Below, one piece after another: positions 1 through 64,000 of a stretch of 64,000 nucleotides of DNA. The notes below the pieces were generated by a model that saw only the letters and a list, made by a program, of their open reading frames with translations, did not search any database and was not told the origin of the DNA. The stretch's first letter is position 1. Each line of letters begins with the position of its first letter. Made by a program: the position numbers and the translations under genes. This DNA comes from Perkinsus olseni (lineage: Eukaryota > Perkinsozoa > Perkinsida > Perkinsidae). Where the stretch lies: the NCBI GenBank assembly GCA_013115135.1, contig JABANP010000119.1:1-64000 (forward strand), in the 5' to 3' direction.

Positions 1-36
1 CTCAGATCAGTACTCTTCTTTTCCAAGCTGTTTGTC

Positions 37-2205
37 GTGGAAATGCTACTTCTCAAGCTGGACATGTACTCCGGCCTCTGGCATTATAGCCGCGGCCGAA
101 GAGCACTATCAGTGAAAACTTTCCTTTACCACACCCCATGGTATATGTCCCGAGATACCTCAGGTTGCCGTTTGGGCTCCAAAGGAGCTCCAGCTTCATT
201 CATGCGTATGGTCGCCACTGTGTTCGCAGACATGCTCTGCCAGACTGATAGTAATGGTGATGTTTGTTTAGCGGCCTACACGGATGATCTGCTGGTGAGT
301 AGTAGATCCTGGAAGGATCATCTCGCCCATCTCGCTCGAGTCTTTGAGCGGTGTCTTGAGAAGGGCGTCCGTCTCAAACCTTCCAAATGCTACTTCGGCT
401 TACCTCAGATCGACTACGTTGGTTATCGGGTGTCAAGAGAAGGCATTTCCCCTGATCCCTTGAAGGCGAGTGAGATCGCTCATATCAGCACTCCGACCGG
501 TAAGACACAGTTGAAAGCTTTCCTGGGTCTGAGCGGCTACTACAGGGATCATATACGGGACTACGCATCCCGTACTTTTAATTTACGCCGCCTCACTCGT
601 GATAATGTATCGTGGAGATGGAGTGCTATAGAACAGTCCGAGTTTGATGACATCAAGAATTCACTCTCTGACTCTGTTCTTGTTCACCCAGATTTCAAGA
701 GGCCTTTCATCGTCCAGGCTGATGGAAGCAGCCGCGGCCTAGGAGCCGCCTTGTGCCAATTGGATGATAATGGTCGTGAACGTCCGATGAAGTTTGCCAG
801 CCGAGCCTTATCTGCGGCTGAGAGTAAGTGGTCCACTGAGCAGATAGAGTTGCTCGCAATCCTCTGGGCTGTTGAGCGCTGGCACTATTACCTTTTCGGC
901 CGTCGCTTTAAGATAGTGACCGACCATGATAATCTCCGGTGGTTGCTCAACGTCTCGCCTAGGAAGCCCCGTCTCTGTCGGTGGGTACTACGACTGTGTG
1001 AGTACGATTTCGACATCGTTCATCGAAAAGGGGCTCAGCAGACCAATGTCGACTTCTTCAGTCGATATCCTCCCTCTGCTTCAGGTGAAAGTAACCACCC
1101 CGATGAACACGTTCGGTCCTACTGTGCTGTATGCCACAGTGACGGTAAAAGACGGCGACTGGGTAGTGACACTGTCAGCCTACTAGTCCCATCAGTTCCA
1201 TCATTATCATCATCTGCCCTTTACGCTGGCGTCAATGTGGCCGTTGTCTCTCAAGAGAAGCCTCCGCTCCGTTTACCAAGCCGCCAGGATATCATAGAGA
1301 GCCAGCGACGTGACCCAGCTGTCAGTCAGATTATCCAGAATTTGCCGCAGAGCGGAGATGACAGCTTTTACCGATTAGACCCTATCGATGGCGCCCTGCT
1401 CATGGTTGCTCCATATCCCGATGCCTGGGATATCCCCGAGGATGTGGAAGAGCTGGTAATACCCGCGGAGTACCAACTTACCTTCCTTCGTTACTTCCAC
1501 ATCCAACCTGACAGCGCACATCGGGGGCGAGAGGCTACGCTTTCGAGCATTGGTCGCTCATTTTGGTGGCCTAATCTGGCTCGAACTGTGAAGAAGTTCT
1601 GTAAACACTGTCTAGGCTGTCAGTTGAGGAAGAAATCTAATGATCAGATGGTTGGCCGGCTCAGAACATCCATTTATACTAAACCATTCTCTGCCCTAGG
1701 CATTGATCTCATCGAAATGCCGCCTGGCGAGAGCGACATTGAGGGGCATCCGTACCATTTCATTTTTCACGCGGTCTGTCTATTTTCGAATTTTGTTATC
1801 GCTCGTCCGTTGCGCTCGAAGAGTATGGGCGTTGTGGCAAGATGCCTGTTCGACGAAGTCATATGTCACCATGGTTATTTCAGTACCGTAAGGTCCGATC
1901 GTGGTAGGGAATTCTGTAATTCCTTACTGGATGAACTCTACAAAATCGGCCATGTTGAGATTCAGCGCACTTCGTCGCTGAGAGCTCAATTTAATGGTCA
2001 ATGTGAACGGGCCCACAGATTCCCGATGGATGCCCTGGCGATACTCTGCAGTGGTCGTGAAGAGATCTGGCCACAGTTTCTACAACCGGTAACATTTGCC
2101 CATAATACGAATGTAGGAACTGGTCGGTTATTTTCTCCGTACTTCATCACTCATGGTGGTCGGAATCCTCCTACGGTAGGAGTCCTACCCTACCTGATCT
2201 CCTGA
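37..2205 (+). pseudogene. pol: Retrotransposon pol fragment (RT, RNase H, integrase), broken
   Basis: Reading frame of 722 codons covering the RT palm (Y-T-D-D at 277-288, where copy B has the usual Y-M-D-D), RNase H (VQADGSS start and TDHDNLRWL), an integrase HHCC zinc finger (HIQPDSAHRG then CKHCLGC) and the DDE core (IDLIEMP, VRSDRGREF, NGQCER). The start shown is not a true start, because the gene continues beyond the window. The frame ends at 2205 because of a ~14 bp insertion near 2178-2192 absent from copy B. A second 53 bp insertion follows near 2279. The first ~45 residues are scrambled relative to copy B by several frameshifts. No function is expected. Confidence 0.85.
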
Positions 2206-2275
2206 TGAAGAATCCTGGTACTTCGTATGATCCAACGGACTTGGAAGTAGACTCGATGGCAATTGGTATGGTGGA

Positions 2276-3463
2276 ATGATTCCACCATACCAATTGCCAT
2301 CGAGTCAATCATCCGAGATTCCACTGGAATCTATGAAAACTGCTCACGTCTGCGTCCGACTCGCCCTTCTGGACGCTCGGATGAAGGCAAAAAACAAGTA
2401 TGATAGAAATCGGTCTACACCCGACTTCGCCGAGGGTGACATCGTTGGTCTACGAGCACCACCCAGACAGTCCAAGCTGAGCTTGAAGTGGCGTGGTCCC
2501 TTCATCGTGAGTGATCCTTGCAACAACACCGTAGTTCTGAAGAGTGTTCCACATGGACCCCCCAGTACCAGTACCCGAGTCAATGTTGATAGATTGATTC
2601 ATTTGAATCTGTCGGGGGATCTCGGAACTACTACTACTGCTGACAGACTTGGTGAACGCGACCAGCAGAATCTTGCTGATGTTCCCGTCATACCTGTTCC
2701 TAGACAAACTACTGGTGATCCTCGTGTCTCGGCTCCGTCAGTTGTTACAACGCCGCCTGAGCGACTTCCTAAGCAGTCCATCACAGAAGCAGATACTCGA
2801 CAAGTGTGCCCTGACAAGCTTTCCAGAGTCGGTGATACTCATCAGCGAGGAGCTGCTGAGGGGTCGGATGAATTGACTGATCATGGACGAGATTTCGCCT
2901 TGGTTGATAGGAGTTCGCGAGATGACTTCGTGGCTATCGGTACTACCCAAGATGATAGAACGATGATCACTGCGTTGTTCAACGCATGCCCTGAACAGGG
3001 TGGTTTAAGTCCGAGACGAGCAGTGGAACTCATCATGGGTTATCCGGGATATCGCAGAGGATATTTGAAGAATGTTATTCGCCACACGATTTCATTAACC
3101 ATCGACCGTTATGGTTGGTTGCAGCGACTTCATGATCGTCTTTACTTCATCGAGGATACTTTGGGTGTTGGATACGTTATTGGCGAGCTTCTGCGCAGCA
3201 GCATTACAGGTGAGGAGAAGCAGCACTTGGTACGATTCTATCAAACCGTTCGTCCTGGAAGTGACGTTATACGTGAGGAGAGAACGCCGTCAGAGTGGAT
3301 CCAGGATCGTGATGTTATCTTTCCTTTGGCGGTGACCACGGAGAGGTTGCCGAACGGTCACCTGCGATTGACTAAGGAGTCTTTTGCGAGGTTAGAACCT
3401 TACAATTTCAGTCTCGAGGATTATGACCCTCCCTCCGTTGGTCTTTACGATTCGGGATTTTGA
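2276..3463 (+). pseudogene. pol: Integrase C-terminal part plus unknown tail, copy A
   Basis: Continuation of pol in another frame after the insertions at 2178-2332. It has a chromo/GPY-type integrase end (KLSLKWRGPFIV about residues 64-75), a Pro/Thr-rich linker, then a folded-looking region of about 170 residues (from MITALFNACPEQGG) with no similarity I recognise. Its opening ~60 residues have a winged-helix feel (short helices, then YGWLQRL), but this is inference. The frame is open to a natural stop 37 bases before the 3' LTR, so copy A keeps the full tail whereas copy B is frameshifted near 5190. Confidence 0.75.
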
Positions 3464-3484
3464 TGTACTCCTTCCGTCCTTATC

Positions 3485-3499
3485 GAAGAAGGGGTAGAA
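3485..3499 (+). other. Polypurine tract, copy A
   Basis: The 15-base purine-rich run GAAGAAGGGGTAGAA lies immediately before the 3' LTR. This is where plus-strand DNA synthesis starts in LTR retrotransposons. The same run is found in the same place in copy B (5032-5046, minus strand). Confidence 0.75.
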
Positions 3500-3715
3500 T
3501 GTAGTGGGATGTTGCGCACTTCGTGTGCATGCGTGCTCTATCAGATCTATAGCTAATCGGCGCGGCTGGTGTAGTTGGTCGTCGTCCCAGCTCTTAGCGC
3601 CCTCTATCGTCACTCCTCTCACTAACCACTTAACCTGAGGCCCCTCGCGGTTGTGTTAACTGAGTCTGAGCACTAGAGTCACCACTAGTTATACCCGATA
3701 CGAACCCTAGCAACA
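3500..3715 (+). repeat. 3' LTR of copy A
   Basis: A 216 bp repeat starting TGTAGTGGG and ending CAACA, matching the two copy-B LTRs (4817-5031; 11146-11360). Very short for a gypsy LTR. Termini are TGT...ACA, as expected for integrase recognition. Confidence 0.85.
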
Positions 3716-4816
3716 AGCAAATCGTAGTGCAGGGGACAACTGTGTATGCGTGAGGCAGCGCGCGTCACCGAAGCGTGCAAGGGAAACTGTTCATCGTGTG
3801 CCTCGCGACGCGAGGTGGGTCGGTGTCCGGCACTGCAACTGGTAGATGTCTTTGACCCGCCTGTCCCTCCCCTTTACTGCCTTGCCTTCTTCGCCAGTCA
3901 TCGTGTGCACGATCACGAGCACACTGATGCCGAATCTGTACTGTGGGCCAGTTCTGAGGATTGGCTCCCGAGCGTCCGTCTCTGTGAACTAAGCACTCGC
4001 TGGATATCTTATCTCGATGGCAGGTACGGACTAAGTCTAATTCAGGTCTACCGAGAATAGCTCCTGTATCACATTCGCCATCCGTAATCGGTCTCAGGGT
4101 TGATAGTTGAACTGTGCCTCGATCGGCCTTTGGGCCAGATCTGTCTCAGTAGCATGTCTCTCCCATTGCGCAGCTAGCCCAAGATAACCTCAGTAGTTCC
4201 AGTCGGTTAACGGCGACCGCGCTTAGTAGTGAGCAGGACGCGCATAGGGTATGCGCGCCTGTTCCTATACGCGCATACCCTATGCGCGTCCCTGCTCACT
4301 ACTAGCGCGGTCGCCGTTAACCGACTGGAGACACTGAGGTTATCTTAGAATTGCTTCTCGCAATGGGAGAGACATACTACGAGACAGATCTGTTAAGGCC
4401 GATCGAGCACAGTTCAACTATCCAACCCTGAACCGATTACGGATGGCAGGGAATGTGATACAGGAGCTATTCTCGGTAGACCTGAATAGCTTAGTCCGTA
4501 CCTGCCATCGAGATAAGATATCCAGCAGTCTTAGTTCACAGAGACGGACGCTCAGGGAGCCAATCCTCAGAACTGGCCCACAGTACAAATTCGGCATCAG
4601 TGTGCTCGTGATCATGCACACGATGACTGGCGAGAGAGGCAAGGCAGTAAGGGAGGGACGGGCGGGTCAAAGACATCTACCGGACACCCGGCATCACAGT
4701 GCCGGACACCGACCCCTCGCGTCGCGAGGCACACGATGAACAGTTTCCCTTGCACACTTCGGTGACGCGCGCTGCCTCGTACGCATACACAGTTGTCCCC
4801 TGCACTACGATTTGCT
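3716..4816. other. Palindromic spacer between the two 3' LTRs
   Basis: About 1.1 kb made of two ~540 bp inverted arms meeting at a GC-rich hairpin (4237-4290). Arms differ by several substitutions and small indels (for example near 3757/4776 and 3830/4693). The short open frames here are not conserved between arms and I see no gene. It is most simply the host flank of the ancestral insertion that was inverted together with it. Confidence 0.7.
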
Positions 4817-5031
4817 TGTTGTAGGGTTCGTATCGGGTATAACTAGTGGGGACTCTAGTGCTCAGATTCAGTTAACACAACCGCGAGGAGCCTTAGGTTA
4901 AGTGGTTAGTGAGAGGAGTGACGATAGAGGGCGCTAAGAGCTGGGACGACGACCAACTACACCAGCCGCGCCGATTAGCTATAGATCTGATAAAGCACGC
5001 ATGCACACGAAGTGCGCAACATCCCACTACA
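4817..5031 (-). repeat. 3' LTR of copy B
   Basis: 215 bp, TGTAGTGGG...CAACA on the minus strand, nearly identical to 11146-11360 and 3500-3715. Confidence 0.85.
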
Positions 5032-5046
5032 TTCTACCCCTTCTTC
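5032..5046 (-). other. Polypurine tract, copy B
   Basis: GAAGAAGGGGTAGAA on the minus strand directly abutting the 3' LTR, identical to the copy A tract. Confidence 0.75.
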
Positions 5047-5159
5047 GAGAAGAACGGAAGGAGTACATCAAAATCCCGAATCGTAAAGACCAACGGAGGG
5101 AGGGTCATAATCCTCAAGACTGAAATTGTATGGTTCTAACCTCGCAAATGACTCCTTAG

Positions 5160-6272
5160 TCAATCGCCGTTGACCGTTCGGCAACTTTCCGTGGTCACCG
5201 CCAAAGGAAAGATAATATCACGATCCTGGATCCACTCTGACGGCATTCTCTCCTCACGTATAACGTCACTTCCAGGACGAACGGTTTGATAGAATCGTAC
5301 CAAGTGCTGCTTCTCCTCACCTGTAATGCTGCTGCGCAGAAGCTCGCCAATAACGTATCCAACACCCAAAGTATCCTCGATGAAGTAAAGACGATCATGA
5401 AGTCGCTGCAACCAACCATAACGGTCGATGGTTAATGAAATCGTGTGGCGAATAACATTCTTCAAATATCCTCTGCGATATCCCGGATAACCCATGATGA
5501 GTTCCACTGCTCGTCTCGGACTTAAACCACCCTGTTCAGGGCATGCGTTGAACAACGCAGTGATCATCGTTCTATCATCTTGGGTAGTACCGATAGCCAC
5601 GAAGTCATCTCTCGAACTCCTATCAACCAAGGCGAAATCTCGTTCATGATCAGTCAATTCATCCGACCCCTCAGCAGCTCCTTGTTGATGAGTATCACCG
5701 ACTCTGGAAAGCTTGTCAGGGCACACTTGTCGAGTATCTGCTTCTGTGATGGACTGCTTAGGAAGTCGCTCAGGCGGCGTTGTAATAACTGACGGAGCCG
5801 GGATACGAGGATCACCAGTAGTTTGTCTAGAACCAGGTATGACGGGAACATCAGCAAGATTCTGCTGGTCGCCAATACCAAGTCTGTCAGCAGTAGTAGT
5901 AGTTCCGAGATCCCCCGACAGATTCAAATGAATCAATCTATCAACATTGACTCGGGTACTGGTACTGGGGGGTCCATGTGGAACACTCTTCAGAACTACG
6001 GTGTTGTTGCAAGGATCACTCACGATGAAGGGACCACGCCACTTCAAGCTCAGCTTGGACTGTCTGGGTGGTGCTCGTAGACCAACGATGTCACCCTCGG
6101 CGAAGTCGGGTGTAGACCGATTTCTATCATACTTGTTTTTCGCCTTCATCCGAGCGTCTATAAGGGCGAGTCGGACGCAGACGTGGGCAATTTTCATAGA
6201 TTCCACCATGCCAATTGCCATCGAGTCTACTTCCAAGTCCGTTGGATCATACGAAGTACCAGGATTCTTCAT
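5160..6272 (-). pseudogene. pol: Integrase C-terminal part plus unknown tail, copy B
   Basis: Counterpart of 2276-3463. It contains the GPF-type integrase end and most of the unknown tail. A single-base deletion near 5190, relative to copy A, shifts the frame and ends it at 5160, losing roughly the last 40 residues. It is separated from the main gag-pol frame by a ~14 bp insertion near 6395-6415 that puts it out of frame. Confidence 0.75.
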
Positions 6273-6370
6273 CAGAAGATCAGGTAGGGTAGGAGGATTC
6301 CGACCACCATGAGTGATGAAGTACGGAGAAAATAACCGACCAGTTCCTACATTAGTATTATGGGCGAATG

Positions 6371-9300
6371 TTACCGGTTGTAGAAACTGCGGCCAGATGA
6401 TCTGGCCCAGATCTCTTCACGACCACTGCAGAGTATCGCCAGGGCATCCATCGGGAATCTGTGGGCCCGTTCACATTGTCCATTAAATTGAGCCCTCAGC
6501 GACGAAGTGCGCTGAATCTCAACATGGCCGATTTTGTAGAGTTCATCCAGTAAGGAATTACAGAATTCCCTACCACGATCAGATCTTACGGTATTGAAAT
6601 AACCATGATGACATATGACTTCGTCGAACAGGCATCTTGCCACAACGCCCATACTCTTCGATCGCAACGGACGAGCGATAACAAAATTCGAAAATAGACA
6701 GACCGCGTGAAAAATGAAATGGTACGGATGCCCCTCAATGTCGCTCTCGCCAGGCGGCATTTCGATGAGATCAATGCCTAGGGCAGAGAATGGTTTAGTA
6801 TAAATGGATGTTCTGAGCCGGCCAACCATCTGATCATTAGATTTCTTCCTCAACTGACAGCCTAGACAGTGTTTACAGAACTTCTTCACAGTCCGAGCCA
6901 GATTAGGCCACCAAAATGAGCGACCAATGCTCGAAAGCGTAGCCTCTCGCCCCCGATGTGCGCTGTCAGGTTGGATGTGGAAGTAACGAAGGAAGGTGAG
7001 TTGGTGCTCCGCCGGTATTACCAACTTTTCCACATCCTCGGGGATATCCCAGGCATCGGGATACGGAGCAACCATGAGCAGGGCACCATCGATAGGGTCT
7101 AATCGGTAAAAGCTGTCATCTCCGCTCTGCGGCAAATTCTGGATAATCTGACTGACAGCTGGGTCACGTCGCTGGCTCTCTATGATATCCTGGCGGCTTG
7201 GTAAACGGAGCGGAGGCTTCTCTTGAGAGTCAACGGCCACATTGACGCCAGCGTAAAGGGCAGATGATGATAATGATGGAACTGATGGGACTAGTAGACT
7301 GTCGCTACCCAGTCGCCGTCTTTTACCGTCACTATGGCATACAGCACAGTAGGACCGAACGTGCTCATCTGGGTTGTTACTCTCACCTGACGCAGAGGGA
7401 GGATATCGACTGAAGAAGTCGACATTGGTCTGCTGAGCCCCTTTTCGATGGACGATGTCGAAATCGTACTCACACAGTCGTAGTACCCACCGACAGAGAC
7501 GGGGCTTCCTAGGCGAGACGTTGAGCAACCACCGGAGATTATCATGGTCGGTCACTATCTTAAAGCGACGGCCGAAAAGGTAATAGTGCCAGCGCTCAAC
7601 AGCCCAGAAGATTGCGAGCAACTCTATCTGCTCAGTGGACCACTTACTCTCAGCCGCAGATAAGGCTCGGCTGGCAAACTTCACCGGACGTTCACGACCA
7701 TTATCATCCAATTGGCACAAGGCGGCTCCTAGGCCGCGGCTGCTTCCATCAGCCTGGACGATGAAAGGCCTCTTGAAATCTGGGTGAACAAGAACAGAGT
7801 CAGAGAGTGAATTCTTGATGTCATCAAACTCGGACTGTTCTATAGCACTCCATCTCCACGATACATTATCACGAGTGAGGCGGCGTAAATGAAAGGTACG
7901 GGATGCGTAGTCCCGTATATGATCCCTGTAGTAGCCGCTCAGACCCAGGAAAGCTTTCAACTGTGTCTTACCGGTTGGAGTGCTGATATGAGCGATTTCA
8001 CTGGCCTTCAAGGGATCAGGGAAAATGCCTTCTCTTGACACCCGATAACCAACGTAGTCGATCTGAGATAAGCCGAAGTAGCATTTGGAAGGTTTGAGAC
8101 GGACGCCCTTCTCAAGACACCGCTCAAAGACTCGAGCGAGATGGGCGAGATGGTCCTTCCAGGATCTACTACTCACCAGCAGATCATCCATGTAGGCCGC
8201 TAAACAAACATCACCATTACTATCAGTCTGGCAGAGCATGTCTGCGAACACAGTGGCGACCATACGCATGAATGAAGCTGGAGCTCCTTGGAGCCCAAAC
8301 GGCAACCTGAGGTATTCGTATATACCATAGGGTGTGGTAAAGGAAGTTTTACTGATGTGCTCTTCGGCCATGGCTATATGCCAGAAGCCGGAGTACATGT
8401 CCAGCTTGGAGAAGTAGCATTTCCCCGACAACTTGGAAAGAAGAGTACTGATCTGAGGAAGAGGATAACTATCGAACTGAGTGATCGCATTGAGTCTGCG
8501 ATAATCAACAACGAGTCTAGGGCGAACCTTCTCGCCATGCTCATCCTTCTTACTCACGATTAAGACAGGAGAGCTCCACGGACTATTACTTGGCCGACAA
8601 ATGCCTTCCGCAACCATCCGATCCAGCTCAGTTTTTACAAACTGAACCTGGCTTTCTGGGATGGCATATGGGGTGCAGTAAATTGGGGGATGATCTCCCG
8701 TCTCAATACGATGCTTGTACCCCTTAACCTCACTAAAAGGTTCACCTGGCAAATGGAAGGCTCGGCAATATTTAGTGATGACCTTCTCAAGGTCAGCCCG
8801 TTGTTGAGTCGATAGTTCCTTACATTCCTCTAACTTAATGGCCCTCAGCACCAAAGCTGCATACTCCGTATCTCCCCTCGGACCACTATGGTCCTCTGCA
8901 GCTCCAGTGGGCGGCAAGTCACGATCAGGCTCACGGAAAATCTCTTCACGGGCCTCGTCCAACTTCTCCTTCTCCGCTCTAAGTTGAGCTCGAAGGGAGT
9001 CAGACAGCTTCTCAGAACCACCGTTAACAATCCGGCCAATGGGCTCGTAGCTCCTCAGCTGTATCGGTACCGGTGAGATGTTGGCAACAAGGACGTTGAA
9101 GGAACCGAAGGCAATAGACGATGTATCCAGTGGCCCATCAACCACAAAATATTTTCCATTGCCGTTGATACCAACATCCTTCACCCAGGCGTTGTCCGGA
9201 AGCGTTACCTCCTTCTGTGAGAAGCACACATTCACCTCATTCAGACCGGGTTGTAGAACAGTGGAGAAGTTACAACGGACGAGGTCAACGGTGTTCGACA

Positions 9301-11125
9301 CTAAGTCGCTGCGAGAGCCTGATGTACTCTCTGTGCAATCCAGCACAGTACGCCAATGATTATGGCCGATCTGAACAATGCGGTCAACGCAATTGATGCG
9401 AGCATTGAGCAGGGTAAGGTGGTTGATGCCCAATATCAAAGGCCATTGGAGTCCATCAATCACAGGGCACTCCATTCTCACAGCATGGTCACTATCGCCA
9501 TCGAAGCACAACGGAACTTCTTGAACCAAGTCGGTTCTGAAGGTCGCTTCTTCAGATGCCATACCGACTTCGATGGGAGATGCCACCTTACCACAGCGAT
9601 ATCCCAGGGATTGCAAGTACTGGGCATGATCTCTACTCACCAGACTTATACTGCAACAGGTGTCGATGAGTGTCCTCACGCCTGGCAAATCATGCCTTGG
9701 TGATACGGATGTAGCCAGAATTTGACGCCTCGACACATCTTGCCCGATATCACCGGCATTCACATATAGGGGCATGGCAAGGAAATCATCCGAATCTCTC
9801 GGATTAGCTCTCGATGTTGACTCATGAGTCTTAGACTGAGAAGCCTTCTCTGCTTCCTCTCTCTCTTTTCCTCGGTGCACCGAACTATCGGGAGAGCTTT
9901 GGTCATCTTCATGTCTGCGAACCGAATCCAGCAGACTAACCTTGTACCTCTTCCTCGGGGCCTGTCCTCTCCGAGCGGTACCTTGGCGATAACCATATCC
10001 CTTAGCCTTGCCTTTTCCTCCTTTACGCCCCTTGCCACGGCCTTTCGAGAAGAAATCTCTGTTGGTCACCCATTGGGACTCATCAAAGGAAGCTTGATCA
10101 TAGAAGCTTCTAGGCGGGCTCATGCTCTGAGATGATGTTCCTTGGCTGCCCCCTGCCGCGCCAGATGAACCCCATGGCTCACTGGCTGGCCTTAGGGAGA
10201 TTTCAGCCTTATTGATAGGTTGCTGGTCCCAGCCAGCCTGAGAAACCCGGTTCTCTGCCGGCCTCCTGGACCAACCCCTATCAGTGAACGTACAGTCTCG
10301 AGCAAAATGGCCTTCTCTTCCACAACGATAGCATTGCAATGCCGAGCACCACACAGTGGTCTCATTCGCTGGTGATGGACAGGGAGCGCTCTTAGTTGGG
10401 TTGTGGAAGTTCTCGAAGCGCCTTGCCGCCTCCAACAACAACTGGATGGAGTCATACTTAGTCTGTCGGGCAACAATCTCTTTTCGGATCTCCTCTCGCA
10501 GTTTTACAATGAACTGCAACTGCAGCTGAAGGTCATCGACCTTGGTTGATCCATCCTGTTCCTGAGAAGTGGTTAAATAGATGTTAGGGATCAACTTCTG
10601 CAGATCATGATGGAGATCCAAGAATCTTACAGAGAATTCTTCTACCGTCTCATCAGCATTCTGAGACATGGCATTGAACTTGGTGAGTAGATCCAGAGTC
10701 TTTTCCTCCTTGGGTTTGCCCCTCTTGGAGGATAGAAAGCTCTGAACTTTCTTATAGTAGTTACGATAGTCGTCCTCCGATTTGGCGCCCTCGAGCTCAG
10801 AATGATACTGAGACTCGGCTAACCTCACAAGATCGAAGGCCCTCTTATCCTGCATAACTTGCTGCTTCAGCAAGGCGACCCAGTGTTTGGTAGGGGTCTC
10901 AGTGGTCTCGAGAATGGACCTCAACTGGTGCAGGAAATCGTCCAAGTCATCCGTCGACCTGTAGACGGGCAGGACAATGTTAGGTAATCTTAGGCCAGCG
11001 GTAGTAGCTGACGATGATGATGATGACCGAGCATCTCTGACCTGAGTCATCTGAGTCACCATCTCTGTAAGCTGAGTCAGCTTATCAGTTAAAGCATCCA
11101 TCTTCTCAGTAGAAGCGTCAGACAT
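6371..11125 (-). CDS. gag-pol: Gag-pol polyprotein of the gypsy-type element (frameshifted near its end)
   Basis: A 1584-codon single frame starting at an ATG 20 bases inside the 5' LTR boundary. Order: coiled-coil N-terminus and Gag (about 1-260); one CCHC zinc knuckle (CYRCGREGHFARDC, ~265-279); basic Lys/Gly stretch; aspartic-protease-like site LIDTCCSIS (~487), where the usual DTG/DSG reads DTC; reverse transcriptase with YMDD (~977); RNase H (~1122); integrase zinc finger (~1380) and DDE core (~1452, 1515, 1550). Gag and Pol share one frame with no stop or shift between them, as in some gypsy lineages. The last 9 residues are read out of frame after a ~14 bp insertion (6395-6415), so integrase lacks its C-terminal domain in this frame. 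Function would require that frame to be intact; as written it is probably inactive. Confidence 0.9.
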   Translation of the reverse strand: MSDASTEKMDALTDKLTQLTEMVTQMTQVRDARSSSSSSATTAGLRLPNIVLPVYRSTDDLDDFLHQLRSILETTETPTKHWVALLKQQVMQDKRAFDLVRLAESQYHSELEGAKSEDDYRNYYKKVQSFLSSKRGKPKEEKTLDLLTKFNAMSQNADETVEEFSVRFLDLHHDLQKLIPNIYLTTSQEQDGSTKVDDLQLQLQFIVKLREEIRKEIVARQTKYDSIQLLLEAARRFENFHNPTKSAPCPSPANETTVWCSALQCYRCGREGHFARDCTFTDRGWSRRPAENRVSQAGWDQQPINKAEISLRPASEPWGSSGAAGGSQGTSSQSMSPPRSFYDQASFDESQWVTNRDFFSKGRGKGRKGGKGKAKGYGYRQGTARRGQAPRKRYKVSLLDSVRRHEDDQSSPDSSVHRGKEREEAEKASQSKTHESTSRANPRDSDDFLAMPLYVNAGDIGQDVSRRQILATSVSPRHDLPGVRTLIDTCCSISLVSRDHAQYLQSLGYRCGKVASPIEVGMASEEATFRTDLVQEVPLCFDGDSDHAVRMECPVIDGLQWPLILGINHLTLLNARINCVDRIVQIGHNHWRTVLDCTESTSGSRSDLVSNTVDLVRCNFSTVLQPGLNEVNVCFSQKEVTLPDNAWVKDVGINGNGKYFVVDGPLDTSSIAFGSFNVLVANISPVPIQLRSYEPIGRIVNGGSEKLSDSLRAQLRAEKEKLDEAREEIFREPDRDLPPTGAAEDHSGPRGDTEYAALVLRAIKLEECKELSTQQRADLEKVITKYCRAFHLPGEPFSEVKGYKHRIETGDHPPIYCTPYAIPESQVQFVKTELDRMVAEGICRPSNSPWSSPVLIVSKKDEHGEKVRPRLVVDYRRLNAITQFDSYPLPQISTLLSKLSGKCYFSKLDMYSGFWHIAMAEEHISKTSFTTPYGIYEYLRLPFGLQGAPASFMRMVATVFADMLCQTDSNGDVCLAAYMDDLLVSSRSWKDHLAHLARVFERCLEKGVRLKPSKCYFGLSQIDYVGYRVSREGIFPDPLKASEIAHISTPTGKTQLKAFLGLSGYYRDHIRDYASRTFHLRRLTRDNVSWRWSAIEQSEFDDIKNSLSDSVLVHPDFKRPFIVQADGSSRGLGAALCQLDDNGRERPVKFASRALSAAESKWSTEQIELLAIFWAVERWHYYLFGRRFKIVTDHDNLRWLLNVSPRKPRLCRWVLRLCEYDFDIVHRKGAQQTNVDFFSRYPPSASGESNNPDEHVRSYCAVCHSDGKRRRLGSDSLLVPSVPSLSSSALYAGVNVAVDSQEKPPLRLPSRQDIIESQRRDPAVSQIIQNLPQSGDDSFYRLDPIDGALLMVAPYPDAWDIPEDVEKLVIPAEHQLTFLRYFHIQPDSAHRGREATLSSIGRSFWWPNLARTVKKFCKHCLGCQLRKKSNDQMVGRLRTSIYTKPFSALGIDLIEMPPGESDIEGHPYHFIFHAVCLFSNFVIARPLRSKSMGVVARCLFDEVICHHGYFNTVRSDRGREFCNSLLDELYKIGHVEIQRTSSLRAQFNGQCERAHRFPMDALAILCSGREEIWARSSGRSFYNR

Positions 11126-11130
11126 TTCTC

Positions 11131-11143
11131 GGCTCAGCCCCCA
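11131..11143 (-). other. Primer-binding-site candidate
   Basis: On the minus strand, two bases after the LTR end, the sequence TGGGGGCTGAGCC begins with the TGG expected opposite a tRNA 3' CCA. The matching tRNA was not identified. Confidence 0.5.
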
Positions 11144-11145
11144 AA

Positions 11146-11360
11146 TGTTGTAGGGTTCGTATCGGGTATAACTAGTGGTGACTCTAGTGCTCAGATTCAG
11201 TTAACACAACCGCGAGGGGCCTCAGGTTAAGTGGTTAGTGAGAGGAGTGACGATAGAGGGCGCTAAGAGCTGGGACGACGACCAACTACACCAGCCGCGC
11301 CGATTAGCTATAGATCTGATAAAGCACGCATGCACACGAAGTGCGCAACATCCCACTACA
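11146..11360 (-). repeat. 5' LTR of copy B
   Basis: 215 bp, same ends and sequence as 4817-5031. It lies directly upstream of the gag-pol ATG at 11125. Confidence 0.85.
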
Positions 11361-12807
11361 ACCCAGCCCGGATCGCTGGATGGCTCCCCATCCCCCTCTC
11401 CTAGAAAGGCAACGGGTAGGTGGAGCTGTGCACAACACGAGTGAGCGGTTGAACCAATTTCTAGGCAATACCAACACAAGACAGAGAAACTGTGAGAAAA
11501 GAGGGGGAGCCGAGCTAAGCGCGGGTAGCATAACTTGAGAGGACTTCGAGAATTATGCTATCATGGCAAGCTCTGTTAAACAAAGGGGCCTTTGAAATAC
11601 CATTGCTATTGACGGTCAGTCGAAGTTGAGTTTCGCAACGACTCTACCAGGCTAACGACCATCCGTGGGTGGCCCATCATCGTGATATGAAAAATATTCA
11701 TTCCCCTGGGGGCACTCAAGGGCGCGCTCTGCTGCTCCAGATAAACTCTCGACCGCGCATCATAATTTCACCGAATTCTTTCCCGCTATCGGCCATATCT
11801 CATCGGGGAATGGTGATACAAGTTCGCACACCTCCAAACTAGTTTACGTTTGAGTCCGGTGATGTTAGATCGCGCTTCGCGAGTTGGGGCACCGCTCTCC
11901 AGAGCGTGAAGCGGAAGCCACGTCTCCATAGCCACGCCGCGAGCAAGCATCCGAGCTCAGAATCCGAGTTCTCGGATCCGGTGAATTCCGAGTAGCACGA
12001 CAACATATTCCTAGTTGGCTGTTCAGGTGCGGCTATTTTCCGCTCAAATCACGCATTCCGAGTCCTAGCGATGGGGGGTAGTGTTTCCGAGTCCCCTCCG
12101 TGAAACACAACGCGAGGACTCCACAGAAAAGTATCTACCATCACACTCACGCAGTCCCCAATCATCGCGAGGCCCCCTAATATGTAACTAACTAGTAGAA
12201 AACATTCTTTCACGCGAAATAGACAATGTAGCTGCAAGCTAGTAGCCTACCAATAATGAGGGAAATAATCTGCGAGCCATGCTTGAGAAATAGTTTAATC
12301 TTTCGACAATCCCACGGTGGGATTCCCACCCCGAGTTCGGCTTTCAGCTTCTCGCAAAGCGAACGGTAGTACTCAGTTTTCTGCTTCACATAATTTTCTT
12401 GAGATGTCTTGATAAGTGCTGTCACTGATGCTTTGCGTTGTAAAATCGAGCCAGAGTGGGTTCCGAGGCCCAGCCGTGACTCGGAGGCGGCACTTGAATG
12501 CACTGCACAACCGCTCGGGGAGGCTACTCGGAGAAAGTTCTCGGAAATTGCGCCTTTCCGAGCTGGAACACTTGAACAAACTGCAGCTCGGAGGTCATTT
12601 ACTAGGTCTCGGAACTAGGAAAATGCAACTAGGACTCGGAACTCGGAGTGGCTGAGCACTTGAACGGGCTCCAGGACTAACCATCCAGGAGTCAGCAGCA
12701 GCAAATCACCTCGGGACCCCTAACCGGGCGCGCCCGAATGATCGATTTGAGTGGTGTATCACTACTACTCATCAGCATTGTAGTTGCGTTATTGTTGATC
12801 ATCTAGT
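11361..12807. other. Gene-poor region with CTCGGA-rich cluster
   Basis: About 1.45 kb without a convincing gene. Its right half (about 11960-12655) is rich in CTCGGA or its complement; I count nine exact copies between 12470 and 12650, with CACTTGAA recurring three times (about 12490, 12567, 12655). It could be a decayed repeat or the promoter side of the nucleoporin gene starting at 12808. Confidence 0.5.
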
Positions 12808-15800
12808 ATGATGTTCGAGGAGGACGAGTACCCAGGCCCTCGGGAGCTGGGGCTACCTCGTCTTAGTGGCCATACTACTACTGGCAGCGGCAACAGGAGT
12901 AGGAATACTGAACACTATGTAGTAATGGGAGGATATCCATGGGACATGATGATATGTATTAGGGAGGAGGTCATGGTCCAACACGTTCTAGACGTACACT
13001 CGGCAGCCGTGGCCGTGGCCGATCTACAACAACCACACAACTACATACAGCACCGTATAACAGGCCACAGACGACTGCTGTTGCTAACCATACATCACAC
13101 AGTGAGGAGGAGGATGATGATAAGGAGTCTACATGGTAATCCGAGAAGGAGGGATGCTGCTGCTGCCGCTGGTGATGGTGATGATGTTCAGGTTTGGTAG
13201 AATAGTGGGTCTTGCTACACGTCCCTTTACCGCTATTAAGTCGGTGTTCCGTAGAAGTGGACAAGAGCACGACGACACTAATGAAGGGGACAGTGATGAT
13301 GATGTCTCCGATGAGGTGCAGGAAGAGGATGTACAGGAAGAAGAGGAGCCCCCATCCCGTACTATACATTACCAACACAACTATCGTCATCGCCATCCTG
13401 TGCTATTGGCAGCCCCATCACGGTTCAAAGAGTCACCCTCCCCAACATTCGACTTTAAACCGTTCGCCTCCTCCGCTGCCACTACACACCGCCGGCGCCA
13501 TGATGATGGAGGTAGTAAACTCTAGTACAGCGATCTAGTAGAATAGCACAGTGTTAGCCGTCTTAGACCTGCTACCTGCAACATCGGAATCGACGGCTGA
13601 TAATGATGATTTAGTATTGGTACCACGACTGAGCCACAGCAAGCGGACGCCTGTTAAACAACGAGGGTCGTCAGGTAATAATACCGAACACTAGCTGTTG
13701 TCATACACCTCGAGTGCCTATCGACGATTAAGGGTTCAATACGCTCAGGTCTTACTCTACGTAAACGTAATAGACCATCATCGGAGAGGGAAGCATCAGG
13801 GGTCTTTGGTGAAGATTACTATAACACCGATGATAATGATAGATCTCGGAGGACTACTGGGATGGGCTCTTATCAGCAACTACCTGCCAAGAGGATGACG
13901 CTAGGACCCAACAGTAGCTCCAGGTTTGCTGGGGTATCGTCATCAACAGCATTAACTACACCGGCAGCAGCATTACCCTATGGTAGCGGGTAGAAGGGAA
14001 AGGCATCATTATCCAATGACAACATTACCAAGGTAGTAGTCATTCGGGCCATCTGGACACTCTCCATCATTGCTGTTGGTGGTGGTGGCAGATACACGTC
14101 AATGTTATCATCTACTACTCCATCACAGGAGAGGGCCTTGGCCACATCACGTAATATAATGGCAAATCTGGATCGTATGGCAGCAGCAGCAGCGACTGGA
14201 GCAGCTACACAACAGGGCCAGCAGGCTATGCAGCAACAACAGCTGTACAGGCCTCCAAGGCCACTACGACGCCGTAGACCACCACTCAGCGGTCTACGCT
14301 CTACTACAACAGAGACCCATACAGGGATGAAGAGTCTATCGGCATTATTAGCAACCAAACAGCCCGTAGTCGACACTGCACCACCTACGTCATCATCACC
14401 AGCGGCGGCGGCACTGCCCTCTGCTTCCAAGGCAGCCCTCCCAGCAGGCATGCAGTCTCCTGTATTCGGCAGTAGTACCAACAACAATAAGCCGAGCAGC
14501 AATAGTAATAGTGTTATCATGTTATATAGATATCGGCTGTAGTAGGTCCTTTATTCGGTCTACCAGCAGAAGATAAGGCGACCTCTACTGCAGCGACCAA
14601 GAAGACGGACAGCGGTGTTTTCAAGACAACAGCAGCACCACAGCCGACGGAGGTGAGTGTGGTGATCACCTACCCTACCCAATGCTTATACCTCAGGATA
14701 ATAAGGCTTCGACAACGCCCGCCGCAGCCGCCGCTGATACTACCACTACAGGATCTATCTTTGGCAACGCTACAACGCCATCAATGTCCTCGGCCCTTTT
14801 CGGCGGTTCGACTGCTACCTCATCGGGCGCTGCGGTATCTAGTATCTTTGGTGCTCCGTCGCAACCTCCTGCTAGCAGCAGCAGCAGTGCTGATGCTGCC
14901 ACCGGTCCACTCGAGAAGACCACAGCATCGTCTCTCATCCCATCTACTGGGACCTCCTTGTTCTCTTCGTCCACCCCTGCTACTACCGGTCCTGCTGCTG
15001 GTGCATCTCTCTTTGCTGGTGTAGCATCGTCAACATCAGCTGATGTGGCTGGTAAGACGAGTGAGACACCTGATAAGAAGGCTAAGAGGGCTAGACCAGC
15101 AGACGAGGGTGATGATGATGATGAAGTGGTAGAGGTCACACCAACAACTCAGCCTGTGAAGGAGTCGACTAATGATACTAAACCAGCTACTGCTGCTGCT
15201 GCCTCTGCTACAGCACCGGAGCCACCGAAGGGTGGGTTTATCTGGGGCGATCCGACCAAGGTGAGGCTGCTCATCATTATGGGTGTGGTGATATTACTAA
15301 TGCTACTCACGACAGGTTAGTGATGCTGACTTCTTCGATGATGATGGCTTTGCTCCCAATGCTGATGATGATGAGAGCGATAACGAGGAAGAGAAGAAGG
15401 GCAAGCAGCAGCAACAGCCTACTGGTCCGTCGATGGGTTGTTGTTATTGAAGTAGTCTAGTACAGCGCTCTCTCTCAGGTGGTAGCATCTTCGGTACACC
15501 GCCGCCGGCAGCAGCAGCAGCAGCTAGCAGCAGTAGTGGCAGTATATTCGGCAGTACTAGTGCTCTATTCGGGAGTAGCACCAGCGGCGATAATAAGAGT
15601 GGTAGTACGGCTCGTTCTCTGAGTGCTGCCCCCTAACAATTGTTGTGCTCCATCCTCAGGTACCACCTCCGGTGGCAGTATATTCGGCACTACCACTGGG
15701 CCTGCTTCCTCTTCCAGTATCTTTGGCTCATCATCCTCCTCCTCCTCCTCAGCCGCTGGTGGTAGTATCTTCGGCAATCTGTCAACGACCAGTACGACGC

Positions 15801-17130
15801 CAGCTTCCATCTTCGCTACCACATCCAAGAAGGATGAGGGTAAGCATTTGCATCAGTAATACTAGTCTCCATGCCCCATTCAGGTGGTAGTATATTCGGC
15901 CCTACAACCACCAAACCTGCTGCCGCTACGGATGCTGTAGCATCATCATCATCGTCATCCATATTTGGCAATGCTACTGCTGCTACTGGCTCCTCCATCT
16001 TCTCTCTACCATCACCCGATAAGACAGCGTCCTCTAGTGGGGGTAGTATATTTGGCAATGCTGGCTCATCTGCATCCACTGGAAGTATCTTTGGTACCCC
16101 TGCTGCTCCAACAGGAACTGCTGTCATGGGCAGTACCAGCAGTAGTGGTGGAAGTATCTTTGGCAATGCTGGTAGTAGTTCTGCTACTCCTGGTAGCATC
16201 TTCGGCTCCACTGCTGCTCCTGCTGGAAGCACAACCGCTCCCTCTTCTACCGGTAAGTCACCGCTATCATCGACACCAGTGCGTCAACATCATTATTACT
16301 AGGTACTAGTATGTTCGGCGCTGTGCCTTCTGCTGCTACCACTCAGAGTAGCGGTGGACTCTTCGGTGGTCCGGCAGCTGCTGCCTCGTCGTCATCATCA
16401 ATATTCGGCAGTTCTGCTGGTACTACCCCTGCGACAACCACCGGAGGCAGTAGCATCTTCCAACAGCAGTCGAGTGGAGGTAGTCTGGGTTCGTGTAGAG
16501 CATGGGGTTCTACACCGTCATAGGTGCACTAGCATCATCATCGTTCGGCTCGGCGATGCAAGCGAGTAGTGGCGGTGGTGGTATGTTCGGTAGTTCGCCA
16601 TTTGGTGCTGCGACCCAACAACAACAACAGCCGTCCCAAGGTAATAGCTTGCTCCATCCTCGTATTAGTATTTTCTCATCAGGTTCTACCGTCTTTGGTA
16701 ATCCCTCGGGTAGTAGCATGTTCGGCAGTAGTAGTAGTAGTACTAGTAACAATGCAGCAACGTCATCATCATCTTCATCCATATTCGGTAATGATCCCTT
16801 GTCATCATTCTCTATTATAGTGAGCCTCTCAGGTGCCACTCCCAATGCTTCCGCTGCTGGTGGTGGTAGTATATTCGGTACAGCTCTTCCTGGTGGTGGT
16901 AGTGGAGCCAGCAGTGGAGGTATGTTTGGCGCTGCTGGTGCAACGTTCTCGATGCCTTCTTCAACAACTACACAGCAGCAGCAACCATCTGGTAGGCTAC
17001 CTCATACTTGTCGCTCGTCCTTCCTTCATGCGCCTTGCCAATAGGATCATCGGCACCTAACCCATTCGGAGCGGAGCCAGCTGCTGCTAAGCCTGGTCGA
17101 AGGATACTCAGAGTGAAGCGTCGTGGCTAA
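12808..17130 (+). CDS. FG-repeat nucleoporin, nuclear-basket type (Nup1/Nup153/Nup136-like)
   Basis: Seventeen exons join into one frame of 1162 codons: 12808-12918, 12963-13135, 13192-13511, 13552-13674, 13749-13989, 14092-14504, 14546-14652, 14697-15260, 15316-15436, 15479-15601, 15660-15839, 15884-16252, 16303-16479, 16524-16640, 16683-16787, 16833-16991, 17045-17130. The product has about 30 FG motifs, mostly SIFG, in Ser/Thr/Ala/Gly-rich spacers. An amphipathic segment (FGRIVGLATRPFTAIKSVF) lies near residue 96, and the C-terminus is basic (RRILRVKRRG). FG repeats form the permeability barrier and bind transport receptors. An amphipathic N-terminal helix plus a basic R-R-I-x-R-x-K-R-R tail is the layout of basket nucleoporins Nup1/Nup60/Nup153/Nup136, so that subtype is an inference. 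Introns are 40-102 nt, mostly phase 1 within Gly codons. Exon 3 may hide one more 54-nt intron near 13358-13411. Confidence 0.78.
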
Positions 17131-17678
17131 TACAGCTAACCACGCCCCCTCCCATCTTCCTTCTCTTCCTTACTGTTGTGTTGTTACCATTGCGTACCAT
17201 ATTCGATGTCATGATGTGACCCGTCATCATCATCATCTTGAACGTAGTAGTTACTCTCATCATGATCGTTATCGCTAGCATAGCGGAGTAACCATGACCG
17301 TAGTAATAGCAGTGTAATACCGACGGTGTGGTAGTGGTAGTAGCAGGAGAAATAGTCTACCTACCCAATCACAGCATCATGAAGTAAACCATCTCTGCTG
17401 ATGGTAATGCAAGAAGTCTCATTATCGTTGAGTAATGCTCGTAGGAATAGCTGTTGTTGTTGACATCCTCAATAGTATCGTTATGCTGTTCTTTGTGTCA
17501 TCATCATCACCTCTTGTTATCATTATCATCGCTATTGCCAATACTATTACTACTATGGTCTCCTATGCTATACGCTATCATGCAGCAGTTGTCGAGTTGA
17601 TGGAAGTCTCATGACAAAGTAAGATTGGTGACAGCAGAGTGACCTACCCCTCCGCTATTCCTCTCGTTGTTGTTGGCA
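17131..17678. other. Intergenic, no gene seen
   Basis: 548 bases of CAT/ATG-rich low-complexity sequence between the nucleoporin stop and the next gene. No ORF of note. Confidence 0.5.
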
Positions 17679-20563
17679 ATGCAACAAGTATATTCGGGTA
17701 GCAGCATCGTCATGAACAACAACCGGGGTAATGGAAGCAGGGGGGTTAGTACTACAGCTGCCCCCATCACGAGAACGCGGGGGCCAACTCCTACGTCGCC
17801 TACCTACCCTACTCCTGCCAGCAGCAGCAGCAGTGCAGCCAGACTAGGAACGACACGGTCCTTCTCCTCTTGTGGTGACCCTCCCACACCTGGTAATCAG
17901 CAGATCTGTGACGGTGCCAACAATAGCAGCGATAACGCCACTAGAACACCCTATACAATGCCATCTACCACCACTACAGGAGCAGTCCCTCCGCCAGCAG
18001 CAGCTTCCACTGGTAGTAGTGTCCCCATCATGAACACTACTACTACCTACACCCTACGTAGCACCACCTTGGGGGCTAGTACATCTCTATTATCAGTATC
18101 ATCTAGTGATGGAGTAGCAGGGCTACCGTTGTCTAGTAGGCAACAGCAACAACAACAGCCGGGGACACCACAACAATACTGTCATGCTGCTGCTGCTATC
18201 ACTCCCAGCCACCAACAACACAATGTAGTACTGAATGTCCATGAGAGACCAGCACTGATGACAGCCTTCAGGTAGTACGGAGTATATCGGCAACTTCATC
18301 AAGATCAGTAACACCCGCAGCAGCTGCGGCGGCGGCTGTCATAGATGGGTTAACATTGAGTAGTGGCTCTGGTGGTGTGGTATTAGTGAGAACCAATAAC
18401 CCATCCTACTCTCCCGCCTCTGGTGGTCGTCGGACACCGGCCCTAGGAGAGGGCCCTGTCGCTGTAGCATCACCGCACCTGCCTACACCAGGATACTTCT
18501 ATGAGGTGCCCTCTCAAACTCACGGTTGTTCATGTCGATTCGAGCCTGTGGTCAGGATCATCACGGGCAAGGCCACACAACAACAGTAGCAGCAGCACGA
18601 CCTGCACCATCAACAGTAGTGAGGAGCATGTCACTAGACTCCACTGCTCAACATCATAATCAACTACCGCACAAAGGTGACAGGGAGTCAGCGTCGATGG
18701 CTGTCTCCCGCTGGTTCCCATCAAAACTTCCTATAACGATTATCATCCAGCACCACACATCATGACTGCTGCTGCTGGTGCTGGTGATGGTGTGGTACTG
18801 TCGCATGTGCTGCAGCCAATGCTGGATGCACTGGAGAAACGGCTGTGTGATAGGATGGATACTTTGTAAGGGACCAGCGGCAGCAGCAGCATCATAATCC
18901 AGGAGCGTTGTGGTTCAGTGAGAAGTCCTATGAAGAGCGTATTGATAGTGTGAGAACTGAGTAAGGCATCGTTATCATCATCATGCTACTGCGTCTATAT
19001 CGACTCGCTAACTTTATTCATCATCAGCTTGTCCGATCTTATCAATACAACAGCTGCACGATTACAGCAATACAGCGATCATAGTATTACTACTGGTGAC
19101 GGAGGAGAAGGCTGCTGTTGCTGCCACTTCCCTTCATCGTCATCAACAGTGTCCTCTGATATCGCGGAGGAGGCTGTTGCTGATGATGACCCTCCCCCTG
19201 TGTACTGCCACCGTCACCCCTCCGGCGTCTCGAGTGATGTGTGCTCATCTTGCTGTCCCTTTCGACACCAACAGCATCACCCGTCCAGTCATCATCATCA
19301 TGCTGGCTCTCGAGCATGCCCCCCTGGGTTCACTGCCGCTAGAAGTGGCTCAAGCCTTCGGTTTACTGAGGATGGAGATCAGGAGTCGCTCTCCCCTCGC
19401 TTAGAGGTATTAGCATAGCAGCAGCAGGCAGGCCCTTCCGATTCGTTAATAATAGGAGGGGCTGCTGTTGCCATCAAGGGGCTGTGGTGGTGGTAGTGGC
19501 TGTAGATGGGGCTGCTCTTGTCGAGTGCAGCAGCACCCGAGAGGGCATCCCCATCAACGTGTCCCCGCCCGTCGGCAGAGTATCGCCAATAGTATCATTG
19601 GCGCTGGGAAGGGAGAAGTGCCGATCTGGGACCTCATGGACGGGTGGTCCTAACCTCATCATCATAGTGATGCAGCACTGTCCATCTCACAGGCCTGTGG
19701 ATGTTATGGCGCCTCCTGCTCCTCCTCCGCCTGCCGGTGGTGCTGCTCATCCAATGCCGGACGCTGCAGAGTCTCTCCATCCTAAATCCCCAGTGAAGGA
19801 CCCTCAGATACAGGTATCATCATTATTGTTGTTGTTGAGCCTACCTACCCGCGCACGCCCATAACGCCGTCTACGGTCCGAGACGGGACTTAACACGGAC
19901 TTGCAGCACAGTCCCGTCTCGTCTTCTTTCGACTATCCTACCTCTTCTCGTTGGGAGTTGTTGTCTTCTACGGTGGTTGCGATCGTTTGTGATTATACTG
20001 AGTAGCACGATCTGTCAGGTCCCATCGCTTAGACTTCCGGTATCCTCGTCACCATCCTCATCGTCGTCATCGTCGTCGACTTCCATGCTACAACAATACG
20101 AGGTGGTGATCGGCAGTGCATGATGAGCAATACACGGCAGTTGTCCACAGGCAGCTGAGACAGATCGTCGTCGTATTAGAAAGGAGAGGAAGAGGGAGAA
20201 GGCGGAGATGCAGAGGGAGAGGATACATCAGAGACATCAACAACTGCAACATGTGAAGTAGAACGACAACAGCAGCAATAACAGCATGGCAGCCATGGTG
20301 CTCATTACCATCATTTCAGGGCACATCTGCGTCATCTTGATGAGGTTTTAGCAGCCAAGAGAGCTCAGCTTTTCTCTTCAACCGATTCTGGCCGACCGGC
20401 ACCAGCATCAGGAGCTCACGATGATATCCGTGCAACCAGCATGATACCACCACCACCCGAGATAGTTGTCGACCAGCACCATCATCAGAAGGATGGGGTG
20501 GAGGATTATCATCCCATCACTTCTCCTACAGCCGAGCATCGGCGGACAGAAGCTAGGGAATGA
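17679..20563 (+). CDS. Unknown Ser/Thr/Pro-rich protein with coiled-coil segments, multi-exon
   Basis: I do not recognise the family. Coding style is clear in several blocks: a disordered Ser/Thr/Pro/Asn-rich N-terminus (17679-18274), 18291-18511 and 18562-18680 (after a phase-0 50-nt intron), a helical block (about 18760-18960, with LDALEKRLCDRMDTL then WFSEKSYEERIDSVRTE), a Cys/His-rich block (19029-19406), a Pro-rich block (about 19660-19815), a Lys/Arg/Glu/Gln coiled coil (about 20159-20264) and a final exon (20348-20563) ending in a TGA. The ATG at 17679 is the first in frame. Exon joins in the middle are incomplete, and near 18866 the frame has to slip one base to stay open, suggesting a sequencing indel or a missed intron. 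The His- and Gln-rich runs come from CAT/CAG repeats. Confidence 0.5.
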
Positions 20564-20806
20564 CGCCTACTGCTGATGCTGTTGTTGTTTATGAAGTTCC
20601 GAGGCGTACATTAAACCGGTGTCATCAATATCCTGCTGCTCATGCTGTTGTTGTTCGTTGGTGATGATGCATGACTGCCATCATTGAATTGACTATCTTC
20701 ATTTGTTTCGTGATGAACATGATCACAACTCCTTGTTACGTTGTTACATTTCGATAGTATCATCATCATTGACCATCACCATCATCCAGGTTTCCGTAAT
20801 ATCACA

Positions 20807-21975
20807 ATGGGCTGCACCGCGTCGACTCCCGATGTTCTCCTGCCAGACCCCGAGCCTGGTCAGGAGCATTCATTCAAGGTCGGTCGGGCACTGGGGCGAA
20901 GACCGTAATCATCGTCATCACTCTCTGATAGATTAAGAAGGCAGGCCTCCTCTCCAAGGGCTATAATGTTTATAATATGGACAAGCAGCTGTGGCTGTAT
21001 ATAAGGTCATCATCATTATGACCCAATTCAGCTGAATTCGGTGCTGATGGATAGGTCATTGAGCAGCTTCTGGGACAAGGATCCCGACTTCACACTCGAG
21101 AACTTCGTACGGGATGATGATGAACGCGGAGAGGTATCCGACTCTGTGGGGTCCGGGTAGGTCAGTGAACTCGCAGGTATTGGGGCGATGCGCTCTTGGT
21201 AAGCTAGATGAGGATTATAAGAAGGAAGTGGACTGGGAGACAGACTCAGACGATAGGTACGCGACTTTGACAGCTATCGGTCAGTCTACGTTTGTGACCA
21301 ACTCAGTGACTTCTCCCTTGACGATCTCTTCGATTTCGATGATGACGATGAGTTGAAGGTGAAGGTGAAGTTTAAGGCGAAAAGGGAAGCAAGTTTTAAA
21401 AACGCGAAAGGTGAAGAGTTCGCACACCTGAAAGTGAAGGTAAACACATAATTAGACGACGGGCTGTCGCCGTAGCTGCTCGTGTTAGGTGAAAGGGAAA
21501 GCAAAGGTTGAGGTGACTATGAATGAGGGCTCTGGAGGAGCTACGACGGAACTTTGGAGTGCCAAGTCAGCCATCAAGAAAGTTTACTATACCCTCGTAT
21601 GTTGTGGTCTGATCGACTGTTCGAGAGTAAAAGCATTCCCGTCATCTTCAGACCATCAACGGTGTTGAGGTCCCCGTGGAGTTCAGTAATCATAAGTGGC
21701 AGGACTGGGATCGTCAATGGAAGATCCCTGGGCTGCTCACAGCGACTTACGATGCCAAGTTCGGTACCGATGAAGTCTTCGTCGATACTAAGTGCCTCGA
21801 GGCTCCACCTGCTGATGTAAGGGGCATTGCTCAGACGAGAATAGATGCGTATCATTGTTAGCTGCTGCTGGTTGGCTTCGCCATGGCTTACTTCATGCAT
21901 CCCTCGAACTACCTCTCCCGCGCCGAAAATGAGGCCCAGTCCTATGCCAGGCAGGTGCTAAGAAGACATTCTTAG
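20807..21975 (+). CDS. N-myristoylated LURP-one/tubby-C-like (scramblase-fold) protein
   Basis: The protein begins MGCTAST, a good N-myristoylation plus palmitoylation signal, so it should sit on a membrane. Exons can be joined with 43-59 nt introns: HSFK then KAGLLSKGYNVYN (intron ~20879-20937), another split inside an Arg codon before SLSSFWDKD, then blocks ending in DDLFDFDDDDELKVK, TINGVEVPVEF and FGTDEVFVDTKCL. The last exon encodes a hydrophobic helix (LLLVGFAMAYF). Twisted beta strands ended by a buried hydrophobic helix is the tubby C-terminal/LOR/phospholipid-scramblase fold; the FxVYxxDxxLW start also fits. Family assignment is by pattern only. The Asp-rich loop (DFDDDDE) could bind calcium, but that is speculation. 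The stop is TAG at 21973-21975. Confidence 0.55.
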
Positions 21976-22134
21976 TCACATAGCCTCACACCCATACCTC
22001 TTGATAGTCGAGAGAGGTTTTTCTTTTATCATGACTTTTGTGTCAACGGTGTGTGCTCTCCTTGCTGCTGCCACTTGCGTTTTGTAGTCGGCGACTGGAG
22101 GGACTGGTAGTGCATCTGTAGTGTGAATGCCTCT

Positions 22135-22831
22135 ATGGCGATTGCAGGACAGCATGGATACACTCCCGAGTCTAAGTTGTGGCCTACTTTGTTACAACGG
22201 GGATACCAACCCGTCAAGGACCCAATCGGCCGTAGGGGGGACTCCTAGCCGTGTACACTCATTTGCCAGGGGCTGGAGATGACGACCGTCCACTCGGACA
22301 CGATACACACAATCTATTCCTATACGATAAGAAGAATAAGAATAGACTATTCCTTGTGACAATTGCGCAGTCGGAGAATATCTCTCTCAAAGAGCTGGCC
22401 AAGAGAGTGAGTCGATGTTGTTCTAGTAGCGTCATTCATTGAGATGTTTTGGCAGCTGGGAGCGAAGGAAGTGAGGTTCGCTGGCTCCGAGCAGGCGGAG
22501 ATGTGCTTCGAGTTACAGAGGGGATGCATAACATGCTTGAGTCTCGTGAATGATACCGAAAATAAGTGAGGCTTTACGAGCACCATTTGTAAAGGGCATC
22601 ATCCTGTGTGGGAAGGGTTCAGTGGGTGGTGTCGACGAAGGTCGTCGGGCTTGATAAGATGTGCGTATGTGCCGGCTGTCTCGACCCCAAGGATCACACC
22701 CAACATAATGTCGTAACGATAAGCACACGAGAGGTGAGGTTCCCGCCGTAGTGCTCCCATCCCCGTGTTATTCACAGGTTTCCGAGTTGATTCCTCAGCA
22801 TTGGAATGAGAGGATTGCGATCAGTATATGA
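22135..22831 (+). CDS. YbaK/ProX-domain aminoacyl-tRNA deacylase (PRORSD1-like)
   Basis: Free-standing trans-editing enzyme that would remove wrongly attached amino acids from tRNA (typically Ala from tRNA-Pro) in the cytosol. Recognisable stretch: HDTHNLFLYDKKNKN, LFLVTIAQSENISLKELAKR, then LGAKEVRFAG after a 49-nt intron (about 22408-22456), LVNDTENK, and after a second intron VVGLDKMC...HNVVTISTRE, the last strands of the fold. The final exon after a third intron (about 22739-22783) ends with TGA at 22829-22831. The lysine expected early in the domain (FLYDKK) is present. The 5' end is uncertain: a first exon from the ATG at 22135 (MAIAGQHGYTPESK) is plausible but its join to the exon at about 22235 is not resolved. 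Confidence 0.68.
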
Positions 22832-23741
22832 CGGCCGTTGTATCATGTGCTACTCATATTTTAATTTTTTGTTTGCGAAGAGAATGATGTTGAGTCGCGA
22901 TGAGTCAGAACTGAAGCTCTCAACTAAAGTCCATTATGATTGTTAGAAAGTATGACATGCAGTTAAAATCATCCATTGTAAGTGTACAGTATACTAGCAT
23001 ATTGTCCACGATTAGAGCTTCGACCGGTTATGAGGGAGTCTTGGACAGCCGCGGAGCAACGGATTACTCCCTCGGCGAAAGAGATAATCACGTTGTCTCA
23101 AAGGCGCAGACAAAGTAATAGCAGAACCTTTTTGGTATGATCGACTTGCTGGTAACTGAGTAAGGACGAGATGAAGATAAGAGAGTGGTAACTGGCATCA
23201 TTACATGCAGTACTGTCAAGTATTCATTTTCCCTTAGCGATAACGGATTCTCGAACTTGCAAGTAATGCCGACCCGCCTTCGAATAACTATCGTTCATCA
23301 GCCCTGTTGAAACATAAGATCGCGGTATTAGTAACCTCTAATGCAAGGACAATTAGGGAAAACGACAAGGGAAATGGCCGCTGACCTCTCCTTCGTGCGG
23401 ATCGCCTCTGCAGCAGTGTTCATGAGTTGCCTGCGGTGACCTTCTACTGTTATCTTCACGCAGGCTCTTCTGTCGATCTGACGATCACTGAGATCGACGG
23501 ACTCACCATAAGTCAATAAAACTACTTTTACGCTTATTATTCCGAGTGCAATTAGTCGCTCCGCCCGCTTCATGTTGCATTCCAGTGGTGATACAATCAT
23601 TTGGTGTCACATGCGTGCTTGGGGGTGGACGCTCGGACGGAGTGATGACAACCCCTTCCAAGTCACCGGCAGTTATGGGTGGTGAACCCTCCATCTCTGC
23701 TCTGAGTGGCATAGTGTCTTTGCGTGTCCAAAACTAGAGCC
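22832..23741. other. Intergenic, no gene supported
   Basis: About 900 bases between a plus-strand and a minus-strand gene, so both ends are 3' ends. Short frames on the minus strand (23328-23600, 23503-23712) lack coding character. Confidence 0.45.
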
Positions 23742-24719
23742 CTACCTATCACCGTCCTCCAATGGCATACAATCATTAATTATACTGGACAATGACAACG
23801 GTCTGGGCTTGGGCCGGAGCACCACTGGTGGCCGATTGATGTCATGTTCAGCAGCCTCTCCAACATCACGCTCTTCCATCAGTGCATCATCATCATCATC
23901 ATCATCATTGTCGTCAAACAAATCTCCTCCATTGGGTGGTTCCTGCACGTTACCACTACCCGAAGGGAGTCTGGTGTCCGTGAGCCTCACCTCAAAGACC
24001 ACTGATGCATCGTCATCAGCGTCACCGAGGTTGGAGGTATCATCACCGTAATCGACTTCTATCGGATCATCCTCAGGAAGGTGTAATACTAAATTGCCGA
24101 TAGCAACGGTTGTATCGACAATCGGGTGCGCTGGTCCCTGTTGGGTGATCCCTGATGTATGATTATCATCAACGCAGCGTCGCTCGACTTTATCAGGATC
24201 TGTCGTTGGAGTACCCTTCGATAACCCCTCTGCCATGGCGTCAGAGGGGCCCTTCAGAGAGCTGCCGCTATCGTTATGCTGAGCTGCTCCATCTGAACCC
24301 CCTATCGATGATGGCTTCATCTCCTGGGTGGCCGGGGAAGCCTCTCCGATAGGATTCCCCTCAGGTTGGTCGATATCGCCAGTGTTATTGCTTGTCTCAG
24401 CGGCATGTGGGTCCAACTCGACCTCGGAATTGTCTTCAGTTCTCCTTTTCTTCGTCCCTTTGCCACATCCCTTCTTCGATCGTCGCTTCCGTTTCTGCGG
24501 GGCCTCGTCTGCTTGCACACGATCGTTACTCTTCTTCCCTCTAGACTTCCTCTTGGGAGCTGGGTTATCTTCGACGACCCCACTGGATCGAGTGGAGCCT
24601 TCAGCTCCGCCGTGCACGACACGGCCGCCATCTCCAGCTTGCACCCCTCTGGCGACCCCCTGAGAGCGAACGGCTATGATTCAAGAGAATGACTATGCCG
24701 TTACCATAGAGGAAGTCAT
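23742..24719 (-). CDS. Acidic/basic low-complexity nuclear protein, unknown
   Basis: Two exons: a tiny first exon (24719-24705, M-T-S-S-M), a 45-nt GTAACG...CTCAG intron (24704-24660), then one long frame to 23742, giving about 310 residues. The N-terminal third has dense Lys/Arg clusters (PKRKSRGKK, QKRKRRSKKG, GTKKRR) that look like bipartite nuclear localisation signals. The rest is acidic and disordered, with a run of eight Asp (DDNDDDDDDDA) and a conserved-looking C-terminus (RPKPRPLSLSSIINDCMPL). No known domain. Role could be chromatin or nucleolar, by composition only. Confidence 0.6.
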
Positions 24720-24848
24720 CGTAGCTTTGACAGCTGTGGATGGGGTTGCTTCGACCGCTATGGACTTCACTGTATCGGCGGTTGTCTGGACCGCTACATG
24801 CCTACAACAGGTAGAGGTGATGCTATGATACTGGCTCTTCTAGCTGCC

Positions 24849-25520
24849 TTACTCTAACTTATTCATGTACCCATATGATATGACACAGATGACAGCGGTA
24901 TCATCAGCATTAGATGACGACTTCCTCTCAATGGGAGTGGTCACCGCTTTCGCAAACTCCCCTAGCATCACATAAGGAAGTCCAGAGGCTTGCCATACTA
25001 CCGGCAAGGGAGCATCCTGAAGGGCAGTCTCAGCTTGGTCCATTGCCTCAGTGGCCATTATATGACCACCCCACCGCAGGTACAACTGCTGCTGCTGCTG
25101 CCACCGTTGCGGCGTAACTGATGGCCACAGCTCCCATGCATGATGCTTGACCATTTCTCTGTTGCTTGCCCGTTCTCCTCCGCCGGCGGAGGAAGGTGAA
25201 GAGTTTACGTATTGGAGTCTTGTCTCTCCAGGACAAGCTGAGGGCAGGGAGGAAATAACTGTAACTGCGGACTCCGCCCATACCCACTTTATCTGGAACT
25301 TTCCGCAGCTAACAGTCTCACTACCGTCTGTGTTGAGCAACTCGGGGGTTAGCCTTATAACCAGCCATTGTGGCGAGGTTATAGTAGGATGCTGAACAAG
25401 GCAATCACCAGCTTTCTGCTGCTGCTGCTGCTGTTGTGTATGATCCTCATGAGGCATGATCCTGGCACCATTATTAGCCGCTGCCATTTGGCGCTCTTCG
25501 CGGCAGAGAGAAGTCGACAT
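24849..25520 (-). CDS. Hypothetical Gln-rich protein, exon structure uncertain
   Basis: Open frame of about 223 codons from ATG (MSTSLCREERQ) with a Gln run near residue 34 and non-repetitive segments such as SPQWLVIRLTPELL, SCGKFQIKW, GLPYVMLGEFAKAV and ICVISYGYMNKLE. At least one intron is likely (GTATGGGCGG...CCCTCAG near 25285-25240), because composition changes there and another frame looks coding. I do not recognise a family. Confidence 0.4.
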   Translation of the reverse strand: MSTSLCREERQMAAANNGARIMPHEDHTQQQQQQQKAGDCLVQHPTITSPQWLVIRLTPELLNTDGSETVSCGKFQIKWVWAESAVTVISSLPSACPGETRLQYVNSSPSSAGGGERASNREMVKHHAWELWPSVTPQRWQQQQQLYLRWGGHIMATEAMDQAETALQDAPLPVVWQASGLPYVMLGEFAKAVTTPIERKSSSNADDTAVICVISYGYMNKLE

Positions 25521-26137
25521 AATAATGGAATGGCTGATCGGGTAGAGGCGATAGAATTTACACTCGAGACACAAGAGATGAGGGTAGAGATCGATACGAC
25601 TAGGTGGAGCAGAGGAAGAAGAACAACAACGATGATGATGATGACCATTCAACGAGCTAGTACTACTAGTCTGGTGGTGGAACATACGTAAATCAGTTAT
25701 AATAATAATAGCAGAACAGGCCACTACTGGGGGGAAGGCGGGGGCGGCGGCGGCAGGGAACAACAGTCATAGTAGCCGCCTCCGCCGGCGGCGCTCATGT
25801 TGTCTACGTGAAGGAGTACAGCTATTGAGTAGGTTGTGTAAGGCAGCTGAAGTGTGGAGAGCCCAAGATGAGGAGTTAGCAGCGATGGTTACGGGGTAGT
25901 TATGAATGGTACGTTGAGGTAATAATCCAGTGACGCTGTAGACAAGTAGATGATGACACCATCATCATCATCGAGTCGAGATTCTATGAATGCTTAAAAA
26001 AGGGAAGCAATGATGGCGATCATTGAAGGCTTCTCACAAACCCATACAAGCAATAAGACCTCGGCCACATAAGGCCCGAGGATAGCAAGAGTAGTAAGCA
26101 ATCATCAAGTGGTAGGGGTAGTAGCATTATGTTCAAC

Positions 26138-27989
26138 TTAACGTAGGGTAGTCAACACAGCTGCTGCTGCTGCTGCTACCGCTGCAGAGGTCTTGCAGAT
26201 GGTCCTGGAAGTACGGGGCAGCAAGCCCTTCTTCACAGGTGATACGATGGCTAGGGCAAACCCTGAAATCATGTGGCACGGAAAGCAGTTATCATATGCC
26301 AGTGATACTGACATCGTCCTGCTAAGGGTCAACACTAAGTGAGTTAGCAATGATGACTTTGACGAAGGATTGGGGTGCCACGAAAGCTACAACGCTACAG
26401 GTAGCAGCCGCAAGCTTACTTCAGCATTGCACCCGCCAAGCTCACTGCAGCAGGAGAGGCTTCTTCGGGTACGATATCAGAGAGGGGTACTACTCTCGAC
26501 ACAAGCCTCATATGGGACCTATAGTCATACAGGTGGGCAGGCATCGCTGCGGGAGCCCCCCCCCCATACCTCCACAGCGGTAGGGTGTCAGCCTCAGGCC
26601 AGGTAGCCTCATCTGGGGCACCGAGAATAGCAAATATTTTGCATATCTGATCCTCAGGGGAAGAGCCTGAGATGGATGATCCCTGTGGTGATATCACCAT
26701 CATCCTCACTGGAGGGCATCATTATCATCACCTGTCACGAAGGCCTTCCCACGTAGCATCTCTAATATGATGCAACCAATACTCCACACATCGAGTGGTT
26801 CACCGTAAGCTGTTGAGCCGAGAAGAGCTTCAGGAGCTCTGTACCACAGCGTCACAACCTAACACACTGGATGCTCGGGTCAACCTGGGAGGGCTCCTTA
26901 CATCAACCGCTAGAGGGCCGGTAGGGATGCCTATCTCCCTAGCCAGACCGAAGTCAGCTATCTTAATGTCACTGCAGTCCCAATTGAGGAGTATGTTATG
27001 CGGCTTGAGGTCTCTGTGGAGTATCTGTAGTGTCGAACAGTAGCGTAGTATTGGGTGGTGCTTGGGAGAGGCATCGAGGACTCCTCTGTGGCTCTGGTGG
27101 ATACTCTTTCGGATCACGTTGCCCTTGGTAATTCCGTGAGCAACCGTCATTATCATAGCGGCCCGATTCGTGAGCCCAGCCTCAGTGCCAAGACACTGAA
27201 TGCGGGCGCCACACAAAGGCGAGGCGTGTAGCATCGCTGTAGATGATGATAGCAGTGTTCTGTCTGGTTTCACCTCGGTTTGCTAGGATTACGGTCGGGG
27301 GGTAGCCGACCCATGATACCTTATGGGAATGCAAGTAAGCAACGCCTTCCAGAACTCCATGTGAAATATGCTTAACTAGACTGTCCTCGAGGCCACCCTC
27401 CCCTAACAGAGATTATCACCGCATAAGTGTAGGACACTGGTGGGTATTACCTCCTGTTGAGAGGTCTATAAAGCGAGCAAGATCTTGTTGGTAAAAATCA
27501 AAGACCAAGTATATGGTGGAGGCTTTCAGGTCTACCGTGAATCCGCGTAGTCTGGAAATGAGAAGTCAGCAATTGGGAAGAATATGCACTGCATGGTACA
27601 TACTCCACAATGTTGGGGTGATGTAGTGCCTGGAGGAGGCCTATTTCCCGAAGGACAGATGCAGGGATGCCTGTGAAGGGCGAAGAACAAGCCTATCGGA
27701 TGCTGCTGATGCTCGCCACCTTCCGATTCATCTCGCAACTTGATCGTCTTCACAGCACAAATCCTCCCACTCATCTAACAATAGGAGGATAGGGTAGATG
27801 ACTATAATGACGTTGGAGTAGTACAGAATCTTCGTCATCGCCGTCGTCTACAGAACGACGATGCCAACGGGCTTTGTAAACTTTCCCGTAAATGCCCTCC
27901 CCAACCAGTGCCATTAGCTCCATAGGGAACTGCTGCTGCTGCTTTTGACGATGGTGATGTATACTGGAACGTGTATCAAGCAATGACAT
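26138..27989 (-). CDS. Cyclin-dependent-kinase-like protein kinase (CDK8/CDK family)
   Basis: Ser/Thr kinase spread over about nine exons. Read 5' to 3': glycine loop [11 protein letters not shown]; after a ~77-nt intron, [13 protein letters not shown] with the catalytic lysine; after a phase-1 intron, [20 protein letters not shown], a PSTAIRE-type cyclin helix written [47 protein letters not shown] catalytic loop; DFGLAR (canonical DFG); [10 protein letters not shown] and [12 protein letters not shown]; then [15 protein letters not shown] and a final R-M-S...A segment. All key catalytic residues are present. HDL-like insertion spacing and the F-D-F/Y hinge resemble CDK8-type kinases, but subtype is unsure. 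An intron of about 300 nt (27330-27029) splits the segment just before HRDLK, much longer than neighbouring introns. The start chosen is ATG at 27989 (MSLLDTRSS); the C-terminal exon ending at 26138 is weak. Confidence 0.82.
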
Positions 27990-28369
27990 TCGACGGAAGC
28001 GGTGAGCAGCAGTCCTGAGCCAGAACCTGGTTGACCCGCACAAACTTTGTGCCACAAAGACCTTACACAACAACACAAGGTAGCCCCTTCAAGAGGATAC
28101 TGAGAGAGTATCTACTAGTACCATACTAACGTCATCATCATCATCGTAGTGGCGGTGGTGAAGATCCTTCGATAAGATAATCCCGTCTCGAAGGATAACA
28201 ACAGCACGCGCATCAGGTAACACCACGGCCGCATCAGGCGAGACTGTAGATGATCATAGCGGAATCGGAAGATAATGATGATGATGATGCCTCGACTGCC
28301 AAAATGTGATGATTATATACACAATATTATAGCCGATGATGGGTGGTCTTAATATGAGTATTGTTATTA

Positions 28370-30089
28370 TTAGGCGGCAAATATGATGCGTAAGAGTGGT
28401 ACTTGAATGATAACAGCATACATGCACCAAGAGCATAGGATGCATCCTATGTACAGGAAGGGTAAAGCAGTAGAGAAACTCATGTCAAAGGGAACAACAA
28501 ACAAGCCAGTGAGGATATCAGCAAACAACCAATGAAAAAGATACACGATCATTCCAACTTTCTGAGCATGTCCAGCGAGCCTCTCGGTCCAGGAGCTACC
28601 CTCATCTCGAGCTGGACCGGCTCTAGCCTGGTCCAACGATAACATAGGAGCGCTAGTCTCCTTCAGTGCCTCTGGTTGAGTCCTCAATCTCATATAAGTA
28701 GGATGCGAGCCTCTCCCGGCTCCCAGTGGCAAAGCATCAGACAGCACCTTGCCCCGGCGTGAAGATTCCTCCCGGCAAAGCATGGCAGAGGGGAAGTCGG
28801 TATTAAGACCACCATCAGTGTAGGTGGCAGCGTAGACTACCAGCAAGAACCAGCACCATGCCCCAATCACGTACCATACGACCAGGGCCGATCGTATTAT
28901 AGACTGGAAATCTCCAATAATAGCCAACATCCTCTCGATGGGTTGGTGTGCCTATTGCTGCTAATAATATAATCAGAAAAGCCTTTACGGTACCAATAAA
29001 ACGTCTAAAGGACTCGGGCATGATGGTATAGCCGTATGGACGATGATTCATTATCCATCGACTGAAGGCGGGATAATAGCGAGCCTGTTCTTGGGTGTTG
29101 TTACCGAAAGTATAGATGATGCCGTAGAAGTACCAGTAGTTGTAGAAGAGTATACTGAAGGTCATGTTAGACCACAGATCAGTACGCTCTCCTACACCAG
29201 TAGCAAACATAACCCAAACTAATAGCAGGCTGCAGGCGATGGTGAAGAGGCGCCTACCCACAGGGATGAGGATAGTATAGACATAGGGCAGCCATATGGG
29301 TATAGCACAGAGGCAACGGGTCCATGATGGACCTATCGAGCAGGCTAGGATACCCCCACCAAGACCAAAGAGGCATACCAAGGCGGTGATGATGAGATAA
29401 CGCGCATTGGTGGCCCATGTATGATGGGGGTTGTTGAACCATGCTATAACAGGATAGTTGATGAGGGAGAGGAACCATAGGGCGGGCAAGAACCATAACC
29501 AACCAACGCCATCACGGAAGGTTGATACAGTCGACCAGTAGAAGCGAAAGAAGCCAATAGCCTGCTCATCTGCTCCATACCGCCACGACCTAGAGATGTA
29601 CGCATCGGGCACAACAACAAGGAGGTAGGCGACCAGCAGGGGTACCAAGAGGCGCTGAGTTCTCTTCAGAACAAAGGTCCAGAGATTGTCTTTGCTATGT
29701 CCGCAAGCAGCACCAGAGAGGCAGAAGAACTGGCCCAGCCCAAACTGCATGAACTGTCTTATTAATACTTGTATTTTCTCGAGTTCCTGTGGAGTGATGT
29801 GCTTCACTGACCACTGTACTGTCACCGCGGTATGGACGAATACCACAGCATAGATGGAACCCGCTCTAATCCAATCTACTGAGAAATCCCTGGGCGGAGG
29901 TGCAGCTGGAGGAGCTGCCTCGAAGCCTGGCCCTCCAGAACCGTACTCAAGATCATCAGTGCCATCATGAGGAGGTATCTGGGATTCTGACGTTAGCATA
30001 CACGGACTCCTGCTGCCCGTGCCACTGCTGGTGCTACTCATTGTACTGCCCGTAGAAGAAGCATAGCATTCATGAGAGGGCGGAAGCAT
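28370..30089 (-). CDS. Acyltransferase-3 family multispanning membrane protein
   Basis: Two exons (30089 to about 28994; about 28956 to 28370), joined across a 37-nt GTAAAG...AATAG intron in phase 0. The N-terminus is a ~70-residue Ser/Gly/Pro-rich cytosolic tail. The membrane part starts with the family hallmark DWIRAGSIYAVVFVHTA, in which the histidine is the proposed catalytic residue, then SGAACG, ten or so hydrophobic helices, and near the end MIVYLFHWLFADIL, the typical YLxHW-type motif. Acyltransferase-3 (OafA/NRF-6/MdoC-like) enzymes move acyl groups onto carbohydrates or lipids across membranes. The exact substrate cannot be told. A ~90-residue polar loop (from TYTDGGLNTD to QKVG) lies before the final helices and is unusual. 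Confidence 0.78.
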
Positions 30090-30987
30090 ATCCTGACGAG
30101 ACTGCTGCTTCTAGAACCACAGCCAAGCTGACCATTGATACACTGTAAGGGAACACGAGAGACGATGCTTGAAAGCTCGAGAGCCACCGTATGATGCTAG
30201 CTCATAGCCTACGATGTCGAGCTTATTACTCATAGCAATGATGGACAATAATACAATGAGAACAAAAACATTAGCAAGTATACAAGAGAATCGGCCCTAG
30301 CTGTTCTTCAACTATGACAGGCTCTCTGTGCTGATGTAGTGTCTTGGATACGGACAGGCAGTCATGATGGCCCATCTTGACGAGGCTCCGTCTCCGTGGG
30401 GGCTGCAGAGCTGTCCGACGGTTCAGGCGGTAATGATGATGCTGGAGGGGGGAGGAGGAGGCAGCATGAGCATGTTATGCGGATTGGGTGCGGGAAGTAG
30501 GGTCTCTGGGTCGCGATGTGGCTGGGCCGAGATCTGAAACAGCCATGCACTAGAATACGAATAACCACCGTATACTGATCTAGTCTCAACTCCGACCTAA
30601 GATACTTTCCGTCATTCCGGCAAACTGAGAAGTTTCAAGGCGTAGCCACAGTAGTTCATCACAAAACGAGTATTCTGGTGTAAATGGCACGATGGTGAGT
30701 GCTCCCAAGCCGTGTACCAAGGGTCGTGCTCCAAGACCACAACTATACTTCATATGATGATAATGACCACGCACAGTAATATCTAGCGAGCTAAATAAAC
30801 CTTCTCCTACTGCTATGCCAATGGTCTTATCATTCCGCGAGGTTAAAATAAGTAGTTGGCGAGTCAAGAACAACACTACGCATCCCAGTAACCTACATCT
30901 GAATCGCGGCGGCTGGTCTGCCCACTGTCCTGGTCTACAATGCTGTGCCCTCTCCCACCATCGGCCACCTCACTCCCTGTGGGCCGC

Positions 30988-32586
30988 TCAATTTGAGAGC
31001 TGACCCTGTCCAATGGAAGAGGCTACGGGTGTCGGGGGACCAGCAGTGGTTGGGGTATGATAGAATGCCTGGACTGCTGCCCTCATCCTCTCATAGTTAT
31101 AAAGGGACTCCCTCAGTCCATCCAGCATACGCTCTAAGTCCGCAACATGTTCTGATACATCCTCCCCCTGCTGTTGCTGGGAGGCCACCCTTTGGAGTGG
31201 TGCAGTGGGGACAGCGATACTATCCGGTCCACCCTCAGCTGGTGGAGACTGCTGCGGTGGTGGTGATGCCTGCTGAGGCGCCTGGAACAAATAGTCGTAG
31301 CGGACGTCAATCGGAGTCCTGAAGTGAGGGGTAGTAGTGAAATGTACTTAGGAAGCACCCTAGCGCGGAACGTCGATAGTATCAGGTTGCTCGAACACTT
31401 ACTTGCAAGTAGGGCACTGTTTGTTCCTCTTCAAATGCTTGTCAATATCACAGGCTTTGGTCTTATGGAAGACATGCATGCAGGGTAGCCGTCGGACGAG
31501 GTCTCCAGGTACAAAGCGTTCAAGACAGATTGGACAAAACTCGTCAGCCCCCGAGCGATCATAATATGACGACGATGATGACGACGACGACGCTGCATCG
31601 GTACTCGTACCCTGCTGTTGGTGATGTGGTGACTGGTCATCATGCTTCATACTGCTGCTGCTGGGTTGCACCGCCGAGAGCACCGTATTAGCCTCTAGCA
31701 TGTCCTTGGTGGCAAAGGGCATAGCCCCATTACGGCAGTCCCTTATATGAATCAAGCATCTTGTTATTGATGACATGAATACCTAACAAAGCGGTGACAT
31801 CAAGCACTGTAATGTCGTTGTGGCAACAATAGACTGACCTTAGTGAGACGAGCCAGCCATTCTATGGCATGGGTCTGGGTAGCAAACCACTGTGGTGCTA
31901 TAGCAACCATGTCCAAGTTCATACCATCGGAGGGGCCACTGCCGGCTGGACCCCCACACTGTGTTAGACGGCAATAACGCATGGTGGTGTTCCAAGAGGC
32001 TGCTGTGTAAGCTATCACCTCATCAGGCAGATCCGCAGAGGTGAGATCGAACTTGGATATGAACCTCAGGTAGTTCTCAGTGGGGTCGAAGAATATTTGG
32101 AAGGATAGTTCCCCTCCACCTACAGGGGCAGGCTGGAACTTACACCGCAATACTAATGTTGTTGAATGGGCTTCTGTATCGTTATCAAGGGCACCAAACC
32201 CAACGGCACGAGCATCACAGGCCACCACTGCCACCATGAGATCAGAAGCATCCATCACGTACCGACCCCAGGATTCATCAGTATTTACTGCTACATCCAT
32301 GCCCTTGCCGGAGGGAACATCACCATTCGCGGTAGTAGTGGTAGCTTGCTCTGTGCCCAGCATGACCGGTACATTCGTTCTTTCTCTTGTCGGAGTTGTC
32401 CGTGACGTGTTGTCGATCAGCGACCCAGCTAGCAGCAGCATTACCGAGAGCATAGCCTGCTAAAGCACACCACAGGCCGCCCAGACCTAGACGTAGCCAA
32501 TGGGCTACCTCAGGACCAACAGAAGAGGAGGGAGGCGACGATGGAGTCATGGTCTGAAGGAAACTGGTGGCAACATACTCTGACAT
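30988..32586 (-). CDS. Membrane-anchored RING-finger protein (putative E3 ubiquitin ligase)
   Basis: Exons joined by frame: ATG at 32586 with a hydrophobic helix (LGLGGLWCALAGYALG); a 94-nt intron (32444-32351) fits best; a ~170-residue region of unknown fold (FQIFFDPTENYLRF, AIEWLARLTK); a 56-nt phase-0 intron (31838-31783); then a Ser-rich linker and a RING: CPICLERF...RLPCMHVFHKTKACDIDKHL...CPTC. The spacing between the second His and the next Cys is two residues longer than the usual RING-H2. After another intron the tail reads TPIDVRYDYLFQAPQQ and ends at 30988. The gene may continue, since a 28-nt intron at 31012 would open another exon and coding-like sequence runs on to about 30586. 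RING proteins recruit E2 enzymes for ubiquitin transfer; location would be an internal membrane. Confidence 0.65.
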
Positions 32587-32694
32587 GACGGATAGAACCC
32601 TCCATGCTCAACTCAAAGCAGGAAGGAAATAAGAAAAAGAATAACGATAACAGGATCACACAGGAATGGTGAGAATGGTAAGGGTTGCTGGGGT

Positions 32695-34427
32695 TTAGTG
32701 GCTAGCCTCCTGCTGTTGTAAGTGTTTGAACTCCATCTCCATATTATTCCGGGCTCTGGTCTCAGCATCGGGCCCACACAAAGCAAACATCGCCTTGTCG
32801 CCGCTGCACACTGATGAAAGGAACTTCGATCGTTGCTCAGCAAACACGCTGGGGCCTCCGACCACGGGCTCGTACTCCTGCCTTATCCCATCAGCATACT
32901 CTTGATAACGGGTCGCAGGGGAGGCTAGGATGAGCAGGTCCAGATCCAGGAAGGCATTGAGTGTCGGGTACTGGGCCTTGGGGTATACAGTTCTACTGGA
33001 TACGTGGTTCTCGGTCGCTAGGATGATGGTCGATACATCATCCCTCAGCTCAGGGTCTATGCTGCCTGCTGCATCTTCACAGAAACTCATCCACAGCTGC
33101 TGACTGGCCTTCTCATTGTTATCGAGGCCCGGCACGTATATAGCATCATGGAACCATGCACAGAGCTCGAGGCAAGTCCTTGAAGGGCCGGCCACCACCG
33201 CTGATGCTGGCAGGGGACCATTACCCGCCCTAGAACACTCAATGTTGTCTAGTATCTCTTTAACCTGCATTGTGAGAATAACCGAACCCAATAGAACTAC
33301 TGCAATGCCGGTGGTATTACATGATTGAGGGTATGATAGTATCGCCACGGTTGGAGGTAGAGGTCCCTTAGTGTAGACCACCAACCATCAATCAACTCCT
33401 CCTGCTGCTGGCATCCCTCCCTGCCATCGAACATGCAAGCCTTTGATACTAGTGCATGCCATCTATCGTACCTACGTTGTAAGTGATGATGAGCCAGGCC
33501 ACTGGCCAAGTAGCAATCGCCCGATTACATGGCAGTCAAGGGCACCTCTCCACCCGCCTTGCCGCTAATATACTCTCTAGTATCAGTGGAGCTTATCTTA
33601 GCATTGTCATCATCAGCATTGGAGCTGTGGCTTCTCAGGTTAACTTCTACTATCGTAACCTCAGGGCACCCAGCCTCCTTCCGAGCCTCGTTCACCACAG
33701 CACCACCCTTGGCTGTCTCCGTAGTGACCACTAAACAATCGAAGTCTCTCAGGGTCCTAGCTGGTCCTATAGGGTCTCTCGTAATATCAGGTATAACGGC
33801 GACCTCGCAGTGCCAGTCGGTTGGTCGTATATCTTGGACAAAGCGCAGGGCCTCCTTCTCTCTTACATGGAATGGTTGTAGTGCCTTAGCAAGCCTTTTA
33901 TGTTGTAACAGCTCACCTGCTACCAACGCTAACCGCAGTGTCTTCCTGGCCATAAGGAAGCTGCGGGTTATAACAGCACGATGGCCAACATGCAGATGGT
34001 CGAAGGTACCAGCAAAGAGGACATGATCGAAGTGGGCCAGTGAGGCCTGGTCCGCTACGGCATGCTCCTCAGAGGCTACTGCTGGCAGCAACACATCTAC
34101 CTTATCCCCATCCATCAACCCCACAGCACCAACTAGAGGGCACTGGGGCCCTCTAGTGAAGGGCAAGGTGTCGTTAAGACGGACTTGGACGTCCAAGAAG
34201 GGATGACCGTGCTCCCCAGCAGCCTGGTATAGACTATCTATAATGTCACATAGGGTAGTGGAATCATACTCCAATCCAAAACGATGTGGTAGGATGCTGA
34301 TTATGAGCCTAGTACGGGCCAGCGGGGCCGCCACTGCCACGAGGGGGCCTAGTGACCATAGGGCCGCCGGTGACGTATCCTTCAGCGTAGATGATGCTAT
34401 GAGAACTGTATCTGCAATGGTGGGCAC
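32695..34427 (-). CDS. Phosphopantetheine adenylyltransferase fused to an HD-type (COG4339-like) hydrolase
   Basis: Exon 1 (to 33529) encodes a eukaryotic-type PPAT, the fourth step of coenzyme A synthesis (ATP + 4'-phosphopantetheine to dephospho-CoA). It has a ~130-residue N-terminal extension as in COASY, then the nucleotidyltransferase motif AGTFDHLHVGHRAVI (~139-153) and the ISSTDTRE motif. A 57-nt phase-2 intron (33528-33472) joins it to a second domain: YDRWHALVS, RYYHTLNHV (across a 56-nt intron, 33320-33265), CAWFHDAIYV, NNEKAS, then FLDLDLLILA and EQRSKFLSSV. That is the His..HD..Asp pattern of predicted metal-dependent HD phosphohydrolases of the COG4339 type. No dephospho-CoA kinase domain is present. 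No in-frame ATG precedes the HD domain and no spacer exists, so one protein is favoured. The start is unclear: the frame opens at 34443 without an ATG, so a short upstream exon is likely. Confidence 0.72.
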
Positions 34428-34449
34428 ATCATCAATACAATGGTGGTAT

Positions 34450-35116
34450 TAGGTAGAGGGACGGTACCATATTGGTACTGCCTAGGCAGTGGCGATGTAG
34501 AAGTGGCTGAACAATCGATTGGTGTTTTCTCGTGTATAGTCGACATTATATGAAGAAACTACTACTAGGGACTCAGCATGCTGCACCACCAGTGGAACTC
34601 AACACTGCAATTGCTGTTGTAGAGTGCAAAGACTATACAGTAAATGGCTAGTTGCAGGGGCATCAGCAGCAGCGGCAGCAGCAGTCAGTGAGTACTCTGC
34701 TGTTGCTGCTACCGCCACTACAAAAGAGTGCAAGGTGGATAGCTGGTAGGATAGTTGAATCTACAGTCGGATCTACAGTTGACCACAGTAACATCATAAG
34801 CAACTGCATCGGAGCCCATTCTTGGCCCATCCCTTGGTGGTATCAAGTTGAGAGGGTATGGATGATCAGCCTCCATGTGGTCCAGGGTGGTGGTGATGAG
34901 GAGGGAGGCCTTCGAGGACGCTACTGGTCTCACTACACCTCTGCCAAAGCTGGGCACCAGTGAGCTTCTCCTGAAAGGGGTTCACCGATCCAACAGTGAA
35001 CAGCAGCAGCAGACACTAACGGTCTTACATAGCCTAAAACCTCCCCCCCAAGCCGTGATGCCTCTGTAAGTGCATGACAGCAGAGGCAGGGGTACCATAC
35101 CCTTCGACGAGCAGTA
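34450..35116. other. Mostly non-coding, possible 3' exons of the F-box/SPRY gene
   Basis: Minus-strand blocks at about 35050-34935 (GEVLGYVRPLVSAA) and 34930-34718 look weakly coding and could extend the F-box/SPRY gene. No independent gene is supported. Confidence 0.35.
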
Positions 35117-36158
35117 CTACGTGTAGTACCTAGCAATGGTGTAGATGATTATACAAGACAGCACCGCTTGCCTACAACCAGAGAAGGAGGAGCTTGGTAT
35201 GGTGATGCTCCGTTCCCACAGTGCCGAGGTGTCGGGCAGCCTCCTTAGGAAGATAACATCTCCAGTATACAAGGACATGCACAGTCCTACGACTACACTA
35301 CCAAGACCACCACCATCGCCTACCACAGTATTGGGTACATGTATAGGGTTGGGCGCCATGCCCACTAGAGCAGTCCCTGTATGGTATATGGTACCAGATA
35401 TGGGGTCAATGGCTATACCCTTACCGCACACTCTACTACGTGAACGATCCACAGTGAGATTCTCACTAGTGATAGAATCACAGAAACCCAGAGAAAAGTT
35501 GCCAGCAGCTTCTTTATTGTAGTGTATCCTGAATGATACCTGTACCCAACATCTATCATCCACATGCAGCGGCAGTAGTGGCGTTGGACTACAGGGGCAT
35601 ACCCCGAGTAACTGAGGTCAGCGTAGCGTGTTGAGCAGCATGAGAGGCGTCTTCCGTATTAGTACCGTAGTAGCGGTGAAGGTCAATCGCTTAGCTGCAA
35701 TCCTGGCAGACCTGTGGTCGAAGAAGAATGCCTTCCGCTGTGATTCACCGATTCCCGATCGGCTGCTGACGGTCAGTAGCTTGGGGCACTCGTCCATAAC
35801 GTGCGATACTGAGAGCGATAGGGATGATTGGACGCGATAATGAGGATGACAAGGGTGCACTACATGAACGCATTTTATTGGCCTTGTCCTTCCACGGTAG
35901 ATCAGGGCAGCCCTGCTGTTTCCGAGCAGCACAGCACCACAGTGACGGTCCACCGAGGTTGATAGGAGCGATACGAAGCCCACTGCACATCCTCTTACAG
36001 ATATCCTCTACCAACCCATCACCTACTGACCGCAGGGTACGACAGGTTAGCTGTGACGTGCAGAGGGATGGGGTATCCAACCACAGTAGTATATGCAGTA
36101 GAACCTCTGTGGGCAGTGCAGTGAGGTGCAGCAGCAGCAGCGGGCTAGTAGGGGTGGG
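35117..36158 (-). CDS. F-box and SPRY domain protein (FBXO45-like)
   Basis: The upstream exon carries an F-box: LPTEVLLHILLWLDTPSL then TCRTLR, the Skp1-binding helix pair of SCF ubiquitin ligases. About 150 residues later a B30.2/SPRY-like domain reads CWVQVSFRIHYN, FSLGFCDSI, GIAIDPISGTIYH and GSVVVGLCMSLYTGDVIFLRR, the usual strand pattern ending in gDvxxFxxN. F-box plus SPRY is the FBXO45/Fsn architecture, which targets substrates for ubiquitination. Intron joins between 36080 and 35560 were not all resolved, and the start lies upstream of 36158 (the frame opens after a TAA there, probably at an intron acceptor CTACTAG). The 3' end may extend to about 34718. Confidence 0.55.
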
Positions 36159-36329
36159 GGAGAGGGGTTACTGAGGGGCATGCATAGGGCATAGAGGGAC
36201 AACTGCATTATCATTACTGATGATGATGGACAGTAAGCATCATTCTAACACGACACTGCGAGGATGGGGCAATAAATCATAAGCTATACTACAGTAACAG
36301 GAGGAAGCGAACAGAATGGTACACAGTTG

Positions 36330-37322
36330 TTAGGAAGGAGGGGCAGGCTCAGGATTATCAAAGTAACTATTGGGTGCTGCGAAGTCGGAATCATCATCAT
36401 CATCCTTACCATCATCATCACTACTGCTGCTACTACCCTCCTCCTCATCATCGTCATCCTTCACATCATCCTCGCATTCCGGCTCGGCATAGACCATAGC
36501 ATTACTAATCCGAGTGAATGGGCATCGGTCGGGGTCACCAATGAGCAGATCAAGTGCCCCCATCGGCAGCCATCCCCTCCCACCGCCGCTGGAGGCTGCT
36601 GCATACACCCAGCCCGTGTAAGTAGCGTAACCTATTGATACCAGCATACCCTCCTCTAGTGGGGTTGGTGGTGATCCAGATGGTAAGGCATCGGGTAGAG
36701 TATACCCGGACACTAGTACCCTTATATCATGAAGGGGTGGTAGAACACGCTGGGCTACACCTATTGAGGCAGTCGTTTCCTCGTCTACCCGCACCCAGAA
36801 CACCCTCACACAGCGACCTAGCTGGGGTGGGGTGTACTTCCGCCACTGCTCTCCGAAGTGCCTCTTCAGCGTAGGCTCCGGTATCAAGGCTCCCGATTCA
36901 AACTCACAGATCCTTGCTAGGCCTAGTTGTACAGCCAGATGATGCGATGGTGCTGATGAGTACACTAGGAAGCTCACTGAGGGGCCTCCATGAGGGGGAT
37001 GATGGTCATAGCGGACAGGGACAGGGTCATCGGGCAAGGGTAGACAGGGCTCAGCAGCACGAAAACAGAAGGCAGTGGTGAATGATACAGGGTCTAATGG
37101 TCCGACACCGAAGCCATCTAGAAGGTAGGGTATACGGTAGGATATGACAGACTCAAAGGCTCCACCACTACTACCATCCTCCACGGCCCTCGAGGGGGGA
37201 GTGGTACACAGTCTGTGCGTTACGAAGAGCAGAGGAGCCGATGAAGGGTAAAGCATCGACTCCTCAACTGAGGCGTCTTCCTCCGGTTCCTCTGTCGTCG
37301 CATCAGTAGTAGGAGGGGGCAT
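36330..37322 (-). CDS. Unknown protein with possible SH3-like module and acidic tail
   Basis: A 330-codon uninterrupted frame from ATG (MPPPTTDATTEEPEED); the frame is open further upstream to 37451 but without an ATG. The middle is non-repetitive and Pro-rich (PYLLDGFGVGPLDPV, RHFGEQWRKYTPP, CVRVFWVRVDEE). A stretch near residues 225-265 (LEEGMLVSIGY, YTGWVYAAAS, RGWLPMGAL) resembles an SH3 barrel. The C-terminal ~50 residues are Asp/Glu/Ser runs. No intron is needed over almost 1 kb, which is unusual here. Family not recognised. Confidence 0.6.
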   Translation of the reverse strand: MPPPTTDATTEEPEEDASVEESMLYPSSAPLLFVTHRLCTTPPSRAVEDGSSGGAFESVISYRIPYLLDGFGVGPLDPVSFTTAFCFRAAEPCLPLPDDPVPVRYDHHPPHGGPSVSFLVYSSAPSHHLAVQLGLARICEFESGALIPEPTLKRHFGEQWRKYTPPQLGRCVRVFWVRVDEETTASIGVAQRVLPPLHDIRVLVSGYTLPDALPSGSPPTPLEEGMLVSIGYATYTGWVYAAASSGGGRGWLPMGALDLLIGDPDRCPFTRISNAMVYAEPECEDDVKDDDDEEEGSSSSSDDDGKDDDDDSDFAAPNSYFDNPEPAPPS

Positions 37323-37516
37323 GGCACTGGCTCCTTCATTGGAGGGTGAGGTTACTGCTAGTGGAGCAGCAGGAGTGGGATAGACTATAGTGAGTAGACA
37401 GGCAATGAACTGATGGTGACGACAATCGACACTGCGGCCCACTCCCCTCACACAACACCCTGTTCACCTCAGAAAGCATGTGATTGTGGCATGGCATGAA
37501 CAACATGCCGCCTCTA

Positions 37517-38903
37517 TCAATGCACAGCACCACCATCGGACTCCATAACTGGTCGTGGTGTAGAGTCCAGGAGCATCCATGGGTGCATCATCAACTCCTT
37601 AGTTGATGGTCTTAGATGAGGATTACGCTGGAGGCAGCGAGCTATGAAATCTCGGCCTATCACCAGCGAGAGTGACGAGCGAGCAGAAGCAGCAGAGTAC
37701 CTGTATCAGACACCCCTGATGGTATGTGAGGGATAGCACTATCGTCCAATGCTATTATATCGGATATATCCTGATGGGGTGTGGTGGTGTACCGAGGATG
37801 GGTGGCAGTTAACATCTCTATGGCCAGGCACCCTAATGACCATATATCACCCTGAATGCAAGTACTACTAATTCGACCGCCACAGCTCCCCGAGAGCACA
37901 CCCTCACCATATCACTACCTTAGCCATCACCCCAGGCTCTACTGACTGGCTAGGGCTGATGCCCTGTAGCTCCGGTGATGTCCAGTAGGCTGCTGTTGCT
38001 GCTTGTGCATCCCGTCCTTCATTGTCTACCACCATACCTGGTATTAGAGGTGGTAATGGCTGACGATGGTGTTGGGTGAAAGGTAGAGCATAACCCTCCA
38101 ATTTAACACTATTATCCATACCATCAAGCATGAGGGCCTGTGAGCATAGATGGCCATGGTAGAGCTCATGGTGGTGCAGCCAGTGTAGGCCTACTAGGGT
38201 GTACCATACGAACTTCCGGACTAGGACCTCCTCCAAACCATGGATGGACTCATCAAGAACGATATCAGCAGCAACATGAGTGCTATTAGCATGACGGAGG
38301 TCCATGAGGAGATCATGTACTGTACCGAGGGGGCACCATTCCGAATACACAACGACATACTTCTCCACAGTGCCTTGGAGAGGGGGCCTTCCTAGACCCC
38401 TAGGTGACGGGGAGAGCACGAGTGCAGGTTGAGGTGGGACAATGTCATAGCCGAAGATGGCGAGGAGTTGTGGAGGTGGCTGCTGCTGCCCTGGTGGGGT
38501 GTTAGTGGATACTTTAGATAGTACTAGATCTAGTTTATTAGTGACCAGCGATAGCTGAGCCTCACTGGTGATAGGGATAGCCCTGATAGCCACTTCGTCG
38601 ACTGGAAGGCAGCACCTTATCATAGAGTGGCCTGCCAGGTAACAACTGAGCTATGTAACCATAGGATGACACCTACCAAGCCGCGGTGTCCATACCCTAG
38701 CCCCATCACAGGTGATACTACCTTTTCTATTATTCGCCATTTAGCATTCCCACCAATGACAATGATGGGCTGAGCATTAGGAGGAGAAAGAGGCTGCTGG
38801 GGGTCTGAGAGGTAGGCCAAGACGGTAGTGCTAGGTGATAGTTGCCATGAACACCTCCATCAGGGTGGTGCTCATCACCACCATCGTCCTCTATTATATC
38901 CAT
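37517..38903 (-). CDS. Pseudokinase (protein kinase fold, catalytic residues lost)
   Basis: Protein-kinase-like in order and spacing: IIEKVVS (degenerate glycine loop region), VAIRAIPITSE (VAIK position with Arg), YVVVYSEWCPLGTVHDLL hinge, FVWYTLVGLHWLHHHELYHGHL where HRD reads HGH, LEGY where DFG should be, YWTSPELQG (APE position), DIWSLGCLAIEML (intact F helix DxWSxG) and FIARCLQRNPHLRPSTKEL...HPW. Loss of the HRD Asp and of DFG argues against phosphotransfer; a scaffold role is likely. Three or more short introns are required (one spans about 38700-38625, another precedes GDIWSLG near 37890). The closest group by the GLH/WLHHH and HPW end is STE/MAPKKK-like, but that is weak. Start ATG at 38903 (MDIIEDDGGDE), stop TGA at 37517-37519. 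Confidence 0.7.
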
Positions 38904-39300
38904 TACACTAGACACAACCTCTGAGGCATCCTCCTACAGGGTAGTAGCATCATCCACACCTACGGGTGGTATCCATCATACCTTCTGTGCCGGCTCCTGA
39001 CTATGCCCATCAGCAGCTGCTGGTACCAGGTGTAGATCATGGAAGGTTGGCATCATTGGAGGTACACCATCGGGGTGGTTATTACCCTACTACTACTGTC
39101 ACTACCGCATACCCCGTCCTCACCCCTACTACCTTCCTTTGCTCCCTACTGCCTTCTGCTGCCTCCATCTGCTTCCTAGTGGCCGGCAGCGGTATTGCTA
39201 CTCCTTCAATACTATGGAGATGACCTTGGAACTGCTCCCTCTCCTCCAGTCGTGATCTCCGTCTCCTGTAGGTATCTATACCGTAGTGCACTAAAATGCC

Positions 39301-41331
39301 TCAGAGTAATGTGATGGTATCACCCTCACTGACGGGTCTACTCCTATATCGTGCTGCTCCTCGGAGACTGGCGTCCTCGGTGCTACTAGATGCCTTCATC
39401 CGTCGAGTACCTCACTGGCCACCCCATCCAGCCATCATGAGTTGCTAACAGCATTCCTACCGCTGGTTAGTTGTATAAGTGTCGGCATGCCTGGTGGAGC
39501 CCTCGGCAAGTCCATTGTGGCATCCCTCTGTGGCGTGCTTCTATCCTCCTCCAGTTGCTCATCACCATCCTCGATAACCCCATCACATAGCTGTTGTAGC
39601 CGGGGCCTGCCCTCAACTGCATGAGGGTTAGTCTCCCTTTCACTGGTGGGATTTCCCACGGATTGGGCGACGGCAGCTGGTGGCGATGCGGGTGGCTTTG
39701 GTAGGTATTACAGGCATGCCGGGGGGAGGTTGTGGCGCCCCCGGTCCATTCGATGAAGACCAAAGTGCAGATATGTCCGCAGGATGTACTGTAGTATCCC
39801 TCCTCAGGGTTTGGCCATCACCCCTGACTGCACTCCCTACTACACTATCATCAGACCGTGGTGATAGGGATCCGCCGGTCACAACCAGCTGGTCCGGTTC
39901 CAACCTCTGCACCTTAGAACTCTGTAACCGTGCCCTCCTACATACCCTCATGCCACCACTAGTCACGGTATCAGCTATATCGACCTCCACCCTACCATCT
40001 GGTATTACCCTCCTTATACACCCGACTCTGCCGTTGAGCTCTTGACACGTCTTCAGGCCCAGCAAGAGCACCCTATCGTCAATATTCAACTCATTACCTG
40101 CCAGGTCGAAGGACTCTATGGGCTCCTCTGGGACACCATCCCAGTTGTCAGTGTGGAAATCACTACTATTACGAGTACGATACAGATCATCATCAGTCAT
40201 CCTCGCCCCGCTGTCCGTGGTGAATGGGACGAGGGCAAAGGCGTGACCAGTTTGCGGAGGAGGTAGGGGAGGGCCTGGCTCCACTACTCGTCTCTGTGTA
40301 CCCTCACCAACGGCACTCTCCTTTCTATACGAAGATCCGTCATCATCACCAGTACTACTGTGAAGGACCCCTTCGGAATTTTCCTCTCATCTTCAGCTGA
40401 GCCGGAGACATCCCCTTCCTTCCGTTCCTCGGCCGTGGTAGTAGTGGTACTATACTGCCGCCATAACCGATAGTGATGATCGAACTCTCTGGTATACACT
40501 ATCCTCTGGGCTGCCTGTAGGATACACCGTTCGAGGCCCTCGGTCACTGCATCAGGAGTGGACCACTCCACCACTTGCACACCAGAGGCAGATGGTGAGG
40601 CTGCCGTGCTCCCTAGCATGTTGCTCAACACCATTTGACACTCCTGTCTCGGTATCAGCCATCCTAGCACGACAGCCAGTGTCTTAGAGGGTTTAGTGGC
40701 AGATTCTAATATCTTCCTTCTGGCCATGAAGCGTACATGACGAGGCCCGTTTGAGGACTGTATCCACTTGGGTGATACTAGAGGTAGATAGATAGAGCAC
40801 TCAGCGAGCTCCGGCGGTATACGATACGCTCTAACAACCCCTTCGTCCACCACTACATCATCATCATCATCATCAATCATCTCGGTCAAGTGTATGCTGA
40901 TGTCTATGGGGTGCTCGGCCCCAGCCTGGTTGTACTCTATTACACTTTCTCTCAGTGATGCTGCTAGGTTGTGAGCAGGGTGGCCTGCTTCCGTTGGGTT
41001 ATACGATATTACTATGGAACAACTCCTCGGTGTGCTTCGACATCCGCCCGCCTCTACCGGTTTAGTAGAGGGTGTACCCAGGAGGGGTGAATCCTCTATT
41101 CTTTACCCCCTCAGGAGAATCAGTGAGCCCTTCCACACTACGATACACTACCAAGTCTCGATCACGATCACCACCACCATTACCACGGCTGCTCGCGACG
41201 GTGAGCGCATGAACCTCGCCTCCTTCTCTGTGTCCATCATCACTATGATGGCTTCTACCCACAACGTAACGAGATGATGACCAAGGCGGCCACCATCGCG
41301 TCGACGACGATGATGATGCAGAACATCCCAT
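39301..41331 (-). CDS. Unknown N-myristoylated protein with a KOW/SH3-like domain
   Basis: Starts MGCSASSSSS, a myristoylation signal, so membrane association is expected. Blocks: Ser/Arg-rich N-terminus (41331-41100); after an intron GHPAHNLAASLRESVIEYN and HPIDISIHLTEMIDDDDDD (40990-40850); a ~180-residue globular part (AYRIPPELAECSIYLPL, HVRFMARRKILESA, FDHHYRLWRQY); an intron near 40355-40318; then RVLLLGLKTCQELNGRVGCIRRV, which matches the common G-L-x(5)-ELNGxxG module seen in many protist MYND, ubiquitin and HSP-associated proteins; a Ser/Pro/Gln-rich end; and a last exon (about 39393-39301) finishing ARYRSRPVSEGDTITLL. One frame change near 39690 is unexplained. Overall family unknown. 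Confidence 0.55.
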
Positions 41332-41379
41332 CTGCTTAATGGATCTACTGCCTGTTGGGGGAGGAGGCAACAACTACAC

Positions 41380-42044
41380 AATGATATCGGAGATAGGAAA
41401 ATTAGGGTATTCCGAGCCCAACGAGAGTGAGCAAGATAGAGACCCAACAGCAAGGGGCGTTCAATTCTAAAACGTCGAATCGACTCTGGAACCGCAATCA
41501 CGTGCAAAAGTCAATTCCACAATCTATTCCGAGTTTCAAGATTTACTTTAACGAACTGGGGGAGGGGCAAACCTGAGAGGAACCTAAGGAGACAGCGAGG
41601 CTCCACCGAATCACCGCCAAGTCGGGAATATTCCACATCGTGAGCAGCCTACACGAAGTAACCTACGTGCCTCGATAGCGTAGAGAGCGTGAGTATTGAC
41701 CGCCGCAGAACGGTAGGACCGATACAAGACTTGAAGCTCCCATATCCGCATTGGTTGCAGTAGGACACAACACAGCGAGGGTGGAATGTTTGGACGAAAA
41801 GTTGTACACATAGAAGCATGGTTACTACTTTGTGAATCTAAGTTGTCCTCAACCGAGGGATACTGAGTACTTGTGCGTTCAAGTGAGAGGAGGTTATGAT
41901 GTGGTGAGGGTTACTAGGTTGAGCTCCTCTAATTCAACTACCTTTCTACGGTATTTTAAAAGACTCTCATTTGTATCGTGGCACAGCTTGCCTTCTTTAA
42001 GACTAGAAGATGCGGTCTGCAGCGGGAGATGATGAGTGTAATTG
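41380..42044. other. Intergenic, no gene supported
   Basis: Sequence upstream of the MGC gene and left of the 2.1 kb tandem repeat. Only short, unconvincing frames. Confidence 0.4.
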
Positions 42045-42464
42045 TGTGTTGCGATCTGAGAATGATGCGGTTGAGTTGGAGTTCTCTAGTATGCCTGGAT
42101 GAGGTTCCGAAAACCATAGCAATGGTGAACGAGACAACACGACTGATCACATTTGCATCGAATTTTAATGGACGCACTGAGGTGGACGACCTGGGGCTTC
42201 GGGCGAAGTGGCCACTGAATGGGATAATATGAGCGATTGATATACTCGGGGACATTTTCCGGGAGGTATTCAGAACTCCATTCCTTAGCTCAGCATGCAT
42301 AGTGTAGGGTGCGCGAGCTGCCGTACCGTATTGGGGGGCCGGGATGGCTTAGAAGAGACTGTTGAGCAGCACAAGGCAAGATTAAGAACATCAACATCAT
42401 CATGATAAGCATCATGTGCATCATCATCAGCCGTTACTTGAGTCATCGCGTGAGCGTATTTTGA

Positions 42465-43369
42465 CTAGACCCTAGGCGCCACATGGTAGGTCTCCCCATA
42501 CTTGGTAGGATACTTGCGAGCGCGGCTGCCCTCCGAGGGGACTGCCTGCGGGGCGGCTGACCTATCCCACGACTCTCGCTGCCACCACTCCACACGAGCT
42601 GCCTTCTGAGGCACCTCCATCACTGCCTCCGCATCCACTCGCCTCTTGCCGATGATTGATGGTTGCGGATCGACTCTTGTCCTCTCGGCCACGGGAGGAG
42701 TACCAACCTTTTCCCCAACAGCACCAACGGACGGAACCGGACCTTCCCAGTCAGGTCTATTGTGACGTTCGCTATTCGTGCTACTTGCACTATCAATCTG
42801 TGAAGGCTTCATAGTGATGAAGAGGTAGTCGGCGCTGGTATAAATCTTGAGGTGGGGAGACGTGTTAAGGAAGCCGAGAATGATCGAACCATCATATTGT
42901 AATGGACATATGATGGTGTTGCCCACTTTGGACTGAGAGAGGTCCGACTGGAAAACATCCGATAGTCTTTTCATTCTGGCTGTAAACGGTCTCCGTCCTC
43001 GACTTAACACGCGCTTCTCTCAGTCCCCAGCATACGTCCCGGAGATGATCAGCGAGGTTCTTCGGCACCTGTTGACCCCTCCTAGTTGAAGCAGTAGGAT
43101 TGATGGTCCCCACATGGTACTTGCTGCCGTTGGTATGGACAAAGTCCAAGGCGACAAGCGGAGCTATTTTCCCTTTCTTCGGGAGATCGATCACCATTGA
43201 GAGGTCCGCCAGGTTGGGTATCTTACACTTATCGGTTTCTCTAATGCGGTAGAAGCCCAGCCTATTGTAGAACGGGTCGTTAGTGGAGGTGTGTGAGTGC
43301 AGAGTACCCGAACCAGGAGTGGGGCAGCAGAAGGAGGAAGACTGTGATGGAGTAGTCGATGATTATCAT
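42465..43369 (-). pseudogene. Lineage-specific secreted protein, copy 1, frameshifted
   Basis: Counterpart of 44636-45533. It has an N-terminal hydrophobic signal (MIIIDYSITVFLLLLP), a middle part (MVIDLPKKGK, LDFVHTNGSKYHVG, RRGQQVPKNLADHL) and a Ser/Pro/Arg-rich end (WWQRESWDRSAAPQA). Relative to copy 2 there is a net +4 bp change just after the signal peptide and one extra base near 42983, so the frame is broken twice. I do not recognise the family; the pattern (signal peptide, no membrane helix, tandem copies) is that of a secreted species-specific family. Confidence 0.6.
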
Positions 43370-44635
43370 AACCAAGCGATTGTTGCCTACAGTGTCACAC
43401 AGGTTACAACAATTAAAACTAATAACGCTATCAGTTAAGACGTATGGCCAGGCACTGTCCACACCAGATCGAGACGGCAATACGTTCACAGAGGAGACGT
43501 TGTGAATTGAGCGTCTGGCCATCGACGATGGGCCGGTTGCGACGAGCGACGTAAGCTTCCGCCCAAAGCGGACCTGCCTAGTTTTTCCAGCGTATATGCC
43601 GAGTCACGCTGTCACCGCAAACCCATTCGCCTCAACCCGCATAGCTGAGAATTTCGTCCCATGTCGAATGATCTGCTTCCTCTCAGCCTCTCAGCGTACG
43701 ATATTTGGCAGTGTCTGCTGCCCATTCCGTCATCCCATCAGTGTCTTAACCAATACCTTCACAGTAAGGACAAGTGTCCTGGTGGGTAACAAACTTGGCT
43801 ACATCGTAGCGGTCATCACTGCCCCCCAGACGTACCTGAAACATCCTAGGTCAGCTTGGGACGGCGAGTAATAACCCGCCGCCGCCAACACATTGGTGAG
43901 AATCCTACGATCGAGGAGCGGCTCGGGAGAATAAACGGATGGACAATCAGTTTGTATCTCACCATAAGCGTAAAGAATGAAGCGTAGAACCTCGAGAACT
44001 CCACTCGTAGGGTTGGACAAACACAACACGCCATACTTAATAACATCTTCAAATAGAAATGATATCTTATCTGCCAGAGATTCTCTGACTAACTAAGGTT
44101 CAGCGGAAAACATGGTCGACTGATGATGATCTCAAAACCAGCCCCGCTGTTGGCCCAACTCCTTGATAACGGTGATCTGCGACTGATGCGGTTGAGTTGG
44201 AGTTCAGAAGATCGCCAGGATGAGGTTCCAAAGGTCATAGAAATGGCGAACGAGACGACACGACTGATCACACTTGAATCGGATTTTAATGGACGCACTG
44301 AGGTGGACGACTCGGGGCTTCGGGCGGAGTGACCACTGAATGGGATGATATTAGGTCAATTGACATACACGCGGACTGGAGGTATCTTCCGGGAGGTATT
44401 CAGAATATCTTCCCGTCGCTCAGGATGGATGGTGTAGGTGCGCGAGCTATCTTACAGTATTGGCGTCGTGCACAATCGGGAAATCCATTGCAGTTTTTTC
44501 CGGAGATTCTCAGGCTGGGATGGCTTACAAGAGACTGCAACACAAGGCAAGTTTAAGAACAACAACATCATCATAGTGAACATCATGTGCATCATCATCA
44601 GCCGTTACTTGAGTCATCACGTGAGTGTATCTTGA

Positions 44636-45533
44636 CTAGACCCTAGGCTCCACGTGGTAGATCTTCCCGTATTTGGTAGGATACCCGCCAGTGCCGCTGC
44701 CTTCCGAGGGGGCTGCCTGCGGGGCGGCTGACCTATCCCACGACTCTCGCTGCCACCACTCCACACGAGCTGCCTTCTGAGGCACCTCCATCACTGCCTC
44801 CGCATCCACTCGCCTCTTGCCGATGGTTGATGGTTGCGGATCGACTCTTGTCCTCTCGGCCACGGGAGGAGTACCAACCTCTTCCCCAACAGCACCAACG
44901 GACGGAACCGGACCTTCCCTGTCAGGTCTATTGTGACGTTCGCTATTCGTGCTACTCGAACTTCCCACTTGTGAAGGCTCCATAGTAACGAAGAGGTAGT
45001 CGGTGATATCATAAACTTTTGCTCGTCCAATTGTTGTGAAGAAGCCGAGAATGATCGAACCATCTTCGGCTGGACGTATGATGGTGTTGCCCACTTTGCA
45101 CCGAGATAGGTCCGACTGGAAAACATCCGATACTCTTTTCATTTGGCTGTAAACACTCTCCCGCGGTGACTGAAAGTCCGACTGTCTGAGTCCCCAACAC
45201 CTGCCTCGGAGATGATCATCGAGGTTCTTCGGCACCTGTTGACCCCTCCTAGTTGAAGCAGTAGGATTCATGGGGCCCCACGTTGTACTTGCTGCCGTTC
45301 GTATGGACAAAATCCAAGTCGACCAGTGGAGCCCTCTTCCGTGCCTTCTTGAGATCGATTACCATGGTCAGGTCCGCCAGGTTGCGTATCTTATACTTAT
45401 CGGTTCCCCTAATGCGGTAGAAGCCCAGCCTATCGTAGAACGGGTTGGAGGTGTGTGGGTGCAGAGTACCCGCACCAGGAGTGGGGAGAAGGAAGAGGAG
45501 GTAGACTATGATGGAGTTGATGATGGGCATCAT
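44636..45533 (-). pseudogene. Lineage-specific secreted protein, copy 2, one frameshift
   Basis: Starts MMPIINSIIVYLLFLLP, a good signal peptide with a likely cut after GAG. The mature part contains NPFYDRLGFYRIR, MVIDLKKARKRAPLVDLDF and HTNGSKYNVG, then, after one extra C in a GGGGCCCC run near 45275, continues in another frame (RRGQQVPKNLDDHL, SDVFQSDLS, KVYDITDYLFVTMEPSQ) to a stop at 44636. Copy 1 is continuous at that point, so the break is specific to copy 2. A sequencing error in the homopolymer would restore function; independent breaks in the two copies argue for decay or for error-prone reads. Confidence 0.6.
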
Positions 45534-46302
45534 GACAAAGTGATTGTTGCCTACAGTATCACACAGCTTACAACAGCTAAAACCAATAAGGCTATCAGTT
45601 AGATCTAAGTCCAGGCACCGCGCTCACCGGATAGAGACGGCAATACGTTCACAGAGGAGACGTAGTCGATGCAGCGTCTCGGCATCGACGATGGTGTGAT
45701 TGGGATGAGCGAAGTAAGCCTGCGCTCGAACCGGACCTGCCTGGTTTTTCCAGCGTATACGCCGAGATCTCGCTGTCACCGCACACTTATTCCCATCAAC
45801 CGGCATAGCTGAGATTTTCGTCCAATTTCAAATCATCTTCCTCTCGGCCTCTCAGCGTGATAATTGACCGGGTCTGCTGCACACTCATCAGTGTCTTAAC
45901 CAATACCTCCACAGTTCGGACAAGTGTTGCGGGATATATCAGGTGAAAAGCGTGGCTTCACCCATAGCAGTGATCACCTCAGTCGTAACTGAAAGTCCAT
46001 CCTACCACACCTTGGGACTACCAGCCCGTCATTGGGGAGGATCGTACGATCGAGCGGCTTGGAAGAGTACACGGATGGACAATCAGTCCGTATCTCACCG
46101 TAACCCAACACAATTAACCATCGAACCTCGTGAACCACAATCATAGGGTTGTTGGACAAACACAACACGCCCTGATTCGTAACATCTACAAACAAGAATG
46201 ATATCCTCTCTGGCTAACAAAGGTTTGAGTGGGATACATTGTCGACTGATGATGATCTCAAAACCAGCCCCGCTGTCGACCCAACTCCTTGATAATGAGC
46301 AC

Positions 46303-47851
46303 CTACCCACCAACTGCACCTCTGGCAGGAGCTGACGAGACATTCCGCCATACAGCGTTCAATGCTGCGCCCCGCAGCAGCTGATCTCCACACACGAACA
46401 GGTCGATACCCTTCCCTGGAGGGAAGGCGAGGGACTCTCTGATACGCCCGACTGATACGTCCCACTTCCCGGTGCAGTTGAGAGGTGTCGGGTACCTACC
46501 GAGACATAGGAGGGGCTGGGGGATCAGGAGCACACTTACACGTCATTAACTGGATCATCTTCAACCACTACCATCGCTGCTGCCCCTTGAGGACCTCACT
46601 AACCTGACGTGCCTGTGGTGAGGCACTCCCCCACAGGTGCAGTATGATACACACCGTACCGTATCGACATCCACCACTTTATCAAACTCAAGTGTGATGG
46701 CCTCGGCATGGGCCCTCATGGTGGCTACCCGTACCTAGGACACCCCTGTCGACGGGAAGGGCTCGGGAGGTCGGATGCTTACAGCAGTACAGCTGATGAG
46801 GATGTCCGGCTGGTTGAATATTTTCCTCGTCTCCCAGGCAACCTTCATCTCCTCTTTAGTATACCTACCATCAGAGTATCTCATCAACCAGGGAACATGG
46901 CGAGTACCCATTAGACTGAATTGAGTCTATCCGTGGGATGACATTCCCCAGTAGCTGATGAGGGAAGGCTGCGCTCTGACAACAGCAGGACAGTTGAAGA
47001 GCACATTCGATCAGCTCCCCACCTGTAGAGGTTTATTCCCATAATCACGCAGCTGGGCCTCCAACTCCTCCAACCCGGCATCACCCGCGCCAGAAGCCGC
47101 TTGGTACCTACACGATGCTGCCTCCTGCTCGGCGGATGGAAAGGCCCTCTAGCGACCATCTATAGACACCAGCCCAACTTCCTGGAGTACCCACGTGGAC
47201 ATTATCATCCGTCTAATACAGAATGCCTTATGCAATGGCCATAATACCATCGCCGCTATCGCTGTGGTGCAGTTGGGGTTGGCGATTAGCATACCTACCA
47301 CCATCCACAGCAGAGACACTGGTGATGGTACCCTCACTGTCGCTGAGCATGGCCTGTGGATTGATCTCGGGTATAACTAGAGGGACGGCATCATCGTATC
47401 GGAAGGCGCTGCTGTTGTCGACAACAACCACGCCGGCTTCTGCAAGTTGAGGTGCGACCTGCGGAGGAGGGCATCGCTATGCCAACGACGCTGGTCCGCT
47501 ACCTCTGTGCGAAGGCGCCACTGACCGCAAGAAGAGCTACTGTATAGCCCTCCTTTATCACGCTTGGTAGCGAGAACTCCTGGACCTTGAGGTCTCCCCA
47601 TGCAGTAGGAAGGATGGTGCCAGCACTCCTCTCTACAAGGGAAAGGGTAGGCGATGGCTAGGCGCTGCGAGGCTACTTGATGCATACAGGCCTAGCCTTT
47701 TGACAGGCATGTCTAGATCAGCAAGGCATTGTATCATGCATTTGCCAACAGCCCCAGTGGCACCCACCACACAAACTGAGATACCGTCCGAGGACTGTGG
47801 AGGAGACATACCGGAAGTCTGCGAAGAACGGTGGTCACTCATGGTCGTCAT
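46303..47851 (-). CDS. asd: Aspartate-semialdehyde dehydrogenase
   Basis: NADPH-dependent reduction of aspartyl phosphate to aspartate semialdehyde, the branch point to threonine, methionine and lysine. Visible motifs in order: [18 protein letters not shown] (Rossmann nucleotide loop), [34 protein letters not shown] with the catalytic Cys, [10 protein letters not shown] formed across an intron with donor [35 protein letters not shown] with the catalytic His, and [13 protein letters not shown] near the end. About six short introns are needed. Start chosen at the ATG at 47851 ([10 protein letters not shown]); the ~25 residues before the Rossmann fold are polar with no clear targeting peptide. 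Stop TAG at 46303-46305. All key residues are present. Confidence 0.88.
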
Positions 47852-48097
47852 CGTCAGGCACCCCTCGTGTATGACCAGCGGTGGTGACTCACTACTAACA
47901 CTGCGTGAGCACAGGACTAGAATGAAACTCAAGTATCACACAGATGGGGTGTATAGTTATCATCATCATCGTAAATGTCGTCCCTTTATTACTCTAACAT
48001 ATCAACATCCTCGTCTTGTTTGTGGGGCTCAGCCGGAGGTGGTGGTGGTGGCGCAGTAGATGATGATGAAGGCTGCTGTTGCTGCTGTTTCTGAGCA

Positions 48098-50290
48098 CTA
48101 TCCATCCAGCAGAGGATTCACCATGTACCCCACCTTGCTGCTCTTGAACTTCGACAGGATCCCCTTGGTTCTCTCCTTCCTATACCGCTTCCTGTCCTCG
48201 TCATTCATCCCTCCATCTGCTGCTACAGGGGCCTCTGGCTCCGGTGGGGGCACCTATTAGAAAGCGCCGGATTGGACCGTCATAGAGAGGACATCGTGGC
48301 TCCAACCATGCTGCTACCATCTTGTCATCCAGAAAGGGCCCTTGCTCTGTCACAGAGACGCCACCGTTTGATAAACCTGACGAAGGCTTGTAGTGCTACC
48401 ATGGAACATATGTGCCGATGTAATGCGAGGATACAGCGATGAATGCTTCACATTATACACGACTACGATGAGGGTTGTAGAGGGTTGATGGAATTACCTT
48501 CAAAGCCCCATCTAATAAGAGCACTAGGGACTAGGTCCTCATCCGCCAGCATCCTCTTGCTGCTACGATCTATCTTATGCATAGGAGGAGTCTGGTACAG
48601 GTACCTACACAACAAAGGCTTCCACTTGACGAGGTCCCACGAAGGGAACCGTCGAGCCCTACCATTCCGTCTCCTTGTACTCTGGGCTGAGGAACTTCCC
48701 CACTGCATCATGAAGAGACGCAAGAGTGTCCGCAGGCCGGAATTGTAGTTGCAGCACAAGTCGATCGGGGAAGGCCACGCGGATGACACACTGAATATGA
48801 TGCAGTGTATAATTCTGGATGCCTCTCGGCAGGCCGCCTTACCGCTGTATGGATGGTCCTAGACTTCAACTTATCCATCTCCTTCTTCTCTCGGCTTTGG
48901 AAGGCTCTGTCAGCGCTGGTGAGGGAATCCTTGATGCTACTCAGTTGAGCTTTAATCTGACCAGATAGTCTTCAGTGTAACACCATACCACACCGTCCCT
49001 ACAAGCTCGAAGTCATCATCCTGATCGAGAAGTTCGCTACGGCCATTAAGCTCCTTCACAACATCCTCAATCCTCGGCATGCCAGCACTGGCCGAGCCTT
49101 GTCGGAATACCTGTACTGGTATCGAAAGGAGTGGTATGGGCTGACTCAACTACCTTGGGGTTGAGATCCATAGTCCCAGGCTTGGTCCCACCAGTCTTAA
49201 GGAGTAGCTTCTGTTGCTCCAGCTCCTTCGCGAAGGCCTCCTTCTCGGCGAGCCCCTGAGTCGGAGTATCAGAAGAAGGCAAGGCGTGGAGGAATACCTT
49301 CTCAGTGAGCCTGGGGGCGCTAGCGACCTGGCCTGCTGCTCCGATCGAGGATACGAAAGGGTTGAACACGCCTACAACATCAAGGTAACGGTACCAACCA
49401 TCACTGAGTAGCATGCTACCTGGCGTGTTGGGTAAGGAAGCCTTAGTACCCCCGAGGGCGTAGTGAGCATCGGTGAATCTTGATATGTATACTACTGGAC
49501 AGGCTACAAACTGGGGGTCTTGCGAAGGATAGAGGTGGAAGCCGAGCTGAGACGAGGGGGCTTTAACGATCATCACGAGCAGGTGTTGGGAGTAATACAC
49601 TTTTGAGGAACTCCATAGCATCTTTACATCCACCAACAGCTGTGCTGAACTTGTGATTGCTGAGACGTATCCGTCGCCTCTTGGGGTTGGATGGTTGGGC
49701 TAGTATATTATCCACTATCTGCAGGAGTAAGGGTAGAGTATCTGCTGAGCCCGCCTCGTCGCCCTCCGCGGAGGAGCCTGTATTGATCTGAAACAAGAAG
49801 CCCTGTCTAACACTAAACACAGCCCTGCCATCACCTTCCTTGCCATATCGAACAGGTTATCAGCACTCTGCAGGAAAGTGGCCGGCGGCATCATTTGGAC
49901 CTCAGTGAAGTCAGGCTGAGTGGCGTCACCTGTCGATGCGGGTGTGGATGGGCTCTGCCGCGATGAGCCGCTCTGTGAAGTGGCAGCAGCAGGCTGGACG
50001 GTCCTGCTGGTGTTGATGGTGGTAGTGGTGGTAGCGAAGAGCCTAGCCTGGAGTGCCATCTCCAGCCTCTTAGGCAACTTGAGGTCCGTCCATTCCTCTG
50101 GGCCTAGTGCCCGGAGAGAGTCTATCGTATCAAACCATGCTTCATTAACCACCCTGAGTAGAGTATGACGCTACCGAGTAGTACGCTGTCGCCACGCCCA
50201 AGGGTACTTATTAACGATAGGCTTCATCTGTTCGGGTGTCCTCCCCATCTCCTTACCGACCTCTAATAACAATGCCTCTACTTCGTTCAT
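48098..50290 (-). CDS. PUB and UBX domain protein, p97/Cdc48 cofactor (UBXN6/UBXD1-like)
   Basis: Start ATG at 50290 (MNEVEALLLEVGKEMG). A helical segment (SLRALGPEEWTDLKLPKRL) precedes a Thr/Ser/Gln-rich linker. Then a PUB domain: LLQIVDNILAQPSNPKRRRI, RLSNHKFSTAV, AMEFLKSV. PUB domains bind the C-terminal tail of the AAA ATPase p97. A second globular part (QLGFHLYPSQDPQFVACPV, YALGG) and a Lys/Glu coiled coil (EKEAFAKELEQQK, REKKEMDKLKS) lead to a UBX domain: VIRVAFPDRLVLQLQF, DTLASLHDAVGKFL, MLADEDLVPSALIRW. The last exon ends KVGYMVNPLLDG. PUB plus UBX is the UBXD1 layout, which acts in ER-associated degradation and endolysosomal sorting. The usual F-P-R turn of UBX is not clearly seen. 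Confidence 0.78.
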
Positions 50291-50363
50291 CCTCTATCAA
50301 ACAAACGCTAAGAAGGATAATACCACTGGCAGTATGAACACAACTCCGAGATACTCAGAAACT

Positions 50364-52687
50364 CTAATTACACCACCGTCGTGAACTGGTGCTGAGATCT
50401 AGCAACCTTCGCAGCATAGCTTGCTTGGCAGGAGCATCATTACAGTTCTTCCATGCTGTAACGGATACCCTCACGACCTTCCACCCAGCCTGGGCCAAAG
50501 CCTTGTCCTTTATTACGCTAGAGCCTATGAGGATATCGTTGTGGCGGGCGGTGGTGGCGGCGGCAGAGTGGAGGTAGTGCACATCACCATCACACTCTAT
50601 TACAATACTGAGATCCTCGATAACAACATCAGCCCTGTATACCCCACACACCTCTACTTCATCTCTTACACTACCATAACCCATTGACCGTAGTGTCTGA
50701 CTGATGTCAGCATGCAGGGAACTCGAGCCTGGATTCTCAGACAGAGTTCCAGCAGGATACATTGATACCAGCCTCCCGGCCTCATCTGCCATACCTCGGG
50801 CCCATAGTCCCGCTATGGCCTGTCTAGCGAACGGTAACGATGGGCGCTCCTCCTCTTCGGCCGTTGCAGCGACGACCCTTGAAATGATAGCCTCTATGCC
50901 CTGGATGAGTACCACAACCCCGGCCCATACCAAGCTACAGGCCTGATCGATAGTGAGGTGCTCTTCACAGGCAGGCAGCTGATACCCTGCCTGATTGAGC
51001 TGTGCTAGGGCTATTGCATACATACAGTAGGTGTTGGGGTAGAAGCTAGAGGCCCCCTCCTCGGCTAAGGCCCTCAGTTTGGTCAGAGTACTAGCTGCCG
51101 GTAGATAGGAGAGGTTGGAGAAGGCCGCCACCATTCTCGCAGCATCAACCGCAGATGGTGCTATGCCGATAAGGTGCCTATGAAGGTAAGACTGCATAGC
51201 CTGGGCTACCTCTAGCGTGGACTGCAAAGCCCCTCGACTGAGGTAGAGGCAGACCTGGGGTATACTACGGGTCCATGTAGGAGGCTGGGTGCTACTCGCT
51301 AGACGATGCACTACCTCAGGGCCTAGACATGCTGTGACGGATGGGTCCATCCAGGTGAACTGCAGTACTGACTTCAAGTTGTCCATATCAAATGCAGTAG
51401 TACTGTCCTCGATAGCCATGACTACTTGATAGGGTAGAGCTCCAGTAGTATGCAGCATACCCAAGGACCCCAGGCCCCATATGGCACTCACTACGCATGG
51501 GGGTCCATTGCATGGAGGGAGGATATAGTCATATGATAGAGGCCTTTCGTAACCTCTAGGGGGGGAGCCTCTCCACCACTGCTTACCCTTGCCAACCCAG
51601 CAGCCCATATTATACTACTCATACCAGTAGGTGATATCACCGCAGCAGGATCACCGGACGGAGGAGGGTCTACAGCCTCGACGAGTAGAGTGGTAAACAT
51701 AGGAGTGAAGAGGCGGAGCCTGGCCAAGGCCCAGATGACATTGGCCAGCTCCACACCAGTGAAGGACTTGTGGATTCTAGGTAGCTCCTCAATGATTCGG
51801 GATATCCCCGAGTCCTGCGGTGAGGGCTCATCAACCTCTCCTGTATCTTGCAATGATGATGCTGAAGATGCCATCTTAGCCCAGCCCCAGAGCACCATAG
51901 CAGCGTCCTTAGACGACAGCTGTGCCATTCGACCAACTAACGATGTTAGCTCCTCCCTCAGGTCCACACCTAGCTTACCACACCCCCACACTAACGTGGC
52001 TACATCTCTCGAAGATCCCTTCGGACCATCTAAGGCGTTGGCTACTAGCCTCACCAGGTTGGCCCGATCCACTGTGAAGCCTTCCGCACCAGACCGATTG
52101 ACGAGAGTGGTGATCTCATGCGCAGCCATACGAGTAGGGGTTGAAGGCCTCCTCCACGATACTGCAGTAGTAGGTACTGCCATGGCTACCTATATGAATG
52201 GGATGTGCATAGATGAGAGGCTTTACGCTCCCTTACCTACTCCCAGCTGCTTTAGAGCCTCCTTGCTTTCTGACAACTCTAGCTGTGAAAAGCCTCTGCC
52301 TCCGTTATCTGCAAAAGCTCTCTTCAACGCTGACTGAAACCTTTCGTCCTCCTGAAGGCAGTAGTGAATACGACCAGCCCTACTCCCCCGTGTTACCGTC
52401 CATGGCCCAGGTCCAAGGCTGTGAGCTAGGCCAGTTAGCATAGCATGGACCAGTGCCCCCCGGACTGGACCCTTGGGGGCACAGCAATCTCTACTGCACG
52501 CCTGTAACTGCCATTGAGGCATAGCTCTTGTATCCGATGTAGCTTGGCCGACGATAAAGACATCTGATTTAGCGTAGCCCTCTCTAGTAGTAGACGCCCG
52601 ACGAACTGGTAACACAACAGGCGTATGAATGGACAACAGCAGTGGTGGTAGTAGTGGCAGACTATCATCATCACAGACATTGGTCAT
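50364..52687 (-). CDS. RAP-domain RNA-binding protein, probably mitochondrial
   Basis: Exon 1 (52687 to about 52240) has a likely organelle-targeting start (MTNVCDDDSLPLLPPLLL, then VRRASTTREGY). Joined in phase 0 to the next exon, it shows tandem helical repeats with a W-x-x-x-K/R-L core: VATLVWGCGKLGV, AAMVLWGWAKM, LANVIWALARL, MSSIIWAAGLARV, VVSAIWGLGSLGM. The C-terminal ~90 residues form a RAP domain (VEVCGVYRADVVIED, LSIVIECDGDVHYL, KALAQAGWKVVRVSV). RAP proteins process or stabilise organellar RNA, including fragmented rRNA; alveolates have many. Stop at 50364. The join near 51600-51530 is not fully resolved. Confidence 0.8.
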
Positions 52688-52723
52688 GGAGTAATCTACA
52701 CATCAATTTCAGAGCTGCTAATC

Positions 52724-53480
52724 CCAGAGCCTGATACTGCCGTTGTAGTAGGGCTGAGACTAGAGCTATCATGCACTGTACCACAGACGAGGGAGTGTCC
52801 TACCTTAACGGGGTACTTGATGCTTGCAAGGCCATCGCGTTGACCTTCTCTCTAATGAGCCTCCAGTAACCATCGCCGGACATTTTCACTGACGCCAATA
52901 GGTGAGGCCCATTGGGTGTCCCCTATTATTACCTCTGAACTTGGCTACCACACTTTTGCGTTTAGACTTAACCCAGGTGTAGGGAACATACCACACCAAA
53001 CCAATAAGGCTGAGAGCCATCAACGCCATAGTAGTCCTATCTCGGATGAAGCGAGCTGAATGATAAAACTTGAAAAGCATACTTAAGAAGGGTAGTTACC
53101 CCAGGTGCTGTTCTGGCGCACTAGTAGGTTCTCAGGAGCATCGTGTATATTGACCTCGATGTCCCCGCTCACCCCAGCATCCCTGTACACTACCATCATC
53201 ATCCCAACGAGGGGTGGATACTACCTACCTCAACTTGGACACGATCTTGTCTTTGATCTCCTCAAAGTCTGGCCAATTGACTTCCTTCGTGATGAACATA
53301 GCCTCCAAAGCGTTGTTGGTATGAAGGAAATCTTCAACTGCATCATAGGGATAAGCCTCCATGACTACCCCATACCATTGACTCACGCTTGGCTCTGTCA
53401 TCTTGATCGACATATCCTTCCCGCTTCACCAGGCTCTCTATGTCGAATACTCTATTGACCTCAGGTACACCACTAAGGCA
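52724..53480 (-). CDS. Unknown small single-pass membrane protein
   Basis: Several short exons: an upstream block FDIESLVKREG (near 53450-53420), AVEDFLHTNNALEAMFITK and NWPDFEEIKDKIVSKL (53340-53228), DAGVSGDIEVNIHDAPENLLVRQ (about 53183-53107), then RFIRDRTTMALMALSLIGLVWYVPYTW, a membrane helix followed by a Lys/Arg patch, and YWRLIREKVNAMALQ near the end. Joins fit 44-46 nt introns, two of them phase 1 within Gly/Ala codons. A TGA/TAG ends it at about 52724. The pattern (soluble N-terminal domain, one helix, basic loop, short tail) looks conserved, but I cannot name the family. Confidence 0.5.
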
Positions 53481-53520
53481 AGACAAGACTGAGGACAATC
53501 AGAAGGAGGCAAGGAGGGCC

Positions 53521-54512
53521 CTACTCAGCCCCAACACGTCTGATCTCCAACCTAGCGCCCTGGCCGTATTGAACAAACCTTCGGTAGGCGAATACCGCAA
53601 GGAAGCGATCAACGGTAGGGTTAGCCTCGCACTCCAGAGTACCTCCGCCAGACTGAAAGATAAGGTAGCGTAGGTGAAAGACCCGGCCACTGAAGGCACA
53701 CTCACCCGTGGTAAGCGGGATATGTAACCAACATTCCTATCAGCTGCAGCGCGGGCTTTGATGCAGAAGTGGCCTCCAACCATAGCTAGACAGAAGGCAC
53801 TCAATAGAATGAGCAGCTCGACGATTGGCAAGGGTTGGATGGTGCGTCTGAGAGCGAGAAATGATGAGGGCTGTGGTCGAAGGCCGCCTTACCTGGGCCT
53901 TGAGTCATCGAACAGGGGGCTTCCCTTACCTCCAACCCGAGGTCTCTCGAATATATCGTTCGGTAGGAAAGGTATCTTGATGTGATCCTGGTGAGTATTA
54001 GTTTGGTTCCCAATTCCAGCAGAGGATTTCGTTTCATTGGAAGCCTGCGTGCTATTGGGTTTCGAAGTGGCTGGCCGTGCCGTGGTCAGAGTGACCTTGG
54101 GCGGCATGGGGACTGTAGGCCCTTTGGGGTTAGGTAATAATTGCTCTTCTATGTATTCCTCAACTTCATGCATAGGTTGGGGTATAGTAACGTTCTCAAC
54201 AGTCTTGACGAGGTCCTCGAGGCCTGTGTACAGCGTAGTGGTCTCCTCGTCTATGTCCTTGGCCCAGTTAGTAAGAGTTTTGTTGGCAAGCGACTCTAGC
54301 ATCACCAATAGGTCTCCTATTTCATCCACCAAATCAGTGATGGTTCCGTTCCTCGTCAAAGAGCTAGCCTTATTAACTTCCTTCACAGCGTTTCTGAAGG
54401 CCGCGGCAAAGTCTTCCATAAGAGCCCTAGCATCAGGCGATTCAGAGGAGGTCGATACCCCGGCAACAAGCCGAGCTGGTAATACTACGATTAAGTAAAG
54501 GGGTCTAATCAT
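53521..54512 (-). CDS. Type I membrane protein with N-glycosylated coiled-coil ectodomain, unknown
   Basis: Three exons. Exon 1 (54512-53889) begins with a signal peptide (MIRPLYLIVVLPARLVAG). A helical ectodomain follows, with several N-x-S/T sites (NGT, NKT, NVT, NST, NET, NQT) and a Pro/Thr-rich stalk. Exon 2, joined in phase 2, contains a transmembrane helix (LPIVELLILLSAFCLAMVGG). After an intron with GTGAGTG...CTTTCAG (about 53698-53650), a ~45-residue cytosolic tail (FLAVFAYRRFVQYGQ) ends at TAG 53521. The promoter is shared with the divergent J-protein gene, whose ATG is 186 bp away. Function unknown. Confidence 0.68.
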
Positions 54513-54697
54513 TTAGTAACAATAAGGGGTGGTCACGACCGATAGAGTGAGCTCAGAGGCGATTCTGCGCAGAAGTTGAGGAGTTTCAAGTTTCATAAGG
54601 AGGGCAAGATTTGACTTATCAGCAGCATCACAGTATGACAAGAGCTCCATATGATCACCTTTCAAAGTGTTATTGTTGTTGGTATTCCTCATCATAA

Positions 54698-56791
54698 TGT
54701 CTATCGCTAACCGTGATGAGGCTAAGCGGTGTCGAGAGAAAGGGGTAGAGGCCCTGAGGAGGTAGTAGAGGTTGCACTGGCTGCATTGGTCTATGGTGAT
54801 ACTCAGTGGCGATCGAGATAAGTGTGTACGTTTTTTGGAGAAGTCCCTTCGGATGTACGAGGATCCGGACACTCAGAGCCTCCTGCAGAAAGTAAGACTA
54901 TCCGGCAGAGTATGTGTTATAGTAGTGGTAGGTGAGGGAGGGTAAGGACACCACTACTAGTGATGCTGAGACCTCCTCTAAGAGCTCCGAGGCCTCCAAG
55001 GCGACTACTGCATCTGGTGGAACGCCTGATGGGCTACGGCATCGGAAAGCGGACGAACCCGCGGGAAAGGCGCGAACTAATAAGGACGGGAAATCGTATT
55101 AAGAGGGTAGTGGGAAATTGTAAGGCATTGGTGGAGGCGTAGATACACTGATGAGCAAAACCGGTTAGTACAGCGTGTTCTACGGACAGAAGATTACTAT
55201 CAGATCTTGGGAGTAGACAGGAATGGTAACTCCACTGATGTTGATGCAACCGTGAAGAAAGCGTAATCGTGGTTCACATGTACTGAGCATAACTAATGCG
55301 TGTGGGATGTAGGTACCGTAAATTGGCACTCAAGTTGCATCCGGATAAAAACGGTGCACCTGGAGCAGAGGAAGCCTTTAAGAAAGTCTCTAAGGCCTTC
55401 CAATGTTTATCAGGTAACGTAGTTGTTCTAACTAGCCTCGTCAACCGGATGCGTTATCTCAGATGAGGCCAAACGTCGTTCGTACGATCAAACGGGTAGA
55501 GATCCTGAACAATCAGCATCAGCATCAGGGCGCGCTGGACGAGCAGTAGGGCGGCTCTTGTCAACTCAGTGGGGTATCTTCCATCTTTAGGACGACTTCA
55601 TGACAGCCCAGGACATCTTTGATGCGTTCTTTTGGAGTACCACGACAGAACTCACCTGTAGTGTCGTCCTCATCATGGCTTACACCTCACTTCCTCCACT
55701 TCAGTTCTATGCTCAACACGCACAACATCAGCAACAATATCGACCACAACGAGCCAGTAGTACCTTTACTATCTTTTTCTGAGTCCTCGTTAGTGTCCTG
55801 TCAGGTTTCAGCTTCCTGCAGTTTCTACCGCTAATCATGCTCCTTCTTGTTACTCTATTGGCCAATTTCAATGCGGATAATTCCTACAGTCATCAGAGGT
55901 AGTACCATACACGTCGTTCCGACTAGTGGGGCTCTTCTCATCATGGGCTCACTACCAAATCCAAGTGATAAGACATCACCCATAACCTAAGGGCTAGGGT
56001 ACAGACTACGCACCTCATCCCGTTGCGGTGTGTAACGAGGGAAATGCAATATGAGGTCGTTATGCCCCTCACGTGACAGCAGTCGCAGTTCTACTGACTC
56101 AGCGTTGTAGAGTACTCCTTTAGTGATTCACCGTCCTCGCGTGGCATGGTGGTCTTGTTCCCGCATAATGTACTTTTCTCGTTACAGGGTGTATAACCGT
56201 TACCGAAAATTCCGTGTAGACTGGTGATGGGAATGATATGATTTGACTACCACTCTCATATCTACAATGATACCGTGTGCTATCTCAAGCTCGCACAGAG
56301 GACGTCCTAAGCTCCGCGTGCATACAAGTTCTCGCTTGCTTCATGTCAGGCCCAAGTTTTCGTTCAATCCTACTAAGTCCTACACAGTGCAAGAGAGTAC
56401 CAACGATATGCACATCAAATACTATGTACCTCCCAGCCACTCTGCCAAGTATCCAGCTGGCTCTAATGAACAACAGTAATAATATCTCGCTGTGGTACTA
56501 TCTCAATCGAAGACTGTTCAGGAGGTTTGAGACGACAGTGGAGACGTCGTATGTAAATAATCTTTTGGCTGATTGTGATTTCGAGGAGCGGACGATGGTA
56601 CGGAACATACAACTGGCCAAGCGTCACCGTTCAGTGGAGCAGCTAGAGCAAGCCAAGAATACACCACGTCCATCATGCGATAAACTGAATCGATTGAAGG
56701 TGAGAGGAAGATGTTAGTATTATAACGAATGTTGTGGTATCAGGAGAAGTATCCTCGACAGTACCGACGAAGTGTTCAGTACTGGTACTGA
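54698..56791 (+). CDS. ER-membrane J-protein, DNAJB12/DNAJB14-like
   Basis: Start ATG at 54698: [16 protein letters not shown], then, across a phase-2 intron, [21 protein letters not shown], the characteristic N-terminal helix pair of DNAJB12/14. A Ser/Lys linker (joined at a phase-2 intron to [13 protein letters not shown]) leads to the J domain: [26 protein letters not shown] with the essential [26 protein letters not shown]. Next come [14 protein letters not shown], the EDIF motif, a transmembrane segment ([19 protein letters not shown]), and the DUF1977 end [21 protein letters not shown]. The last exon holds [14 protein letters not shown] and ends [13 protein letters not shown] at TGA 56789-56791. 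It would recruit Hsp70 to misfolded proteins at the ER membrane. At least eight short introns. Confidence 0.85.
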
Positions 56792-57277
56792 TTGAAGTCC
56801 CCTCCTTTGGCATTTCCACACTGTTTACAGAAGCTTCATTTGTGAATATTGCTATTTACCAGGTGTTACCTGGGTACTATTAAAGCTTTCATGTTGAGTT
56901 CTCATCATCACTGGTGCATTTACTTCTAACTCGAAAAGGGGTATTATCACAGGAAAGCGATGTTCATCATCAATGGACAACAAATAACCAGAAAACACTG
57001 TACTAAATACTACGTCCTTTAAGGACGATAATATGTAGGATAGTGGTTACCAGCCGTTGCCCACTATTGGAACTGCTACTGGCTACTACTACTAAAGGCT
57101 GATGGCAATGATATTACCCTTTAACAGTCTAGAATATTAATACAAGTAAAGAGAGGTAGTAGGATAAGACACTGACCACACATCAAAAATAAGTGAAAAA
57201 TACAAACAGATCCTCCGTTAGTGCCATCGCCGTCTCCACCAAAGAGAAGGTCGGTCTCAAATCTCATGACAACCTCA
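56792..57277. other. Intergenic between convergent genes
   Basis: The J-protein and RRM genes converge here; about 490 bases with no gene seen. Presumably holds both 3' ends. Confidence 0.45.
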
Positions 57278-58652
57278 TCAATGGTGATGCACTACTAAAG
57301 AGCGATTAATATTGTTAGTATTACTCTCATTGTAGTGATGGTGATGATGATTACCATAATGACTAGACCATGACGGAGATGAGTATGATCTGGATGGTGA
57401 GGAACCAGTCAAAGATGGTGATGAAGGGGTTGCAAACGAGCTGATCGAGTGCCGGGGCAACAGATTTGAAATACCCAAAGTACCGCCGCCAGCACCACTC
57501 GCATGATCAGCAGTTTTTGGAGAAGATATCGAGCCAGCACCAGGTCCAGCTTGTCGAACCTTACGCTTGTTTTGAAAGGAAGTGGTCTCGCATAAGTTAC
57601 CTTGAATATTATGTTCAGGGTTATGGAGGATCCTCTTAACAGCATTAGGATCACTCATCACCACAAATCCCATGTTAGGGGGCAATGTGGATGTATGAGA
57701 ACGAGTCTTCCTTTGCAGCAATAGAATAGTCACAACGTGACCGTAAGAAGAAAAATAATTGCGAAGTACAGTAGAGACATGAGCTTTAATCAATTGAATC
57801 TTTTTTACACATACAACTTGCTCATCAGGGATACAAGACAACATATCCAAAATACGCCACAAAGGCCAAGGACCACAACCATCATCATCACTACACTCCT
57901 TATCATCATCATCACTGCCATTATGCTTGCCACCTTCCCTCATCCGCAGTAGGAATAGCATCCACTGGGAGAGTAGGAGTAGTATGGTGAGTATCAGTTG
58001 TAGTGTCAGTGAATACACCCTTCACTACGGCTGACCAAGGTATAGGGTAATGATTGGTATCAGGACCAGAGCTTGATGATGATATTGCATTATTATTATT
58101 GTTGGCAGCAGCCGCCGCAGCCATGATAAAGTCATCCTCACTAGCACCAACAGTAGGAGCGTAATCTCCACCCTCACCACCACCAGAACCACCAATAGTC
58201 GTCGTGTCCTGCTCCGCATCATTAACAGGCATAGAGACAGCAGGAGAAGAATCGTCCTTAGTATTATCAGATGATGATAGAGTGGTAGATGTCGTCTCCA
58301 ATAGTTTACGAGCGGTAAGATCTCTGAGATTCTCCCTCGTTCTATCCAACTGCTGTTCCAGGACACCAAGCTGTGTTCGAAGCTCACTATTCTCATCTCG
58401 AACCGATTTCAGTAAAGCCTCGGAACGCTGCAAGGTTTGTAGAATATCACCCAAAAGCATAGAGTTGTTGTTGTTGTTAGAGGAGGAGGAGGAGCCAGTG
58501 GCAAGAGCATCATCAGCAGCATTGGCATCATTACTTAAATTGCCACCACGACCAGTAGTACGACCCATCACCACCCCACCATCCTGCTGCTGCTCCGCCA
58601 TCTCCTTAAGAAAAAGTTCGTCGTCCTCAGTAGTTGAAATTGGAGGATTCAT
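57278..58652 (-). CDS. RRM-domain RNA-binding protein with N-terminal coiled coil
   Basis: Two exons split by a 43-nt phase-2 intron (57933-57891). Exon 1 starts MNPPISTTEDDELFL, has Asn/Ser runs, a coiled coil (ILQTLQRSEALLKSVRDENS, LGVLEQQLDRTRENLRDL), then a Ser/Gly/Asp linker. Exon 2 contains PWPLWRILDMLSC, then an RRM-like fold: VVCVKKIQLIKAHVSTVL (strand 1), NYFSSYGHVVTILLLQRK (helix 1 to strand 2), MGFVVMSDPNAVKRILH (strand 3, helix 2). RNP1 is poorly conserved (MGFVVM), so RNA binding by the canonical aromatic residues is uncertain. The tail is Ser/His-rich with HHHHHY and VVHHH at the end. Confidence 0.68.
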
Positions 58653-58829
58653 TCATTCACAGTAAAACTACCATAAACCACCTGAGAATGCCTATCTCTC
58701 TAGTACCGCCCCAACTCCTACTTGAATTGGCGATTTCCGCTAAAACGCGCTTCGTCGTCGTATCGCTCCGCTAGAACAGCGCAAGAAGAAAGCAGATCGG
58801 AGCACCAGGATAGGTTTAGCTAACCAAAA

Positions 58830-60156
58830 ATGGACACCTCGTTGAAAGTCCCGACTGTGTGTATGGACGGATCACTAAGGAGGGGCTGGAGAAGGATACT
58901 CCTTTGGGGTAGGGTGAGGACTCGTGTACAGGCGAAGGGTGTTGTTTGTCTGTAGGCGGTCTGGCTAGCATCAGTGCCATTCTACTCATACGGCAGCAGC
59001 TATTGCCCAGGGTACTGTATTACCGTCGACGATACAGTGAGGAGGCTGAGTAACGCCATTGAGAGCATCTAATGGGGTGGTTAGTACAGTCAGGTACTAC
59101 AAAATGATAACCACCCGATTTGCTGCCTACCATGAAATGCCATACTCCATAACTTGGCGGGGGGAGGAGTATGCCCAAGTAGGAGCTCATCTCGATAGTG
59201 TTAGTGAGAGGCTGGGCTTCAGGTAGCGTATATGATCCCGTCTGTAGCTAGCAGGCCGCCATCAGGAGCATTATGGTTATTACTGGGCGGGAATGCTATG
59301 CTGGCTAAGGACTGGCTCCCCTTGTACACAGTGTCCGACACAGTGATTCAACGGGTGAACTCGATGTGAGTATGCCTGGTCGATCGGGAGACACCGCAGT
59401 ATTGCAAACGTTTAGAGAGCCACCTTCCTACTAGTGGACTACCCTGGGTACGGTGAGTCACAAGGGCCGTCACCCAATCCTGACTCTATCAATGCTGTCG
59501 TCAATGCGGCTGTGGACGCGCTGCTAACCCGCCACCCTCATGAGTGAGCTGTGGTCCTGCCTTCCATGGAAGTCGAAGTTGTGGATCAGATTCGACTCGA
59601 TACACACGCTGGGGCATTCTCTGGGCGGAGCGGTGGCCCTGCGGTTCGCAGTAGAGGGGATAGCGAAGGTCAGTCACATAGTATAACTGTATCTGCCATG
59701 CTTTATCTCCCCTCAGGATTATCTCCGGGTTAGGTCAGTGATAACGTCATCTACCTTTACTTCAATAGCGGCTATGATACGCTCGATCGTTGGCCTTCCA
59801 CTCTCGCTCTCCAAACTCTTAGCGGTACAGGAGCAATGACCGATTAATATGGACACACCTTTGCCTTAGAGTCACGAGTGGTCCTCGATGGAAAATATGA
59901 CTCAAATTAAAGAAGCGGGAGTGGAAGTAGCGATGGTCCATGGCCTTCACGACGAGATAGTAAGTTGACGACGCCTTAGCGGAGCGATACGGCATGAGAT
60001 ACTTGCTAGGTTCCATATTCACATGGTGAGGAGCTTTCTAAGGTCTCGAATGTTGTCTTATTTACTCACCCTACAGCCATGCATAATGATATCTTGAACC
60101 TTTGGGTACCTAAATATTCTCAATTGATGACGAGTATGAGCGAAGCAAAGTTGTGA
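58830..60156 (+). CDS. Membrane-anchored alpha/beta hydrolase
   Basis: ATG at 58830 (MDTSLKVPTVCMDG). A phase-1 intron joins to a transmembrane segment (GLASISAILLIRQQLLP); a ~35-nt phase-2 intron leads to MITTRFAAYHEMPYSITW. Then LWLLLGGNAMLAKDW (oxyanion-hole region), ATFLLVDYPGYGESQGP, and across a phase-2 intron FDSIHTLGHSLGGAVALRF, with the G-H-S-L-G nucleophile elbow. VITSSTFTSIAAMIRSIVGLP follows, then VAMVHGLHDEIV with the catalytic Asp, and AMHNDILNLWVPKY with the catalytic His. All three triad residues are visible. The layout fits ABHD12/13/BEM46-type lipases or thioesterases. Exon joins near 59945-60080 are unresolved, since the block DDALAERYGMRYLL is one base out of frame. Confidence 0.75.
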
Positions 60157-60440
60157 GTTTCCTAACGTGTTTCTGGCTGTGTTCTGTTCACAACGTAAGT
60201 GGCGGTGCTTGCAGAAGTAACTCTGCTGTTGAACTAGCGTGGGCATTAACAATCCTCGCCGATTTCGGACGGTATCACAACGTGTCCCTCCTATGGAGCT
60301 TCATCGGCTTAGCTCGGGAATCTATCAGCTAGTGGCGGCATAGTGTATCACTTCGTCGGGCAGTGTTTCATATATGGTTAGTAATCACCAGTTGAGCACA
60401 GTGTAGGATGGACTTACAGTGATAGTGAGTTTTGTTTCTC

Positions 60441-61634
60441 CTCAGTTTACATTCGTTTTTAATATTGTTATTATGGCTGAAAAGCAGAGTCTCCCTGTAA
60501 TCCTTTCTATGGGTGCTTATCCATTCAACTTCCTCGAGTGGGTTGCTATGATTGTGATTATGCTATTATGCACTCCTATCATTCTCATCGGTTTGTTGTT
60601 GAACGTGTTGGTCCACCTTCTACAACGACCGCTCTTCAATATGGGTTATCCTTATAACCTCAAGCCAGTGAGGGCCTCTCGTGACGAGTATGCTGTTGTT
60701 ACCGGCGCGTCCAAGGGTCTTGGTCGTGAGTTTGCAATGAAGTTGGCGAAGGCTGGTTGGAGTCTCGTCATCTCCGCTCGTAACGAGAAGTTGTTGAACG
60801 AGTTGAAGGACACTTTGGTGAAGACCTACGGCCCTAGTTGCAAGGTTATCGTCGTCGCCTGTGATTTGTCATGTGATGAAGGTCTTGCCAAGCTCCGTGC
60901 TGCCGTTGATGATCTTCCAGTCACCCTCGCTATTCTAAATGCTGGTGGTATGTATTCATGTGATATCGTCAATCTCGAGCCCGAGAAGTTGGAAGCTCAG
61001 ATCCGTCTGAATGTCATCCAACAGGTGATGCTCTCACAGTACTTCATGGCCCATCACTTCGTTCCTCGTGGAAAGGGTCGTGTCTGCATCATCAGCTCTA
61101 TTGTTGCACACGCTCTTGGGAGTGCCAACGCCTTCTACTACAGTTCAAAGTGCTTCCTAACTCAGTGGGGTAAATGCCTTGATCACGAGTGCCGTACTCT
61201 TGGTCCTGGTGTTCTCACTATTCAGCCCGGTGCCATGAACGATACCAACTTCAGTACTGCTGCTGGTTGCAAGGCGTCGCCTCTCTTCACACTCTTCGAC
61301 ATGCCCTCCGACAAGTGCACCGATGAGGTCGTTTGGAGGCTTCAGAATGATGATCCTCGGATCGCTACTGGTGTCCACACCATCGGTTTCAAGAATCAGT
61401 TCTTGGTTGCCCTCGAGTCCTGGCTTAGTGATAGCTTTGCTGCCTGGGTTGGTAGGATGGAAATGCTCCAGCCCAACACTCCCTATCTTCGCAGTATGAA
61501 TGCTAGAGAGAGTAAGCTCGCACTCCATTCTCAGTGAGTCTTACAGATTTGATGCCTGGCGAGCTTCGCCTACTGACTCTGTCATGGAGGTCGACTCTAG
61601 CCAGAATCATTGGTCACGTTAAGTGACAAATCTT
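60441..61634 (+). repeat. Tandem duplication unit 1 (SDR gene)
   Basis: Near-identical to 62661-63854 (offset 2220 bp). Identity starts exactly at CTCAGTTTACATTCG before the gene and ends about 97 bases after the stop; weaker similarity continues for ~80 bases (the GGTTCCGCT block). Confidence 0.9.
60473..61537 (+). CDS. Short-chain dehydrogenase/reductase, 17beta-HSD12/ketoacyl-CoA reductase type, copy 1
   Basis: A 354-codon intronless gene from ATG at 60473 (MAEKQSLPV). A hydrophobic N-terminal segment (FLEWVAMIVIMLLCTPIILI) anchors it in the membrane, most likely the ER. The SDR core follows: VTGASKGLGREFAMKLAKAGW (cofactor loop TGxxxGxG), ILNAGG (NAG motif), IISSIVA (catalytic Ser) and AFYYSSKCFL (catalytic Y-x-x-x-K). 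The order and the preceding N-terminal helix match very-long-chain 3-oxoacyl-CoA reductase/17beta-HSD12, which reduces 3-ketoacyl-CoA in fatty-acid elongation; steroid or other substrates are possible. A CTCAG just upstream (60441-60445) looks like a splice acceptor, so a 5' UTR intron or spliced-leader addition is possible. Codons are biased toward C/T endings and AAG, unlike neighbours, suggesting high expression. Confidence 0.85.
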   Translation: MAEKQSLPVILSMGAYPFNFLEWVAMIVIMLLCTPIILIGLLLNVLVHLLQRPLFNMGYPYNLKPVRASRDEYAVVTGASKGLGREFAMKLAKAGWSLVISARNEKLLNELKDTLVKTYGPSCKVIVVACDLSCDEGLAKLRAAVDDLPVTLAILNAGGMYSCDIVNLEPEKLEAQIRLNVIQQVMLSQYFMAHHFVPRGKGRVCIISSIVAHALGSANAFYYSSKCFLTQWGKCLDHECRTLGPGVLTIQPGAMNDTNFSTAAGCKASPLFTLFDMPSDKCTDEVVWRLQNDDPRIATGVHTIGFKNQFLVALESWLSDSFAAWVGRMEMLQPNTPYLRSMNARESKLALHSQ

Positions 61635-62660
61635 TCAGTGTAGCCGGAACCGCGAAGATGTGGTTCCGCTATATTGGAATAACTCTGATGTTTTCCTATC
61701 CTTTAGAAGCAATCTGATTTGTGTTTCGCTGGTTAATGGTTCATGCGACCCAGATCGCTAATGATGTGCGGGTTATCGTGCTGCACGAGTTCGAAGATCG
61801 AGTCTTGCTCTCTGGTTCTTCTCAGAGAATTATCCCTCTCGTATCAGGAGTCATGGTGGTTGCTAGTAGTGGTTACTGCTGCTCATCGCGTTGATCAGTT
61901 CTATGCGATTGTCTTGTATATGTCTCTCTTATATTGAACTGCTGTGTAGTCCCTCGATGCCGCAGCGTTCCGAAACCTCGGCGTACAAGTCGAGCAGTAT
62001 CAAAGTCCGGACTATGACAGGCATACTGTGCCTCTAATTTGAAGAGGGAACTCTTTTCTCATTTGATTGAGGAAGTGCCTTGGCTCGCCCGTACCGTGTA
62101 ACCGAGTATCTCTCCGAAAGCGAGGGTGTTAAAAGAAATTATTGACGAACAACATAGGTCACACATGTGCGGCAATCAGGCACGATTGGAGCTGTCAAAC
62201 AGCAGCGTCAGTCTGTTATATGGAGTGTTGTTAGTGATACGGCATACAGTCTGTAACGAAAAACGTGAAACCTACAGAGATGAGGCCATTATGCCACATA
62301 GCTGCGCTCAGTGCTTCTTAACTCCCGTAGGTGTTCAACCGCCATTCTCGTGTGGCATAGCGGCATCATTTTCGCATGTTGCTTCTTCTGCTCGTTACGC
62401 ACTGTATAACTGTACGAGTCGTGAGTGGTAGATCAGGAGTTATCGGGAGGACTGAGAAAGTTATACATGGCCGATGAAAGGCTACGATGGGCGTTGCCAT
62501 CTGTTATGGATTTCACAACCTGTCCCCTTGACGAAGCTTGATTGTCTTAGCTCGTCCACTCTCTAGCTCCAGGGCGTATCTTATAGCCTGGCATTCATCA
62601 AGTGTATTCGGTTGTTGGTGTTCATTCGTTGTTCTGGTGGCAAAGATACAGTTGTGGCAT
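61538..62660. other. Spacer between the duplicated SDR genes
   Basis: About 1.1 kb. The first ~97 bases belong to the duplicated unit. The rest has only short frames with no coding character; no gene is supported. Confidence 0.5.
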
Positions 62661-63854
62661 CTCAGTTTACATTCGTTTTTATTATTGTTATTATGGCTGA
62701 AAAGCAGAGTCTCCCTGTAATCCTTTCTATGGGTGCTTATCCATTCAACTTCCTCGAGTGGGTTGCTATGATTGTGATTATGCTATTATGCACTCCTATC
62801 ATTCTCATCGGTTTGTTGTTGAACGTGTTGGTCCACCTTCTACAACGACCGCTCTTCAATATGGGTTATCCTTATAACCTCAAGCCAGTGAGGGCCTCTC
62901 GTGACGAGTATGCTGTTGTTACCGGCGCGTCCAAGGGTCTTGGTCGTGAGTTTGCAATGAAGTTGGCAAAGGCTGGTTGGAGTCTCGTCATCTCCGCTCG
63001 TAACGAGAAGTTGTTGAACGAGTTGAAGGACACTTTGGTGAAGACCTACGGCCCTAGTTGCAAGGTTATCGTCGTCGCCTGTGATTTGTCATGTGATGAA
63101 GGTCTTGCCAAGCTCCGTGCTGCCGTTGATGATCTTCCAGTCACCCTCGCTGTTCTAAATGCTGGTGGTATGTATTCATGTGATATCGTCAATCTCGAGC
63201 CCGAGAAGTTGGAAGCTCAGATCCGTCTGAATGTCATCCAACAGGTGATGCTCTCACAGTACTTCATGGCCCATCACTTCGTTCCTCGTGGAAAGGGTCG
63301 TGTCTGCATCATCAGCTCTATTGTTGCACACGCTCTTGGAAGTGCCAACGCCTTCTACTACAGTTCAAAGTGCTTCCTGACTCAGTGGGGTAAATGCCTT
63401 GATCACGAGTGCCGTACTCTTGGTCCCGGTGTTCTCACTATTCAGCCCGGTGCCATGAACGATACCAACTTCAGTACTGCTGCTGGTTGCAAGGCGTCTC
63501 CTCTCTTCACACTCTTCGACATGCCCTCCGACAAGTGCACCGATGAGGTCGTTTGGAGGATTCAGAATGATGATCCTCGGATCGCTACTGGTGTTCACAC
63601 CATCGGTTTCAAGAATCAGTTCTTGGTTGCCCTCGAGTCCTGGCTTAGTGATAGCTTTGCTGCCTGGGTTGGTAGGATGGAAATGCTCCAGCCCAACACT
63701 CCCTATCTTCGTAGTATGAATGCTAGAGAGAGTAAGCTCGCACTCCATTCTCAGTGAGCCTTACAGATTTAATGCCTGGCGAGCTTCGCCTACTGACTCT
63801 GTCGCGGAGGTCGACTCTAGCCAGAATCATTGGTCACGTTAAGTGACAGATTTC
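62661..63854 (+). repeat. Tandem duplication unit 2 (SDR gene)
   Basis: Second copy of 60441-61634, differing at roughly a dozen bases inside the gene, almost all silent. Confidence 0.9.
62693..63757 (+). CDS. Short-chain dehydrogenase/reductase, 17beta-HSD12/ketoacyl-CoA reductase type, copy 2
   Basis: Same 354-residue product as copy 1 except Ile to Val before LNAGG and Leu to Ile in WRxQNDDP. All SDR motifs (TGASKGLG, NAGG, Ser, YYSSK) and the N-terminal membrane segment are intact. Start at ATG 62693; the frame is open further upstream but that part is not shared with copy 1. No intron. The sequence upstream of the CTCAG at 62661 is unrelated to that of copy 1, so the two genes have different promoters or share one distant start with trans-splicing. 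Confidence 0.85.
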   Translation: MAEKQSLPVILSMGAYPFNFLEWVAMIVIMLLCTPIILIGLLLNVLVHLLQRPLFNMGYPYNLKPVRASRDEYAVVTGASKGLGREFAMKLAKAGWSLVISARNEKLLNELKDTLVKTYGPSCKVIVVACDLSCDEGLAKLRAAVDDLPVTLAVLNAGGMYSCDIVNLEPEKLEAQIRLNVIQQVMLSQYFMAHHFVPRGKGRVCIISSIVAHALGSANAFYYSSKCFLTQWGKCLDHECRTLGPGVLTIQPGAMNDTNFSTAAGCKASPLFTLFDMPSDKCTDEVVWRIQNDDPRIATGVHTIGFKNQFLVALESWLSDSFAAWVGRMEMLQPNTPYLRSMNARESKLALHSQ

Positions 63855-64000
63855 GTATTCGTGTGCTCTGTGTATGGAACCACGACGATGCGGTTCCGCT
63901 TCAGTGGTTCCGCTCTAACTCTAATGTTCTCCACTGAAACCAGTGTACTGTTGCGTTTGAGATGACAGTTGGGCTGTTCTTATGGCGTGAAGTTGATTCT
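63758..64000. other. 3' flank of SDR copy 2
   Basis: Contains the end of the duplicated unit (to about 63854) followed by diverged but still related sequence (CGGTTCCGCT repeated at about 63890 and 63907). No gene. Confidence 0.5.

Follow-up and report, generated by a model that had tools for sequence, protein, structure and literature searches.

A Perkinsus olseni gene joins phosphopantetheine adenylyltransferase to an HD domain of a family with probable ties to coenzyme A metabolism

The window, a 64,000-nucleotide stretch of the Perkinsus olseni contig JABANP010000119.1, carries on its minus strand a gene that encodes a eukaryotic-type phosphopantetheine adenylyltransferase (PPAT) followed by an HD domain. 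Its predicted start is an ATG at 34546 and its stop lies at 32695; it specifies 560 aa and is interrupted by three introns of 56, 57 and 56 nt, each bounded by GT-AG:

34468..34546, minus strand: exon 1 (predicted), with the ATG, the N-terminal 26 codons and one base; the frame is open into exon 2 via GT-AG
34412..34467, minus strand: intron 1 (predicted), 56 nt, GT-AG
33529..34411, minus strand: exon 2, eukaryotic-type PPAT, assigned from motifs, the PRK00777 match and the fold of the relative P0004
33472..33528, minus strand: intron 2, phase 2, GT-AG, 57 nt, lying where the two domains meet and opening with TAA in frame; P. marinus P0001 crosses the same junction
33321..33471, minus strand: exon 3, beginning of the HD domain with YHTLNH at residues 366-371, assigned from the spliced translation and motif
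33265..33320, minus strand: intron 3, inside the HD half, 56 nt, GT-AG
32695..33264, minus strand: exon 4, the remaining HD domain (HD 410-411, NE 421-422, H458, D480) and the stop, assigned from motifs and alignment

Exon 1 and intron 1 are predictions, the P. marinus protein being truncated in this region. The first-pass annotation had started the gene at 34427, where the codon is GTG; an ATG at 34546 followed by a 56-nt GT-AG intron (34467-34412) is the better predicted solution. Two further open frames were seen by eye on the minus strand of the window, one with a RING-finger-like Cys/His pattern (31399-31782) and one with an F-box-like start (35745-36167).

Removal of intron 2 (33528-33472) keeps the frame and yields the continuous reading ...LTAM|YDRWHAL..., joining PPAT to HD. 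In-frame TAA opens this intron, and unspliced RNA would therefore terminate after PPAT. The earliest in-frame ATG of the HD part is found only at 33434, 12 codons past the intron and already inside the HD part, and translation from this codon would lose the stretch around W325/L328 that is invariant among the fusions. The earlier description of a clean 57-nt phase-2 GT-AG intron with no start codon ahead of the HD part thus stands, and all motifs quoted there for both domains are found on the minus strand. Each half of the protein has one place in the 61.5-Mb assembly (E <=10, among the best candidates scored).

Searched against 5.8 billion proteins, the fusion protein gave 15 matches; the protein searches each scored the 7998 candidates with the most shared words. 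One match, P0001 from P. marinus (71% identity, 375 aa, N-terminally truncated), reads ...NAMYDKW... through the same junction. Seven of the 15 are full-length proteins with both domains, namely P0002 (510 aa), P0003 from the ciliate Blepharisma stoltei (511 aa), and P0004, P0005, P0006, P0007 and P0009 (476-479 aa), with P0004 and P0005 being 89% identical. The remaining seven are nucleotidyltransferase proteins without this HD domain, among them P0008 and P0010, which combine PF01467 with PF01121, the dephospho-CoA kinase (DPCK) domain. A search with an alignment found 16 proteins and no additional PPAT-HD fusion. The check proposed in the first-pass annotation, a search for both domains as one protein in Perkinsus and other alveolates, gave them in P. 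marinus and B. stoltei. The fusion is not peculiar to this organism; it occurs in these two species and in further sources, and bacteria and archaea have analogous fusions.

Seven other full-length predicted proteins with both domains exclude a chance joining, and the PPAT-HD fusion is real. A pair of separate genes, or an artefact of the gene model, was also considered: the PPAT frame does enter the TAA if intron 2 is retained, trans-splicing is known in Perkinsus, and the HD part might then start alone, for instance behind a trans-spliced leader. This arrangement is extremely improbable and we reject it, given that no in-frame ATG precedes 33434, and that the fusion is conserved, the P. marinus model and the seven full-length relatives being single proteins.

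The PPAT half has one nucleotidyltransferase domain, with the motifs GTFDHLHVGH at residues 161-170 (HxGH) and KISSTDTR at residues 298-305 (SST). It matches NCBIfam PRK00777 at 3.8e-22 and 79 bits, under the cut-off of 104, and Pfam CTP_transf_like at 20.4, under the gathering score of 21; its relatives P0002, P0003 and P0004 lie above the latter cut-off. In addition, the fold of P0004 matches PPAT structures.

Like COASY, the animal PPAT-DPCK protein, the window protein combines a eukaryotic-type PPAT and a long N-terminal extension with a second CoA-related domain. However, the second domain of COASY is a kinase whereas here it is an HD hydrolase. PF01121 gave no match within the window protein, and DPCK is represented by two adjacent matches (67.9 and 43.5 bits) on another contig, C101. 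A COASY-type protein was therefore rejected, and the protist fusion constitutes a PPAT architecture distinct from the animal enzyme. The PRK01170 model, a bifunctional PPAT/NTP phosphatase, likewise fuses PPAT to a phosphatase and gives such a fusion precedent as a general idea, but the window protein matches its PPAT part only (38.3 bits). PANK4, in which a pantothenate kinase-like domain is joined to DUF89, also fuses a CoA-pathway domain to a metal-dependent hydrolase. Both its kinase and its hydrolase family are different, and the accessible part of PMC9352595 reports activity on 4'-phosphopantetheine for PANK4.

By profile comparison, the HD half is a member of a prokaryotic HD family: it aligns to an alignment of 43 bacterial members with an hhalign probability of 100% (E 7.7e-62, 199 columns), the alignment using 43 of 54 candidate rows. 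As far as we have found, this family is uncharacterised. The first-pass annotation likened it to COG4339, a tentative label; one member, P0038, carries the JGI name 'predicted metal-dependent HD superfamily phosphohydrolase'. The metal-site pattern (H-x3-H, HD, NE, T-x2-H and the second D of DxD) is invariant in a 9-row alignment of the fusions and in a 13-row mixed HD alignment, and the metal-ligand positions are invariant in the 43 bacterial members as well. No Pfam or NCBIfam model matches the HD half of the window protein, including PF01966 at its gathering cut-off. PF01966 matches 11 of the 43 bacterial members weakly (best E 0.0014), and NCBIfam gave only one stray weak match on seven protist HD domains.

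Neither a single HD sequence nor a small alignment retrieved relatives among solved structures. With a deep alignment as query, only BH2835 (3dto, E 3.5e-4) and YedJ (3gw7, E 9.7e-4) were significant, and this similarity is weak (22-23 bits) and covers part of the HD domain. YpgQ is presumably of the same type as these two. The HD half shares with YedJ/YpgQ-type phosphohydrolases the H-x3-H ... HD ... D pattern, but resembles them only weakly and in part, and the profile of its own family includes conserved NE and T-x2-H positions. Class I cyclic nucleotide phosphodiesterases show high fold similarity yet only 12-18% identity in the rows shown, and the PDEase model is absent among the families listed for the 43 bacterial members.

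A profile of the protist HD domain found 68 loci, at 23-35% identity, in a collection of genomes from 84,980 species. Three loci (L028, L030, L071) were dropped for want of a recognised HD frame; among the 65 definable ones, 59 frames measure 192-286 aa and six are longer. The HD proteins at L100 (892-2094) and L178 (2020-3558) have N-terminal extensions that match no Pfam family above cut-off. The eukaryotic-type PPAT profile gave no matches on the bacterial HD loci, and bacterial CoaD, CoaX and CoaE profiles were needed. In bacteria and archaea, the fusion partners of the family are type III pantothenate kinase (PanK), CoaD (before or after HD), CoaE and CoaD-CoaE. Over all the fusions, the CoA partners span three steps of a single pathway and six architectures. 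PPAT recurs most often; it may precede or follow HD and is drawn from two PPAT families.

The kinase fusions are exemplified by L014, from a Melainabacteria metagenome-assembled genome (MAG), where type III PanK precedes HD. In the phylum of this genome, 30 of 292 genomes have an HD match (E 1e-25): one PanK-HD, one CoaE-HD (L147; TIGR00152, 141.7 bits) and 28 others, one of which, L148, bears an N-terminal extension with no family assigned. In the class of the L147 genome, nine of 289 match (E 1e-15): the CoaE-HD just named, four PanK-HD and another four. A protein search with the HD part of L014 gave 23 proteins, of which 15 contain a PanK domain (P0019-P0033; in P0032 the match spans just 38% of the HD query). 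Canonical CoaD stands ahead of HD in P0037 and P0039, P0036 and P0038 appear by eye to be pieces of the CoaD-HD kind, P0035 carries DUF4031, and P0034, P0040 and P0041 were assigned no CoA partner.

The reverse order, HD then CoaD, is found in L068 from a Bacteroidia MAG. The 295 genomes of its class hold 38 HD matches at 125 bits or more, the next lying at 82. Eight of these are HD-CoaD proteins of 316-337 aa (G001, G118, G284, G260, G044, G235, G207, G081) with a confirmed nucleotidyltransferase domain, and they lack the C-terminal portion of HD; seven of the eight loci come after the same gene, which by eye resembles a peptidase. At 83-92 bits, the fused CoaD falls under the curated 103.3. 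It is the sole CoaD match at E 1e-8 in seven of the eight genomes, G081 having a canonical CoaD as well, and canonical CoaD is present in all eight comparison genomes with a stand-alone HD.

The phylum of the L024 genome, a Pacearchaeota MAG, holds 22 HD matches in 21 of 351 genomes (E 1e-18), 16 of them fused to or beside CoaD- or CoaD-CoaE-type genes. Six are CoaD-HD fusions (L158, L159, L160, L162, L165, L172) and two are CoaD-CoaE-HD triple fusions (L169, 1492-3252; L170, 211-2070). By NCBIfam, CoaD exceeds its cut-off in each of these eight proteins, as does CoaE in the two triple fusions, with bacterial-type domains in L169 and L170. In eight more, a CoaD-CoaE-type gene lies alongside HD (L155, L156 in L024's own genome, L157, L161, L163, L167, L168, L174); Pfam confirms six of these neighbour genes, L167 and L168 resting on our own CoaD profile, and at L174 just the C-terminal portion of HD is present. 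The other six (L164, L166, L171, L173, L175, L176) show neither arrangement.

Adjacency without fusion recurs. In L008 (a Kangiellaceae MAG), L024 itself, L060 (a Bacteroidetes MAG whose genome also holds L083) and L082, the HD gene has a same-strand CoaD-CoaE gene directly beside it, and at L072 a CoaD gene lies 2.1 kb from the HD gene. Three of 13 loci on viral contigs also pair the two, the HD gene being followed directly by a CoaD-CoaE gene (L183, 3001-4678; L184, 3001-4678; L185, 2980-4705); Pfam confirms L183 and L185, and L184 has the same score as L183. These pairs are possibly virus-borne modules for rebuilding CoA.

The majority of HD relatives stand alone. Counted with CoaX and CoaE profiles that are narrow, no CoA gene lies near HD at 62 of the 68 loci of the 84,980-species collection (flanks up to 6 kb), nor, with flanks of about 1.5 kb, at 28 of 30 in the L014 phylum and 28 of 38 in the L068 class. 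Clustering of neighbours around the HD loci gave no gene family in more than five loci. A separate PanK is also present in all four PanK-HD genomes examined, and of the five genomes where CoaE is linked to HD, four have a separate CoaE too (G409, G223, G050 and G743; not G742).

An HD tree of 136 rows, thinned from a set of 181 from which 14 named proteins, duplicates and weak domains had already been removed, has low resolution: stars mark 20 of its 133 inner branches, and the deep branches are unresolved. HD-CoaD (99) and PanK-HD (97) each form one branch, the starred branches imply a minimum of two changes for CoaD-HD, and the protist fusions fall into two groups. In an AU test on 47 hand-picked rows, a single protist clade was not rejected, the tree holding these fusions together being better by 22.5 log units (p 0.83), and a grouping of all PPAT/CoaD fusions in a single clade was not formally rejected either (p 0.08). 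The tree alone consequently does not settle the number of independent fusion events, while the different partners and the different domain order argue for several separate fusions.

We propose that the gene probably encodes one bifunctional protein, the PPAT of the cell joined to an active metal-dependent HD hydrolase of a CoA-metabolism family. The N-terminal half would convert 4'-phosphopantetheine and ATP to dephospho-CoA and PPi. The C-terminal half would be an active hydrolase from a family that serves CoA metabolism across bacteria, archaea and some protists. The tie to CoA metabolism was already suggested in the first-pass annotation and now has a much firmer footing: bacterial and archaeal members of the family are either joined to PanK, CoaD, CoaE or CoaD-CoaE or paired with such genes, and the HD half very probably acts in this pathway, as gene fusion and neighbourhood both suggest. 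Repeated joining to different CoA enzymes also implies that the hydrolase probably has an unrecognised CoA job. Its putative substrate would be a pantetheine-containing phosphate ester, diester or pyrophosphate. Most simply read, the partners place the enzyme at the 4'-phosphopantetheine node, where it would either form or use up a compound.

The direction of such a reaction can be argued from the company the family keeps. Compact CoaD-CoaE-HD modules, found on viral contigs and in archaea with small genomes, favour production of 4'-phosphopantetheine over its removal, and salvage or repair is, tentatively and somewhat short of an even chance, the most likely direction. HD would then turn a trapped or degraded form, such as cyclic phosphopantetheine, phosphopantetheine on a carrier protein, or a CoA or dephospho-CoA derivative, into 4'-phosphopantetheine, which the fused PPAT would rebuild to dephospho-CoA. 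The opposite possibility, a phosphomonoesterase that strips the phosphate from 4'-phosphopantetheine or its oxidised forms and so acts as a brake that lowers or cleans the PPAT substrate pool, is doubtful but deserves weight. It accounts for PanK fusions as well as PPAT fusions, but destroying the PPAT substrate makes little sense in the compact modules. Its precedent is PANK4, where a kinase-like CoA-pathway domain is joined to a metal phosphatase of the unrelated DUF89 family acting on 4'-phosphopantetheine (PMC9352595, accessible part), and HD monophosphatases exist according to the accessible part of PMC8177086.

The same source describes YpgQ as hydrolysing (d)NTPs, with a site formed by H25, H29, H58, D59 and D124 (PMC8177086, accessible part). 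Since BH2835 and YedJ are the nearest solved proteins by sequence, and a CYTH fusion exists (L031), the HD half might instead be a hydrolase that clears away abnormal nucleoside triphosphates, a nucleotide by-product or mis-adenylylated products and is attached to CoA enzymes that use nucleotides. We find this rather unlikely, as general house-cleaning does not predict CoA partners at such frequency, over three pathway steps and six architectures. CoA enzymes are feedback-regulated, and a catalytically idle HD half serving as sensor or scaffold, for example by binding CoA, would fit the Bacteroidia HD-CoaD proteins that lack part of the domain. It is highly unlikely, however, given metal-ligand positions that are invariant in the fusions, the mixed set and the 43 bacterial members.

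Within the salvage direction, 2',4'-cyclic phosphopantetheine is known from older CoA chemistry to form on CoA breakdown. A more specific but unlikely form of the salvage reading makes HD a missing repair or salvage enzyme, a metal-dependent (cyclic) phosphodiesterase or pyrophosphohydrolase that would return dead-end pantetheine phosphates such as this one to 4'-phosphopantetheine and travel with PPAT and DPCK as a compact cassette in protists, bacteria, small-genome archaea and viral contigs. If so, the protist protein would be the version that channels the repair step straight into PPAT.

The five steps that lead to CoA are usually described as closed and fully known. That a widely distributed hydrolase family is repeatedly joined to three of them points to a repair, salvage or control reaction not yet recognised, with a short list of candidate substrates. 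No description of a PPAT-HD type fusion was found among the titles and abstract openings listed, nor any mention of COG4339 in the papers searched, in a coverage from which subscription journals were mostly absent. The term 'HD domain' does not appear in the accessible part of a review of apicomplexan CoA (PMC8717973). The same HD family is also fused to CYTH (L031, 5362-6564) and to DUF4031 (P0035; a DUF4031 neighbour search was empty), and these fusions may point to further substrates.
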